DNA of 34,274 bases from Lentzea aerocolonigenes. Lineage in GTDB: Bacteria > Actinomycetota > Actinomycetes > Mycobacteriales > Pseudonocardiaceae. Positions 1 to 34,274 of this stretch are shown one piece after another; positions within the stretch are counted from its first letter, which is position 1, and each line of letters opens with the position of its first letter. A program made the position numbers and the translations under genes. The notes beneath the pieces were generated by a model. That model was not told the DNA's origin, ran no database searches, and worked only from the letters and a program-made list of their open reading frames with translations. The DNA lies in contig NZ_JYJG01000251.1 of the NCBI RefSeq assembly GCF_000955955.1, positions 1 through 34,274 of the forward strand, read 5' to 3'.

Positions 1-1
1 C

Positions 2-1090
2 CCCGGCCGCCGTTACTACGGCGGCTGTGAGCACGTGGACGTCATCGAGCAGCTCGCGATCGACCGGGTGAAGGCGTTGTTCGGGGCGGAAGCGGCGAAC
101 GTGCAGCCGCACTCGGGCGCGCAGGCGAACGCGGCCGCGATGTTCGCGTTGCTGAAGCCCGGCGACACGATTCTCGGGCTCGACCTGGCGCACGGCGGGC
201 ATCTCACCCACGGCATGCGGATCAACTTCTCCGGCAAGCTGTACAACGTCGTGCCGTACCACGTGCGCGAGTCGGACATGCGCATCGACATGGACGAGGT
301 CGAGCAACTGGCCCACGAGCACCGGCCGCGCATGATCGTCGCCGGCTGGTCGGCGTACCCGCGGGTGCTGGACCTGGCGCGGTTCCGGCAGATCGCGGCC
401 GAGGTCGGCGCGTACCTGATGGTCGACATGGCGCATTTCGCCGGGCTGGTGGCGGCCGGGCTGCACCCGAACCCCGTGCACTACGCGGATGTCGTGACGA
501 CCACGACGCACAAGACGCTGGGCGGGCCGCGCGGTGGCGTGATCCTGAGCCGCGCGGAGTTCGCCAAGAAGATCAACTCGGCGGTGTTCCCCGGTCAGCA
601 GGGTGGGCCGCTGGAGCACGTGATCGCGGCGAAGGCGGTGGCGTTCAAGGTCGCGGCGGGTGAGGAGTTCCGCGAACGGCAGGAGCGCACGCTGGCCGGT
701 GCCCGCCTGCTGGCCTCGAGGCTGCTCGAAGAGAACGACATCACGGTGTTGACCGGCGGGACCGACGTGCACCTGGTGCTCGTCGACCTGCGGAACTCCA
801 CTTTGGACGGTCAACAGGCCGAGGACCGCTTGCACCGCGTGGGAATCACGGTGAACCGCAACGCCGTGCCGTTCGACCCGCGGCCGCCGATGGTCTCGTC
901 GGGCCTGCGGATCGGCACGCCCGCGCTGGCCACGCGCGGGTTCGGTGAGACCGAGTTCCGCGAGGTCGCCGACATCATCGCGCTGGCGCTCAGGGCAGAA
1001 CCGACCGACGAACAGGTCCTGCGCGACCGCGTCGAGAAGCTCGCCACCGCGTTTCCGCTGTACCCGCACCTGCAGGGAGCTGCCGCGTGA
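2..1090 (+). CDS. glyA: Serine hydroxymethyltransferase, 5' end outside the window
   Basis: Pyridoxal-phosphate enzyme that interconverts serine and glycine with tetrahydrofolate/5,10-methylene-tetrahydrofolate in the cytoplasm. The frame is open from base 2 and begins in the family motif [13 protein letters not shown], so roughly the first 55-60 residues lie upstream; the GTG at 35 is an internal valine, not a start. The PLP-lysine motif [14 protein letters not shown] is present, with the lysine codon at 512-514. HSGAQAN and [11 protein letters not shown] are also conserved. The stop overlaps the soxB start as GTGA, so it is translationally coupled to the sarcosine oxidase genes. A glyA-soxBDAG order is known from corynebacteria, where glycine and methylene-THF made by sarcosine oxidase feed GlyA. 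This may be a dedicated second glyA copy, which cannot be tested here. Confidence 0.96.
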
Positions 1091-2301
1091 ACCCGTTGCC
1101 CGAACATCCGGACTTCCTGTGGCGCAACCCCGAACCGCGCTCGTCGTACGACGTCGTCATCATCGGTGCGGGCGGGCACGGCCTCGCGACGGCCTACTAC
1201 CTGGCGTCCAAGCACGGCATCACGAACGTCGCCGTGCTGGAGAAGGGCTGGCTCGCGGGCGGCAACATGGCCCGCAACACCACGATCATCCGCTCCAACT
1301 ACCTGTGGGACGAGAGCGCGGCGATCTACGAGCACGCGCTGAAGCTGTGGGAAGGGCTGCCGGAGGAGCTCGGCTACGACTTCCTGTTCAGCCAGCGCGG
1401 CGTGCTCAACCTCGCGCACACGCTGCAGGACGTCCGTGAGGGCATGCGCCGCGTGAACGCCAACCGGCTCAACGGGGTCGACGCGGAGTGGGTGGAACCG
1501 TCCGGGATCGCCGAGATCTGCCCGATCGTCAACCTGTCGCCGAAGACCCGCTATCCCGTGCTGGGCGGCACTTTCCAGCCTCGTGCGGGCATCGCGAAGC
1601 ACGACCACGTGGCGTGGGCGCTGGCTCGTCGCGCCGACGAGCTGGGCGTCGACCTCATCCAGAACTGCGAGGTCACCGGGTTCGTCAAGGACGGCAACAG
1701 GGTCGTCGGCGTCGAGACCGACCGCGGGCGGATCCTCGCCGGACGGGTCGGGCTCGCGGCGGCCGGGCACAGCAGCGTCCTGGCCGAGCGAGCCGGTTTC
1801 CGGTTGCCCGTGCAGTCGCATCCGTTGCAGGCCTTGGTGTCCGAACTGAACGAGCAGGTGCACCCGACCGTGGTGATGTCGAACCACGTGCACGTCTACG
1901 TTTCCCAGGCGCACAAGGGCGAGCTGGTGATGGGCGCGGGCGTCGACTCCTACAACGGCTACGGCCAGCGCGGGTCGTTCCACGTCATCGAGCACCAGAT
2001 GGCCGCGGCGGTCGAGCTGTTCCCGATCTTCGCCCGCGCGCACGTGCTGCGTACGTGGGGCGGCATCGTCGACGTCACGCCGGACGCGTCGCCGATCATC
2101 GGCACCACGCCGGTGGAGAACCTGTTCGTCAACTGCGGCTGGGGCACCGGCGGTTTCAAGGCCACGCCGTCCGCGGGCTGGGCCTTCGCGCACACCATCG
2201 CGACCGGCGAGCCCCACCCGCTGAACGCCCCCTTCTCCCTCGACCGCTTCACGACCGGCGCGCTCATCGACGAGCACGGCGCCGCCGCCGTGGCCCACTG
2301 A
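1087..2301 (+). CDS. soxB: Sarcosine oxidase beta subunit
   Basis: Flavoprotein subunit (404 aa) of heterotetrameric sarcosine oxidase, which oxidises N-methylglycine. It starts with a DAO-type FAD fold ([18 protein letters not shown], about residues 19-36). The segment [10 protein letters not shown] places His172 where the family attaches FMN covalently (His173 in the corynebacterial enzyme). The C-terminal part has the usual [16 protein letters not shown] and [13 protein letters not shown] motifs near the sarcosine site. Length is normal for the family. The GTG start overlaps the glyA stop by four bases and the soxD start follows after ten bases, so it sits inside one operon. No defect is visible. 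Confidence 0.96.
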
Positions 2302-2311
2302 TTGGATCACC

Positions 2312-2584
2312 GTGCTGCTGATCGGCTGCCCGTGGTGCGGGCCCCGCGACGAGACCGAGTTCCGCTACGGCGGCCAGGCCCACGTGGCCTACCCCGAGAC
2401 GCCTGCCGAGCTGGACGACCAGCAGTGGGCCGAGTACGTGTTCTACCGCGAGAACCCCAAGGGGCCCTTCGCCGAGCGCTGGATGCACTCCGCCGGGTGC
2501 CGCCGTTGGTTCAACGTCCTGCGCGACACCGTCAGCTACGAGGTCCTTGCGGTCTACCGCAACGGCGAGGAGGTGTCCCGATGA
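2312..2584 (+). CDS. soxD: Sarcosine oxidase delta subunit (zinc-binding)
   Basis: Small 90-aa structural subunit of heterotetrameric sarcosine oxidase. In the known enzyme this subunit binds one zinc ion through Cys6, Cys9, His59 and Cys63. All four are present here at exactly those positions (CPWCG near the start, then WMHSAGC). The GTG at 2312 is the only start that gives this register. The stop codon overlaps the soxA start as ATGA. Size and motifs are typical and nothing is unusual. Confidence 0.96.
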
Positions 2585-5205
2585 GCAGGCTCCCTGCTGG
2601 TGGCCGCGTCGATCGCGGCACGGTGCTCCGGTTCTCCGTGGACGGTCGTGAGCTGACTGGACATCCCGGTGACACCGTGGCGTCGGCAATGCTGGCCCAC
2701 GGGATCATCGAGGTCGGGCGGTCGATCTACCGCGGCAGGCCGCGCGGGATCATGGCCGCGGGCGTTGAGGAACCCAACGCGTTGCTGCAGGTCGACGGGC
2801 CTTGCTCCGAGGGCATGCTGCCCGCGACGACCGTGGAGCTGTACGACGGGCTGGTCGCGTCGACGTTGTCCGGCAAGGGACGTCTCGATCCGACGCCGGA
2901 TCCAGCCGTGTACGACAAGAAGTTCGTGCACACCGATGTCCTGGTCGTGGGTGGCGGACCGGCCGGGGTCAAGGCCGCCGCCGAGGCTTCTGCTCCCGGC
3001 GTTCGCGTGATGCTGGTCGACGACCAGCCGGAGCCCGGCGGTGAGCTGCCGTCTGACGTTGTGGTGCTGACCCGGACCACGGCGATCGGCTCGTACGACG
3101 ACAACTACGTGCTGGCGTTGGAGCGGCGTACCGACCACCTCGGTGCTGCTGCGCCCGCAAACGTTTCACGTCAACGGTTGTGGCACATCCGGGCTGGTCG
3201 CGTCGTGCTCGCGACCGGTGCGCACGAGCGTCCGCTGGTGTTCGCGGGCAACGACAAACCGGGCGTGATGCTGGCCGGAGCCGTCCGCACGTACCTCAAC
3301 CGCTACGGAGTCGCAGCGGGTTCGCAGGTAGTCGTGTTCACCAACAACGACAGCGCTTACGACACCGTCCGCGATCTGCTGGACGCCGGAGTCGAGGTCG
3401 CCGCCGTCGTGGACGCGCGCCCCGAGGTGTCCGTGGATGTCGACGTGCGAATCCTGACCGGTAGCGCGGTCATCAACACCGAAGGCGAAGACCGGATCAC
3501 GGGCGTGCTCGTCCGATCGCTCGAAGGGGATGCGGTCGAGTCGTTCGAGTGCGATCTCCTCGCCGTGTCGGGTGGCTGGAGCCCGGTCGTGCACCTGCAC
3601 AGCCAGCGCCAGGGAAAGCTGCGCTGGGACGACTCCATCGCCGCCTTCGTCCCGGACGGCGCGGTGCGCAACCAGGAGATCGTGGGCGCGGCCAATGGCG
3701 AAGGTCTGTGGCCGACACGTGCGTTGTGGCTCGTCCCCTCCGACTCCTACGACACGCACTTCGTTGACCTGCAACGGGATGTGACCGTCGCGGACGTGTG
3801 GCGGTCGACCGGCGCGGGCATGCTGAACGTCGAGCACGTGAAGCGGTACACGTCTCTGGGCACCGCCAACGACCAGGGCAAGACCTCCGGCGTCAACGCG
3901 ATCGGCGTGATCGCCCACGCGCTGGGCGGTTCGGTCGGCGAGATCGGCACCACGACCTACCGCGCGCCCTACACCCCGGTCGCGTTCGCCGCGCTGGCCG
4001 GACGTGAGCGCGGCGACCTGTTCGATCCCGAGCGGACGACGTCGATCCACCCGTGGCACGTCGAGCACGGCGCGTTGTTCGAGGACGTCGGCCAGTGGAA
4101 GCGCCCGTGGTACTTCCCGCGCGACGGCGAGGACATCGACGCCGCCGTCGCCCGCGAGTGCCGTGCCGCGCGCAACGGTGTGGCGTTCATGGACGCGTCG
4201 ACTTTGGGCAAGATCGAGATCTGGGGCGCGGACGCGGGCGAGTTCCTGAACCGCATCTACACCAACGCTTTCAAGAAGCTCAAGCCCGGCCACGCGCGCT
4301 ACGGCGTGATGTGCAGGCCGGACGGCATGATCTTCGACGACGGCGTGACGCTGCGCCTGGACGACAACCGGTTCTTCCTGACCACCACGACCGGTGGCGC
4401 GGCTGGTGTCCTGGACTGGCTGGAGGAATGGCTGCAGACCGAGTGGCCTTCACTCGACGTCCACTGCACCTCGGTGACCGAGCAGTGGGCCACGATCGCG
4501 GTGGTCGGCCCGCGATCGCGTGACGTGGTCTCGGTTTTGGCGCCAGACCTGGACTTGTCCGCCGAGGCGTTCCCGTTCATGACGTTCCGCGAGACGACGC
4601 TGGCTTCCGGTGTGCCCGCGCGGATCTGCCGGATCTCGTTCTCGGGTGAACTCGCGTACGAGATCAACGTTTCGTCGTGGTACGGCTTGTCGGTGTGGGA
4701 GCAGGTGTACGAGGCCGGTTTGCCTTACGACATCACGCCTTACGGCACCGAGGCCATGCACGTGTTGCGCGCGGAGAAGGGCTACATCATCGTCGGCCAG
4801 GACACCGACGGCACGGTCACGCCGCACGACGCCGGTATGGCTTGGGCGGTCTCCAAGCAGAAGGACTTCGTCGGCAACCGTTCGTTCTCCCGGTCGGACA
4901 CCGCTCGCGCCGACCGCAAGCAGCTGATCAGTCTGCTGCCGACGGACGGGACGACAAAGCTGCCCGAGGGCACGCAGATCATCGCCCGGGACGTTGCGCT
5001 CACTCCCCCGGTGCCGATGCTCGGCCACGTGACCTCCAGCTATCACAGCGAAGCGCTGGGCCGCCCGTTCGCGCTCGCGCTGGTGGCCGGCGGGCAGTCG
5101 CGAATCGGTGAGACCCTGATGGCGCACGTAGGCTCCGAGCTGGTGCCGGTGCAGGTGGCCGACCTCGTTCTCTACGACCCAGAAGGGAGCAGGCGAGATG
5201 GCTGA
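2581..5205 (+). CDS. soxA: Sarcosine oxidase alpha subunit with two apparent internal deletions
   Basis: Large subunit (874 aa) that binds NAD+ and carries the folate-dependent aminomethyltransferase (GcvT-like) half, which receives the methylene group. The N-terminus is the 2Fe-2S-ferredoxin-like domain without cluster cysteines. A Rossmann motif VVGGGPAG is at about 122-129, and the GcvT-like half starts near residue 520. Start ATG 2581 overlaps soxD by ATGA. The frame stays open upstream to 2302, but that part is out of frame with soxD and is rejected. Known alpha subunits are about 965 aa. Two conserved stretches look shortened: after EPGGEL (residues 151-156) the chain jumps straight to [11 protein letters not shown], and after IVGAANGEG (near 367-375) it jumps to [11 protein letters not shown], dropping the helix-rich segment usual there. 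Both losses keep the frame. Whether the enzyme still works is unknown. Confidence 0.93.
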
Positions 5206-5806
5206 CCTGCGTCGCAGTCCGCTGGCCCACCTGACTTTCCCGCAGGGCCTGACCGAACTCCCCTTCCGCACCATGGTGAACCTGCGCGTCGAACCGTCGT
5301 CCGAGACGGCCGCGCGCGTCGAGAAAGCTTTGGGGACAACACTTCCGAGACAGTGCGGACAGACATCGGAAGCCGGTTCGCGCACGGTTTTCTGGCTCGG
5401 GCCGGACGAGTGGCTCGTGCTGGCCGACTCGGCCGAGGTGATCTCCGAACTGGTGGAGGCGCTCGGCGGCGAGCCCGGTTCGGCCGTGGACGTGTCGGCG
5501 AACCGCACGATCGTCGAGCTGAGCGGGCCGTTCGCGCGGGACGTGCTGGAGAAGGGTTGTCCGGTGGACCTGCATCCGCGGGAGTTCGGGCCGGGCAACG
5601 CGGTTCAGACGACGGTCGGCCCGGTTCCGGTGCTGCTGTGGCAAACCGACGCCGAGACCTACCGGCTGTTCCCGCGCTCGTCGTTCGCGGACTACCTGGC
5701 TCGTTGGCTGATGGACGCGATGAGCGAGTACGTGCCTTTCGCTCCACAACAACAGAGCTGGCGGGTTTCTGGCTCAGAGCCAGACCTGGGATCGCTTGAC
5801 GAGTGA
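5198..5806 (+). CDS. soxG: Sarcosine oxidase gamma subunit
   Basis: Gamma subunit (202 aa) of sarcosine oxidase, distantly related to the GcvT/YgfZ fold, which packs against the alpha subunit. Family features seen are the start [20 protein letters not shown], the segment [12 protein letters not shown], and [28 protein letters not shown] followed by [23 protein letters not shown]. The ATG lies eight bases inside the end of soxA, so translation is coupled. It is the last gene of the operon in this window; the purU or sdaA often seen next in other actinobacteria is absent, and the DNA downstream holds a pseudogene on the other strand. Confidence 0.94.
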
Positions 5807-5830
5807 CGAGCAGAACTTCTGGCCCGGTGC

Positions 5831-6055
5831 TCAGGAGGTCGGCGCGGTCAGCTCGTCCAGCATCCGATCGCGCAGCCACGCCGCGAACTCGCCGGCGGGC
5901 AGCGGTTTGCTCAGGCAGTACCCCTGCACGATGTCGCAGCCCAGGGCGGCGAGGGCGGTCCAGGTCTCCTCGTCCTCCACGCCCTCCAGCTCGAGGTTGT
6001 GCGCAAGGCCGAGCAGAGACCGCGTGGTGGCCCCGGAAAACGAGTCCGATCGCAT
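5831..6055 (-). pseudogene. C-terminal remnant of an EAL-domain (c-di-GMP phosphodiesterase type) protein
   Basis: The minus strand reads a 74-codon frame whose last 55 or so codons match the end of an EAL domain: LLGLAHNLELEGVEDEETW, then GCDIVQGYCLSKPLP, then an AAWLRDR-type tail. The EAL protein at 21812-23734 ends in the same way (GVEDQDTWTALAEAGCDVV, QGYFLSEPLP). The catalytic EAL, DDFGTGYS and lysine motifs are all missing. The remnant has also lost about three or four residues of the normal LxxVAEGVED strand (here LELEGVED). The first 12 or so codons have no similarity to the family. A short dead fragment is more likely than a functional protein. Confidence 0.72.
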
Positions 6056-6108
6056 GCTGGGCGCGGCAGCCCTCAGCTGGCGGGTGGAGTCAGAATTCCG
6101 CCCGCCAC

Positions 6109-6147
6109 CGTGCGGATGCGAAGTGAGGAAGCCTTCGCATCCGCACG
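6109..6147. terminator. 15-bp hairpin between convergent units, likely bidirectional terminator
   Basis: The arms CGTGCGGATGCGAAG (6109-6123) and CTTCGCATCCGCACG (6133-6147) are exact reverse complements around a 9-base loop. The hairpin lies between the soxG end (plus strand) and the hydrolase end (minus strand), where transcripts converge. It has no T-run, as is common for actinobacterial terminators. A protein-binding palindrome or mobile-element relic remains possible because it sits next to a pseudogene. Confidence 0.55.
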
Positions 6148-6166
6148 ATCTGGTCCACGCGGCGGC

Positions 6167-6200
6167 GTTCAGCCCAAGTAGTTCAGCCCAAGAAGTTCAG
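6167..6200. repeat. 14-bp tandem repeat, 2.4 copies
   Basis: The unit GTTCAGCCCAAGTA (6167-6180) is followed by GTTCAGCCCAAGAA (6181-6194) and a partial third copy GTTCAG (6195-6200). The last partial copy overlaps the hydrolase stop codon. It looks like slippage or duplication at the 3' end of that gene. No function is evident. Confidence 0.6.
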
Positions 6201-7180
6201 CGCAGCACGTCGAGCACGGCGCGCGTGAACGCCTCCGGCGCCTCCTGCGGCACGTTGTGTCCGATGCCGTCGAGAATCCGGTGCTCGTACGGGCCGGTGA
6301 ACCGGTCGCGGTAGCTGGTGCCTGGCTTGTTCGGGCCGTCGAAGTCGCTGGCGATCGTGATCGTCGGCACGGTGATCACGGGCCGCGTCTGCAGCTTGCG
6401 CTCCAGCCCGTCGTAGCGGTGCTCGCCCTCCGCGAGCTGCAGCCGCCAGCGGTAGTTGTGGATGACGATCGCGACGTGGTCCGGGTTCTTCCAGGCCGTG
6501 GCGCTCTGGGCGTAGGTGGCCTCGTCGAAGTTCCACTGCGGCGAGGCGAGCTTCCAGATGAGCTTGTTGAACTCGTAGGTGTTCTGCGTGTAGCCCTTCA
6601 CGCCGCGATCGGTCGCGAAGTAGAACTGGTACCACCAGCCCAGCTCGGCCTGCGGGCTCAACGGTTCCTGGTTCTGCTTCAGATTGACGATCAGGTACCC
6701 GCTGACCGACACCAGCGCCTCGACCCGCTCCGGCCACAACGCCGCCGCCACGCACGCCGTCCGCGCACCCCAGTCGAAGCCCGCGAGCGTCGCCTTGCGG
6801 ATCTTGAGGGCGTCCATGAACGCGATCAGGTCGCTCGCCACCGCGGCCGGTTGCCCGTTGCGCGTGGTGCGGGCGTGCAGGAACCGGGTCGGGCCGTAGC
6901 CGCGGACGTACGGGATGAGCACGCGATGGCCCTGCGCGGCGAGTTCCGGCGCCACGTCGACGAAGCTGTGGATGTCGTACGGCCAGCCGTGCAGGAGGAT
7001 CGTGACCGGGCCGTCCGCAGGGCCCATCTCGGCATACCCGACGTCCAGCAGACCCGCCCTGACCTGCTTGAGCCGGCCCCACGCGGGCTTGGATCCGGCT
7101 GCCTGCGCAGGTGCGGTGACGAGGGGTGCCGCCACGCCTGCGACGGCCAGTGCCTGCGAGAACTGCCTCCTGCTGATCAT
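6197..7180 (-). CDS. Tat-exported alpha/beta hydrolase, epoxide-hydrolase-like
   Basis: A 327-aa protein with a twin-arginine signal (SRRQFSQALAVAG, then cleavage near PAQA|AG), so it is probably folded in the cytoplasm and secreted. The alpha/beta hydrolase core shows the oxyanion motif LLHGWP and the nucleophile elbow GFDWGAR, in which the nucleophile is Asp136 rather than serine. An Asp nucleophile in GxDxGA is typical of epoxide hydrolases and haloalkane dehalogenases. The acid is probably in IASDFDGPN and the base is the histidine of GIGHNVPQEAP. The cap region is rich in Tyr and Trp, consistent with epoxide-opening tyrosines, but I cannot assign them. It follows the LuxR gene by 40 bases on the same strand and may be in its operon. 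Substrate is unknown. Confidence 0.85.
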   Translation of the reverse strand: MISRRQFSQALAVAGVAAPLVTAPAQAAGSKPAWGRLKQVRAGLLDVGYAEMGPADGPVTILLHGWPYDIHSFVDVAPELAAQGHRVLIPYVRGYGPTRFLHARTTRNGQPAAVASDLIAFMDALKIRKATLAGFDWGARTACVAAALWPERVEALVSVSGYLIVNLKQNQEPLSPQAELGWWYQFYFATDRGVKGYTQNTYEFNKLIWKLASPQWNFDEATYAQSATAWKNPDHVAIVIHNYRWRLQLAEGEHRYDGLERKLQTRPVITVPTITIASDFDGPNKPGTSYRDRFTGPYEHRILDGIGHNVPQEAPEAFTRAVLDVLR

Positions 7181-7220
7181 GTTCTCGACCGTATTGGCGC
7201 TCGAACGACGCTCGCGAGCG

Positions 7221-9665
7221 TCAGGTGACGGCGTCCTCGTACGTCATCAGCGCCTCCTTCAGCTCGGCGCGTGCCGTCACGCCCAGTTTGGGGAAGATGC
7301 GGTGCAGGTGAGTGCTGACCGTGCGGTGGGACAGGTGCAGGCGTTCGCCGATCTCCTTGTTCGTGAGGCCGTCTGCGGCCAGGCGCGCGATGGTCAGCTC
7401 GTGTTCGGTCAGCTCGCCGTTGCCGTTGCGCGACTCGCCGGACGCACGTAGTTCTTCCCTGGCCCGTTCCGCCCAGTCCTTGGTGCCGAACGCGTCGAAC
7501 GCCTCGGCCGCCGCTTTGAGGTGCGGCCTGGCTCTGGTGGCTTTGCGTTGCCTTCTGAGCCACGCGCCGAACGCCAGGTGGGTGCGGGCGCGGTCCCAGG
7601 GCGAGCTCCTGGCCTCCAGCGCTGCCGTGAAACGAGCTTCGGCTTCGTCGTCTCTCGCCAGCAGTGCGCGGGCGTAGCCGAGGCCTGCGTTGAGAGCCGG
7701 CGAACTGGTCGCGATGTCCAGTTCCTCGACGATCTTGCAGGCGTCGTCGAAGTTGCCGCTGCGGATGGCGGCTTCGACGAGTTCGGGAAGGACGTACCTG
7801 CGCAGAGCCAGCTGGTAGGCCGGGTCTGCCGGGTCGTGGATGCGGCGGACGGCGGCGAACGCGTCGGCGTACCGGCCTTCTCCCAGCGCGGCAAGGCTTC
7901 TGGCCAGCTGGACGGTGGCCAGGACGGGTCGGGCTCCTGCGGCGAGACCGATTCGCTCGGCTTCGGCGGCCAGTTGCGCGGCCCGCTCGTAGTCTCCTTT
8001 GAGAGCCGCGATTTCGGCTTGGACGGCCGCGGCCAAGCCGCGCATGTACGGCTGGTCGGTTTCTTCAGCGAGTTCGGCTGCTTCGGCGGCCGCGGGTTCG
8101 GCGCCGGCGATGTCGCCGAGGCGGGTCCGGCTCCATGCTTCGACGGCGAGGGCACGGGTGAGCAGTCCGAACTGACCTTGGGCACGCAGACCTCGTTGTG
8201 CGGCAACGGAGAACCGCACGGAGTCCTCGAACGCACCGACTTGCAGCGCGGCACTGCCGAGCAACCTGCACGTGGCCGGATCATCCGGTGTTCCCGCCCG
8301 GAACGCCGCGATGACCGCATCACCTCGCTCGACCGGCTTCACATAGGCCGCCATCGCGACCATGTGCGGATCACAGGGGTCGATCCGCAGCTTGGCGGCC
8401 ACCGAGATGATCCGCTCGCGCACCGCCGCGCCCGGCTCGACCCAGAAGCACCGCATCGCGACGCTCCAGAAGATCCGCATCCCCAGTTCGACGTCACCGT
8501 CGCGCACCACGGCCTCGGCCAGCCCGACCAGCTCACCCGGTCCGGCCGCGCCCTGCCCCACGCCGTCGTCGAACGCACTCGGCAACCACGTGACCAGCGC
8601 GCGTTCCCGCGGCGTGAGATCCAGCCCGCGCACCTCGAGCAGAATGCGCTCGACGTCGGCCCGGCGACCCGCATCCGCTGCCAGCTCGGCTGCTCGCATC
8701 AGCCGACGTGCTCGCTGGCAGCCGTCACCTGTCCGCGCGGCCTTCTCCAACGCGCTGATCGCGGCTGCCGCACCACCGCGCCTCAGTGCCCGGTCCGCGG
8801 TCTGTTCGAGCAGGCTCGCCACGTTCTCGTCCGTGCCCGTGACCGCGCTCGCGAGATGCCACGCCCGGCGATCCGGCTGGTCCGTCGCGGCCAGCTGCCG
8901 GTGTGCTTCCTGACGTTCCGCAGGAGTCGCCGCCTGCACGATCGCCGACCTCATCAAGGGGTGCCGGAAGTCGCCGCTTCCGCCCAAAGCCTGAAGCAGC
9001 AACGCTTTCCGCTCCTCAGGCGGCAGTTTCGAGACCCGCGCGGCGAACGCCTCTTCGAGCGAGTTGCCGCCGAAAGGAAGTTCGGTCAGCGCCAACGGGT
9101 TTCCGGCGGCCTTGGCGAGCACCTGCTCACGGCGTTCGGCGTCCAGTTCGGGCGCGACCGAGGTCAGGAGAGTGCGGGCATCGCTGGGCGACAACGGTTC
9201 CAACGAGAGCGTGGGCACGCCGGCGAAGAGCGGGGTGCGTGACGTTGCGATGAGCGTGCCACTGGTCAACCGGCGCGCGACGAACCCCAGAACGTCCTGA
9301 CTCGCCTGATCGAACCAGTGCGCGTCGTCGACCAGCACGACGGCCCCGCTCAGCAGGTCGAGCGCGGCCAGGCCCACCAGGTGGACGGGCGGCGCGGCGC
9401 CGTCGGAGAGTCCGAAGACGACCTCCAGGGCGCCGCGCCGCGCACCGGACGAAGTGGACAGATCGAGGAACGGGTGCAGGACCTGGTGCAGTCCCGCGTA
9501 AGGCAGGTCCTGCTCGGCCTCGACCCCGACGACCAGGTGCCCGTCGAGAGTGCTGAGCAGCGCGGACTTGCCGACACCCGGCTCGCCTGCGATCTGCAGG
9601 CAGCCACCGGACGCCGCCAGGACCGCCAGCCGTTCCTCGTCCCGTTCCCGTCCGACCAACGCCAT
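7221..9665 (-). CDS. LuxR-family ATP-binding transcriptional regulator (LAL type)
   Basis: Large 814-aa regulator. An N-terminal STAND/AAA-type ATPase has Walker A GEPGVGKSAL (residues 27-36) and a Walker B-like VVLVDDAHWFD. The long middle part is built of TPR-like helices. The C-terminal 55 residues form a LuxR/NarL helix-turn-helix (LTEHELTIARLAADGL, TNKEIGERLHLSHRTVSTHL). LAL regulators typically activate pathway-specific genes after ligand and ATP binding. The ATG at 9665 gives the usual start MALVGRERDEERLAVL; the frame is open further upstream to 9746 but would overlap the preceding gene. It lies 13 bases after the DUF5829-like gene and 40 bases before the hydrolase, so these two are the obvious target candidates. 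Confidence 0.92.
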   Translation of the reverse strand: MALVGRERDEERLAVLAASGGCLQIAGEPGVGKSALLSTLDGHLVVGVEAEQDLPYAGLHQVLHPFLDLSTSSGARRGALEVVFGLSDGAAPPVHLVGLAALDLLSGAVVLVDDAHWFDQASQDVLGFVARRLTSGTLIATSRTPLFAGVPTLSLEPLSPSDARTLLTSVAPELDAERREQVLAKAAGNPLALTELPFGGNSLEEAFAARVSKLPPEERKALLLQALGGSGDFRHPLMRSAIVQAATPAERQEAHRQLAATDQPDRRAWHLASAVTGTDENVASLLEQTADRALRRGGAAAAISALEKAARTGDGCQRARRLMRAAELAADAGRRADVERILLEVRGLDLTPRERALVTWLPSAFDDGVGQGAAGPGELVGLAEAVVRDGDVELGMRIFWSVAMRCFWVEPGAAVRERIISVAAKLRIDPCDPHMVAMAAYVKPVERGDAVIAAFRAGTPDDPATCRLLGSAALQVGAFEDSVRFSVAAQRGLRAQGQFGLLTRALAVEAWSRTRLGDIAGAEPAAAEAAELAEETDQPYMRGLAAAVQAEIAALKGDYERAAQLAAEAERIGLAAGARPVLATVQLARSLAALGEGRYADAFAAVRRIHDPADPAYQLALRRYVLPELVEAAIRSGNFDDACKIVEELDIATSSPALNAGLGYARALLARDDEAEARFTAALEARSSPWDRARTHLAFGAWLRRQRKATRARPHLKAAAEAFDAFGTKDWAERAREELRASGESRNGNGELTEHELTIARLAADGLTNKEIGERLHLSHRTVSTHLHRIFPKLGVTARAELKEALMTYEDAVT

Positions 9666-9678
9666 GAACCCGACTGTG

Positions 9679-10563
9679 TCAGAAAGTCCAGACCGCGCGC
9701 TTGCCGGGGCCCACGACCAGCGTCGACGTGCCCAGCTGCTCCACATGGCGCCGCACCACGCGGTTCAGGTCGAACTCCACCCGCTTGAGCCCGGTCCGTC
9801 CCATCGCGACCTGGTCGAACCGGATCGTCGTGCCGCCCTTGGACGCCGTGACACCAGCCGGATCGGTTCGAAGCAGGAAGCCGCCCGCACGCAACAGGGG
9901 CATGGTGTCCGCGAGGTCTCCGGCGGTGACGGCCAGGCGGATCAGCGTGATGTTGCGCATCAGCCGGTCTTTGTAGGCGTCCGGCAGATAGCGGTCCCTG
10001 CTGACGTCGCCGGGGAACTGCGCGGGCCCGACCTTGCTGCGCGGGTCGTCGAGGTACTCGTCGCGGTACTCCATGGCCCAGGCACCGAAGCGTTCGTAGG
10101 TGTCGTCGAGGAACACCGCGTCGAACCACGGCACCGGCTTGCCGTCACCGAAGTCGCGGGTCTGCAGGAACTCGATCGGCGTCGAGCCCGCGGCGCGCAA
10201 CCTCGACTTCAGCACCTCGATGCCACCGTCGCGTTCGGTGGAGAGCCCGAGCCCCGCCGAACCGAGTTCGCCGTCCTGACCGGGGACGTCACCGATGCCG
10301 AAGACCTCCAGGTAGGTCTCCTTGCCGCGCAGGTAGCGGCCGGTCCACACCTTGCCGTCGGCGCCGGTCGTGGTGCGCACCTCGAAGTCCGCGAACTCCT
10401 TGAGGTACGTGGAGTGCTCGACCGCGTCGGCCGTCGCCCGGTCGAACGTGCCCCAGGCGTGGTTGTAGTGCAACAACTGCTGCTCCCCAGCGTGCGCCGT
10501 GCCGATGCCCGCCGACACCAGGACGACCGCGAAGATCATGCAGAACAAGCGTCGAATCCGCAT
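9679..10563 (-). CDS. Secreted DUF5829-like protein of unknown function
   Basis: A 294-aa protein with a clear Sec signal peptide (MRIRRLFCMIFAVVLVSAG, cleavage near AHA|GE). The mature part begins LLHYNHAWGTFDRATADAVE and continues with FADFEVRTTTG, WTGRYLRGKETYLEVFG and GSAGLGLSTE. From memory this resembles the DUF5829 family, but I cannot run the comparison. The pattern of an acidic/aromatic pocket with a glyoxalase-like STGLGLS segment suggests, weakly, a vicinal-oxygen-chelate-like fold. No catalytic assignment is possible. It is the first gene of a three-gene minus-strand unit with a LuxR regulator and a secreted hydrolase, and has an 11-bp direct repeat just upstream. Confidence 0.72.
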   Translation of the reverse strand: MRIRRLFCMIFAVVLVSAGIGTAHAGEQQLLHYNHAWGTFDRATADAVEHSTYLKEFADFEVRTTTGADGKVWTGRYLRGKETYLEVFGIGDVPGQDGELGSAGLGLSTERDGGIEVLKSRLRAAGSTPIEFLQTRDFGDGKPVPWFDAVFLDDTYERFGAWAMEYRDEYLDDPRSKVGPAQFPGDVSRDRYLPDAYKDRLMRNITLIRLAVTAGDLADTMPLLRAGGFLLRTDPAGVTASKGGTTIRFDQVAMGRTGLKRVEFDLNRVVRRHVEQLGTSTLVVGPGKRAVWTF

Positions 10564-10569
10564 GGAACG

Positions 10570-10607
10570 ATCCTAGGGGGAACGCGCTCAAGTCAGACTC
10601 AAGTCAG
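10570..10607 (-). promoter_or_regulatory. 11-bp-phased direct repeat and candidate -10/RBS upstream of the DUF5829-like gene
   Basis: On the minus strand CTGACTTGAG occurs twice with an 11-bp period (10607-10598 and 10596-10587), one helical turn apart. This spacing is typical of response-regulator-type direct-repeat boxes. TAGGAT at 10575-10570 fits a TAnnnT -10 box and lies six bases before the ATG, which would make the mRNA leaderless. The same bases (AGGA, seven bases before the ATG) could instead be a ribosome-binding site. The sequence alone does not decide. Confidence 0.45.
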
Positions 10608-10672
10608 CTGAAGAGGCTCTGTGTTCGACGGTCTCCGAACCAGCTGAAGTCCTTTGTGGACGGAGCCGCGCG

Positions 10673-11365
10673 TCAGAGCCTGGCCATCCGGTTCCACGCC
10701 GGTGACGACGCCCCCGCGGCCTCCATCGCCAGCGCGGCGATCTCCGGGTCGGCCGAAGGCATTTCCTTCCTGGTGCTCATCCACGCGGCCGCCCGCTTCG
10801 CCAGTGCGGGCAGCCGCGGGTCGTCCGGCGACCACCCGAAAGCCTCGTCGTACTCCCGGTAGATCTGCTGGAACCCGGGGTCTTCGAGCGACTCCGCCTT
10901 GTCCGCGAGCCACACCGCCGCTTCCTCCGGCGCCACCGCCTGCATGAGCACCCAGACCTCGCGTTCCATCGTGATCCCGCGCTCGCTCACGCCGATCTTC
11001 CTGAGTTTCTCGACCATCGCGGCGGCTTCCGCGGTCAGGAAGAGCTCGCCCTGCCTCAGCCTGACAACGCGTTCACGGGCTCGCTCGATCTCCTCCTGCC
11101 TGCGGCGCAGCGCCTCGTCGATCTCGGTGATCGACGTGGCGAACTCCTCCTCGCCCGCTTTCAGCAGTTCCTCGACCCTGGCGAGCGGCACCCCGGCCTC
11201 GGCGAGCGTGCGGATCTTGACCAGGTCGATCGCGTCCTGAGCGGAGTACCGCCGATAGCCGGAGTGATCGCGCGCGGGCTCCTCCAGCAACCCCACCTTG
11301 TGGTAGTGCCGCACCGCCTTGATCGTCACGCCCGCGTACCGGGCGAGCTGGCCGATCGTGATCAT
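10673..11365 (-). CDS. MerR-family transcriptional regulator
   Basis: A 230-aa regulator. Residues 2-70 form the winged helix-turn-helix of the MerR family (TIGQLARYAGVTIKAVRHYH, then GYRRYSAQDAIDLVKIRTL). Residues about 75-105 are a charged dimerisation coiled coil. The C-terminal 120 residues form a helical effector region (ITMEREVWVLMQAVAPEEAA, and EYDEAFGWSPDDPRLPALAK) without metal-binding cysteine clusters, so a small organic ligand is more likely than a metal. It follows the beta-lactamase-like gene by seven bases on the same strand. The palindrome at 12684-12704, upstream of that gene, is the probable binding site and would give autoregulation. Confidence 0.9.
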   Translation of the reverse strand: MITIGQLARYAGVTIKAVRHYHKVGLLEEPARDHSGYRRYSAQDAIDLVKIRTLAEAGVPLARVEELLKAGEEEFATSITEIDEALRRRQEEIERARERVVRLRQGELFLTAEAAAMVEKLRKIGVSERGITMEREVWVLMQAVAPEEAAVWLADKAESLEDPGFQQIYREYDEAFGWSPDDPRLPALAKRAAAWMSTRKEMPSADPEIAALAMEAAGASSPAWNRMARL

Positions 11366-11372
11366 CCGGCCA

Positions 11373-12668
11373 TCATCGCACCCGGCCGAACACGCGACCG
11401 GCGAGATCGACCCCGATGATCCTGCCGCTGTCGTCCCGCGTGAAGAACCCGCGCTGCCCGGTGAACGCGCCCTCGGTGATCAGGTACTCGTCCCTCGGCA
11501 ACAGTCCCATCGGGAACGGCGCGTGGTCGGCCGGCAGCTCCATCTCGGCGTTCTCGCGGATCTCCGGCCGGATCAGCACCTCCAGCACGAGGCCTGCACC
11601 GGTGTCCTCGATCGTCATGACCATCGCGTCGTTGTCGTACTCGCCCACGACCTCTCGTGCCTTGCTTTCGTCGTACGGCAACGGTTCCGGATCCCGGTCG
11701 ACCACCCCGAGGTAGCTCTGGAGCGCCTTCCGGACCACCGCCTGGTTGAACGGAATGCCGTCCGGCCCCTGGTTCGCGATCGACACCACGGCGAAGTTCC
11801 GCTCCGGCACGATCAGCAGCTCGGCGAACTGCCCGTTGGACGACCCGCCGTGCCCGATCGCCTGCACGCCGCCGATCTCGCGCAGGAACCAGCCGACCCC
11901 GATCGCGTCACCGAGGTTGCTGCCGCGCAGCGTCGCGGTAGGCCGGCGCATCTCCTCGAGGCCGTTGTCCCCCAGGTGGAACCTCGCCCACCTGAGCAGA
12001 TCCTCGACGGAGGCCGCGATGCCACCGCCGGGATTGTTCGCCCTCCAATGCCGCCACGGCCGGGCGATCTCGCCCTTCTCGTGCCCGACCGCGAACCGGC
12101 GCGTCATCACCGCGTCCCGGTCGAAGTGCGTGTTGCCCAGCCCGAGCGGCTCCAGCAGCAGGTTCGTGATCGCCTGCTCGTAGGTCAGCCCGGTGACCTT
12201 CTCGATGATCCGCCCGGCCAGGTTGTACCCGGACTGGCTGTACGAGGGCCGCTCCCCGACCTCGGCGATGAGCTTCAACGTTTTGAGCTCCTCGACGTGC
12301 TCGGCCAGCGCGTCGTCGCCCTCGCCGGTGTCGACGAGCGTGCCCCAGTCGAGGCCGGACGTGTGGTTGAGCAGCTGCCGCACGGTGAACTCGCGGCCGT
12401 CGGCCAGCTCGAGCTCCGGCACGTACCGGCGGACCGGCGCGTCCAGCTCCACCCGGCCCTGCCCGACGAGGCGCATGATCGCGGTCGCGGTGTAGGTCTT
12501 GGTGACCGAGCCGAGCAGGAACAGCGTGTCCTCGTTGACGGGCAACGGGTTCTCGACGCTGGTCACGCCGTGGAGGAAGAAGTGCTCCTCGCCGTCGTGG
12601 AAGACGCCGGCGGCGGCGCCGGGGATGGTGAAGCGGGCGGCGGTCTCTGCGATGAAGTCGTTGTTCAT
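11373..12668 (-). CDS. Beta-lactamase-family (class C-like) serine hydrolase
   Basis: A 431-aa member of the beta-lactamase/D-aminopeptidase/esterase family. The nucleophile motif SVTK is at residues 54-57 (LLGSVTKTYTA), the YxN motif is in YSQSGYNLAG, and the third motif is HGGSSNG, an HxG variant common in esterase-like members. About 100 C-terminal residues form an extra beta-rich domain, as in DUF3471-type proteins. No signal peptide is visible, so it is probably cytoplasmic and less likely a true penicillinase. ATG 12668 is chosen because the frame upstream runs through the palindromic operator from a TTG. It is the first gene of a two-gene unit with merR. Real substrates (beta-lactam, ester or D-peptide) cannot be told. 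Confidence 0.88.
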   Translation of the reverse strand: MNNDFIAETAARFTIPGAAAGVFHDGEEHFFLHGVTSVENPLPVNEDTLFLLGSVTKTYTATAIMRLVGQGRVELDAPVRRYVPELELADGREFTVRQLLNHTSGLDWGTLVDTGEGDDALAEHVEELKTLKLIAEVGERPSYSQSGYNLAGRIIEKVTGLTYEQAITNLLLEPLGLGNTHFDRDAVMTRRFAVGHEKGEIARPWRHWRANNPGGGIAASVEDLLRWARFHLGDNGLEEMRRPTATLRGSNLGDAIGVGWFLREIGGVQAIGHGGSSNGQFAELLIVPERNFAVVSIANQGPDGIPFNQAVVRKALQSYLGVVDRDPEPLPYDESKAREVVGEYDNDAMVMTIEDTGAGLVLEVLIRPEIRENAEMELPADHAPFPMGLLPRDEYLITEGAFTGQRGFFTRDDSGRIIGVDLAGRVFGRVR

Positions 12669-12683
12669 GGCAGTAACCTTCGA

Positions 12684-12704
12684 ACCTTGACCCAGGGTCA
12701 AGGT
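12684..12704. promoter_or_regulatory. Perfect 21-bp palindrome, probable MerR operator
   Basis: The arms ACCTTGACCC (12684-12693) and GGGTCAAGGT (12695-12704) are exact reverse complements around one central base. On the minus strand TTGACC (12701-12696) inside it could serve as a -35 box, as in MerR-controlled promoters where the operator fills the long spacer. A -10 candidate (GTTACT, 12677-12672) is poor and very close to the ATG at 12668, so the exact promoter is uncertain. The site lies between the HEAT-repeat gene end (12711) and the beta-lactamase-like gene, whose operon includes merR. Confidence 0.75.
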
Positions 12705-12710
12705 CTACCC

Positions 12711-14249
12711 TCAATTCTCGAGACGTGCCAGCGCGGTCTTGGCGGTCGCCCTGACCCGCCGATCCGGGTCGTCGAGCAGGGCTCGGACGTGCTCGGCGTT
12801 CGCGGGATCACCCAGCCGTCCATAGGCCTCCGCGGTACGGGCCCGCACCAAGGCGTCGGAGTGCCTGCGGCCGTACTCCAGGCAGGAGTGGTCCCAGTCG
12901 GGTTTGTGGCCGAGCAACCACACGTGGGCAGGCAGGATCCGCGGCTCCCACGTGCACGCCTGCTGCTCGCCCTCGATGCGGGCCAGGCCACGGCCGGCCG
13001 CGTACCGGACCGCCTTGTCGTCGTGATGCAGGAAGAGATGCCACAACGTCGGCACCGCGCGCGCATCACCGATGCGGGCCAGCGCATCGGCCGCCGCGGC
13101 CGCGAACCGCGTGTCGCAGAGCCGGATCAGCTGGATCACGGCACGCGCGTCGCCACGCCGGGTGAGCACGCGTGCCGCCCGATCCCGCACCGCCGGGGAC
13201 AGGTCGTCGCACGCCATGACCGCCGCGTCGACCACCTCGGCACCGCCGATCCGGTCGAGCGCTCGCAGTGCGGCCTCCCGCACGTCCGCCCGGTGGTGGC
13301 CGAGGAGCGCGACCAGCGCGGGGTTCGCCTCGGCGGAACCGATCTTGGCCAGCGCCTCGACCTGCGAGCGCGGGTCGTCACTGGACCGTGTGCTCTCGCA
13401 CAACGGCCGCACCGCCTCCGAGGCTCTGAGCACACCGAGCGCGAACGCTGCCGCTTCCGTCCACTCAGGTCGAGGCAGCGCATCGATCAGCTGTGGGACC
13501 AGGTGTGCCGCGTGCTCCAGCACCCAGGCACGAGTGTTGAGCCACCACACGTCCTGCGGATCGATGGGCCATTCCCGCGAGGCCGCTTCCTCATCGATCT
13601 CGTGCAGCCTGACCCGCGCGCGCTGACGGACCCAGCACCACTCCCCACCCGGCCTGCGCAGCACGGTGAGGAGAGCCTCGACCTCCCGGTCGTCTCCCTC
13701 ACCCGGCAGCACCGCGATCGCGGTCGCGGCAGTGGTCTGGGAGCCATCGGTGACCGCGCGCAGCAGGCGTTCCCGGTCGAACCTTCCGGTCCTTCCCTCG
13801 TCGCCGGGCTGCCACCACTGTTCGGCCAGTTCCGTCACGGCCGGGTCGTCCGGGCTGATCGGCAACCCGAGCAGGCTGGTGATCGCCGCCCTGGTCTCGT
13901 ACGCGGGCTGTTCCCGGTGGGCGGCGAGCAACTCCGGCAGCGTGCCCTCCGGTAGCTGCACCGACGGCTGCCACGAGCTCTGGGGAGGGCTCTGCCGGGG
14001 CGTTCGGGCAGCAGCCCGGAACTCCTCCACCGCGCGGAGAACTCGCCAGGGCAGGTCCTGGCGAGTCAGGTCCACTCCGGTGCCGGGCACGGCGTGCAAC
14101 CACGCCGCCTGCTGAGCCACCGCATCGCCGCCCTGTTCCTCGACGGTGCGGACGAGTCGTTCCAGGTGGTCCAGGAACAGCTCACCATCAGCGGTGAGCT
14201 GCCCCCGGTGTGCACGTCGTGCGATCCGGCGTGCCTTCGCTATCCCCAT
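12711..14249 (-). CDS. Degenerate HD domain fused to HEAT/PBS-lyase-like repeats
   Basis: A 512-aa cytoplasmic protein. Residues 1-66 resemble the HD domain of RelA/SpoT-type proteins: AHRGQ at 13-17, a histidine at 28 where the family has YIxHP, and AAWLHAVPGTGVDLTRQDL where the family has AALLHDVVEDT. The aspartate of the HD pair is alanine (A53) and the following acidic pair is missing, so hydrolase activity is unlikely. From about residue 250 to the end there are helical repeats of 30 or so residues (VREAALRALDRIGGAEVVDA, VRDRAARVLTRRGDARAVI, VRYAAGRGLARIEG), typical of HEAT repeats for protein binding. The function is unknown. The GH8 gene precedes it on the same strand, leaving a 30-base gap. 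Confidence 0.8.
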   Translation of the reverse strand: MGIAKARRIARRAHRGQLTADGELFLDHLERLVRTVEEQGGDAVAQQAAWLHAVPGTGVDLTRQDLPWRVLRAVEEFRAAARTPRQSPPQSSWQPSVQLPEGTLPELLAAHREQPAYETRAAITSLLGLPISPDDPAVTELAEQWWQPGDEGRTGRFDRERLLRAVTDGSQTTAATAIAVLPGEGDDREVEALLTVLRRPGGEWCWVRQRARVRLHEIDEEAASREWPIDPQDVWWLNTRAWVLEHAAHLVPQLIDALPRPEWTEAAAFALGVLRASEAVRPLCESTRSSDDPRSQVEALAKIGSAEANPALVALLGHHRADVREAALRALDRIGGAEVVDAAVMACDDLSPAVRDRAARVLTRRGDARAVIQLIRLCDTRFAAAAADALARIGDARAVPTLWHLFLHHDDKAVRYAAGRGLARIEGEQQACTWEPRILPAHVWLLGHKPDWDHSCLEYGRRHSDALVRARTAEAYGRLGDPANAEHVRALLDDPDRRVRATAKTALARLEN

Positions 14250-14279
14250 CCACCCATTGAACGACGGACCGCAACGGGA

Positions 14280-15980
14280 TTACGGCACCCAGTGGTTGCC
14301 GGTCACCGTGATCATCACCTGCAGCTGGATGCTCGACGCGAAGTAGTCGTTGCCACCGATCGGCGTCGACACCATCTTGTTCCACAACGCGTCGAGCCAC
14401 GCCTGGCTGCCGGGATCGGTCGTCGCCGCCACCGCGAACGGCGCGGTGTAGGCCTCGGAGACGTCGCTGGACAGCTGCGTGCCGTTGAGCTGGTAGCCGA
14501 CCTTGATGTTGTTCGGGTTGCCGCCGAACTTGGACTTCGCCCACGTGTTGACCTTGCGAGCCGCCGCCAGCGAGGTCGCGTCGCCGCTGGTGGCCGCGTC
14601 CGCGCCGATTCGCCACGGGTCCCGGCACGCGTTCCACCAGTACTTGCCGTCGCCCAGCTCGTCCTCGAGCACCTTGCCGGCCGGCGGGCGCGGGGTGGAG
14701 TTCGTGCGTTCCACGAAGTCGGGCAACAGGCCCGTGTTCGGCGCGAAGTTCTGCTGCATGGTCTTGATGAGGTTCTGGTGGGCGTTGCGGATCGTGTCCC
14801 ACGCGGAGTCGCCGGTGGCCTTGCGGAAGGCGCGGAAGTGGTCGGCCATCCAGTCCGACGAGCGGGTCACGTAGTAGCGCGGGTCGCCGGAGTCGGCCCA
14901 GTCGCCGGGACGCAACAGGTTCGTGGACGGGTTGATCTCGCTGCGCTTGATGCCGTTGATGTGCTTGATGGCCAGCTGTTTGTAGTTGTAGGTGCCGGAG
15001 CTGCCCCACTGCTTGTCGGCCAGCAGCAACCCGTACGCCACGTCCATGTCGCCGTCGGTCGCCGCGTCGACGCCGCTCGTGCTCTTGCAGTCCGCGCCCT
15101 GCTCGGCCGCCATCAGGTCCGGGTCGATGGAGGACGGGTGGTCGATCTTCCACTTCACGAAGCCGTCGAAGATCTTGTGAGCGTCCGGGTCGGCGCCGGC
15201 CATCGTGGCGACGACGACCATGCCGTAGCCCTGGGCCTCGGCGACGTAGGCGTGGTCGGCGTCCGTGGCGAGCACCTGGGACCACGCGCTGTTGCAGTTG
15301 TGCCGGATGAACGCGGACTTCCAGCGCTGGTAGTAGTCCACCACGGCGGCGTCCAAAGTGGACGTGCTGCCGGACGGGCGCAGGATGCCCGCCACGTACG
15401 GGGTCTGCCTGCTGCCGAACGGATAACCGAGCCCCGAAGGCGGGTTGGTGGTCGTGGTCGTGGTCGTGGTCGGTGTCGTGGTGGTCGGCGGGTTGCCGCC
15501 GTCCGTCGTGCCGTAGACCTCCAGTTCGAACAACGAGTAGCCGTAGGACGTCCCCCGCGCGGTGCCGTAAACCCGCACATACCGGCCTGAACCGGACAGG
15601 GTCAAGTCGTCGATGCCGCCGTTTCCGGTGGTGGTGGAGTAGACGTCGGCCCACGCCGAACCGTCAGGAGAGGTCTGCACGCGGTACGACTTGGCGTACG
15701 CGGCCTCCCAGTTCAACCGCACCCGGCTGATCGTGTGCGTGGATCCGAGGTCGACCCGCAACCACTCCGGGTCGTGCCCTTCCGCCGAGGCCCAGCGCGA
15801 CGACGCGTTGCCGTCGACCGCCTTCGCCGCCTCGAAACCGGAGCCCTCGACGGAGGACGCCGTCACCGCCTTGCCCTGCGAGACCAGTGGATCCGCCGCC
15901 GATGCACTGGTCACTCCTGCCACGAGGAGGGCGAGCACGAGCCCGCCCGCCCCTAACGCAGCTGCTGTTCTGCCGCCCAC
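14280..15980 (-). CDS. Secreted glycoside hydrolase family 8 enzyme with F5/8 type C domain
   Basis: A 566-aa secreted protein. A signal peptide covers residues 1-28 (cleavage near ASA|AD). Residues about 33-155 form a discoidin/F5-8C (CBM32-like) carbohydrate-binding domain. A Thr-rich linker follows (near 160-180), then a GH8 catalytic domain to the end. The GH8 acid is Glu248 in VAEAQGYGMVV, and the base region ATDGDMDVAYGLLLADKQW matches the family signature A-[ST]-D-[AG]-D. GH8 enzymes hydrolyse beta-1,4 glucan, chitosan, xylan or lichenan; which one applies here is open. The frame extends to a TTG at 15995, but GGAGG at 15990-15986 sits at ideal spacing from GTG 15980, which I take as the start. 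Activity is expected outside the cell. Confidence 0.92.
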   Translation of the reverse strand: MGGRTAAALGAGGLVLALLVAGVTSASAADPLVSQGKAVTASSVEGSGFEAAKAVDGNASSRWASAEGHDPEWLRVDLGSTHTISRVRLNWEAAYAKSYRVQTSPDGSAWADVYSTTTGNGGIDDLTLSGSGRYVRVYGTARGTSYGYSLFELEVYGTTDGGNPPTTTTPTTTTTTTTNPPSGLGYPFGSRQTPYVAGILRPSGSTSTLDAAVVDYYQRWKSAFIRHNCNSAWSQVLATDADHAYVAEAQGYGMVVVATMAGADPDAHKIFDGFVKWKIDHPSSIDPDLMAAEQGADCKSTSGVDAATDGDMDVAYGLLLADKQWGSSGTYNYKQLAIKHINGIKRSEINPSTNLLRPGDWADSGDPRYYVTRSSDWMADHFRAFRKATGDSAWDTIRNAHQNLIKTMQQNFAPNTGLLPDFVERTNSTPRPPAGKVLEDELGDGKYWWNACRDPWRIGADAATSGDATSLAAARKVNTWAKSKFGGNPNNIKVGYQLNGTQLSSDVSEAYTAPFAVAATTDPGSQAWLDALWNKMVSTPIGGNDYFASSIQLQVMITVTGNHWVP

Positions 15981-16094
15981 GACCGCCTCCAGCAATAGTT
16001 AACAAAGCTGCCAATGCGAGTGGTTGGCGACGGTAAGCAGGCAAAACGTCCCGAACAAGAGGTACTGACCAGTTGTTGCTCGATCGAACAGTGA

Positions 16095-16925
16095 TCAGTT
16101 CCAGACTTCACGAACTGCCTCGGCCACGGAGGCGGCCTGTGCGAAGCCCGCTTCGGCGGCGGGCTTGCGGCGAGCGGGGTCGAGCAGGTTGGGGCCGATC
16201 GCGGCCAACGCCTCCCCGGACGGGCTCACCACGATCGACGGCACGCCCAGCCGGGCGGCCTGCGCCTGCGGAGTCGCGGCAGCGGAAGCCGCACGAGTCA
16301 GCGGCGCCACGACCACGACCCGCGAGTACCCAGCGGCGAGGTCCACGTTCGCCGCCGACCGCATGCCGCCGTCCATGTAACGGTGACCGTCGATCGTCAC
16401 CGGTGGCCACACCAGCGGCACCGCGCAGCTCGACGCCACCGCGCGCACCAACGGCACTCCGCTGTCCCGGTCGAACGCCACGAACTTCCCGTCAGCGACA
16501 TCAACGGCGGTCACCTTCAGGGCGCGCTCAGGCCAGTCCGAAATAGACAGTCGCGACGAGAACACCGCCAAACGAGACTCCTCGGACGGCGTGCGAGCCT
16601 TCACCGCGGCACGACCCAGCCGCGCCCGTTTCCGGGCCGGACTACCGGGCATCACGTAGGAAAGGGCGTACCGCACCAGCATCCACGGGGTCAGCCGCGC
16701 CGGGATCTCCCCATCGGGCGGCAACAACTGACCCTCGTACAGGTCACTCAACGCCGCACCGCCCGCCAACTGCGCGGCCACCACCGACCCTGCCGACGTC
16801 CCCACGAACAGGTCCGCATCTGTCAGGTCGACGCCCGCAGCAGCCAGTCCGTGCAGAATCCCTGTCTCCCAAGCGATTCCGGTGACGCCACCGCCGCCCA
16901 GCACCAAAGCCCGTTTTTCGTTCAC
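16095..16925 (-). CDS. Patatin-like phospholipase family protein
   Basis: A 276-aa cytoplasmic or membrane-associated lipid acyl hydrolase of the RssA-like patatin group. The oxyanion loop is [10 protein letters not shown] (residues 7-16), the nucleophile elbow is GTSAGS (Ser44), and the catalytic aspartate is in [15 protein letters not shown], giving the Ser-Asp dyad. Start choice: ATG 16934 is only two codons upstream of another candidate and has AGG directly abutting it. GTG 16925 has AGGA eight bases upstream, so I favour GTG. It is divergent from metH, sharing the 150-base control region, and lies 115 bases upstream of the GH8 gene on the same strand. The substrate is unknown. Confidence 0.9.
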
Positions 16926-16952
16926 ACGGGCCATCCTACGAAGTGAGACCGG

Positions 16953-16982
16953 TTCCTGGCCGGTGGTCGTCCGCGCTATCCT
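16953..16982 (+). promoter_or_regulatory. Candidate metH promoter
   Basis: TATCCT at 16977-16982 fits a -10 box, with a weak -35 (TTCCTG, 16953-16958) 18 bases upstream. A start about seven bases downstream would put the 5' end of the mRNA just before the first stem of the riboswitch at 16991, which supports the call. Confidence 0.45.
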
Positions 16983-16990
16983 GCTCAGCG

Positions 16991-17063
16991 AGGCCGAGAA
17001 GCGCTGCAACGGGCTCCAGACCCGCCACGCTCGGCCTTGTACGACCATGAACAAGGGCGCTTC
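16991..17063 (+). promoter_or_regulatory. S-adenosylhomocysteine (SAH) riboswitch
   Basis: The leader matches the SAH riboswitch plan. P1 is AGGCCGAG (16991-16998) paired with CTCGGCCT (17030-17037), a perfect 8 bp. The conserved core AGCGCTGCAACGGG follows. P2 is CGGG (17010-17013) with CCCG (17021-17024) around a 7-base loop, then GCCACGCTCGG (consensus CCAGGCTCG). The pseudoknot pairs AAGCGC (16999-17004) with GCGCTT (17057-17062), extended by one wobble. In known cases SAH binding turns expression on, allowing SAH and homocysteine to be recycled. The pseudoknot arm ends ten bases before the metH ribosome-binding site, the usual place for translational control. I considered a cobalamin riboswitch and saw no B12-box. 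Confidence 0.85.
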
Positions 17064-17072
17064 CGACTTCTC

Positions 17073-17082
17073 GGGAGCGCGC

Positions 17083-17085
<3 letters not shown>
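17073..17085 (+). promoter_or_regulatory. Ribosome-binding site deciding the metH start
   Basis: GGGAG (17073-17077) lies five bases before GTG 17083. The in-frame ATG at 17047 has no Shine-Dalgarno sequence and would place the riboswitch pseudoknot arm inside the coding region, so GTG 17083 is preferred. Confidence 0.7.
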
Positions 17086-20655
<3,570 letters not shown>

Positions 20656-20668
20656 CGCTTCCACAACA

Positions 20669-20682
20669 TGAAAGCGCTTCCC
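20669..20682. promoter_or_regulatory. LacI-family-type operator candidate
   Basis: TGAAAGCGCTTCCC contains the near-palindrome GAAAGC|GCTTCC (one mismatch across the dyad, centre CG). This is the pattern bound by LacI/CcpA-family regulators (TGNAARCGNTTNCA). It is about 100 bases upstream of a sugar-binding-type lipoprotein gene. No LacI gene is in the window. Confidence 0.4.
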
Positions 20683-20780
20683 GGTATTGGGGTGCGTCAT
20701 CCCTATTTGGTGCCGTGCGATGTAGCATCGGGCCGCTCCGGAGATCAATCACCGTCAGTCGAGCGAGCCCGAGGTCATAG

Positions 20781-21815
20781 ATGCGAGCTGCGGCGCTGGT
20801 GCTGGGTCTGTTGCTGTTATCCGGCTGCGGTGGCGCCGCGAAGTCCGACGCGCTGCCGCACGTGGGTTTCGTCGTCAAGCGCACGGGCGGTTCGTTCGCG
20901 CAGGAGATGACCAGCGGGTTCCACGAGGGCGTCGGCCGCATCGGCGGCGTCAGCGCCACCGTGACCGGGCCTCCCGGCCAGGACGGGCACAAGGAAGTCG
21001 AGTTGTTCGCCGATTTGACGGTCGCAGCGATTGGCGGAATCGCGGTCGCCACCTCCGAACCCGCGCTGATGGCACCGGCCATCGGTGAGGCGCTGAGCCA
21101 GCACGTCGCCGTCATCGGTGTGGACATGCGGCTCACCGCGAGTTCCGGCGTGAAACTGCACATCGGTAACGACAACTACGAACTCGGCGAAAAGCTGGCT
21201 GACGAGTTGATGCGCCGATTGCCCTCGAACGCGACCGGGACTGTGGTGCTGGGAAACACCTCACCGGGACTCGCCGGGTTCGACGACCGTGCCGACGGCA
21301 TTCGGGGGCGATTCGCCGAGAAGCTACCGGGAGTACTGGTGCTGGGGCCGTTCGACACGCAGCGCGACGACGAGGCGAACCTCGACGCGTGGCGAAGACT
21401 CGTGGCGGCGAATCCCGATGCCCTCGCGTTCGTTGGGACCGGTGACTGCGACGGGGTCAACCTCGCCGCGATAAGGACCGAGAAGTCGGCGAGGTGGCTG
21501 GTGGGCGGTTTCGGGGTCGACCCGAGAACGTTGCAGGCGGTGCGGGACGGCGCGATGGTGGCGACGATCTCGCCGGAGCACTATCTCAAGGGCGCTGTCG
21601 CGGGCTGGTTGCTCGCGCGGCACGCCACTGGAGCGGCACCATTACCCGAGGGCTGGGTCGAGACACCGGGGTTGACGGTGACCACCGCGAACCTCGACCA
21701 GATCCTGCACCGGCAGGAGTCCGAGAAGGCGCGCAAGGAGTTCTTCCAAGCGCAGATCGACAGCTTCGTCGAGGATCCGTCGAGCTGGGTGCGACCGTTG
21801 GAGCAGGCACGGTGA
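20781..21815 (+). CDS. Periplasmic-binding-protein-like lipoprotein (sugar-binding type)
   Basis: A 344-aa lipoprotein. The signal ends in lipobox LLSGC with Cys16 as the lipidated residue, so it is anchored outside the membrane. The rest has the type I periplasmic-binding fold of ribose/LacI-like receptors (HVGFVVKRTGGSFAQEMTSG, AVIGVDMRL, IGNDNYELGEKLADELMRRL, GFGVDPRTLQAVRDGAMVAT). Three features tie it to signalling instead of uptake: no permease or ATPase gene is nearby, its stop overlaps the start of a membrane GGDEF-EAL gene as GTGA, and its last 45 residues (LHRQESEKARKEFFQAQIDS) form an extra helix that could contact that protein. The ligand is unknown. GAGG nine bases upstream supports ATG 20781. 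Confidence 0.88.
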   Translation: MRAAALVLGLLLLSGCGGAAKSDALPHVGFVVKRTGGSFAQEMTSGFHEGVGRIGGVSATVTGPPGQDGHKEVELFADLTVAAIGGIAVATSEPALMAPAIGEALSQHVAVIGVDMRLTASSGVKLHIGNDNYELGEKLADELMRRLPSNATGTVVLGNTSPGLAGFDDRADGIRGRFAEKLPGVLVLGPFDTQRDDEANLDAWRRLVAANPDALAFVGTGDCDGVNLAAIRTEKSARWLVGGFGVDPRTLQAVRDGAMVATISPEHYLKGAVAGWLLARHATGAAPLPEGWVETPGLTVTTANLDQILHRQESEKARKEFFQAQIDSFVEDPSSWVRPLEQAR

Positions 21816-23734
21816 GGCTTTGGGAGGGCCGCGCCACCGCACGGGTGGCGACGGCAGGGCTGACGGCCGGGCTGCTGGCCCTGGCGGGGCTGGCGCTGTG
21901 GAGCAGCGTCTCCGCGCAGGCCACGACCGCGCACGTGCGGGCTCTGAACGACTCCAGCGAGCGGTGGAGCCGCGTGCTGGAGCACATCAACGTCGCGGAC
22001 AACGCGTTGCGGGACCTGCAGGCCATGCGCACCGAGCAGACCCTCGAGCCGTTGCAGAACTCGCTGGGTTCCGCGCGCGGTGAGATCGAGTGGCTGCGCA
22101 CCAAGGGGCAGGCCGACGACGTCGCGGAGGCGGCGCGGTTGATGCCTCTGTACGACCAGACCACGGAAATCCTGCGCAAGGTGATCGCCGGCCAGGACTC
22201 GCTGCAGGCGGACCAGGCGTCGCTCGCGCACTCGTCGTTGCGCCGTCAGATCTCCTCGACGATCGGGGACAAGCGCCTCGACACCCTCGAGTACCTGCGT
22301 TCCGCGGACGAGAAGAACTCGAGCCTGCGGGTCGCCCAGATCATCGCGTTCGTGCTGGACGCGTTCCTGGTGGGACTGTTCGGCATGGTCCTGCTGGGCC
22401 ACCGCCGCAAGATCCTGCGCCAGGCCGCCAAGAACGAGCACGAGGCCCATCACGACGCGCTGACGGGTCTGGCCAACCGGACACTGCTCGCGCGGCGCAT
22501 GGAGACGGCCGTCGCCAAGGCGTGCAAGAAGAACGAGCCGCTGGCGTTGCTGATCGTGGACCTGGACAGGTTCAAGGAGGTCAACGACTCGCTCGGGCAC
22601 CACACCGGCGACCTGCTGCTGCGCCAGGTGGCGAACAGGCTCTCGTGGGCCGTCCGCGACACGGATCTGGTGGCACGGCTGGGCGGTGACGAGTTCGCCG
22701 TGCTGCTGCCCGCTGTCGGGTCGGCCGAGAACGCGTCGATGGTCGCGGAGAAGATCCTCGGCGCGCTGGCCATGCCGGTCACGCTGGAGGGTCTGGAACT
22801 GGAGATCGCCGGCAGCGTCGGCGTCGCCCTGTGCCCGGTGGACTCGATGGACGGCCACGAGTTGTTGCGGCACGCGGACATCGCGATGTACGCGGCCAAG
22901 CGCGAGAAGTCCGGTGTGGCCGTCTACGACGCCCGCCTGCACGAGCGCGGCGCCTCGCAGCTCACCGCCGTCACGGAACTGCGGCACGCGATCGACCGCG
23001 GTGAGCTGTTCCTGCACTACCAGCCCAAGGCTCTGGCCGACACGGGCGCTGTGTGCGGCGTCGAGGCGTTGGCGCGCTGGCAGCACCCGACCCGTGGGCT
23101 GGTGCGGCCGGACGAGTTCATCCCGATCGCCGAGGAGAACGGTCTCATCGAGCCGTTGACCCGGTACGTGATCGACGCGGCGCTGCGGCAGTGCCGGGCG
23201 TGGCAGGACGCGGGCTGGGAAGTCCCGGTCTCGGTGAACGTGGGCGCGGCCTGCTTGCTGCACACGGAGTTCCCCGGTGACGTGTCCGATCTGATCAAGC
23301 GGCACGGACTTCCCGCGCGACTGCTGACGCTGGAGATCACCGAGTCGGCGATCATCTCCGACCCGGACCGCGCGGTGGACGTGCTGCGGCACCTCACCGA
23401 TCTCGGCGTGCGACTGTCCATCGACGACTTCGGCACCGGCTACTCGTCCATCTCGTACCTGCGCAGCATGCGGGTGCACGAGATGAAGCTCGACCGGTCG
23501 TTCGTGACGCACATGTGCACGGACGCCGGTGACAGCGCGATCGTGCACGCCCTCGTCGCCCTGGCCAGGAACTTCGGGCTGCAGGCCGTCGCGGAGGGTG
23601 TCGAGGACCAGGACACGTGGACGGCGCTGGCCGAGGCCGGCTGCGACGTCGTCCAGGGGTACTTCCTCAGCGAGCCGTTGCCCGCCGAGGAAGTCGTTGC
23701 CTGGCTTGGGGATCGGGCGGCCGCTCACGCCTGA
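21812..23734 (+). CDS. Membrane GGDEF-EAL c-di-GMP turnover protein
   Basis: A 640-aa protein. TM1 is at about residues 12-31, followed by an extracytoplasmic helical sensor region (about 32-175), TM2 at about 176-197, a GGDEF domain with GGDEF at 291-295, and an EAL domain with EAL at 418-420. The cyclase signature GGDEF and the inhibitory RxxD site five residues before it (RDTD) are intact. The EAL domain keeps DDFGTGYS, MKLDRSF and AEGVED, so both synthesis and breakdown of c-di-GMP are possible. The GTG start at 21812 overlaps the lipoprotein stop; the frame is open upstream to 21494, but that stretch lies inside the lipoprotein gene. Its last 10 bases overlap the convergent phosphotransferase gene. 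The likely role is a receptor whose ligand sensing is supplied by the lipoprotein. Confidence 0.93.
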   Translation: MRLWEGRATARVATAGLTAGLLALAGLALWSSVSAQATTAHVRALNDSSERWSRVLEHINVADNALRDLQAMRTEQTLEPLQNSLGSARGEIEWLRTKGQADDVAEAARLMPLYDQTTEILRKVIAGQDSLQADQASLAHSSLRRQISSTIGDKRLDTLEYLRSADEKNSSLRVAQIIAFVLDAFLVGLFGMVLLGHRRKILRQAAKNEHEAHHDALTGLANRTLLARRMETAVAKACKKNEPLALLIVDLDRFKEVNDSLGHHTGDLLLRQVANRLSWAVRDTDLVARLGGDEFAVLLPAVGSAENASMVAEKILGALAMPVTLEGLELEIAGSVGVALCPVDSMDGHELLRHADIAMYAAKREKSGVAVYDARLHERGASQLTAVTELRHAIDRGELFLHYQPKALADTGAVCGVEALARWQHPTRGLVRPDEFIPIAEENGLIEPLTRYVIDAALRQCRAWQDAGWEVPVSVNVGAACLLHTEFPGDVSDLIKRHGLPARLLTLEITESAIISDPDRAVDVLRHLTDLGVRLSIDDFGTGYSSISYLRSMRVHEMKLDRSFVTHMCTDAGDSAIVHALVALARNFGLQAVAEGVEDQDTWTALAEAGCDVVQGYFLSEPLPAEEVVAWLGDRAAAHA

Positions 23735-24624
23735 TAGGGCTCGGTGTCCCGCCACTGGTTGATGAACGGCTGCATGAACTCGACCATGGCGGGCAACTGG
23801 TCCGCACAGCTGAGATACGCGATCACGCGGATCGCACCGACGGCGTTGACGAACCTGAGGACGTTCTTGTCGAGCGTGCGCAGGCCGTTTTTGATGGCAC
23901 CGCGGTCGTAGGCGGCTTGGAGCTCCAGCCCGAGGCCGCCCAGGTCCCACTCGACCGGTCCCCTGGTGATGAGCTCGAAGTCGGAGAACAGCGGGCCGTT
24001 CACGCCGGCGAAGATGTTCGCGGGCGGCGAGTCGCCGTGGACCGGCTGCAGGTCGATGCCCGGAAACGCCTTCAGGAACTCGGTTTCGTCGCTGACGAGC
24101 GGTTCCAGCACCAGCCACTCGCGCTTGGCGCGGGCGACATCGGCGGGATCGACGAGGTCCGGCCTGCTTTCGAGCAGTTCCAGGCCTTCCCTGACGAACC
24201 TCGGTTCCGCTGACGACAGGAAGTCCAGCTTTCCGGGATATGCCTGGAGTGCCTTGTGCAGGTCCGCGGTCAGCTCGGAGTTCCTGACGTAGTCCGGCAC
24301 CGAGTCCTCGTCCTCCTCGGTGAACGGCCAGAACGTCATCGAGAACCCGTCCCACTGCACCGGCTCGCGCGGCACGAGCGGACTCGGTGGGATCACCGGC
24401 GTGCCCTGCTCGTGCAGCCACTGCGCCACGTCGAGCTCCTGCTGCTGGCGCCGGGCCAGGTCCGCCGGCGTCGTGGTGTGCGGCAGCACGGTGGGCACGC
24501 GGGCCACGACCGGCGACGGGACGAGGTGCACCACGACTGAGAACAGTTCGTAGAGCACCTTGCCCTCGGTGACGTCGAGCCCGAGGTCACGACCCGCTGC
24601 GACGGCGGCGTCCTTGGCTGTCAT
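23725..24624 (-). CDS. Aminoglycoside phosphotransferase-fold (APH) kinase-like protein
   Basis: A 299-aa cytoplasmic protein of the APH/choline-kinase-like superfamily. The catalytic loop is VHGDSPPANIF (the HGDxxxxN Brenner motif), followed by the metal-binding SDFELITRGPVEWDLGGL, equivalent to the DFG/DxE segment. The N-lobe (YELFSVVVHLVPSPVVARVP) is short and has no obvious P-loop glycines. The phosphorylated substrate is unknown; resistance and metabolic kinases share these motifs, so a resistance role should not be assumed. Start ATG 24624 abuts a perfect palindrome and is divergent from a TetR gene. The stop overlaps the end of the GGDEF-EAL gene by 10 bases in convergent orientation. 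Confidence 0.87.
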   Translation of the reverse strand: MTAKDAAVAAGRDLGLDVTEGKVLYELFSVVVHLVPSPVVARVPTVLPHTTTPADLARRQQQELDVAQWLHEQGTPVIPPSPLVPREPVQWDGFSMTFWPFTEEDEDSVPDYVRNSELTADLHKALQAYPGKLDFLSSAEPRFVREGLELLESRPDLVDPADVARAKREWLVLEPLVSDETEFLKAFPGIDLQPVHGDSPPANIFAGVNGPLFSDFELITRGPVEWDLGGLGLELQAAYDRGAIKNGLRTLDKNVLRFVNAVGAIRVIAYLSCADQLPAMVEFMQPFINQWRDTEPYQA

Positions 24625-24639
24625 GACACGATCGTGTCA
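24624..24639. promoter_or_regulatory. Perfect 16-bp palindrome at the phosphotransferase start, TetR-operator candidate
   Basis: TGACACGATCGTGTCA is its own reverse complement and its first base is the first base of the phosphotransferase start codon read on the minus strand. A dyad of this length is typical of TetR operators. The divergent TetR gene begins 137 bases away. Binding here would block the promoter or early transcription of the phosphotransferase gene. Confidence 0.65.
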
Positions 24640-24763
24640 CGAACGTCAGCCGACCCGCAGATCATTTACCGCTTGCAGACGATGATCGCGATGGCGAGCG
24701 GTGAACCGCGATCGAGGCGACCGCAGGCTCGTTATCATCGCTACACCGATCTGTTAGCAGCGC

Positions 24764-24769
24764 TATACT
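24764..24769 (+). promoter_or_regulatory. Candidate -10 box for a leaderless tetR transcript
   Basis: TATACT lies seven bases before ATG 24777, the spacing expected when the transcript begins at the start codon. No convincing -35 box is seen. No Shine-Dalgarno sequence precedes the ATG, which agrees with a leaderless mRNA. Confidence 0.5.
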
Positions 24770-24776
24770 CGTGGCC

Positions 24777-25469
24777 ATGGACACGCGAACGCGCATCTTG
24801 GAGGCGGCGGAGGAGCTGCTCGACGCCTCCCCGGACCGCGACGTCTCCACCAGGGCCGTGTGCGCGGCGGCCGGTGTCGGCGCGCCCGTGCTCTACCGCC
24901 TCTTCGGGGACAAGAACGGGCTGCTCAGCGCCGTCGTCGACTACGGTTTCGACCGCTACCTGGCGACCAAGCGGGAGGCTCGGCCGTCCGCGGACCCGGT
25001 CCAGGACCTGCGTGACGGCTGGGACACGCACGTCGGGTTCGCCAGGGCCCACCCGTCGGTGTACCGGATGATGTACTCGCCGAGCTTCGAGGCCGTGCCC
25101 GACGCCGCGAAGGAGGCGTTGCTGCTGCTTCGGCAGGTGCTCGAACGCTGTGCCGAGGCGGGCAGGCTGCGCGTCGACCCGGAGAGCGCCGCGCAGATCA
25201 TCATGTCGGCGAACGTCGGCGTCGCGCTGAGCATCGTCACGCAGCCCGAGACCTACGCCGACCCGGAGTTGTCCACCCAGGTGCGCGACGCCGTGCACAG
25301 CCGGCTGCTCACACCGGAGTCCGGTACCGCGGCACCCAGCGCGGACACGAGCCTGCTCACGGCCTCGGTGCAGCTGGCCGCACTGCTGCGCACCCGCCGC
25401 ACGTCGTTGACCGACGCCGAGACCGCGCTGCTGCTCCAGTGGCTCGACGCGCTCGCGGCGGGCAACTGA
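24777..25469 (+). CDS. TetR/AcrR-family transcriptional regulator
   Basis: A 230-aa regulator. The N-terminal helix-turn-helix runs from TRTRILEAAEELLDASP through VSTRAVCAAAGVGAPVLYRL to FGDKNGLLSAVVDYGF (residues 3-58). The remainder is a helical ligand-binding domain of the usual size. ATG 24777 is chosen over the GTG at 24771 because the -10 box TATACT would overlap or abut the latter. It is divergent from the phosphotransferase gene and upstream, on the same strand, of an orphan solute-binding protein (82-base gap). Likely targets are the palindrome at 24624-24639 and its own promoter. The ligand is unknown. Confidence 0.9.
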   Translation: MDTRTRILEAAEELLDASPDRDVSTRAVCAAAGVGAPVLYRLFGDKNGLLSAVVDYGFDRYLATKREARPSADPVQDLRDGWDTHVGFARAHPSVYRMMYSPSFEAVPDAAKEALLLLRQVLERCAEAGRLRVDPESAAQIIMSANVGVALSIVTQPETYADPELSTQVRDAVHSRLLTPESGTAAPSADTSLLTASVQLAALLRTRRTSLTDAETALLLQWLDALAAGN

Positions 25470-25551
25470 TCCTGCCAAGATCACCAAAATGATGGCCGCG
25501 AACGTCGTGGCGCGCGAGAGTGCGTCCTGAACCGACGACAGAGAGCGTGCC

Positions 25552-27219
25552 ATGACGATTCGACGCACGACCGCGATGGCGGTCGCCGTCACCCTGCTCC
25601 TGGGCGCCTGCGCGGCACCGGAGCGCAACGGTGGCAGCCAGCTTCACGCGAACGCCGCGGAGGACGTGAACCGTCTCGATCCCGCGCAGCTGAAGGACGG
25701 TGGTGAACTGCGCTGGCCGGTCGACGAGGTCCCCTCCAACTGGAACGTGTACAGCGTCGACGGCGCGACCGGGAACAACGTGCTCATGCTGGCCGCGATG
25801 GTGCCGGGGACCGCGACCCAGAAGGCGGACGGCTCGGTCGTGCTGAACAAGGACTACGTCGAGAGCGCCGAGGTCACCTCGAGCGACCCGCTCGTCGTCA
25901 CGTACCGGCTGAACCCCAAGGCGAAGTGGAGCGACGGCAGGGCGTTGTCGTGGGAGGACTTCGACGCGCAGGCGAAAGCGTTGTCCGGCAAGGCCGAGGG
26001 CTACCAGGCGTCGACGAACACCGGCTACGAGGACATCTCGAAGGTCGAGCGCGGCGGTGACGACCGCGAGGTCAAGATCACGTTCGCGCGGCGGTTCGCC
26101 GAGTGGAAGGCGCTGTTCAACCCGCTGCTGCCGAAGACCCTGAACGGCTCGGCAGCGGCGTTCACCAAGTCGTGGGCCGACAAGCCTCTGGTGACGGCCG
26201 GCCCGTTCAAGATCGGCTCGATCGACCCCACCGGCAAGGTCATCACCGTCGTGCGCGACGACAGCTGGTGGGGCGCGAGGGCGAAGCTCGACAAGATCAC
26301 CTTCCGGGTGGTCGAACGTCCCGCGCTGGCGGACGCGCTGGCCAACGGCGCCATCGACTTCTACGAGGTCGGCGCGAGCATCGACCTGTTCCAGCGCGCG
26401 AAGAGCATCCCCGGCGTGGTGCTGCGTGACGCCGTGACACCGCAGTACACCCACCTCACGTTCAACGGCGCGGCGTCGTCGATCCTCGCGGATCCCGCGC
26501 TGCGCACCGCGATCATGAGCGGCGTCGACGCGAGCGTGATCGCCAGGGCGCTGGTCGGTGGCATCACCAACGGCGCGGTGAAGCCCGTCGGCAACCGGAT
26601 GTTCCCGCCGGGCACCAAGAACTACCAGGACCACTCGGGCCTCGTGCCGTTCAGCCAGGACGCCGCGAAGTCCACATTGGACTCCCTGGGCTGGAAGCTC
26701 GACGGCGAGTACCGCGCGAAGGACGGCAAGCAGCTCGTCCTGCGCTACGTCATCCCCTCCCCCAGCGCCCCCAACGAGCAGGTGGCGAAGCTGGTCCAGA
26801 GCCAGCTCAAGCAGATCGGCGTCAAGGTCGACCTCACCGCGGTCCCGTCCGCCGAGTTCCTCACGAAGTGGGTGTTCACCGGCAACTTCGACGTCACCGG
26901 CTTCCGCTGGGAGCAGAGCCCGTTCCCGATCAGCGGCGCGAAGCCGATCTTCTTCCTCAGCCCCGGCAACACGGGCCGCAACTACGGCCACATCGGCAGC
27001 GACACCATCAACAAGCTGTACGACGAGGCGACCGCCGAGCTGGACGACACCAAGCGCGCCGCCCTGGCCAACCAGATCGACGAGGAGCTGTGGAAGATCG
27101 GGCACCAGCAGCCGCTCTACCACCAGCCCGGTGCGGTGGCGGTCCGGTCGACCATCGCGAACCTCGGCGCGAAGGGCAACGGGGAGTGGGAGTACGCGAG
27201 CATCGGCTACACCAAATAG
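25552..27219 (+). CDS. ABC transporter family 5 solute-binding lipoprotein (peptide/opine type), orphan
   Basis: A 555-aa extracellular lipoprotein. The signal ends at lipobox LLGAC with Cys20 lipidated. The body is a family 5 (DppA/OppA-like) binding protein: KADGSVVLNKDYVESAEV, VTYRLNPKAKWSDGRALSWEDF, TAGPFKIGSIDPTGKVI, PALRTAIMSGVD and the closing HQQPLYHQPGAVAV segment. Usual partners (two permeases, one or two ATPases) are not adjacent, so it either shares a transporter elsewhere or works as a sensor. It starts 82 bases after tetR on the same strand; no separate strong promoter is apparent between them. The ligand (peptide, nickel, opine or other) cannot be deduced. Confidence 0.92.
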   Translation: MTIRRTTAMAVAVTLLLGACAAPERNGGSQLHANAAEDVNRLDPAQLKDGGELRWPVDEVPSNWNVYSVDGATGNNVLMLAAMVPGTATQKADGSVVLNKDYVESAEVTSSDPLVVTYRLNPKAKWSDGRALSWEDFDAQAKALSGKAEGYQASTNTGYEDISKVERGGDDREVKITFARRFAEWKALFNPLLPKTLNGSAAAFTKSWADKPLVTAGPFKIGSIDPTGKVITVVRDDSWWGARAKLDKITFRVVERPALADALANGAIDFYEVGASIDLFQRAKSIPGVVLRDAVTPQYTHLTFNGAASSILADPALRTAIMSGVDASVIARALVGGITNGAVKPVGNRMFPPGTKNYQDHSGLVPFSQDAAKSTLDSLGWKLDGEYRAKDGKQLVLRYVIPSPSAPNEQVAKLVQSQLKQIGVKVDLTAVPSAEFLTKWVFTGNFDVTGFRWEQSPFPISGAKPIFFLSPGNTGRNYGHIGSDTINKLYDEATAELDDTKRAALANQIDEELWKIGHQQPLYHQPGAVAVRSTIANLGAKGNGEWEYASIGYTK

Positions 27220-27250
27220 CCGGTTGCGGATCTGTGTACGCTGAAAAGCG

Positions 27251-27304
27251 ATGATCACCTACTCGAGCAGATCGGGGGTCCCGTTCGCCAAAGGTGAGTG
27301 CTGA
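27251..27304 (+). CDS. Possible 17-codon leader peptide
   Basis: ATG 27251 opens a 17-codon frame (MITYSSRSGVPFAKGEC) whose stop overlaps the next start by one base (TGATG), the arrangement used for coupled re-initiation. A purine-rich GAAAAG precedes it at short spacing. The real ribosome-binding site of the next gene (AAGGTGAG) lies within its last codons. Such a short frame can occur by chance. Confidence 0.3.
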   Translation: MITYSSRSGVPFAKGEC

Positions 27305-28533
27305 TGCACCCATCGATCGCGAACGGACAGTCCCGCCTCAGTTTCTGGTCGCACGTGCGCGAGTTCGCCGTGCCGACGTCGATGATCGAGTCCGCGACCG
27401 CCCGCCGTGCGACGGGCGACTGGTCAGGAGCCTGCGCCGCGGCGCGGGTCGACGTGGATCTGAACCTGCGCGCCCTGGGTCGCACCCACGGCACGCGGTT
27501 CGCCGCGACGATTCGCGCCGATCTGCGCCATCTGGCTCCTGACCTGCTGCGCTGGCACTTTCCCAGGATCGCTCCCAACGGTCTGTTGCGGCCGGGTCTC
27601 ACCGTCTCCCTGGCCCGGTACCGCTCGGTGCAGCTCGTCGCGCGGACACCTCCTGCCTGGGCGAGCGCCGGCCAGCGGATCAGCCTCGCGCTGTGGGAAC
27701 CGTCGGGGCCACTGGGCCACGCGCGCGGACATCCGCATCCCCGGCCGGACCGGCATTTCCGCCTCGACCTGCACCGCCACCTGTGGGACGCGCGCAGAAC
27801 TTCCGAGCTGCGGGAGCGGTCCGGAGCCACCGACCGCTGGGCCGGTGAGGCCGCGTTGCTGCTCCGCGCCGAGGGATTGGCGAGCGGCGCTGTCACCGTG
27901 AGGCTCGGATCCCGGCGCCGGATCGTGCTGAACCCCGGCGCGCCGGACACGGGCCTGGTCCTGCCCTACGCGGCGACCTGGGAGCTGCCCGACCTGGAAC
28001 TGCTCCGCGCCGGGTTGATCGACGCCGACCGGCTGCACCCGCTCGTCGCGTCGGCACTTCTCCCCGGCCGTCCATCCGGCACGTCACGAAGTCCGGACGG
28101 CACAACGGGTTCGCGCCTCGTCGACTGTCGCGGCGCCACGCACCGGATCAGCGTGGCCGACGGCGTCCTCGTCCCGCTGGACCACGACCCCGGCGAGCTT
28201 CGCCGCGAGGAGATGCTGGTCGCACTGGGCGGCCCTCCTTTGCCGTGCCTGCAAGCGATCGACGCGGTGCACCGGCACCCGGAACAGCTTCCGGACGTGC
28301 GCGCCCGGCTGGACCACGGCGACACCGCGGGGGCACTCGCCGCCGTCGAAGATCTGCTCGGGCCGGATGTGCTGCTGCGCAACGGAGAACTGCGCGACGA
28401 GCTCGACAGGGCGGTGCGCCGCCAGGTCCTGCACGGGCTGTACCGGGCCGGGCTCGCGGACCCCGGCCAGGAACCGTCCACTCGGGACCGCCGGCTCCGC
28501 GTTCGCCCGCGCCGCCACTGCGCACACCGCTGA
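27304..28533 (+). CDS. Unrecognised 409-aa protein, first gene of the MoxR/VWA operon
   Basis: I do not recognise a domain. The protein is cytoplasmic (no signal, no membrane segment), rich in Arg, Leu and Ala, and begins after a short basic-hydrophobic head with ARRATGDWSGACAAARVDVD, then HLAPDLLRWHFPRIAPNGLL, a His-rich stretch HARGHPHPRPDRHFRLDLHR, a central all-beta-looking part (AVTVRLGSRRRIVLNPG) and a helical C-terminus. The pattern reminds me of proteins that accompany MoxR ATPase and VWA genes in streptomycetes, from memory only. ATG 27304 is chosen over GTG 27298 because AAGGTGAG is at ideal spacing. The MoxR-type gene follows after 56 bases, so the three genes are probably one functional set. 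Confidence 0.75.
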   Translation: MHPSIANGQSRLSFWSHVREFAVPTSMIESATARRATGDWSGACAAARVDVDLNLRALGRTHGTRFAATIRADLRHLAPDLLRWHFPRIAPNGLLRPGLTVSLARYRSVQLVARTPPAWASAGQRISLALWEPSGPLGHARGHPHPRPDRHFRLDLHRHLWDARRTSELRERSGATDRWAGEAALLLRAEGLASGAVTVRLGSRRRIVLNPGAPDTGLVLPYAATWELPDLELLRAGLIDADRLHPLVASALLPGRPSGTSRSPDGTTGSRLVDCRGATHRISVADGVLVPLDHDPGELRREEMLVALGGPPLPCLQAIDAVHRHPEQLPDVRARLDHGDTAGALAAVEDLLGPDVLLRNGELRDELDRAVRRQVLHGLYRAGLADPGQEPSTRDRRLRVRPRRHCAHR

Positions 28534-28589
28534 CTTCTTCTCGCTCGGCCGGCACCCGGCCCCACTCGACCCCAAGGTGAATCGAAATT

Positions 28590-29804
28590 ATGACCTCACA
28601 TGTCCGGCAGCTCGACGTGGCCGCCGACCTGCTCGCCCTGCTGCACAACACTTCCACCGAGCCGCGTGACGACGACCAGCTGGACGCGTTGACGCTGGCC
28701 GTGTCCGCCGACCTGCCGGTGCTGCTGTGGGGAGAGCCGGGGATCGGCAAGACCGCGGCACTCACCCAACTCGCCGAGTCACTCGAACTACCGCTGACCA
28801 CCGTGATCGCCAGCGTGCACGAACCCTCCGACTTCGCCGGGCTGCCGGTGGTCGGCGACGATCCCGCGACCCAGGGCGTGCCGATGGCCCCGCCGGACTG
28901 GGCGGTGCGCCTGGTGCGGGCCGGTCGCGGGCTGCTCTTCCTGGACGAGCTGTCCACCGCGCCGCCCGCCGTGCAGGCCGCGTTGCTGCGCGTCGTGCTG
29001 GAACGCCGGATCGGTGCGCTGCGCCTGCCGCCGGGTGTCCGGATCGTGGCGGCCGCCAACCCTCGCTCCTCCGCCGCGGACGGCTGGGAGCTGAGCCCGC
29101 CGCTGGCCAACCGGTTCGTCCACCTGCAGTGGGCACACGACCACGACGTCGTGGTGCGCGGACTCGGTGGCACCTGGCCGGCCGCGACGCTGCCCCGGCT
29201 CGACCCGGCGCGGCTCGCGGAAGCCGTCGCGTTCGCCCGCCGGGCGGTGTGCGAACTGCTTGCGGCCAGGCCGAATCTCGTGCACCAGCTGCCGAAGAAC
29301 GAAGCCCGCCGCGGCGGGCCCTGGCCCTCTCCGCGCAGCTGGGAGATGGCGTTGCGGCTGATCGCTTTCGCGACCGCGGCCGGCACGTCACGAGAGGTGC
29401 TGTCCATGCTGGTGCGGGGCGCGGTCGGCGATGGTCCGGGTCTCGAGCTGCTGGCCGGCCTCGACCGGATGGACCTGCCGGATCCGGAGACACTGCTCGC
29501 GGATCCGGCGGCGGCCGTCCTTCCCGAGCGCGGCGATCTGCGTCAGGCGGTGCTCGACGGCGTGGTGGCGGCGGTGCGCAAGCGCCCGGAGGAGTCCCGC
29601 TGGAACGCCGCGTGGTCGCTGCTGGTGCTGGCCCTGGACACCGGAGCGCCGGACCTGGTGGTCGTCCCGGCGTCCACGCTCGCCGCACTGCGCCGCGACG
29701 ACTGGCAGGTGCCACCGGAGATCGAACGGCTGGCCGGCGCGGTGTCGGTGGCACGGCGCGCCGACCAGGCAGTGGAACGCGTCGGAGCAGGCAGCCGCCG
29801 ATGA
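28590..29804 (+). CDS. MoxR-type AAA+ ATPase
   Basis: A 404-aa AAA+ protein (AAA_5/MoxR-like). Walker A is WGEPGIGKTAAL (Lys54, Thr55) and Walker B is GLLFLDELSTAPPAVQ (Asp119, Glu120). The sensor segment VRIVAAANPRSSAADGWELS and the arginine-containing LANRFVHLQW match MoxR proteins, which act as chaperones loading or activating partners that contain VWA domains. The stop overlaps the start of the metallopeptidase/VWA gene as ATGA, so translation is coupled. AAGGTG ten bases upstream supports ATG 28590. The C-terminal third is helical and unassigned. The likely client is the VWA protein, but its cellular process is unknown. Confidence 0.92.
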   Translation: MTSHVRQLDVAADLLALLHNTSTEPRDDDQLDALTLAVSADLPVLLWGEPGIGKTAALTQLAESLELPLTTVIASVHEPSDFAGLPVVGDDPATQGVPMAPPDWAVRLVRAGRGLLFLDELSTAPPAVQAALLRVVLERRIGALRLPPGVRIVAAANPRSSAADGWELSPPLANRFVHLQWAHDHDVVVRGLGGTWPAATLPRLDPARLAEAVAFARRAVCELLAARPNLVHQLPKNEARRGGPWPSPRSWEMALRLIAFATAAGTSREVLSMLVRGAVGDGPGLELLAGLDRMDLPDPETLLADPAAAVLPERGDLRQAVLDGVVAAVRKRPEESRWNAAWSLLVLALDTGAPDLVVVPASTLAALRRDDWQVPPEIERLAGAVSVARRADQAVERVGAGSRR

Positions 29805-31015
29805 ACCTGGACGAGGAGAAGCTCTTCGCCGCCCGCTTGCACGCGGTCCGGTGCCGGCCGTACCTCGCGACGGCGTTGTTCGCCCTGCGGACGGTGGAGT
29901 CGCGGCGCGTGCCGACGATGGCCGTGGACCAGCGCTGGCGCTGTTACGTCTCGGCGGCGTTCGTGGACCGCACCCCGGTCGAGGAGCTGGCCGGGGTGTG
30001 GGTGCACGAGGTCTCGCACCTGCTCCGCGACCACCACGGGCGCGGCGACCGGTACGCCGTCGCGCACGAGCTGACCGGACCGGCCGAGCGGCTGCGGATG
30101 AACATCGCCGCGGACTGCGAGATCAACGACGACGTGTTCGGCGACGGGCTGGTGCGTCCGGAGGGCGCCGTCCAGCCGGAACTGCTCAGGCTGCCGCCAG
30201 GACAGCTGATGGAGGACTACCTGCACCAGTTCGGGCTCGGCCCGTGCACCAGCCGATGGGCGTGGCTCGACTGCGGCAGCGGCGCGGACGGGCTGGAACG
30301 GGAATGGGATCTCGGCGCGGACGGCGCGCACGGGCTCAGTGCCCAGGAACGGGACGCTGTCCGGTTCCGGGTGGCAGAGGGCATCACCGGCAGCCCCGGC
30401 TCCGCGCCGCAGGGCTGGCAGCGGTGGGCGGAGGAGGTCTTCCACCCGCCTCAGCCGTGGCGGGACCTGCTCGGAATGGCGCTCCGTTCCGCCGTTTCGA
30501 CCGCGGGTGCGGGCGCGGACTACACGTACGGCAGGCCGTCACGCAGGTCAGCGAGCCTGCCGGGAGTCGTGCTGCCGAGCCTGCGGCGCCGGCCGCCTCG
30601 CGTCGTCGTCATCGTCGACACCTCGGGATCCGTGAGCGACACCGAGCTGGGCAGTGCGATCCTCGAGATCGCCGCGATCGTCCGAACCGTGGGCGGCCAC
30701 CGTGATCTCGTCTCGGTGCTGTCCTGCGACGCCGCCACCCACATCACGGATCCGTTGTGCCACGCGGAGGGGATCACGTTCGTGGGCGGTGGTGGAACCG
30801 ACCTGCGGGAGGGTTTCGCGAAGGCTCTGCGCATCGGTCCCCGTCCCGACGTGATCGTCGCGCTGACCGACGGCCAGACACCCTGGCCGGAGACCCACCC
30901 GCCGTGCCGCACGGTGGTGGGCCTGTTTCCCCGGCCGAGCCGATCGGGCGAGGACGATCCCTACTACGTCCCGGACACACCACCCGCGTGGGCGCGGGTG
31001 GTGTCCATCGGCTGA
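29801..31015 (+). CDS. Putative metallopeptidase with C-terminal VWA-like domain (DUF2201 type)
   Basis: A 404-aa cytoplasmic protein. The N-terminal domain holds a zincin motif HEVSH (residues 69-73, in VWVHEVSHLLRDHHGR), and downstream NIAADCEINDDV supplies a plausible further acidic ligand. The C-terminal part is a VWA-like domain whose MIDAS residues are all present: DTSGSVS at 273-279, then the Thr of GGGGTDLREG and the Asp of ALTDGQTPWP. This matches the putative metallopeptidase plus VWA-like architecture seen beside MoxR ATPases. The idea that the ATPase remodels this protein to switch the peptidase follows from the family, and is inference for this case. A 12-bp hairpin overlaps its final codons and the next gene is convergent, five bases away. 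Confidence 0.9.
   Translation: MNLDEEKLFAARLHAVRCRPYLATALFALRTVESRRVPTMAVDQRWRCYVSAAFVDRTPVEELAGVWVHEVSHLLRDHHGRGDRYAVAHELTGPAERLRMNIAADCEINDDVFGDGLVRPEGAVQPELLRLPPGQLMEDYLHQFGLGPCTSRWAWLDCGSGADGLEREWDLGADGAHGLSAQERDAVRFRVAEGITGSPGSAPQGWQRWAEEVFHPPQPWRDLLGMALRSAVSTAGAGADYTYGRPSRRSASLPGVVLPSLRRRPPRVVVIVDTSGSVSDTELGSAILEIAAIVRTVGGHRDLVSVLSCDAATHITDPLCHAEGITFVGGGGTDLREGFAKALRIGPRPDVIVALTDGQTPWPETHPPCRTVVGLFPRPSRSGEDDPYYVPDTPPAWARVVSIG
30977..31004. terminator. 12-bp perfect hairpin at the end of the VWA gene
   Basis: ACACCACCCGCG (30977-30988) pairs exactly with CGCGGGTGGTGT (30993-31004) around TGGG. It lies within the last codons of the metallopeptidase/VWA gene, just before two convergent stop codons. 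No T-run follows, as is common in actinobacteria. The position fits a terminator serving both strands. Confidence 0.65.
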
Positions 31016-31019
31016 TGTG

Positions 31020-34010
31020 TCAGTGGGCGCAGCAGACGTGCTCCGCCCACTCCGGCTCGTGCCACCAGTGCTTGTTCTCCGCCGACGGCAACGGTTCGAG
31101 CGCGTCTGTAGTGGACAGTGCATGGGCTTGCCGATAGGGCTTCAGGAGATCCGCGATCTGGTGCAGCCTGCCACCGACCATGACCTGCTTGACGTTGGCC
31201 GCCGCCTTGATGTCCTGGAGCGGGTCGCCTTCGACGAACGAGATGTCCGCGGGTGCGCCGGGCCTGATCGTGCCGATCGGCAGGCCGAGCCAGCGGGCCG
31301 GGTTGCGGGTGGCGGTGATGAGCGCTTCCCGTGGTGTGAAGCCGTATTTCACCATCGCACGCAGGTTCATGTGGGTAGCGGTGGCCGGGGTGTCCAGAGG
31401 CGCGTCGGTGCCGCAGATGACCAGGCCGCCTTTGCGGTGCACGGCCAGGGCGAACGTGACCCAGCCGCGCAGGATGTCCGGCGACCAGGTCGAGGCCGGG
31501 GTGCCGGCGTTGTTGGCGTCGGTGACGTAGCGGTCGTACTCCCACGGCGGGAACAGGACTCGCGTGCGTTCGTCGGTCACCAGCGACTTGTCCTCGGCGA
31601 ACAGAGCGCGCGACTGGAAGAGTGTCGGGGTCATCGACATGCCGGACCGCACGAACAGTTCGACGACGTCCTGGTAGGCCTTGCCCTGGCGGGTGACGGT
31701 GTGGGAGTAGCCGAGGCGGTTGGTGGCGCCGACGTGTTCCATGCCGTCCATGCCGAGGTTCGCGGCCGGGTACAGGTAATGGGACGACAGCGGGACCTTC
31801 GAGCGCTGGACTGCGGCGCGTTGCAGTTCGACGGGCAGGCGCACGTAGGTTTTGATCATGTCGTACGCGAGCTCGTGGGCTCGGCGCAGCTCCAGGTCGA
31901 GCTGGGCGCGCGACAACGTTGGGCGCATGAAGTTGTAGTAGACGCGCGAGCCGTCGATGGCCTCACCGGTGGCGTAGAAGCGTGGCCCGGTGAGGGTTCC
32001 CGCCGCGAGGGCCTCGCGCGTTTCGACCATCTGGTAGACCGGGTCGCCGGGTGAGCGGACCGTCGTGATGCCGTACGACAGCCACAGGTTGCCCTGGCGC
32101 GCTCCCCACTGGCGGCCGCGCAGGTGCCAGTGGTTGTGGGCGTCGATCAGGCCCGGGATGGCGGTCAGCGTGCTGGTGGCCGGGCCCTGGTGCGGGCGGA
32201 TTTCCTTGACTTTGCCGTTCTCCACGACGATGTCGACGTTGCGGCGGAGGTTCCGCGCCTCGCCGTCCCAGCAGGCGCCGACGTGGACGACCTGGCGTTC
32301 CGGCGCCTTGGGCTTGGCCCAGTTGAGGTGCACGCGGATCGTGGTCGTCCTGCCGTCCAGAGTGGACTTCTTGAGCCTGCCGTTGTTCAGGTACACCAAC
32401 GCGTCGTCGCCGTGCCACGCCAGCGAGTCGGTGACCTCGCGGGTGACCTGGCGAGGTTCGCCGGTGAAGTTTCCCTTGGCGTCGACCGGAACCGCCCAGG
32501 CCACGCTCTCCACGACGAACGCGATGTGCTTGCCGTCCGGCGACCAGACCGGGCCGTCGTCGCCGCGGGTGGCGATGGAGCGGAACGGCATGGGCTCGGT
32601 GTACTTGAGCTCACCGCCGGCGAGGTCGACGCTCAGGATCTGGCTGGTGCCCTCGCGGAACCGGCGCGAGAACGGCTTCACGGCGGCCAGCGCGACGACC
32701 GAGCCGTCCGCGGACCACGTCGGGCGCCCTGGCTGGAAGAGCGTGGGGGTGATCTGGCGGCGACCGGTGGCGTCCACGATCCAGACCTGGCCGTCCTGGT
32801 CCACGTACGCGACCTTCGTGCCGTCCGGCGAGAAACGCGGTGTGGTCTGGGCGCCTGGCGCGGGTGCGTAGAGCTGCTCCGAGCCGGTCGCGAGGTCGCG
32901 GACCCAGAGCTGGGCGACACCGGTGCGGTCGCTGGCGTAGATCAACCGAGTGCCGTCCGGCGAGAAGTCCGGGTCCGAGTCGAAGTACTCGCCATCGGTC
33001 AGTTTCGTGGTCTTGCCGTTGCTGAGCAGGTACAGCGAGTTCAGCGCGCGGAACGCGATCTTCGAGCCGTCTCGCGACACGACCGGTCCCGCGATGCCCT
33101 TGACCGGGCCTGCCACGAGGTTCTTGCCGCGGTGGGGCTTGACGGTCTTGACGGGGACGGAGGCCTCGAACGGGACGTCCCTGCTGGAACCGTTGGCGTG
33201 CCAGCGAATGTGGCCGTCAGCGGTGTACAGCACCCGGTCGCCGTCCCACACCGGCGCGAACCCGAACACGTCCTGCCCGGTGACGACGGCGGTGGTGCCG
33301 AGCATCAGATCGGCCTGCCCAGGCCGCATCTGCGTGTAGCTGGGCTGGTCGCCGGGCCCGAACGCGGCACCGAACAGCTGGTAGCCCGCGGGTGCCGTGA
33401 CGAGCCGTTCCCGCTTGCCGTCCAACGTGACCGTGTCGACGGTGGCGTTGCCGGTGACGAAGATGATCCGCTTGCCGTCACGCGACCACTGCGGCGCCGC
33501 GGCCTCGTCCGGAACACCGGTCAGCTGCGTGATCGCCCCGGACGCGACGTCCAGGACGTGCACCCCGTAGCTGCCCGCGCGGTCGCTGACGAACGCGATC
33601 TTCGTGCCGTCCGGCGAGAACGCGGGCTCGCGGTGGTCGTACTTGCCGTGCGTGAGCTGCTTGAGACCGCTGCCGTCCCGACCGATCACGTAGAGGTGGT
33701 AGTTGCCGTCCCGATAGGACTGGAACGCGATCTGGCCGCCCGGCCCGAACGACGGCAGCGTGGCGTCCTGCAGCTCGTCGGTCAGCTTGCGCGCGGTACC
33801 ACCGGCCGACGGCAGCACCCAGATCGCGGTGACGAGGTCGAACGCGAGCCATTTCCCGTCCGCGGAACGGGAAACCGAGATGTTCGTCCCCTGCGTCAGC
33901 TTCACGCCGGGCTCAGCCCGCGCTGTTCCGATCGTCAGCGTGGACGCGGCGGTGGCGAGAGCGGCGGCCTGCCCGGTGCGGGTGAGCAGTTCGCGGCGCG
34001 ACAGATCCAT
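31020..34010 (-). CDS. Tat-exported TolB-type beta-propeller amidohydrolase
   Basis: A 996-aa exported protein. A twin-arginine signal (LSRRELLTRTGQAAAL, cleavage near ARA|EP) indicates export after folding. Residues about 35-560 are repeated TolB/PD40 propeller blades (recurring FSPDGTKIAFVSDR, WSRDGKRIIFV, FSPDGTRLIYASDR, WSPDGKHIAFV). Residues about 600-980 form an amidohydrolase: the metal motif HNH (His625, His627 in GLIDAHNHWH), further metal-site histidines in SSHYLYPA and EHVGATNRLG, and GTDAPLDTP with the late aspartate. Such proteins are annotated as exported metal-dependent amidases or dipeptidases; the substrate is unknown. ATG 34010 is chosen because GGGGGAG lies nine bases upstream and it begins the Tat signal; the frame extends upstream to 34076 without support. 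The unusual tail EHVCCAH may bind metal. Confidence 0.92.
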   Translation of the reverse strand: MDLSRRELLTRTGQAAALATAASTLTIGTARAEPGVKLTQGTNISVSRSADGKWLAFDLVTAIWVLPSAGGTARKLTDELQDATLPSFGPGGQIAFQSYRDGNYHLYVIGRDGSGLKQLTHGKYDHREPAFSPDGTKIAFVSDRAGSYGVHVLDVASGAITQLTGVPDEAAAPQWSRDGKRIIFVTGNATVDTVTLDGKRERLVTAPAGYQLFGAAFGPGDQPSYTQMRPGQADLMLGTTAVVTGQDVFGFAPVWDGDRVLYTADGHIRWHANGSSRDVPFEASVPVKTVKPHRGKNLVAGPVKGIAGPVVSRDGSKIAFRALNSLYLLSNGKTTKLTDGEYFDSDPDFSPDGTRLIYASDRTGVAQLWVRDLATGSEQLYAPAPGAQTTPRFSPDGTKVAYVDQDGQVWIVDATGRRQITPTLFQPGRPTWSADGSVVALAAVKPFSRRFREGTSQILSVDLAGGELKYTEPMPFRSIATRGDDGPVWSPDGKHIAFVVESVAWAVPVDAKGNFTGEPRQVTREVTDSLAWHGDDALVYLNNGRLKKSTLDGRTTTIRVHLNWAKPKAPERQVVHVGACWDGEARNLRRNVDIVVENGKVKEIRPHQGPATSTLTAIPGLIDAHNHWHLRGRQWGARQGNLWLSYGITTVRSPGDPVYQMVETREALAAGTLTGPRFYATGEAIDGSRVYYNFMRPTLSRAQLDLELRRAHELAYDMIKTYVRLPVELQRAAVQRSKVPLSSHYLYPAANLGMDGMEHVGATNRLGYSHTVTRQGKAYQDVVELFVRSGMSMTPTLFQSRALFAEDKSLVTDERTRVLFPPWEYDRYVTDANNAGTPASTWSPDILRGWVTFALAVHRKGGLVICGTDAPLDTPATATHMNLRAMVKYGFTPREALITATRNPARWLGLPIGTIRPGAPADISFVEGDPLQDIKAAANVKQVMVGGRLHQIADLLKPYRQAHALSTTDALEPLPSAENKHWWHEPEWAEHVCCAH

Positions 34011-34101
34011 GTGGTGGCACTCCCCCGAGAGTTGATCCCCAGCGAGATCCACCCTGCCACCGCACGAACGTCGCACATCCGCCGTTCGGCCCAGCGCCCA
34101 G

Positions 34102-34254
34102 TCAGTGGGCCGCCTCGACGTTCGTCTTGAGACGCGCCAGATCCGCGGCGATACTGCGCCGCACCTGCCACCGCATCAACGGCTCGGCGACCGAGAAGAA
34201 CCCGCCCGGCGACCCGGTTGCCCGGATCGCGACGCTCGTCCCCTGGCCGTGGCT
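34102..34254 (-). pseudogene. 3' fragment of an SRPBCC-family gene, cut near the window edge
   Basis: The minus strand encodes 50 residues ending GGFFSVAEPLMRWQVRRSIA and ADLARLKTNVEAAH, the typical last helix and preceding strands of SRPBCC (START/Bet v 1-like) proteins in actinobacteria. Directly upstream, in frame, is a TAG (34257-34255), and the adjoining bases 34258-34274 do not continue the family. The gene is therefore broken within 20 bases of the window end. A frameshift or an element junction just beyond the window could both explain it. Confidence 0.6.
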
Positions 34255-34274
34255 CTATTGGCGTCTGCAAGTAC

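Follow-up and report, generated by a model that had tools for sequence, protein, structure and literature searches.

A SAH riboswitch in front of metH in Lentzea aerocolonigenes and a predicted Shine-Dalgarno hairpin that shares its pseudoknot strand

Which RNA structure precedes the B12-dependent methionine synthase gene (metH) of Lentzea aerocolonigenes, in which direction would it act on the gene, and from which codon is the gene translated? These questions are raised by the metH leader within a 34,274-nucleotide stretch of contig NZ_JYJG01000251.1, which was analysed at its full length and is referred to here as the window; features lie on the plus strand unless otherwise indicated. The SAH riboswitch in front of Lentzea metH is a real observation, and the comparison of leaders makes it probable that the metH mRNA begins with ~95 nt that act as such a riboswitch, most likely a translational ON switch. 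Publications already cover the family, metH as a target and its occurrence in actinobacteria; the Lentzea example is a well-preserved and ordinary member, and nothing in the prior knowledge of SAH riboswitches is overturned. The locus provides a testable account of how, in one group of soil actinomycetes, methionine synthase may be coupled to SAH, a waste product of methylation, and it establishes a likely start codon for this metH. Through a three-strand design and an apparent exchange shared by the whole clade at the ligand site, it also supplies naturally occurring variants for the biochemical study of riboswitches.

The Rfam model of the SAH riboswitch (RF01057) matches positions 16990-17069 over its whole length (cmscan, model positions 1-78 of 78) with 41.1 bits against a curated cut-off of 37 (E 0.00018), which bears out the proposal of an earlier, sequence-only reading that the metH leader holds this riboswitch and answers the check that it had named. 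Other Rfam families had no match in the window, even at E<=1, and this includes the SAM/SAH (RF01727), SAM-II and SAM-III riboswitches. Across the genome of the strain RF01057 exceeds its cut-off at metH only; the five other matches at E<=10 score 19.9 bits or less and exactly one match occurs in each of 24 genomes of the genus (E<=0.1; 16 over the cut-off, 8 below), so the match stands above chance.

P1, P2 and the conserved core of the family are all present, and the 8-bp P1, the P2, the core and the 6-bp pseudoknot described by the sequence-only reading were all recovered at the places that it gave. The 5' strand of P1, AGGCCGAG (16991-16998), pairs at 8 of 8 positions with CTCGGCCT (17030-17037). 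It is followed by pseudoknot strand A, AAGCGC (16999-17004), and by the core AGCGCTGCAACGGG (17000-17013), and the Rfam alignment and the sequence place P2 at CGGG (17010-17013) and CCCG (17021-17024). The joining segment CCACG (17025-17029) leads back to P1, and a GG (17055-17056) lies 5' of pseudoknot strand B, GCGCTT (17057-17062), which forms 6 of 6 pairs with strand A. The locus shares with RF01057 the P1, the P2, the core, the 3' pseudoknot strand and a gene of the SAM cycle downstream, metH being one of those expected for the family (ahcY, metF, metH); the sole match over the cut-off in this genome lies at metH, ahcY not having been located there. It differs from the consensus in the pseudoknot, AAGCGC/GCGCUU instead of GAGCGC/GCGCUC, by one pair (G-C to A-U). 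The earlier description of this difference as a compensated change holds, whereas its usual pairing, GGAGCGC/GCGCTCC, is not the Rfam consensus; the extra G is part of P1.

The gene downstream, metH (17083-20655), starts with GTG and encodes 1190 aa. Its product exceeds the curated cut-offs of TIGR02082 (1598.8 bits; cut-off 1010.85) and PRK09490 (1874.9 bits; cut-off 1497) and carries five Pfam families in the order of MetH, so that the methionine synthase is complete. Both GTG 17083 and an upstream ATG at 17047 are in the metH frame, and a start at the latter would place the pseudoknot strand inside the coding sequence. The equivalent of GTG 17083 occurs in 24 of 24 loci of the genus and that of ATG 17047 (-36) in 1 of 24, that of the window itself. 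Leader length varies by single bases, from 92 to 95 nt, in 23 of the loci of the genus, which means that the frame is not kept across the leader, and other genera include leaders, among them L031, L057 and L083, in which in-frame stops separate the aptamer from the start. A start at ATG 17047 is extremely unlikely in view of these data, and was rejected for its single occurrence and for the frame-breaking leader lengths; GTG 17083 is supported as the metH start by comparison of loci, in agreement with the choice made in the sequence-only reading. Among the 77 metH leaders of the family set that have a recognisable core, an in-frame start lies 4-9 nt past the Shine-Dalgarno core in all 77, most commonly at 5 nt (30/77), and the codons are GTG (55), ATG (20) and TTG (2).

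A -10-like box of the form TANNNT, TATCCT, lies at 16977-16982 and predicts a transcription start at ~16988-16991. In the 77 leaders 77 TANNNT matches fall 5-10 nt before P1, versus 5 at the other 30 distances, and transcription should therefore begin at P1; the TATCCT pointed out earlier agrees with this conserved box. A strict sigma-70 promoter scan found nothing, so it is the conserved TANNNT box that carries the promoter call. On the minus strand, a divergent gene for a patatin-like phospholipase (16095-16934, PF01734) starts 43 bases from the -10-like box. Downstream, the ORF of a GGDEF-EAL protein (cyclic di-GMP turnover; 21494-23734) opens ~0.8 kb past metH, and a Peripla_BP_4 protein (20781-21815) lies between metH and this ORF, which it overlaps.

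Pairing was counted in the same 77 leaders, 75 of them distinct; coreless leaders (L088, L090, L091, L093, L096, L098 and 18 leaders of a second metH type) stood outside these counts, and the patterns used for the 3' side of P1 and for strand B included nt30 and nt46, with no cored leader failing them. P1 cells were paired in 557 of 600 cases, a value reached by 0 of 500 shuffles (which ignore relatedness), and three positions of P2 paired in 225 of 225 cells. Pseudoknot cells were paired throughout (450/450), with two compensated exchanges, both between groups of leaders: 52 leaders have G-C at the second pair where the 23 of the Lentzea type have A-U, and the sixth pair is C-G in 71 and U-A in 4. 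The Lentzea-type pseudoknot was found in 23 of 24 loci of the genus, L013 having the common one instead. Neither within the Lentzea type (23) nor within the main other group (48) was a two-sided pseudoknot exchange found, and 500 of 500 shuffles equalled the observed count, so that the case is made by differences between groups and the exchanges appear to reflect few independent events. The covariation of P1 and pseudoknot in relatives, proposed earlier as a check, was in this form found.

Folding predicts a second role for strand B, that of masking the Shine-Dalgarno sequence, an expression platform absent from the sequence-only reading. It runs on into CCGA, and the resulting 5' arm, GCGCTTCCGA (17057-17066), is complementary over 10 bp to TCGGGAGCGC (17071-17080), referred to here as strand C; the latter contains the Shine-Dalgarno GGGAG (17073-17077), 5 nt before GTG. 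The isolated hairpin (17057-17080) has a predicted folding energy of -16.8 kcal/mol (z -5.30), which none of 200 shuffles matched, and the predicted fold of the 96-nt leader consists of P1, P2 and this hairpin. In a set of 73 leaders, selected by a stricter definition of the core than the 77, all 73 predicted folds, judged by eye, bring strand B together with the Shine-Dalgarno strand, at -12.9 to -21.2 kcal/mol, with z-scores from -0.79 to -5.97 that mark some of the hairpins as weak alone. Shine-Dalgarno-hiding platforms are said to have been proposed for the SAH riboswitch class by Wang et al. in 2008.

Strand B has two mutually exclusive pairings, the pseudoknot and the ribosome-site hairpin. 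Over 71 distinct leaders, a count that omits four leaders of an intermediate metH type, 658 of 852 hairpin cells were paired versus a mean of 603.4 and a maximum of 621 in shuffles that ignore relatedness. Outside the Shine-Dalgarno core the pairing survives sequence changes: the pair flanking it was C-G in 41 leaders, G-C in 25, A-U in 3, G-U in 1 and A/A in 1. The main other group (48) gave 420 of 576 paired cells against a shuffle maximum of 414; when the Lentzea type was taken by itself, its observed count was reached by 48 of 500 shuffles. Where the A-B pair changes from G-C to A-U in the Lentzea type, strand C also changes from G to A, by which both exclusive pairings are kept, and this three-strand pattern provides the best evidence from sequence comparison that B may be shared by the pseudoknot and a hairpin hiding the ribosome site. 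When A and B were barred from other pairing, the modelled openness of the Shine-Dalgarno sequence increased from 0.00 to 0.59 in the window and rose in 74 of 77 leaders; in this rough ensemble model, which includes some coding sequence and in which P1 is not maintained, the ON state had a mean openness of only 0.31, exceeded 0.5 in 11 of 77 leaders and brought no rise in 3 of 77.

We infer the ligand here (SAH), the direction of control and the transcription start. Transcription would start at P1 or within a few nucleotides of it, and binding of SAH to the aptamer would stabilise the pseudoknot between A and B. With B held in the pseudoknot, strand C would be free and ribosomes could start at GTG 17083; without SAH the 10-bp hairpin of B and C would bury GGGAG and little MetH would be made. 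Hydrolysis of SAH yields homocysteine, which methionine synthase consumes, so that more MetH at high SAH would pull the breakdown of SAH forward. Upregulation by SAH is reported for the family in the accessible part of PMC7057144, which cites Wang 2008.

The opposite direction, in which SAH is an OFF signal and the bound pseudoknot directly blocks the ribosome, was judged unlikely. The distance from the end of strand B to GTG is 20 nt in 20 of 23 Lentzea-type leaders and 21-22 nt in the other 3, which falls within the usual 30S footprint. As far as the available text of PMC10907184 goes, the SAM/SAH, SAM-II and SAM-III riboswitches combine in a similar way a pseudoknotted aptamer adjoining the ribosome site with control of translation, and block that site in such a manner. 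These classes, however, bury the ribosome site when bound (OFF), whereas the Shine-Dalgarno of Lentzea metH belongs to the competing hairpin and not to the pseudoknot, from which an ON response would be expected; the reported upregulation also speaks against an OFF switch.

A hairpin acting on transcription, through termination or Rho access, and not on translation was considered very unlikely. Some relatives have ahcY leaders in which strand B provides the 5' arm of a terminator-like hairpin, as in L047 with its T6 run, but no terminator-like site was found in 16900-17100, and the metH hairpin covers a Shine-Dalgarno lying 5 nt before GTG. A terminator platform for metH was dropped as a candidate on account of that empty scan. 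The translational ON switch remains the preferred reading.

The ligand site of the Lentzea aptamer appears to depart from the consensus at two positions. Crystal structures of the Ralstonia solanacearum SAH riboswitch were reportedly described by Edwards et al. in 2010, and in the R. solanacearum numbering as assumed here, anchored on G15, C16, A29 and C46, we take C17028 and G17055 to be nt30 and nt46. On this assumed numbering the consensus nucleotides G15, C16 and A29 are kept, and the Rfam consensus G30/C46 (CCAGG, AACG) is replaced in the window by C30/G46 (CCACG, AAGG). The accessible portion of PMC7057144 describes G15, C16 and A29 as stacking on or bonding the adenine, also names C46, and places nt46 near the tail of the ligand in the crystal structure.

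The pair C30/G46 was found in 77 of 77 metH leaders of the family set, in 71 of 71 cored named loci, in 9 of 9 ahcY or MOSC leaders and in 32 of 33 further loci (a few of which overlap the earlier sets). Both positions were left free in the patterns used for the named and the further loci, and the latter count omits L201, L202, L204, L206 and L207 (26.5-31 bits, without aptamer-like order). G30/C46 was seen in L197, which precedes ahcY in a distantly related member of the phylum, and in L235, from Burkholderia (strand B by eye). Sampling outside the actinomycetes comprised one genome for the class of G299 and 4 of 87 plasmid records with AhcY relatives; among these four, Rfam matches over the cut-off were confined to the Burkholderia record and absent from those of Azospirillum, Sphingomonas and Streptomyces. 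The exchange looks like a compensated swap beside the tail of the ligand, but as a single difference between clades it is indistinguishable from two separate fixed changes.

An aptamer that has decayed or changed its ligand in the clade, leaving the hairpin as a constitutive damper or thermosensor, would account for the departures at nt30 and nt46 and for the 8 of 24 matches of the genus that lie below the cut-off. The pairing of pseudoknot and P1 is nevertheless preserved in the parsed leaders, and the nucleotides that contact the adenine, as named in the consulted part of PMC7057144, are unchanged by the assumed numbering; this reading was regarded as distinctly unlikely. A more tentative extension of the preferred SAH-responsive reading, to which a low probability is given, is that Actinomycetes hold a distinct sub-type of the SAH aptamer, marked by the nt30/nt46 swap seen in every parsed leader of the class, and that the amino-acid tail of SAH is perhaps read differently there. 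In this sub-type a single strand would alternate between pseudoknot pairing and a hairpin, ribosome-site (metH) or terminator-like (some ahcY), with the three strands changing together.

Beyond the genus, RF01057 was matched in 214 of 297 genomes of the family (E<=0.1; 92 over the cut-off; 31 of 46 genera), in 61 of 394 genomes sampled from the class (E<=0.02; 20 over) and in 12 of 396 sampled from the phylum (E<=0.01; 2 over). Several weak matches among these 12 are probably due to chance, since five of them (26.5-31 bits) lack an aptamer-like order. The 16 closest named MetH loci (87-92% identity) comprise 15 from Lentzea and one labelled Nocardia sp. NRRL S-836, which puts the window within Lentzea or beside it. 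Among the best 80 of 557 named loci encoding MetH relatives, the core motif lies upstream of 71, belonging to Pseudonocardiaceae and also to Kribbella, Herbidospora, Actinomadura, Catellatospora, Frankia and others; the 9 without the motif show 54-70% identity. A search of plasmids for similar DNA gave no match.

Aptamer and hairpin were recognised in 32 of 35 sampled leaders of the metH type of the window, a recognisable core being absent from the other 3 (L088, L090 and L091). An intermediate type had them in 4 of 7 leaders, a second type in 0 of 18. Loci L093 and L096 (genomes G026 and G123) each have a metH copy without an aptamer core and an RF01057 match ~3.8 kb along the same strand. 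The N-terminal part of MetH was matched in all 120 genomes of the family that were searched, in proteins of different types. The genome of the strain itself encodes a second full-length MetH (L239:587-4132, contig 573), 33% identical and, at 1504 bits, above the curated cut-off; no Rfam family matched the 4.4 kb around it. With the 0 of 18 aptamers in its type, this suggests that SAH may control one isoenzyme only. A cobalamin or other known riboswitch was considered for the second type and rejected, its 18 leaders giving 0 Rfam matches over the cut-off and the copy of the strain itself likewise none.

As to known examples, metH members of the SAH riboswitch are described for Comamonadaceae in the available part of PMC4239095, and SAH riboswitches are recorded for Mycobacteriaceae in that of PMC3766115, so that the Lentzea case shares its target with the former and its actinobacterial occurrence with the latter. 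For Lentzea metH the Shine-Dalgarno hairpin is deduced by comparison, whereas the Mycobacteriaceae cases are known here, from the accessible text, by occurrence alone. No paper title on the actinomycete metH platform was found, nor a paper pairing 'SAH riboswitch' with 'Amycolatopsis', in a search that largely left subscription papers outside its reach.

Genes other than metH also carry the aptamer in relatives. RF01057 precedes ahcY in four loci, and inspection of ahcY leaders by eye places strand B in a Shine-Dalgarno hairpin (L036) or in the terminator-like hairpin of L047. In L047, L048, L053 and L041 (L048 and L053 assigned to ahcY by eye) a strong strand-B hairpin lies well upstream of ahcY. 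One kind of aptamer may in this way drive an ahcY terminator as well as a metH Shine-Dalgarno hairpin. Locus L200 combines a SAH-like aptamer and a hairpin with a longest downstream ORF lacking NCBIfam (E<=1e-10) or Pfam (E<=1e-5) matches. In L034 (1501-2393), and also in L030, a SAH aptamer (45.5 bits) is found directly upstream of a gene for a MOSC-domain protein, a possible unusual target of SAH; in L034 a hairpin, judged by eye, covers the Shine-Dalgarno sequence of this gene, at whose end a cobalamin riboswitch (93.7 bits) starts.
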